Source: Candidatus Woesearchaeota archaeon (lineage in GTDB: Archaea; Nanobdellota; Nanobdellia; Woesearchaeales; JAUUYB01). Taken from it: a DNA stretch of 15,681 nt. The number at the start of each line of letters is the position of its first letter. The first letter of the stretch is position 1. The notes below the pieces were generated by a model. That model was not told the DNA's origin. It worked only from the letters and a program-made list of their open reading frames with translations, and did not search any database. The translations under genes and the position numbers were made by a program. Of the stretch, positions 1-15,681 are shown piece after piece. The stretch covers positions 1 to 15,681 of the forward strand of contig JAUUYB010000012.1 of assembly GCA_030590605.1 (NCBI GenBank), given 5' to 3'.

Positions 1-54
1 ATGATTTGTCGTTTCAGTATACGATTTTGACTACTAATTGCTATTTTTGGAGAT

Positions 55-69
55 TATACTATTTAAAGG
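55..69 (-). promoter_or_regulatory. Possible TATA box for a minus-strand gene off the left edge
   Basis: An AT-rich block (reverse strand CCTTTAAATAGTATA) lies in the 126 bp between the ftsY stop and the window edge. About 26 bp further along the minus strand, a start would fall near position 36, so the first codons could lie just inside or beyond the edge. The block is nearly symmetric, so the strand is uncertain. No other feature is visible in 1-126. Confidence 0.25.
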
Positions 70-126
70 TTTCTAAAAAACAGGAAAATAATAGGATTCT
101 CAAATAAAAATGCTCCAACATTTATC

Positions 127-1764
127 CTATATCCCTAAAGAATCAGTGATTATAGATGGTTTGAAGAGCTGAAGGTCATCGTATTCCTGACCCATCCCTA
201 TAAGGAGGATCGGCTTCTTCGTAACATATGATATCGATAGTGCAGCCCCACCCTTCTCGTCGATGTCAGCTTTGGTCAAGATGAGACCATCTATCCCTAC
301 AGCCTCGTCGAACTTCTTAGCCTGCTCGACGCAGTCATTACCAGTTATTGACTCTCCGACGAATATCTTAAGGTCAGGATCAGCCACCCTCACGACCTTC
401 TTAAGCTCGTCCATGAGGTTAGAATTGGAATGCATCCTTCCTGCAGTATCTATGAGAACAATATCTTTTCCTTTGGATTTGGCATGCTCGACTGCATCGA
501 ATGCGACTGCTGCTGCATCACTCCCATAATCATGCTTGATGATCTTTGCACCGACCTTCTCTGCATGGATAGCGAGCTGGTCGATAGCTGCTGCCCGGAA
601 AGTGTCAGAAGCTGCCAGCACGACCTCTTTTCCTCTGTCCTTCAACTGCTTCGCGATTTTTGCTATAGTCGTAGTCTTTCCAGAACCATTGATTCCGATA
701 AAGCAGACGACAAATGGCTTCTTCTCTTCCATCTTCTTGAATATGTCATAAGTGTCAGTCTCGAGGAGCTCAGTAATCGATCTCTTGAGTGAGGATAGGA
801 TAAGATCCACCATCTTTCCCCTAGGAATCGCCTGGCCAACTATCATTGCCTTAAGATCCTCTTTGATCTTCTCTATGACCTCGACAGCTACGTTGTTCTC
901 GAGGAGAATCATCTCGATGTCCCAAAAAAGCTCATCGAACTTATCATCTTTTAGTACGGTCTTCGTGACTTTTTCCTTGAATTTCTGGAAAATACCTTTT
1001 TTTTCGGGTTCTGCTTTTGGTTCTTCCTTAGGCTCTTCTTTTGGAGTAGGTTTTTCCTCAGGTTCTTCCTTTTTTTCTGGTTCTTCTTTTACTGGAACAG
1101 ATTCAGCCTTCGGTTCCTCCTTTGGAACTGGCTTCTCTTCCTGCTTTGCTTCAGGAGCCTTTGGCTCTTCCTTAACTGACTCCTCCTTCGGAGAGGGTGT
1201 TATCGGCTCGGGCTCTTTCCTTCCGATCAGCCTTTTCCAAATGGATTTCTTAGGTTCTGGCTTAGAAATCGGTTCTGACTCCTCCTTCGGAGAGGGTGTT
1301 ATCGGTTCTGGCTCTAATTTGGGTTCTTCCTTTACTGGAGCTTCTTCCTTAGGAACATCTACTTTTGGTTCTTTCTTAGCTTCTTCCTTAAGATCATCCT
1401 TTGGAGCAGGTTTTTCCTCAGATTCTTCCTTTTTTTCTGGTTCTTCTTTTACTGGAGCAGCTTCAGCCTTCGGCTCCTCCTTCGGAACAGGCTTCTCTTC
1501 CGGCTTTGCTTCAGGGACCTTTGGCTCTTCCTTAACTGACTCCTCCTTCGGAGGGCGTGTTATCGGCTCAGGCTTCTTTTTAGGTTCGGACTTGGGTTTC
1601 TTCACTGGTTCCGGTTTTTTCTTTGGTTCTTTGACCGGCGGCTCAGAAATAAGTTTTTCTACCTTTGGTTCTATAGTCTCCTCTACTTTCTCTCCTTCAT
1701 CTTCTGCTTTCTTAGAGAATGAAGCGATCGCTTTCCCAAGCTTTTCTTTCAAGAACTTAAACAT
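127..1764 (-). CDS. ftsY: Signal recognition particle receptor FtsY with a very long Lys/Glu/Pro-rich N-terminus
   Basis: SRP receptor GTPase that docks SRP-ribosome complexes at the membrane for co-translational insertion and export. The C-terminal ~290 residues are a standard NG domain. The N-domain helices span about 265-345. In the G domain, the P-loop GINGSGKTT is at 357-365, DTFRAAA at 387-393, DTAGR at 439-443 and TKAD at 497-500, followed by the GGAALS element and the C-terminal GMGQ/YDDL segment. Residues 20-255 are low-complexity Lys, Glu and Pro with internal duplications; archaeal FtsY usually has a much shorter A region. Three short basic amphipathic stretches stand out: residues 1-13, 174-183 (IWKRLIGRK) and 257-268. 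The first and last are where FtsY normally contacts lipid; the middle one looks extra. The start overlaps the 3' end of pfdA by 8 bp, so the two genes are co-transcribed, as in many archaea. Confidence 0.96.
   Translation of the reverse strand: MFKFLKEKLGKAIASFSKKAEDEGEKVEETIEPKVEKLISEPPVKEPKKKPEPVKKPKSEPKKKPEPITRPPKEESVKEEPKVPEAKPEEKPVPKEEPKAEAAPVKEEPEKKEESEEKPAPKDDLKEEAKKEPKVDVPKEEAPVKEEPKLEPEPITPSPKEESEPISKPEPKKSIWKRLIGRKEPEPITPSPKEESVKEEPKAPEAKQEEKPVPKEEPKAESVPVKEEPEKKEEPEEKPTPKEEPKEEPKAEPEKKGIFQKFKEKVTKTVLKDDKFDELFWDIEMILLENNVAVEVIEKIKEDLKAMIVGQAIPRGKMVDLILSSLKRSITELLETDTYDIFKKMEEKKPFVVCFIGINGSGKTTTIAKIAKQLKDRGKEVVLAASDTFRAAAIDQLAIHAEKVGAKIIKHDYGSDAAAVAFDAVEHAKSKGKDIVLIDTAGRMHSNSNLMDELKKVVRVADPDLKIFVGESITGNDCVEQAKKFDEAVGIDGLILTKADIDEKGGAALSISYVTKKPILLIGMGQEYDDLQLFKPSIITDSLGI
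1021..1572 (-). repeat. Imperfect direct repeat (about 192 bp, 360-bp period) inside ftsY
   Basis: Positions 1021-1212 and 1381-1572 align without gaps at an offset of exactly 360 bp (120 codons), with few mismatches by eye. A shorter third copy of the CTCCTTCGGAGAGGGTGTTA stretch sits near 1279-1300. In protein terms, a segment beginning PEPIT and running through KEESVKEEPK and EEKPVPKEEPKAE occurs twice (about residues 66-130 and 186-250). The period is a whole number of codons, so the frame is kept. Confidence 0.9.
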
Positions 1765-2176
1765 CTTCTGATCCGCTGATTTTCTTTTCTATCTCCATAG
1801 CCTGAGTGACAAGCTTCTGGAGCGTCGATTCGAGGTTCGTCCTCATCCCAGTAATCTCGATAGTCTGGTCATCCATCATCCTGGCAGTATCCTCAACAGA
1901 CTTCTTTACAACCACTCCTGCACCTACATTAACCAATAGGCTTTCTGTGTCAGAGAGATCCGCTTCAGCGAATATGCCATTATTCAGAGGTACAAGCATC
2001 TTGCTGCCCTTCTTTGTCTTGCCCAAATCCAAGATGTTCTGCTTGATCACTGCAAGTTCGATCCGCTGATCATCAAGTGATCCGATCTGCTGTTGGATCT
2101 CCTTCACATGCTTGTCTATGACTTGGAGTTCGAGGTAGTGCATCTGCATCTCCTCATCAGTTGATTCTTTTGCCAT
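1757..2176 (-). CDS. pfdA: Prefoldin alpha subunit (GimC alpha)
   Basis: Two of these alpha subunits plus four beta subunits form the jellyfish-shaped prefoldin hexamer, which holds unfolded proteins for the thermosome. At 139 residues it has the usual alpha-type architecture. An N-terminal coiled-coil helix (about 8-50) is followed by a central beta-hairpin segment containing MLVPLNNGIFAEADL and LLVNVGAGVVVKK, which is the family signature, and a second coiled-coil helix (about 92-130). It is the first gene of a pfdA-ftsY unit with an 8-bp overlap into ftsY. The ribosomal-protein genes (L39e, L31e, LX) and eIF6 that often precede pfdA in archaea are absent here. A TATA-like box lies about 28 bp before the ATG, pointing to a leaderless message. 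Confidence 0.95.
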   Translation of the reverse strand: MAKESTDEEMQMHYLELQVIDKHVKEIQQQIGSLDDQRIELAVIKQNILDLGKTKKGSKMLVPLNNGIFAEADLSDTESLLVNVGAGVVVKKSVEDTARMMDDQTIEITGMRTNLESTLQKLVTQAMEIEKKISGSEDV

Positions 2177-2198
2177 CTCTCATACAGAATAAGATATC

Positions 2199-2209
2199 CT
2201 TTAAAAAGA
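2199..2209 (-). promoter_or_regulatory. TATA box of pfdA-ftsY
   Basis: Reverse strand TCTTTTTAAAG, centred about 28 bp before the pfdA ATG at 2176. This spacing puts transcription start at or next to the start codon. Confidence 0.55.
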
Positions 2210-2236
2210 TTGTGAAAAGATAAAGAACGAGAGAAA

Positions 2237-2266
2237 CTAAAAAAAAGAAAAAAAATAAGAAAAAAA
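2237..2266 (-). terminator. Oligo-T terminator after the secreted-protein gene
   Basis: On the minus strand three T runs (6-8 T each) broken by single C or A bases directly follow the TGA of the 753-residue protein. Archaeal RNA polymerase terminates at such T tracts without a hairpin. The tract also insulates the downstream pfdA promoter. Confidence 0.7.
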
Positions 2267-4528
2267 TCAGATCTCTGGTTGGTCAGGGACTGGTACTGGA
2301 ACCGGTTCCTCAGGCAAATCAGGGAATATTGGAATCGTAGACACCAAATCAGGAGTCCAGAAAGGAGTCCACGCCTGCTTATAATTCATCAGGATCGGCT
2401 GCCCGATAAGGCCCTGTCCGACAATATCCTTATGCATAAGATCCCTGTACTCATCTGCGAGCCAGTTCTTCCTCATGTTGTCCCAGATATAATACAATCC
2501 GCTGTTCACCACGCTGTATCCATCATCCTCGAAAATCTCGAAGTGCCCGCCATAGTACTGTTCCTGCATGTGCGGAAGGATAACATAGAAGTTCCATCCA
2601 CTATCGAAAGTGAAATCCAGGTCCTCTACAGTCTCCTGGATCTCATCAAGATCGATCTCGTACTGGAGGACTATCTCATCATCCATGTAGACCCAGATCG
2701 CTGCATATCCCCTCTCCTGAATCATGTCAGAGAGCGGTTCCTCGTCAAAGAGAAGGTCGTGGAACTCACCATCTGAATAAAGATAAACAGCTCTCATAGA
2801 ATCTTCAAGATCCTCATCGCTCGTGAACTCGATACCTTTTCCGATAGAGATAAGGTTCCATCCTTCAGTCAGGAGGACTTCCTTATAATAGGCGGGTGCT
2901 GGCAATGGAGTGATCGATTCCATATCATAGACGTCAGGGCAAACCCTGTCCTCTACCCTCAGATCCCAAGTGACATTCTCCTGTTCATAAGGCATGTCGC
3001 ATGATGTGATAAGGAAGCAGTTGAACCCGCTTCCGGTATTGCAGATGTCTTTTTCTATCAAGCAGTTCTGGATCGCGACAGACCCATAATTAGGTCCATG
3101 TGTCTCCTTGTATAGCTTGATGACCTTATCGATGTTTCCTTCAGACTGATAAGTCACAGCTATCTTCCCACCTGAACTCAATGCATCTCCGAGGAAGATC
3201 TTCTTTGTATTGCATGTGTCATAGTCGAAAACAAGGTCAGATGGATACTTGAATATATATTCTTCAAGAAGATTCTCGAAGACATTTTCATCTAGGTGGG
3301 ATTCCATCCATCCTTCGATATGCAGAGAGATCACATCATCTCCGCTGTACCAAACGACGATCGCATCAATATACTCATTATCGTATTCTCTTAGGAAAAC
3401 ATATACATTATCCTCTCCTTCGAATACTTCTTCATTCACTTCCCAATCAGGAGTAGCATAGACCCTCATCACTTCAGAGATGAAATGCTCATTAGTGACC
3501 TCGTCACTGTGCTGTTCGACATCGACCCATATCTCATTATAGAATCTTGGAGCGACCAGCCTGAACTCGACATAATCTCCTGTAGGGTTCTCAGTACCGA
3601 CATAGTCATAGATATTCTCTACAACTAGAATAGTACCGTCATGGAGAGCGAATTCCTCGCCTTCGATATGCATCTCAGTGATCTCTCCGTTGACCCTAAA
3701 TATGACTTCCAGAGCTGAGGAGATCTGAATCACTTCGATTTCATACATAACGTTGTCGAGAAGATAGGTCTTGGTAGTGTATTCTGGTAATATATCATGG
3801 ATGCTGTCACCAGGGTCCTGATAGATCATGAACCTAGCATTGTCAGCTTCAGTCTCGAAAAGATGGATGGATGAATAAGAGTTTATCCTCTTAGTCTCAA
3901 CCTCTTCAAGATAGTCAAGGATCTCTCCATTGACCTTGAACATAGCATCGTTTTCAAGCACTTCTATAAGCTCGACGACGAAATCAGGCTGCCATCCGAA
4001 ATGTTCGAATTTAACAGACTCATTGATCCAATCTACTGTGAAAGGATATTGAAGTCCGTCAAGGATGAGCGTCCCATTGTCGTCGCTCGTAGATATAGAT
4101 ATAGATTCACCCAATTCCTGGTGAAGGAACTCAACCTGCATGTCAGAACTGTCAAGAGCCCTGAACTCCATCAGATGCGCCTTGTAAGGAGTCTTGATGA
4201 TGAATACATCGCTCCTATCGACACGCTCGACCGGGTACATGACTAAATTATCTATGTGATCAGTCACATCAACGCTGTCTGCGCCCATATAATAGACGAC
4301 GACATGTCCTTCTGCAATATTATCTGTTATCCTCATTGAAGGCAGCAAGTCATATTCAGCATGGTAGACAACACATCCTCCACTTACAAGCAGGCAGCTA
4401 TCATAAAAGCTTACCTCACTCACGTACAACGGGTCAATCCCATCGTACACGAGCACATCCTCATAGGGCAGGGCTAAAGCGCTGACCATAGTAAGGACGA
4501 GCATCAGTATCATTATTATCGTTCTCAT
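2267..4528 (-). CDS. Secreted acidic cell-surface protein with VNGE repeats and a 'GWNLISIG' C-terminal domain
   Basis: A 753-residue exported protein of unknown specific function. Residues 1-20 form a classic signal peptide (MRTIIMILMLVLTMVSALAL). The mature chain is very acidic. Two related segments carry VNGE: one around 196-202 (MFKVNGEILDYLEEV), the other around 276-303 (IFRVNGEITEMHIEGEEFAL, then a DG turn). I associate this type of repeat with surface proteins of DPANN archaea. From about 548 a different domain starts with LLTEGWNLISIG, the W/YNLIS type also seen in the glycoprotein at 10560. Eight cysteines (45, 52, 439, 489, 496, 504, 510, 530) could form disulfides outside the cell. 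The C-terminus is Pro-rich with no membrane anchor. GGAGG (4536-4540) sits 7 bp before the ATG, so it is translated from the message of the small upstream gene, 12 bp away. It may be a surface-layer or adhesion protein; that is inference. Confidence 0.8.
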   Translation of the reverse strand: MRTIIMILMLVLTMVSALALPYEDVLVYDGIDPLYVSEVSFYDSCLLVSGGCVVYHAEYDLLPSMRITDNIAEGHVVVYYMGADSVDVTDHIDNLVMYPVERVDRSDVFIIKTPYKAHLMEFRALDSSDMQVEFLHQELGESISISTSDDNGTLILDGLQYPFTVDWINESVKFEHFGWQPDFVVELIEVLENDAMFKVNGEILDYLEEVETKRINSYSSIHLFETEADNARFMIYQDPGDSIHDILPEYTTKTYLLDNVMYEIEVIQISSALEVIFRVNGEITEMHIEGEEFALHDGTILVVENIYDYVGTENPTGDYVEFRLVAPRFYNEIWVDVEQHSDEVTNEHFISEVMRVYATPDWEVNEEVFEGEDNVYVFLREYDNEYIDAIVVWYSGDDVISLHIEGWMESHLDENVFENLLEEYIFKYPSDLVFDYDTCNTKKIFLGDALSSGGKIAVTYQSEGNIDKVIKLYKETHGPNYGSVAIQNCLIEKDICNTGSGFNCFLITSCDMPYEQENVTWDLRVEDRVCPDVYDMESITPLPAPAYYKEVLLTEGWNLISIGKGIEFTSDEDLEDSMRAVYLYSDGEFHDLLFDEEPLSDMIQERGYAAIWVYMDDEIVLQYEIDLDEIQETVEDLDFTFDSGWNFYVILPHMQEQYYGGHFEIFEDDGYSVVNSGLYYIWDNMRKNWLADEYRDLMHKDIVGQGLIGQPILMNYKQAWTPFWTPDLVSTIPIFPDLPEEPVPVPVPDQPEI

Positions 4529-4535
4529 TTTCTTT

Positions 4536-4540
4536 CCTCC
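4536..4540 (-). promoter_or_regulatory. Strong Shine-Dalgarno site (GGAGG) of the secreted-protein gene
   Basis: Reverse-strand GGAGG sits seven bases before the ATG at 4528 and directly after the TAA of the preceding gene. It fixes the start and shows that the second gene of the pair is translated by SD recognition, while the first appears leaderless. Confidence 0.85.
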
Positions 4541-4951
4541 TTATTGCGGTATAGAAGGCGGCGGGACATCACTATGTGTACCACTGCCAAGATTGTTCAA
4601 AAAATCAGCAGATGTCAAGACCGGATCGTCTTCCTGTGCAGCTGGTTCATCGTCAGGCTGATCGTCTGACCCACCTGAAGAACCACCTGAAGATCCACTA
4701 GATCCTCCGCTACTTCCCCCTAGAATAGTCGTACTAGGTGCCTGGTCAATCGGTTCCTCTGTCACTGCAACAGGTTCATCTTGTACCGGCTCAGGCTGGG
4801 CTATGTTTATCTCCGGCTCCAGGCTTAACTCCACAGGTTGTTTCCATGGAATCTCAACCTCTTCTGGCTCTGGGATAAGCGCTAAAACTGTGAATATCAA
4901 AATAAGAAAAACAGCACCTATCAACCCCGTTTTCAATATTTTACTACTCAT
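4541..4951 (-). CDS. Small membrane-anchored protein with Pro/Glu-rich and Gly/Ser linkers
   Basis: A 136-residue protein of unknown function. Residues 8-26 form one hydrophobic segment (LIGAVFLILIFTVLALI) after a short basic start, which is either an uncleaved N-terminal anchor or a signal peptide. The remainder should lie outside the cell. It is a Pro/Glu/Val-rich stretch (about 27-72), then a Gly/Ser linker made of GGSSGGSSGSS-type units (about 78-94), then an Asp/Glu/Pro-rich tail. No folded domain is evident, so it looks like a flexible stalk or tether. It is the first gene of a pair with the large secreted protein and shares its export. The ATG at 4951 is preferred because a TATA box lies about 28 bp upstream. 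Whether the two products interact is unknown. Confidence 0.7.
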   Translation of the reverse strand: MSSKILKTGLIGAVFLILIFTVLALIPEPEEVEIPWKQPVELSLEPEINIAQPEPVQDEPVAVTEEPIDQAPSTTILGGSSGGSSGSSGGSSGGSDDQPDDEPAAQEDDPVLTSADFLNNLGSGTHSDVPPPSIPQ

Positions 4952-4974
4952 AAGTAATGCTACCAGGAAGGGTC

Positions 4975-4985
4975 CTATATAAATG
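4975..4985 (-). promoter_or_regulatory. TATA box of the surface-protein pair
   Basis: Reverse strand CATTTATATAG contains a near-consensus TTTATATA centred about 28 bp before the ATG at 4951, so the transcript would be leaderless or almost so. Confidence 0.7.
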
Positions 4986-5074
4986 TTTCGTTTCTAAAGA
5001 GTGGTAACATAATTATCGACGAGAAAATGTAAATGACAAGAAATTGAAAACTAAAAGATATATGTATAGACGAG

Positions 5075-5081
5075 AAAAAAA
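5075..5081 (-). terminator. Oligo-T tract downstream of scpA
   Basis: A run of seven T on the minus strand lies about 30 bp after the scpA stop, with a run of five (plus-strand ATTTTT near 5086-5091, on the other strand) beside it. It is a plausible terminator; there is no clear hairpin. Confidence 0.4.
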
Positions 5082-5110
5082 TGGGATTTTTCAATAGAAT
5101 CCAGAGAAAA

Positions 5111-5878
5111 TCAGGCTAATCCGAGCTCTTCATCTACTTCCTGGATTCGGACATTCTTCAGGAGCTTGATATCAATCTCACCGAAGTGCTCTTTTTGGAA
5201 CATATCGATCCTTCTCTGGTTCGATAGATGGAGAAGCGGGATGAATGTATAGACCTTATCCAGCTTGGTCTCAGACGGAAGAAGATCAGTGAATGTGAGC
5301 TTTTTTTTCTTATTCTTGAAGTGTGTGACAATCTCCTTATATACAGTCCTTATGACATAAGTCATATCAGAGGTCTTCGTAGGTATCCTCATGTGCGGAG
5401 CAGGCGCGTTCCTGATAATCCTCCTTTGCTTTACAGTAAAAGCCTTCTCGAGAGCACCTATCAGATCATAGACCGAAACCTTCCTCTTCCTTGGCTGTGG
5501 AGTGCGGGGCATGAGCTTATATCTCTCTTTTTCGCCCTCGATGATGTTTGCGCCCTCAGGATTCTCCAGATCATAATAGAAATCTTCTTCGCTCATCTCC
5601 TCAGTCTCTGCAAGCATACGGTCGAACTCATTTATGTCGTCGTCAAGAAGTTTGGTCGATTTAATCCTTAGGAGAAGTGCTGCAGCAAGCACGACTTTTC
5701 CTGAAATCCTGAAATCCATCTCTTTCAGGGTCTTTAGAATCTTGATATACTTCTGGGTCAAAGTAGTTATGTTGACGTCCCAAGGATCGATCTCCCCGCT
5801 TTTCACCAAATTATGTATGATGGATTGCCAGGTTATATCGTCCTTCTCTATCAGGACCTCCATTATCATCTCTTGCAT
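5111..5878 (-). CDS. scpA: Segregation and condensation protein A (kleisin)
   Basis: ScpA is the kleisin that bridges the heads of SMC and loads condensin on the chromosome. From the ATG at 5878 it has 255 residues, normal for archaea. The N-terminal SMC-neck-binding region contains KSGEIDPWDVNITTLTQKYI (about 26-45) and MDFRISGKVVLAAALLLRIKS (54-74), the most conserved part of the family. An acidic, disordered middle (about 78-120) is followed by a basic segment and a C-terminal winged-helix (about 183-250). The frame can be extended to a TTG at 5917, but the ATG has a GAGAGG Shine-Dalgarno-like site just upstream and better matches the expected N-terminus. No smc or scpB gene is present here, although scpA often neighbours smc. 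Confidence 0.92.
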   Translation of the reverse strand: MQEMIMEVLIEKDDITWQSIIHNLVKSGEIDPWDVNITTLTQKYIKILKTLKEMDFRISGKVVLAAALLLRIKSTKLLDDDINEFDRMLAETEEMSEEDFYYDLENPEGANIIEGEKERYKLMPRTPQPRKRKVSVYDLIGALEKAFTVKQRRIIRNAPAPHMRIPTKTSDMTYVIRTVYKEIVTHFKNKKKKLTFTDLLPSETKLDKVYTFIPLLHLSNQRRIDMFQKEHFGEIDIKLLKNVRIQEVDEELGLA

Positions 5879-5884
5879 CGTTTT

Positions 5885-5890
5885 CCTCTC
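5885..5890 (-). promoter_or_regulatory. Shine-Dalgarno-like site choosing the scpA ATG
   Basis: Reverse-strand GAGAGG lies about six bases before the ATG at 5878. This favours the ATG over the TTG at 5917, which has no such site. Confidence 0.55.
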
Positions 5891-5923
5891 TTTTAGTTTG
5901 GACACCCAGTATAGCAATCTGTA

Positions 5924-5935
5924 TATTAATATATT
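5924..5935 (-). promoter_or_regulatory. TATA box of scpA
   Basis: Reverse strand TAATATATTAAT is centred about 51 bp before the ATG at 5878. Transcription would begin near 5905, leaving a leader of about 25 nt that contains the GAGAGG site. This is unlike the leaderless genes nearby. The motif is near-symmetric. Confidence 0.5.
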
Positions 5936-5981
5936 ATTGTTAGTGTTATTTAAAGTTATCGAAATGGGTTAAATATCGATA

Positions 5982-6049
5982 GGAAAATTTTCCGTTATCC
6001 CGGAAATTTCCGCTCATTAGGACGAATAAAACAACCAGAGGAAATTTCC
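5982..6049. repeat. Cluster of three GGAAA(A/T)TTTCC palindromes
   Basis: Perfect palindromes occur at 5982-5993 (GGAAAATTTTCC), 6001-6012 (CGGAAATTTCCG) and 6040-6049 (GGAAATTTCC). The first and third are both followed by GTTAT. The centres are 19 and 38 bp apart. The cluster lies between the scpA TATA box and the TATA box of tRNA-Val(UAC), the last copy ending just before the latter. It could be a transcription-factor operator for either gene; what binds it is unknown. Confidence 0.75.
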
Positions 6050-6050
6050 G

Positions 6051-6063
6051 TTATATTTAAATA
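6051..6063 (+). promoter_or_regulatory. TATA box of tRNA-Val(UAC)
   Basis: TTATATTTAAATA is centred about 32 bp before the mature 5' end at 6089, which fits a short 5' leader removed by RNase P. The third palindrome of the cluster abuts it on the upstream side, where the BRE would lie. Confidence 0.7.
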
Positions 6064-6088
6064 CCCACATATTTTTCTCTGATTTTGC

Positions 6089-6176
6089 GGGCCCGTGGTC
6101 TAGTGGCTATGACAGCGCCCTTACAGGCTTTTGCCAAGAAAGGCGTTAATCGCCGGTTCGAGTCCGGCCGGGCCCA
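6089..6176 (+). tRNA. tRNA-Val (anticodon UAC) with a 15-nt intron
   Basis: The acceptor stem GGGCCCG/CGGGCCC closes perfectly, with discriminator A at 6176 and no encoded CCA. The T arm is GCCGG-TTCGAGT-CCGGC and the anticodon stem GCGCC/GGCGT. The anticodon TAC is at 6122-6124. Fifteen extra bases (6126-6140) lie between positions 37 and 38; removing them gives a 73-nt tRNA that matches the neighbouring tRNA-Val(CAC) in length and in almost all of the acceptor, D and T arms. The D-stem pair 13-22 is T-T here, against T-G in the neighbour. Confidence 0.95.
6126..6140 (+). other. Archaeal tRNA intron at position 37/38
   Basis: The 15-nt intron starts with GGC, has a TTTT turn and GCC, then AAGAA. 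It can form a bulge-helix-bulge with the anticodon arm. C32-T33-T34 pairs with AAG in the intron, AAA (including A38) forms the 3' bulge, and GGC/GCC closes a four-base loop. The fourth base pair expected in the central helix would be an A35-C mismatch, so the motif is slightly relaxed. The tRNA-splicing endonuclease is expected to remove it. Confidence 0.88.
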
Positions 6177-6192
6177 TCATCTTCTACCATAC

Positions 6193-6202
6193 TATTTAAA
6201 TA
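6193..6202 (+). promoter_or_regulatory. TATA box of tRNA-Val(CAC)
   Basis: TATTTAAATA is centred about 30 bp before the mature 5' end at 6228, so the second tRNA has its own promoter. Confidence 0.65.
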
Positions 6203-6227
6203 GGATTCGTCTTTTCATAAATCCAAT

Positions 6228-6300
6228 GGGCCCGTGGTCTAGTGGCTAGGACATTGCCTTCACATGGCAGAGATCGCCGGTTCGAGTCCGGCCGGGCCCA
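6228..6300 (+). tRNA. tRNA-Val (anticodon CAC), no intron
   Basis: A 73-nt cloverleaf. Acceptor GGGCCCG/CGGGCCC has discriminator A at 6300 and no encoded CCA. The anticodon stem TTGCC/GGCAG encloses the loop TTCACAT with anticodon CAC at 6261-6263. The T arm is GCCGG-TTCGAGT-CCGGC. Acceptor and T arms are identical to the upstream tRNA-Val(UAC), which suggests local duplication followed by change of the anticodon arm. T-rich sequence downstream (6301-6345) can terminate it. Confidence 0.96.
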
Positions 6301-6345
6301 TTTCTTAATTCATGTTTGTTCTTTTCTAATAAAGAGTGATTTTTG

Positions 6346-6481
6346 TACGCTCCAGCTCTGCCCCTAAAGCCGGCGGACGCATAAATGCAAGGCATTTATG
6401 CTACGGGCCACCCCGGATGGGGCGACCCCCGACCCGACCCGCGGCGGTTGGGGCAGTGCTTACGCTTGTGGCGGCTTGCTT
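6346..6481. other. GC-rich foldable island, possibly a structured RNA or dispersed repeat
   Basis: By hand count this block is about two-thirds G+C, and 6401-6460 reaches nearly 80%, between AT-rich flanks. It folds well. AGC+CTGCCCC (6354-6364) can pair with GGGGCAG+GCT (6450-6460) across one T-T mismatch. GCATAAATGC/GCATTTATGC (6379-6401) is a perfect 10-bp stem with a 3-nt loop. CCCC/GGGG (6411-6422) forms a short hairpin. I do not recognise 5S, SRP or RNase P RNA, or a known riboswitch. The TATA sequence at 6506-6513 reads in both directions and would place a minus-strand start near 6481, the edge of the island. On the plus strand it ends before a T-rich stretch (6491-6497). The strand is therefore open. 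Confidence 0.5.
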
Positions 6482-6500
6482 AATCAAACTCCTTTTTCCA

Positions 6501-6513
6501 AAAAATTATATAC
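6501..6513 (+). promoter_or_regulatory. TATA box of the DUF362 gene, possibly bidirectional
   Basis: AAAAATTATATAC is centred about 26 bp before the ATG at 6536. This implies a leaderless message; the GGAG at 6530-6533 is too close to the ATG to act as a Shine-Dalgarno site. The reverse strand (GTATATAATTTTT) is also TATA-like and could drive the GC-rich island. Confidence 0.65.
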
Positions 6514-6535
6514 CTCTCAACCTTGACTTGGAGAA

Positions 6536-7552
6536 ATGGCAGACGTATACTTCTCACCAAGAGTCGATGAGGACACCATCAAGAAAGGGTTAGAGCCATT
6601 CATACCATTATTCAACGGAAGGACAGTCATCAAGACTCATTTCGGGGAAGATGGGAACACCCGATATGTCAAAGCGAAATTCATCAAACCTATAGTCGAC
6701 CTCCTTTTGAAGAACGGATGTGACACATCCATAAGCGATGCCAACACACTCTACAAAGGCAGACGGGTCAAGGGAAGCGAACACAAACAGCTCGCAATAG
6801 AACATGGGTTCGGAGACCTCAGAATACCTATCGTCATCGGAGACGGAGAGGATGGGAATGAAGAATATAGGGTAACTATAGATGGAAAGCATTTCCATGA
6901 AGCATGGATCGGCGAGGCATACAAAGACTGTGAAACTGTCATCCTAGTCAACCATTTCAAAGGCCATATCATGGCAGGATTCGGAGGAGCCATCAAGAAC
7001 GCAGGGATGGGAATGGCCTCCCGTAAGGGCAAGATGGCAATGCACGCATCAGTCAACCCGACAGTCCGACAGGATGCATGCACAGCTTGCGGAGCCTGCA
7101 AGAAGGTATGCGATCATGATGCAATTGAGATCGACGGCAAGGCATCCATCGACCCGCAAGCATGCGTCGGATGTGCAATGTGCATCTCGGCCTGCCCGAC
7201 AGGTGCGATAGATGTGCCCTGGGGCGCATCGACATGCGAACAACTGATGGAACGGACAGCTGAATACGCCACCGCAGCACTCCAAGGAAAGAAAGTCATC
7301 TGTATCAATTTCGCAATCGACATAACGAAACATTGCGACTGCAGACCAGACTCAGAGATCATAGCAGATGATGTGGGGGTGTTCTTTTCTACAGACCCAG
7401 TCGCTATAGATAATGCTTGTTTTGAAAAGCTAAAAGAGAAAATCGGAACTGATGTGTTCAAGAAAGAGACAAATGTCGAGGGCCTAGTGATGATAAAGCA
7501 TGCAGAAGAGGTCGGGCTCGGGAGTGTGGATTACTCTCTTAAGAATATATGA
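6536..7552 (+). CDS. DUF362-family iron-sulfur protein with two [4Fe-4S] clusters
   Basis: A 338-residue soluble protein of the DUF362 family, whose substrate is not established. The DUF362 part (about 1-170 and again 225-335) includes KTHFGEDGNTRYVK, SDANTLYKGRR and the glycine-rich HIMAGFGGAIKNAGMGMASR. It is interrupted at 182-220 by a bacterial-type ferredoxin pair, C182-x2-C-x2-C-x3-C192 and C210-x2-C-x2-C-x3-C220. All eight ligands are present, so two [4Fe-4S] clusters are expected, suggesting electron transfer or an Fe-S-dependent reaction. The gene stands alone between a TATA box and tRNA-Gly. The start codon is fixed by the TATA spacing. Some annotations call relatives '4Fe-4S binding protein' or 'Fe-S center protein'. 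Confidence 0.9.
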   Translation: MADVYFSPRVDEDTIKKGLEPFIPLFNGRTVIKTHFGEDGNTRYVKAKFIKPIVDLLLKNGCDTSISDANTLYKGRRVKGSEHKQLAIEHGFGDLRIPIVIGDGEDGNEEYRVTIDGKHFHEAWIGEAYKDCETVILVNHFKGHIMAGFGGAIKNAGMGMASRKGKMAMHASVNPTVRQDACTACGACKKVCDHDAIEIDGKASIDPQACVGCAMCISACPTGAIDVPWGASTCEQLMERTAEYATAALQGKKVICINFAIDITKHCDCRPDSEIIADDVGVFFSTDPVAIDNACFEKLKEKIGTDVFKKETNVEGLVMIKHAEEVGLGSVDYSLKNI

Positions 7553-7595
7553 TGGAACTACCCGCCTATACATTTTCTTCTAAGCCATTCAAAAA

Positions 7596-7607
7596 CTTTA
7601 TAAAAAG
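7596..7607 (+). promoter_or_regulatory. TATA box of tRNA-Gly
   Basis: CTTTATAAAAAG is centred about 28 bp before the mature 5' end at 7630. Confidence 0.65.
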
Positions 7608-7629
7608 CTTGATATTAGTCAATCCTCAT

Positions 7630-7701
7630 GCGGCAGTAGTCTAATGGCTAGGACTCCACCCTGCCACGGTGGTAATCCGGATTCGAATTCCGGCTGCCGC
7701 A
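7630..7701 (+). tRNA. tRNA-Gly (anticodon GCC)
   Basis: A 72-nt cloverleaf. Acceptor GCGGCAG/CTGCCGC has discriminator A at 7701 and no encoded CCA. The D arm is GTC...GAC. The anticodon stem CCACC/GGTGG encloses the loop CTGCCAC with anticodon GCC at 7663-7665. The T arm is CCGGA-TTCGAAT-TCCGG. No intron. Confidence 0.96.
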
Positions 7702-7702
7702 T

Positions 7703-7712
7703 ATTTTTTTCT
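7703..7712 (+). terminator. Oligo-T terminator of tRNA-Gly
   Basis: An unbroken run of seven or more T starts two bases after the mature 3' end, typical for archaeal tRNA genes. Confidence 0.7.
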
Positions 7713-7769
7713 TAGAATCAACAAATAAAAAATTAGAAATCAACACCTGTTATAGGAGTTCCTCCAAAA

Positions 7770-7780
7770 CCTTTATATAC
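7770..7780 (+). promoter_or_regulatory. TATA box of the aRF1 gene
   Basis: CCTTTATATAC, with TTTATATA centred about 27 bp before the ATG at 7803. No Shine-Dalgarno site precedes the ATG, so a leaderless message is likely. Confidence 0.75.
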
Positions 7781-7802
7781 ACTCCAACCGCTCTCCTTTT
7801 CC

Positions 7803-8909
7803 ATGACACTCGGCGCTAAAGACCGGTATGACCTGAAACAGCTCATCAAAGAGCTAGCTGGATATAGAGGCAGGCATACTGAACTTGTCACTGTCTATAT
7901 CCCAGCAGGATACGACCTAACCAAAGTCATCAATCATCTTTCCCAGGAACAAGGGACTGCAAGCAACATCAAGTCGGCATCTACCAGAAAGAACGTCATC
8001 GATGCTCTTGAGCGGATGATACAGCATCTCAGATTATTCACCAAGACACCTCCTCATGGTCTTTGCGCATTCTCAGGGAACGTCGCTGAAAGAGAAGGCC
8101 AGCAAGACCTAAAGGTATGGTCAATCGAACCTCCAGTGCCACTTAACCAGCGTATCTACAGATGCGATAAATTGTTCATCCTCGACGCACTGGATGACAT
8201 GCTCGATATCAAAGAGATCTATGGGCTCATAGTACTGGACAGGCGAGAAGGAAACATCGCTGTCCTCAAAGGAAAGACAATCATCCCGCTCACTTCATCA
8301 AAATCAAATGTCCCTGGAAAGACCAAGGCAGGAGGTCAGTCTGCAGCACGTTACGGCAGGCTAAGGGAAGACGCAGCCAAGGATTTCTACAAGAAAATCT
8401 CCGGGATGGCACAAGACCAATTCCTAGGGAACAAGAACCTGAAAGGGATCATCGTCGGCGGTCCAGGCCCTACAAAATATGAATTCATAGATAGAGGATT
8501 TCTCACAGGAGACCTAAAGAAAAAGATCATCGGAATCAAGGATATCTCATATACCGGTGATTTCGGACTCCAAGAACTAGTCGAGCGAAGCGCAGATATC
8601 CTCGCTAATGAAGAGATCATGAAGGAGAAGAATATCGTGGCAGAATTCTTTACCCTGCTCTCCACTAAACCAAAGATGTGCGCCTATGGAGAATCCCAAG
8701 TGATGCAGAAACTTGAAACAGGAACAGTCGATAAACTTCTCCTCTCTGAAGCTCTAGAGGATGATACAATACGAGAGTTCGAGAAAAAAGCAGAGGAGCT
8801 CGGAAGCGAAATCCACATCATCTCTACAGAGACAAGAGAAGGTGTGCAGCTGAGGGATATGGGAAAGATCTGTGCGATCCTCAGATATGAGGTCCATGAT
8901 GATATTTGA
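7803..8909 (+). CDS. prf1: Peptide chain release factor aRF1, short form
   Basis: Reads all three stop codons and triggers hydrolysis of peptidyl-tRNA on the ribosome. Domain 1 has NIKS (55-58) and YRCDKLF (119-125, the YxCxxxF motif), both used in stop-codon recognition. Domain 2 carries the catalytic GGQ (177-179, in KTKAGGQSAARYGRLRED). Domain 3 (about 275-368) ends with the family's HIISTETREGVQL and AILRYEV. At 368 residues it is roughly 40-50 shorter than typical archaeal aRF1. The gap is inside domain 3, where LLLSEALEDDTIREFEKKA runs straight on without the Cys-pair minidomain seen in many archaeal and eukaryotic homologues. The gene has its own promoter; the SprT-like gene follows after 72 bp. 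Confidence 0.95.
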   Translation: MTLGAKDRYDLKQLIKELAGYRGRHTELVTVYIPAGYDLTKVINHLSQEQGTASNIKSASTRKNVIDALERMIQHLRLFTKTPPHGLCAFSGNVAEREGQQDLKVWSIEPPVPLNQRIYRCDKLFILDALDDMLDIKEIYGLIVLDRREGNIAVLKGKTIIPLTSSKSNVPGKTKAGGQSAARYGRLREDAAKDFYKKISGMAQDQFLGNKNLKGIIVGGPGPTKYEFIDRGFLTGDLKKKIIGIKDISYTGDFGLQELVERSADILANEEIMKEKNIVAEFFTLLSTKPKMCAYGESQVMQKLETGTVDKLLLSEALEDDTIREFEKKAEELGSEIHIISTETREGVQLRDMGKICAILRYEVHDDI

Positions 8910-8981
8910 GCAGGTCGCTCTAAACAACTATTATGTACAACAAAGTTCTAACCAGAATGATGGTCTGGGTCTATCAGAAGA

Positions 8982-9650
8982 ATGAGAGGAAATGAACTCG
9001 CCAAACAAGCGTTCGCAGACCTCTTCCCAGATAGGGATCAAGACAGGTATCGTTTCAGCATAACACACTCCGGCAGATTCTCAAGCTTCAATGCCAATGT
9101 CAGAAAGCAAGGTGATATCATAACTTTCGGACTCTCAAAGGAATGGAAAAAAGTCGGCGATGACATCACAATGGGACTTCTCCAGGAACTCATGCTCAAG
9201 CTCTTCAAGAAAAAAGGTGAGACCGAAAGCATGAGACTCTATCACATCTTCATCAAGAAAGTCCATGTGGCAGCACCTAAGACAGGGGCAGACCCAAATC
9301 TCCTCAATTCTTTCGACCGCGTGAATGATACCCACTTCTCTGGTATGATAGAGCAGCCGAATCTACGTTTTGGAAGGCCTGCATCCACAACCATGGGCTC
9401 CTACAACTACCACACCGACACAATCACCATAAACCCCAACCTTAGAGGTAAGGACGAACTCATCGACTATGTGATGTATCACGAACTCTTACACAAACGG
9501 CTGAAGTTCACGAGCAAGAACGGAAGGACCACCCACCATACAAGAGAGTTTCGGATAAGAGAGAAATCCTATCCTGAATCTGCGCGGATCGAACGCGAGC
9601 TTTCAATCTTTGCCAGAAAGGCAAAGCTTAAGAATTTTTTCAAGTGGTGA
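8982..9650 (+). CDS. SprT-like zinc metallopeptidase (zincin)
   Basis: A 222-residue protein with the zincin site HELLH (167-171), Glu168 being the predicted catalytic base. A third ligand lies 14-15 residues on in HHTREF (185-190), matching the H-x3-F spacing of SprT/Spartan-type proteases. In eukaryotes such enzymes digest DNA-protein crosslinks; the role in archaea is inferred only. The N-terminal half (about 20-110) carries no motif I recognise. There is no C-terminal zinc ribbon. The ATG at 8982 is the first available after an in-frame stop at 8958. The Shine-Dalgarno site is weak and no clear TATA box lies in the 72-bp gap, so it is probably read from the aRF1 promoter. Other HExxH families (such as YgjP-like) are possible. 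Confidence 0.75.
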   Translation: MRGNELAKQAFADLFPDRDQDRYRFSITHSGRFSSFNANVRKQGDIITFGLSKEWKKVGDDITMGLLQELMLKLFKKKGETESMRLYHIFIKKVHVAAPKTGADPNLLNSFDRVNDTHFSGMIEQPNLRFGRPASTTMGSYNYHTDTITINPNLRGKDELIDYVMYHELLHKRLKFTSKNGRTTHHTREFRIREKSYPESARIERELSIFARKAKLKNFFKW

Positions 9651-9652
9651 GG

Positions 9653-10423
9653 TCAGCGTGACCTTTCGATCTTCATACCGCCTGAAGGCAGCGCACGGAT
9701 GATCTCGTCAAGCTCTCCACCGACTTTCTTCTTTACCTTCTTTGCGATTGAGCTGGGCTTGTCGTCTCCCTGGAGTATGACAAGCATTTCCTTGCAATGG
9801 GCTGTCACTGCTGCTTTTGGTCCAGCCATTATCGCACCATCAAGATCTCCGATCGCCACATCAATCTTATTATCTACATAATTTGTCTTTCCTTTTATCA
9901 TGAATGCGCCTTTCTGGAGATACTCACCTGACTGCGCCTCTTTTGTGACCTGTTCCGGATCCACATAAAAAACATCAGATGTACCGAGGCCTAGTTTCCA
10001 GGCCCGGGAGAACGAACAAGTAGCGTTGGCAACTTCACTTATAGTCGCCTCGCCAACCTTTTTCCCTTCAGCCTTCACTACGAAGAACGGCGACCCCGCC
10101 ATATCCGTATGGAAGACAATATCCCCCCTCTCAGCGTGCTTCTTGATTACGATCTCGTTCGAAGTCGCATCCCTGCCTCCGATCACAAGAAATCCCTCAC
10201 TTGACCTGAACCACCTGAACTTCTCGAACCACTGCTTCTTTCTGACAACCTTTTCTTCTGGCTTATCTGCTTCTATCTTCCTTTCTTCCCTATCAAGCCG
10301 TTTCTGGATCTTTTTAAGCGTCTCTTCAACGCCTAATACTTTTTTCTTCATCTTCTTCGCCTTGTCAAAGTAGATAGATGCATTCTCTTCAAGAGATTTC
10401 TTCAAGTCAAGGGTCACCTTCAT
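9653..10423 (-). CDS. Stand-alone NFACT-R (DUF814) protein, the C-terminal half of RqcH/NEMF
   Basis: A 256-residue protein. Residues 8-60 are a highly charged coiled coil (KKMKKKVLGVEETLKKIQKR). Residues 63-200 form the NFACT-R RNA-binding domain: WFEKFRWFRSSEGFLVIGGR, then NEIVIKKH, DIVFHTDMAGSPFFVVKAEG, YVDPEQVTKEAQSGEYLQKG and AFMIKGKTNYV, all family hallmarks. Full-length RqcH/NEMF/Tae2 (550-700 residues) senses peptidyl-tRNA on stalled 60S/50S subunits through an NFACT-N domain, which is absent here along with the HhH part. The protein may work with a separately encoded N-terminal half. The ATG at 10423 has a TATA box 27 bp upstream, so the gene is not simply truncated. It converges on the SprT-like gene with 2 bp between stop codons. 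Confidence 0.88.
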   Translation of the reverse strand: MKVTLDLKKSLEENASIYFDKAKKMKKKVLGVEETLKKIQKRLDREERKIEADKPEEKVVRKKQWFEKFRWFRSSEGFLVIGGRDATSNEIVIKKHAERGDIVFHTDMAGSPFFVVKAEGKKVGEATISEVANATCSFSRAWKLGLGTSDVFYVDPEQVTKEAQSGEYLQKGAFMIKGKTNYVDNKIDVAIGDLDGAIMAGPKAAVTAHCKEMLVILQGDDKPSSIAKKVKKKVGGELDEIIRALPSGGMKIERSR

Positions 10424-10443
10424 ACTGGGTCTGGTTCATCCTG

Positions 10444-10455
10444 TATTTTATAATT
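10444..10455 (-). promoter_or_regulatory. TATA box of the NFACT-R gene
   Basis: Reverse strand AATTATAAAATA is centred about 27 bp before the ATG at 10423. It supports the short protein as a complete gene with a leaderless message. Confidence 0.6.
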
Positions 10456-10528
10456 GTTTTGGAACAAATAAAGAACGCTCGGTGGGAAGACACCACCACA
10501 ACTTACTACTAAGCCCTCGAGGAGGTAA

Positions 10529-10539
10529 ATTTATATACC
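10529..10539 (+). promoter_or_regulatory. TATA box of the five-gene surface operon
   Basis: ATTTATATACC, with TTTATATA centred about 27 bp before the ATG at 10560. It decides this start over one 78 bp further upstream, which would lie before the promoter. No other TATA box was seen between the five genes. Confidence 0.75.
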
Positions 10540-10559
10540 CTAAAATCGGTGAAGGATGT

Positions 10560-12002
10560 ATGAAAGAGAAGGACTATGACCTCTTTTATGTATTGATTAT
10601 GCTATTCTTCGGAATACTTATTATCGCTTCTGCAAGTTTCTTCCTGATCAAGCCTGCATATACAGGGTATATCGTCTCAGAAGGAGGGAATGTGACGAGG
10701 GTAGACATCATCGCGAACACCCAAAGCCTATTATGGATAGGTATCCAGGGAAATGTCACATCGAACCTGAGCCTGACAGACAATATCACCTTTAGCGGAG
10801 GCGACGTGAACTTCATCTACCTCCATGACAATGACCCCGGAACAGTCGCCACCATCATCGCATCCATGAACAGCACCCTTGACGCCGCAGCATTCCAGCC
10901 TGCCAACCACTCAGACATCGATAATTACCTCAATATCTCCTCGGACCATATCACATCAAGCAACAATACATTCAAAGTACTGCATAACTTCACTATCGGA
11001 AGCAATACCTATGACCTGATATCCGCCAAGACATTCTCATTTCTAGGAGACTACTATACCGGTGCCCTCCTGCAGGGGACTGAATTGGCGTTCGTGACAG
11101 ATGTGATTGGAGGCATCGGGTTCGAAAACACGTCCGTAGATTTCCAATTCCTACTGCCTGTCAACACCAACGTGACATATCATTTCTTCACACGGATAAA
11201 CAGCTCCAACGCCCTCAACTGTACAGGAGGATTCTCTCCCATAAGCCGGTTCAATGTAACAGACAGCACGATCTCGATCACCTGGAACGCAATCCCAGGG
11301 GCTACTGGCTACACAATCTTCTATACAGATGACCCGACAGAAGGGATGCTGAACTTCACAGGATCGCCTAGCGTAACAGTTCTAACACCAACCTGGACAG
11401 ATACCTCCTTTGATTCAACCCACCGTTACTACAGGATCCATGCCAATGCAAGCGGATCATCCTGCGAGTCTCCCGCGCTGATAGTCGCTACCAACCAGAC
11501 TCTTGTCTCTCTTCCAGGAGCAGAATATAACCTAGTCACGTTCCCATATGAATTTGCCAATAACTCAATTGAAAACGTATTCAAATCTATAAACGGAGAT
11601 TACACGAATGTCTATGAATTCAGCAATGAACAAAAATTTTATAACATCTTTATAGTGGGTGTTTGGGATACGATCTACACAATAAAACCTGATCTTGGAT
11701 ATTGGGTCAAGACCAGTGTCAATACCAGCCTTATCACCACAGGCAGATCAAGGATCAACATGTCAATCAACTTCTCTCCTGATTATAACCTATTCGGAGT
11801 GCCTCTCATCATAGGCAACACAACAGTCGCGAGCGTGCTTTCACAGATCCAAGGCAAATATGACAGGGTGTATGAATTCGACAATTTCGACAAAGGATAC
11901 AAGATATTTATCGTAGGAGTATGGGACGAAGTCTATACATTCAAACAAGACAAAGGATACTTCATAAGGGTCACGGAAAATGTGACTTACAACAGCTCAT
12001 GA
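10560..12002 (+). CDS. Sequon-rich surface glycoprotein with a fibronectin-like domain and tandem 'YNL' repeats
   Basis: A 480-residue membrane-anchored extracellular protein of unknown function. Residues 8-30 are one transmembrane segment after a charged N-terminus, an anchor or signal peptide. Residues 38-215 form a Ser/Thr/Asn-rich domain. About 225-305 resembles a fibronectin type III fold (ISITWNAIPGATGYTIFYTD). Two homologous repeats close the protein: 323-397 (YNLVTFPYEF...IFIVGVWDTIYTIKPDLGYW) and 409-477 (YNLFGVPLII...IFIVGVWDEVYTFKQDKGYF). About two dozen N-x-S/T sequons are spread along the chain, suggesting heavy N-glycosylation. The only cysteines are C221 and C302. An upstream in-frame ATG at 10482 is rejected because the TATA box lies after it. 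The stop overlaps the next start in ATGA. Confidence 0.8.
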   Translation: MKEKDYDLFYVLIMLFFGILIIASASFFLIKPAYTGYIVSEGGNVTRVDIIANTQSLLWIGIQGNVTSNLSLTDNITFSGGDVNFIYLHDNDPGTVATIIASMNSTLDAAAFQPANHSDIDNYLNISSDHITSSNNTFKVLHNFTIGSNTYDLISAKTFSFLGDYYTGALLQGTELAFVTDVIGGIGFENTSVDFQFLLPVNTNVTYHFFTRINSSNALNCTGGFSPISRFNVTDSTISITWNAIPGATGYTIFYTDDPTEGMLNFTGSPSVTVLTPTWTDTSFDSTHRYYRIHANASGSSCESPALIVATNQTLVSLPGAEYNLVTFPYEFANNSIENVFKSINGDYTNVYEFSNEQKFYNIFIVGVWDTIYTIKPDLGYWVKTSVNTSLITTGRSRINMSINFSPDYNLFGVPLIIGNTTVASVLSQIQGKYDRVYEFDNFDKGYKIFIVGVWDEVYTFKQDKGYFIRVTENVTYNSS

Positions 12003-12625
12003 AAACGAAAATCTCCCTCATCTGCATGATTTTCCTAGTCATACCTATAGTGTGGGGGGTAGGATATTCTCCAACGACCATCTATGGCTGGGTGGAAGGG
12101 ACTGATAAGTTCTCTATCGCAATCACTGTATCGGATATAGAGACAGGTGAATCATTCCCCGCAGTAGTCAAGACAGACGGAAACCTTTTTATCACTACGA
12201 TCTCCCGACCGGATGACGGGCATCAACTCGAATTCCAAATCCAAGTCAATTACAGAGGAGACTCAGAAATCTACGAAGTGACAGCAGAACCATGGAGTCT
12301 GACCAACTTCAATATCACGATTCAGGAAACAGGAAGTCCGACTGCCTCGAAATCAACGGATACAGCACAAGGACCTATCATCACAGAATTCATCAGAGAC
12401 TCTGATGAAGATATCGATGACTTCAAGAAGGAATATGGGATCAATCTCCTACCTGGAGAGAAGATACCTCAAGAAGAAACCCCCTCTCCTAATGAGACAC
12501 GTTTCACAAAAGAGAGTGAATCACTCTTGGTCGTACTCATCATGGTCCTTTCACTATTGAGCATCCTCATCATCATTAGGGAAAGACATAAAAAGACCAT
12601 CGACAGGAAGAAAAAGAATGGATAA
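11999..12625 (+). CDS. Type I membrane protein with an extracellular beta-rich domain
   Basis: A 208-residue protein of unknown function. Residues 1-20 form a signal peptide (KTKISLICMIFLVIPIVWG). Residues 24-115 look like a beta-sandwich (TTIYGWVEGTDKFSIAITVS, then alternating hydrophobic strands), possibly of the carboxypeptidase-regulatory or PEGA type. An acidic, Pro/Ser-rich linker follows to about 170, then one transmembrane segment at 173-193 (VVLIMVLSLLSILIII) and a strongly basic cytoplasmic tail (RERHKKTIDRKKKNG). Inferred topology: N-terminus outside, C-terminus inside. The ATG at 11999 shares ATGA with the glycoprotein stop, so the two genes are coupled. A longer in-frame start at 11921 would lie inside the glycoprotein gene and lose the signal peptide's position. 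Confidence 0.72.
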   Translation: MKTKISLICMIFLVIPIVWGVGYSPTTIYGWVEGTDKFSIAITVSDIETGESFPAVVKTDGNLFITTISRPDDGHQLEFQIQVNYRGDSEIYEVTAEPWSLTNFNITIQETGSPTASKSTDTAQGPIITEFIRDSDEDIDDFKKEYGINLLPGEKIPQEETPSPNETRFTKESESLLVVLIMVLSLLSILIIIRERHKKTIDRKKKNG

Positions 12626-13439
12626 CATCTTACAACGGATAAGAGACTATACAGGGCATGAATATGCCCTGCTCACCAAGCGAGCGAACGCTTCAATCCT
12701 TCTAGCTATGAGGACAGCAAAGGATATGTCAGAAGAGAAGAAAAGCATGATCATCCCAGATCAAGGCGGGTGGCTCACTTTCAGGCAAACACCCAAGAAA
12801 ATCGGCCTCCTCAGCGATGAAGTGAAAACAGATTATGGTCTCATAGACCTTGAAGACCTTAGACGATATCTAGGATTAGGAAACGCTGCCGGGTTCATAT
12901 ATACCAACCCTGCAGGGTATTATGCAGCACAACCTATGCAAGAAATCTATTCTTTGTGTAAGGGAATATGTACAGTCATACTCGATGCCTCAGGGAGCAT
13001 AGGAAACAAGGAACAATGCGATGGAGATTATGCAGACCTTATCGTAGGATCTTTCGGGAAATGGAAACCGGTAAATGCAGGAAAAGGAGGATTCATCTCA
13101 TTCAAGAACAAGAAACTTTTCGAAGTAGCCATGACCCATTATGTCAATCCAGAGTTCTCAGAAAAAGAGATCCAGGAAATCGATAATAAACTAGAAGAAG
13201 GGCCTAAACGGATACAGAACATGACAAACCTCGCCAGGAAGGTGAAAAATGACCTTAAAGACCTCACTATCCTCCATCCGGATCTTGATGGCCTAAATGT
13301 CATTGTCGCTTTCAAGAATGAAGAAGAGAAACAGAAAATCATAGCATATTGCGAAAAGGAGTCGTTTGAATACACAGATTGTCCGAAGTATATACGGGTC
13401 AATGAAAATGCGATAAGCATAGAGATAAAGAGGAAGTAA
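12618..13439 (+). CDS. Short DegT/fold-type I PLP-dependent enzyme-like protein
   Basis: A 273-residue protein that resembles DegT/DnrJ/EryC1-type aminotransferases, normally about 370-400 residues. The start HEYALLTKRANASILLAMRT (14-33) matches their substrate/PLP-phosphate-binding region. IDLEDLRRYL (76-85) follows the strand before the large domain. LDASGSIGN (122-130) holds Asp123, expected to contact the pyridine nitrogen. GSFGKWKPVNAGKGGFI (144-160) holds the Schiff-base lysine; spacing to the GxGG motif favours Lys150 over Lys148. The C-terminal small domain is reduced to about 100 residues. In relatives the product is often an amino-sugar used for glycans, which would suit its glycoprotein neighbour, but substrate and activity are unproven. 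It overlaps the previous gene by 8 bp. Confidence 0.72.
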   Translation: MDNILQRIRDYTGHEYALLTKRANASILLAMRTAKDMSEEKKSMIIPDQGGWLTFRQTPKKIGLLSDEVKTDYGLIDLEDLRRYLGLGNAAGFIYTNPAGYYAAQPMQEIYSLCKGICTVILDASGSIGNKEQCDGDYADLIVGSFGKWKPVNAGKGGFISFKNKKLFEVAMTHYVNPEFSEKEIQEIDNKLEEGPKRIQNMTNLARKVKNDLKDLTILHPDLDGLNVIVAFKNEEEKQKIIAYCEKESFEYTDCPKYIRVNENAISIEIKRK

Positions 13440-13441
13440 CA

Positions 13442-13924
13442 ATGCCTATGGATGTAGTTCAAGCAGAGACGATCCAACCGTCCATACTCGACTGGATTCC
13501 GGGAGGGATAGGAGATTTCCTGGCGAACCTGAATGCTCATATGAGCAACACGCTTACCTCTTTTCTCCCAGATAACCTCTTCACGCATGCATTCATTTCC
13601 AATCCCCTCCTTATCTTATTGGCATTCTTCCTTGTCACAGCATCTATCGCTATGTTCTTCGACTTCATCGCCGATGCCTACAAGATGCCCTTCGCGATCT
13701 TCATAGATATCCTTGACCTCATGGCGATCGCTGTCCCAGGAGTCCTCGACTTCGTCGCAGGCGGCGGAGCTCTTGTCGTGTTTTTCATCCTTGCGACAGA
13801 ACCAAACTGGGCAAGGTACACATTCGGTGCTATAGGCGCTGTTAAATGCTTAATCCCGATCCCGATCATCCAACTCCTCCCGATAAACACAGTACTTATG
13901 TTCATAGCTACAATAATCGATTAG
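13442..13924 (+). CDS. Multi-span membrane protein of unknown function
   Basis: A 160-residue protein. An N-terminal amphipathic region (about 12-45) is followed by three or four hydrophobic segments near 52-75, 83-104, 105-118 and 126-158, so it is an integral membrane protein. Acidic residues fall at intervals within or next to the membrane spans (FFDFIADAY, FIDILDLMAI, GVLDFVAGG). I recognise no family motif. It starts 2 bp after the PLP-fold gene. GAGG at 13430-13433, inside the end of that gene, is a good Shine-Dalgarno site for the ATG at 13442; an ATG at 13448 is an alternative. Its place between the PLP-fold and zinc-ribbon genes suggests co-expression. Confidence 0.72.
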   Translation: MPMDVVQAETIQPSILDWIPGGIGDFLANLNAHMSNTLTSFLPDNLFTHAFISNPLLILLAFFLVTASIAMFFDFIADAYKMPFAIFIDILDLMAIAVPGVLDFVAGGGALVVFFILATEPNWARYTFGAIGAVKCLIPIPIIQLLPINTVLMFIATIID

Positions 13925-13929
13925 GTGAT
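13924..13929 (+). promoter_or_regulatory. Shine-Dalgarno site (GGTGAT) of the zinc-ribbon gene
   Basis: GGTGAT, the archaeal anti-SD complement, starts at the last base of the preceding stop codon and leaves five bases before the ATG at 13935. It confirms the start. Confidence 0.8.
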
Positions 13930-13934
13930 ATATC

Positions 13935-14327
13935 ATGAGAGAACCAGAAAACATGGAAGAAGTATTATATTTTACAAACAGGACACTTGAAAATGACGGT
14001 CATTTGACAGCATGGGTCTATAAGATCGACTGCCCTGCCTGCGGTAAGGCCAAGATGGGAAAGCCTGTCGTCAAAGGAAAAGTCAAGATACGCGCCAAAG
14101 AATATGTCTGTCCTGAATGCGGGCACACAGAAGAAAAACAGGAGCATGAGGAAGCCCTCACATTAGAAATCAAATATACCTGCCCATATTGTCACAAGGA
14201 AGGGTTCGCAGAGACCATCTACAAAAGGAAAACATTCCAAGGAGTGCCATCATATATCTTTTCCTGTGAAGGTTGCGGCAAGAAGATCGGTGTCACTCAG
14301 AAGATGAAGGAACCGAAGAAGAAATGA
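13935..14327 (+). CDS. Double zinc-ribbon protein
   Basis: A 130-residue protein with four CxxC knuckles: C33/C36 (CPAC), C59/C62 (CPEC), C83/C86 (CPYC) and C111/C114 (CEGC). They pair naturally into two zinc ribbons of similar spacing (33-62 and 83-114), probably an internal duplication. Flanking segments are basic (MGKPVVKGKVKIRAKEYV, and a KEPKKK tail), which fits binding to nucleic acid, or a chaperone or scaffold role. No family name can be given with confidence. It is the last gene of the five-gene operon, 10 bp after the membrane protein. Its last 35 bp overlap the 3' end of the HD-domain gene on the other strand. Confidence 0.8.
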   Translation: MREPENMEEVLYFTNRTLENDGHLTAWVYKIDCPACGKAKMGKPVVKGKVKIRAKEYVCPECGHTEEKQEHEEALTLEIKYTCPYCHKEGFAETIYKRKTFQGVPSYIFSCEGCGKKIGVTQKMKEPKKK

Positions 14328-15294
14328 GCCTAAGGTTGTAACCCTCCTCTACGAACTTCCGATGCTTTGCTATCGCTTTCTTCAGTGCATCGGAATGATC
14401 TGATACGCGCTTGAGTCCGTCTGCAGTGATAAATTCAGGATCTATGTATCTTGCTTTCGTCTTGCAGACCAAATCAGGAGAACGGTCATCAATCCTTACA
14501 GAGAACCCGTCTCTAAGGACTGAAAGAGTTTCAAGGATCTTAGAGTCTCCTGAATTTTCAAGCTTCCCGTATACTGCATCATCATCAAGGAAAAAATCAT
14601 CCATAGTCAGGATGCCTAACTCCTTTGCCCTCCGCATCGCCTTGCCCAGAAGGTGGAACGAAGCGACCTCCAATGGCCGCGCCCATACCCATCTATTGAG
14701 TGTAATGAAATCCATCGTCAGCTGGGCTGCGTCCCTGAAGTTTGCCAGCACAATCTTACCATCCTTGACTCTTAGACTTTTCAGATGTCTCTCTATGTGT
14801 TCCATAGCCTCTTTTGAATCGAGATATCCTGCCATATCGCGGAATGTATAATCCAACCTGTCTGCGCAAAGATCAGGAAGGTTCCGTTCCAGAATCGGGT
14901 AGTTGGTATCATCCAATAACCTATCGATATCAAAACCATACTGTTTCAGTATCTGGGGTATTTTCGAATTATGAACTATCTTCTCATGGAATCGCTCATG
15001 AAAATCATGGTCCTGGTTCGGAAATGCAAAATCCACCACATGAGAGAATGCAGTATGCGCCACATCATGAAGCAGGCCGGCTATCTGTTCTTCTACACCT
15101 ACGCCGAGCTTCTTCAGAAGAATCATGGTGCCTACACAATGTTCATAGCGAGAGATCGGCTTATTCAGTATGAGTTTCGATGCGCCTGCCTGATTTACTC
15201 CCTTCAACCTCTGCATGGCATCGGTCTCCATCAACTCCAGGAGCACAGGCTCGCTTATATCTACTTCCCCATATACCCTGTCATCCACTATCAT
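14293..15294 (-). CDS. HD-domain phosphohydrolase (COG1078-like, SAMHD1/dGTPase relative)
   Basis: A 333-residue predicted metal-dependent phosphohydrolase. The N-terminus (DRVYGEVDISEPVLLELMET, then MQRLKGVNQAGAS) and SRYEHCVGT match the family opening. Metal ligands are His52, His76-Asp77 (in LLHDVAHTAFSH) and an Asp in ADRLDYTFRD near 152-156. Relatives include dNTP triphosphohydrolases such as SAMHD1, but many COG1078 members have untested substrates. At 333 residues it is shorter than typical members (about 400), mainly at the C-terminus. Its ATG overlaps the stop of the NucS-like gene in ATGA, so translation is coupled. Its 3' end overlaps the zinc-ribbon gene by 35 bp in convergent orientation. 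Confidence 0.88.
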   Translation of the reverse strand: MIVDDRVYGEVDISEPVLLELMETDAMQRLKGVNQAGASKLILNKPISRYEHCVGTMILLKKLGVGVEEQIAGLLHDVAHTAFSHVVDFAFPNQDHDFHERFHEKIVHNSKIPQILKQYGFDIDRLLDDTNYPILERNLPDLCADRLDYTFRDMAGYLDSKEAMEHIERHLKSLRVKDGKIVLANFRDAAQLTMDFITLNRWVWARPLEVASFHLLGKAMRRAKELGILTMDDFFLDDDAVYGKLENSGDSKILETLSVLRDGFSVRIDDRSPDLVCKTKARYIDPEFITADGLKRVSDHSDALKKAIAKHRKFVEEGYNLRLISSSVPSSSE

Positions 15295-15681
15295 TCGAAT
15301 CCGTCCAGTTTCATCTGTAATCTGTCATATCTCTCAAGATACTTCGGAGGCCTGACTTCAACAAAACCATACCCATAATCCGCGAGCATCTTTTTCGCTT
15401 TTGGAGATATCGAAGGGCATGCCAATACTCCCTGGACTTTATCCACCCCTTTTGATTTCATGATAGCTTTCACATATCTCCTAAGCTGGTCAACCGCTTT
15501 TGGGTCTCCGCAATAACGTTTGCATTCAACCACGGTCAGCGTCTTGTCCTCATATCCCAGGATGTCGACAAAACCATATCTGGTATGTTCTTCTCTGGAG
15601 ACAGGTTTGAAGTATGGGCTTATGAGCTCAGGTCTCTTCATTATCATGTCTGCCATATCCTTCTCAGTGCCTGCGAGCTGG
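15291..15681 (-). CDS. nucS: NucS/EndoMS-like nuclease, C-terminal part (runs off the right edge)
   Basis: The frame stays open to the window end, so only the C-terminal ~129 residues are seen. Counting from the internal Met at 15656, the RecB-like nuclease core has GFVDILGY (Asp31) and TVVECKRY (Glu44, Lys46), the D-ExK catalytic set, then VDQLRRYV and VQGVLACPSISPKAKKML. The visible stretch before it (GTEKDMADMIMKRPELI) matches the linker that precedes the nuclease domain in archaeal NucS, so the 15656 Met is unlikely to be the start. NucS cuts DNA at mismatches or flaps; its N-terminal dimerisation domain would lie outside the window. It is translationally coupled to the HD phosphohydrolase. 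A different NucS-domain nuclease is possible. Confidence 0.8.
   Translation of the reverse strand, partial: QLAGTEKDMADMIMKRPELISPYFKPVSREEHTRYGFVDILGYEDKTLTVVECKRYCGDPKAVDQLRRYVKAIMKSKGVDKVQGVLACPSISPKAKKMLADYGYGFVEVRPPKYLERYDRLQMKLDGFE

Follow-up and report, generated by a model that had tools for sequence, protein, structure and literature searches.

Aminotransferases of the DegT/DnrJ/EryC1/StrS family (PF01041), PseC among them, are the closest described relatives of one protein encoded at the locus analyzed here. For another, they are the small archaeal zinc-ribbon proteins of the HVO_2753, DUF7560 and FmdB types, with which it has CxxC ribbons in common. Zinc proteins are known in two further settings that bear on the locus: the LysW-type amino-group carrier is a small acidic zinc protein that ends in a Glu carrier motif, and among ribosomal proteins, zinc and zinc-free alternatives exist. 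In keeping with the initial annotation, a literature search, judged from its listings, found no named system with the composition described below.

The locus comprises five plus-strand open reading frames, g1 to g5, in the window (the whole analyzed stretch, 15,681 nucleotides from a Candidatus Woesearchaeota archaeon). Direct reading and a pattern scan bore out the layout originally claimed for them. A TATA-like box, TTTATATA (10530..10538, + strand), lies 30 bases 5' of the g1 ATG; g1 and g2 overlap in an ATGA (11999-12002, 4 bp), g2 and g3 overlap by 8 bp, and gaps of 2 bp and 10 bp separate g3 from g4 and g4 from g5. The plus-strand scan (about 10400-14340) returned a further, intergenic match at 10447, 113 bases 5' of g1, as well as matches within g1 (11638 and 11649) and g5 (13965); no TATA-like pattern was found 20-40 bases 5' of g2 to g5. 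The spacing of the five genes is operon-like, and they look like one transcription unit made of two layers. Comparison with relatives shows that the five genes are not conserved together as a surface system. An anti-phage defence system was also considered and rejected: none of the five proteins matched a PADLOC model at E <= 0.01.

The protein encoded by g3 (12618-13439, 273 aa) appears to be a DegT-family PLP enzyme, a quarter to a third shorter than members of that family, in which the catalytic Lys and Asp are nearly always kept. Its Pfam match to DegT_DnrJ_EryC1 (24.2 bits, cut-off 19.8) covers residues 6-171 only, and 58 of 66 g3 relatives match the DegT family at E <= 0.01. Residues 6-175 align with family members, including the PLP-binding Asp (Asp123) and the Schiff-base Lys (Lys150) of DegT aminotransferases in the PDB; the column of Lys150 holds Lys in 1o61 and Ala in 4ztc, which we take to be a Lys mutant. 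Among 112 distinct g3 proteins, g3 included, Asp123 is present in 111 (the exception has Glu) and Lys150 in 108 (the exceptions are three Ser and one Arg). The matched DegT chains in the PDB are 373-443 aa long and full-length two-domain members about 370-400 aa, and the matches to DegT chains end at g3 residue 171-187; two longer-range hits of 417 aa belong to another family. No DegT/DnrJ/EryC1/StrS match reaches the C-terminal part of g3; residues conserved within the g3 family itself are Trp52, Tyr101, Cys255-Pro256, Glu269 and Lys271. The initial annotation likened the third product to enzymes that make amino-sugars. The PLP fold stood up to this comparison. The PseC equivalog model scores g3 at 20.5 bits, far under its cut-off of 423.5. 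The genome encodes a separate full-length DegT protein (a 374-aa frame, 365 bits); g3 is thus not required to account for amino-sugar synthesis. A precomputed label, PF27296, is carried by g3 and by 116 of the 120 g3 relatives listed; no function was found for it, it is not among the Pfam matches obtained here, and it did not turn up in the literature search. The hydropathy window scan, a simple one used for all five proteins, detected no membrane segment in g3. Some relatives of g3 are fused to a Nudix domain, in three genomes.

The product of g5 (13935-14327, 130 aa) contains four CxxC pairs (33/36, 59/62, 83/86 and 111/114), in agreement with the two zinc ribbons first read from it. All eight Cys are invariant in 39 sequences, that of the window included, and the last pair is kept in 43 of 44 sequences of a larger alignment. 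These relatives, hereafter ZnR, are basic (pI 8.5-9.5, median 9.2, 39 sequences) and end in Lys-rich tails of the TKKMK type; g5 has no membrane segment. It scored above the cut-off for an FmdB-type ribbon domain (37.6 bits vs. 31.3, a domain-level match only) and for DUF7560 (30.2 vs. 27). Among the sub-threshold PDB matches (E 0.075-0.98) are ribbon proteins whose name reads "RNA-binding, involved in translation"; the best PDB matches, to designed or C2H2 zinc fingers, were set aside as chance agreement in cysteine spacing. The ZnR family returned 2925 matches, and of the 120 listed, 30 are named: 18 "hypothetical", two "Elf1" and ten as a Zn-ribbon RNA-binding protein of translation, an automatic name from one source. 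By these comparisons ZnR resembles many ribbons weakly, and no match proves RNA binding.

We examined how these genes are distributed and arranged in relatives. Among 60 genomes of the same order, g3 occurs in 33 and g5 in 44. Across the phylum (371 genomes), 129 hold strong g3 matches by score cut; these were kept from 211 genomes with matches at E <= 0.001, and the 82 partial or weak ones were set aside and read as ordinary DegT relatives. Both g3 and g5 are present at strong scores in 99 genomes. The place of g5 is listed for 90 of these, and in 76 it lies no more than 5 kb downstream of g3 and is read from the same strand; in one it is on the opposite strand and in 13 it is apart. A tblastn search (E 1e-3) of 138 other stretches with g3 relatives, which include some genomes twice and represent 111 distinct strong g3 proteins, found g5 in 82 and g1, g2 or g4 in none. 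The gene order expected in relatives for all five genes was thus mostly contradicted; the g3-g5 pair is conserved. Its surroundings are housekeeping genes such as MetRS and rpL3-rpL4, although the window's genome encodes MetRS and rpL3 on other contigs. Possession of g3, ZnR or C5 (the protein described next) was the criterion for fetching a stretch, so neighbor counts do not represent a random sample; in the MetRS-profile, tblastn and g4-like counts, moreover, some genomes contribute two fetched stretches. We conclude that the conserved core of the locus is g3 plus g5, an older cytosolic pair.

In many genomes the place of g5 is taken by C5, a basic protein of about 235 aa that lacks ribbons. 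At strong scores, 198 of the 371 genomes contain ZnR (E < 1e-15), 122 contain C5, none contains both and 51 contain neither by the cuts used; rpL3 was found in 365. The ZnR tally was 209 genomes before 11 weak ones (E > 1e-15) were dropped, among them a C5 genome, G044, with a weak ZnR match (E 1.1e-4); the C5 tally was 123 before G177 (E 1.3e-5) was dropped. C5 lies within 5 kb downstream of g3 in 21 of the 27 genomes that have both. ZnR and C5 share a slot beside g3, MetRS or rpL3-rpL4, even inside one genus: family f84 has the orders u15-g3-u16-ZnR-cl11 and u15-g3-u16-C5-cl11, family f63 has M50-g3-ZnR-cl7-MetRS and M50-g3-C5-MetRS, and in genus g180 a g4-like gene is followed by either ZnR or C5 between MetRS and rpL3-rpL4. 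In stretches chosen from other families, rpL3 was present in 10 of 20 with C5 and 7 of 20 with ZnR. At least 12 switches between the two are required on a MetRS tree (71 rows, profile matches over 300 bits) and at least four on an rpL3+rpL4 tree (30 rows). MetRS counts are blurred because the BLAST cluster so called contains at least one LeuRS (four members checked: three MetRS, one LeuRS). Occupation of the same slot without co-occurrence points to one shared housekeeping job.

The remaining genes have far narrower distributions. The product of g1 (10560-12002, 480 aa) is probably an exported, N-glycosylation-rich surface protein: it has an N-terminal membrane segment and 22 N-X-S/T-X sequons (X not P), close to the "about two dozen" originally reported. 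This count is beyond chance, because shuffles of the same residues give 7.7 +/- 2.5 and 13 other window proteins tested have 0-3 each. Two STT3-type matches in the window's genome are consistent with the glycosylation potential that had been suggested. The C-terminal part of g1 contains two related repeats (47% identity over 58 aa). No Pfam or NCBIfam family matched at E <= 0.1, and local matches occur in 16 of the 60 same-order genomes, its own included. The g2 product (11999-12625, 208 aa) has N-terminal signal-like and C-terminal membrane segments, so that predicted export holds for both proteins. It was found in its own genome only among the 60, and neither g1 nor g2 matched any of the 195 fetched stretches by tblastn. 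We regard the two surface genes as a fast-changing, lineage-specific layer that here shares a promoter. As annotated, g4 (13442-13924, 160 aa) encodes an integral membrane protein, with four segments. It occurs in two of the 60 genomes, and the protein database holds four such proteins, g4 itself included. A purely lineage-specific status for g4 was dropped after relatives turned up in another family directly 5' of a g5-type gene (G338) and of C5 (G102); in all, three genomes have a g4-like gene as the immediate upstream neighbor of g5 or C5. The E-values of the g4-like profile search are rough owing to one wrong-frame sequence (L073) in the seed, and tblastn found the same relatives independently. 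With identical proteins removed, as also for the g3 residue counts, the position immediately 5' of g5/C5 is enriched in small proteins that carry a membrane segment. Because such proteins are often found there, g4 is placed between the two layers. Searches against protein families left g1, g2, g4 and C5 without an assigned function.

Our best explanation, to which we give about an even chance as a whole, is a two-layer unit in which ZnR/C5 is a translation factor and g3 its partner enzyme. ZnR and C5 would be interchangeable versions of one basic factor, which most of these archaea possess and which most likely acts in translation by binding RNA or the ribosome. With a nucleotide-linked compound or an RNA end as its substrate, the enzyme g3 would transfer or remove an amino group, and gene order suggests ZnR/C5 as its targeting or substrate-holding partner. 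Small membrane proteins such as g4 may anchor the factor at the membrane, and the g1 glycoprotein and anchored g2 protein would form the lineage-specific layer on the shared promoter. Support comes from the linkage, exclusivity and same-slot exchange described above, and also from the PLP residues of g3, the Nudix fusions, the rpL3 neighborhood, the basic character of ZnR and C5 and the automatic translation name of some ZnR relatives. Against it stand the few g3 proteins without Lys150 or Asp123, the 13 of 90 genomes with g3 and g5 apart, two of three family-f9 genomes in which g3 has other neighbors, and the 51 genomes with neither factor. The factor evidently works without g3, since 99 ZnR and 95 C5 genomes (194 in total) lack it. 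Those genomes, and the persistence of ZnR/C5 beside MetRS or rpL3 in the absence of g3, would also fit a retained ancestral cluster (g3, ZnR/C5, MetRS and rpL3) whose members adjoin without joint work. We consider this reading possible but improbable: almost every genome that has g3 also has ZnR or C5 (126 of 129), the neighbor of g3 has been swapped with adjacency kept, and in the window g3 and g5 are still together, away from MetRS and rpL3.

The initial annotation suggested a different account, in which the five genes act together, for example to assemble or alter a surface structure; in the form weighed here, g3 would supply the g1 glycoprotein with an amino-sugar. The single TATA-like box and overlapping genes, the DegT similarity of g3, the g1 sequons with the STT3 matches, and the membrane-segment proteins upstream of g5/C5 (including g4-like ones in two genomes of another family) speak for it. 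We nevertheless judge it very unlikely, given that g3 and g5 are conserved without g1 and g2, that the genome has a full-length DegT protein besides g3, and that the DegT match stops short of the g3 C-terminal part. A separate matter is whether C5 might be a strongly diverged, zinc-free homolog of ZnR, on the pattern of the zinc and zinc-free versions of ribosomal proteins, and not an unrelated replacement. The shared slot, mutual exclusion and basic character of both proteins would agree with such an origin, which we nonetheless hold to be rather unlikely: profile-profile comparison gave probabilities of 0.4% and 0.2% (from shallow alignments, Neff 2.4-4.1), the lengths differ (about 130 vs. 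235 aa), and the two have no cysteine pattern in common. C5 matched no solved structure at E 1 or E 5.

A bolder form of our preferred reading is put forward as a doubtful, speculative proposal. In it, ZnR and C5 would be two unrelated answers to one near-core task in translation or the ribosome, swapped in place many times in this phylum, and g3-family enzymes, acting with them, would modify a nucleotide or RNA component in a novel PLP-dependent reaction. If true, a function shared across most of this large and largely uncultured archaeal phylum would be carried out by either of two unlike proteins that swap in place and were not found together, and a shortened PLP enzyme would depend on it. 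Work on the pared-down translation apparatus of these archaea would gain direct access to one of its missing parts, and the well-known DegT enzyme family would gain a new reaction. The literature search, judged from its listings, found nothing on the family under study. Against the HVO_2753, DUF7560 and FmdB-type proteins, g5 stands out by its two ribbons and conserved N- and C-terminal parts, and it has a family of its own. A LysW-type carrier working with a PLP aminotransferase was rejected: such carriers are acidic and end in a Glu motif, whereas the relatives of g5 are basic with Lys-rich ends. ZnR and C5 differ from the zinc and zinc-free ribosomal protein alternatives in that no homology is detectable between the two versions, but they would resemble them in the arrangement: one function, in versions with and without zinc ribbons.

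The initial annotation described the five plus-strand genes at 10560–14327 (g1–g5, encoding 480, 208, 273, 160 and 130 residues) as a surface operon. Reading of the sequence and a pattern scan recovered all five frames, their junctions and the TATA-like box as described. The surface assignment, however, holds for g1 and g2 only, and the conserved unit is instead g3, a compact DegT-like PLP enzyme, followed either by a g5-type basic protein with two zinc ribbons (ZnR) or by an alternative at the same position (C5). The g1 product is indeed rich in sequons (22, where its composition predicts 7.7 ± 2.5), and hydropathy is consistent with the predicted export of g1 and g2 and with several predicted membrane spans in g4. 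N-glycosylation is plausible, because the genome to which the window belongs as one contig (a 1.13-Mb draft, 84% complete, 166 contigs) contains two STT3-type matches.

Elsewhere in the window, a 256-aa protein at 9653–10423 (−) has an NFACT RNA-binding domain; of the N-terminal and middle NFACT domains it contains just the final portion. A frame of 121 aa from its first ATG at 15291–15656 (−), adjoining an HD-domain protein, matches NucS over the C-terminal nuclease domain only; it lies close to the contig end and is possibly cut, because it continues open to the edge. The tRNA at 6089–6176 (+), near Val and Gly tRNAs, has an ambiguous anticodon in ARAGORN (two-base 'ta') and perhaps contains an intron. 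The N-terminal region of FtsY (127–1764, −) is long and consists of repeating units rich in Lys, Glu and Pro.

Among 60 genomes of the same taxonomic order (the window's own included), g3 was matched in 33, g5 in 44, g4 in two, g2 in one, and g1 in 16 over local stretches only. By tblastn, neither g1 nor g2 had a match in 195 fetched stretches, 138 of them with a g3 match; g5 was present in 82 of these 138 (79 of 131 counting strong g3 proteins only). It lay downstream of g3 in 43 of 79 g3-bearing maps (78 named loci plus the window). Both genes scored strongly in 99 of 371 phylum genomes, and in 76 of 90 (the 99 minus nine without a listed g5 place) g5 followed g3 in the same orientation, no more than 5 kb away. 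The named g3 relatives (80 loci retained from 104) bear archaeal titles (Woesearchaeota, Nanoarchaeota, Nanoarchaeia or plain "archaeon"); the two exceptions, L122 ("bacterium") and L136 (Aminicenantes), are probably misbinned.

Where g5 is absent, g3 is often followed by C5, a protein of ~235 aa without zinc ribbons; profile comparison detected no homology between ZnR and C5. At strong scores, ZnR occurred in 198 of the 371 genomes, C5 in 122 and both in none, with one C5 genome (G044) giving a weak ZnR match (E = 1.1e-4). Either protein is thus common, not universal: 320 genomes have one, against 365 for the yardstick rpL3. The 51 genomes with neither at strong scores (e.g., the 16 listed from family f82), in most of which rpL3 was found, may hold a third version.

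The two proteins are exchanged in place. At least five families (f63, f83, f84, f85, f95) have ZnR in some genomes and C5 in others, as does genus g180. The slot is retained in f84 (u15–g3–u16–[ZnR or C5]–cl11), in f63 (M50–g3–[ZnR or C5]) and in g180 (MetRS, a g4-like gene, ZnR or C5, then rpL3–rpL4). Quick trees gave at least 12 label switches for MetRS (71 rows) and at least four for rpL3+rpL4 (30 rows), with several weakly supported inner branches, and MetRS may itself have been transferred. In these trees of neighbouring housekeeping proteins, the ZnR/C5 pair from g180 were sisters (SH-aLRT support 100).

Translation genes recur nearby: rpL3 was found in 10 of 20 C5 stretches (L200–L219) and 7 of 20 ZnR stretches (L220–L239; ZnR called in 19). 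Among fetched stretches, which were selected for g3, ZnR or C5 and partly overlap, 94 had a MetRS-type match (ZnR 65, C5 27, neither two) and 33 had rpL3 (ZnR 10, C5 23). We regard the g3–[ZnR or C5] module, on which a literature search turned up nothing, as the finding worth keeping. The computations establish its linkage, mutual exclusivity and exchange, while gene order, charge and family membership suggest a function in translation, a partnership of g3 with ZnR or C5, and the chemistry of g3.

Unlike g1 and g2, g4 may belong to this module, because membrane-segment proteins are frequent upstream of ZnR/C5 and relatives of g4 immediately precede ZnR in G338 and C5 in G102; a further relative, in G001, is not close to ZnR. 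A hydrophobic segment was present in 30 of 52 non-identical small proteins directly upstream (g3 excluded; 14 of 27 by sequence family) vs. 137 of 672 other genes of the same stretches, counts in which related sequences are not independent and open frames were called mechanically.

The DegT aminotransferase match spans roughly the first 175 residues of g3. Tyr101, Pro256, Glu269 and Lys271 are invariant in 112 distinct g3 proteins; Asp123, Trp52 and Cys255 are kept in 111, and Lys150, Cys245 and Arg260 in 108. The Schiff-base Lys150 is replaced in four relatives, by Arg in L253 and by Ser in L097, L133 and L150. A full-length DegT protein is encoded separately in the window's genome. In three of six f68 genomes examined (L245–L247, vs. 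L248–L250 without the fusion), g3 is preceded in the same protein by a Nudix domain, matched at E = 2.9e-15 to 3.8e-18. Because nucleotide sugars are the substrates of DegT enzymes, and Nudix enzymes cleave compounds linked to nucleotides, the simplest inference is that the substrate of g3 would be nucleotide-linked.
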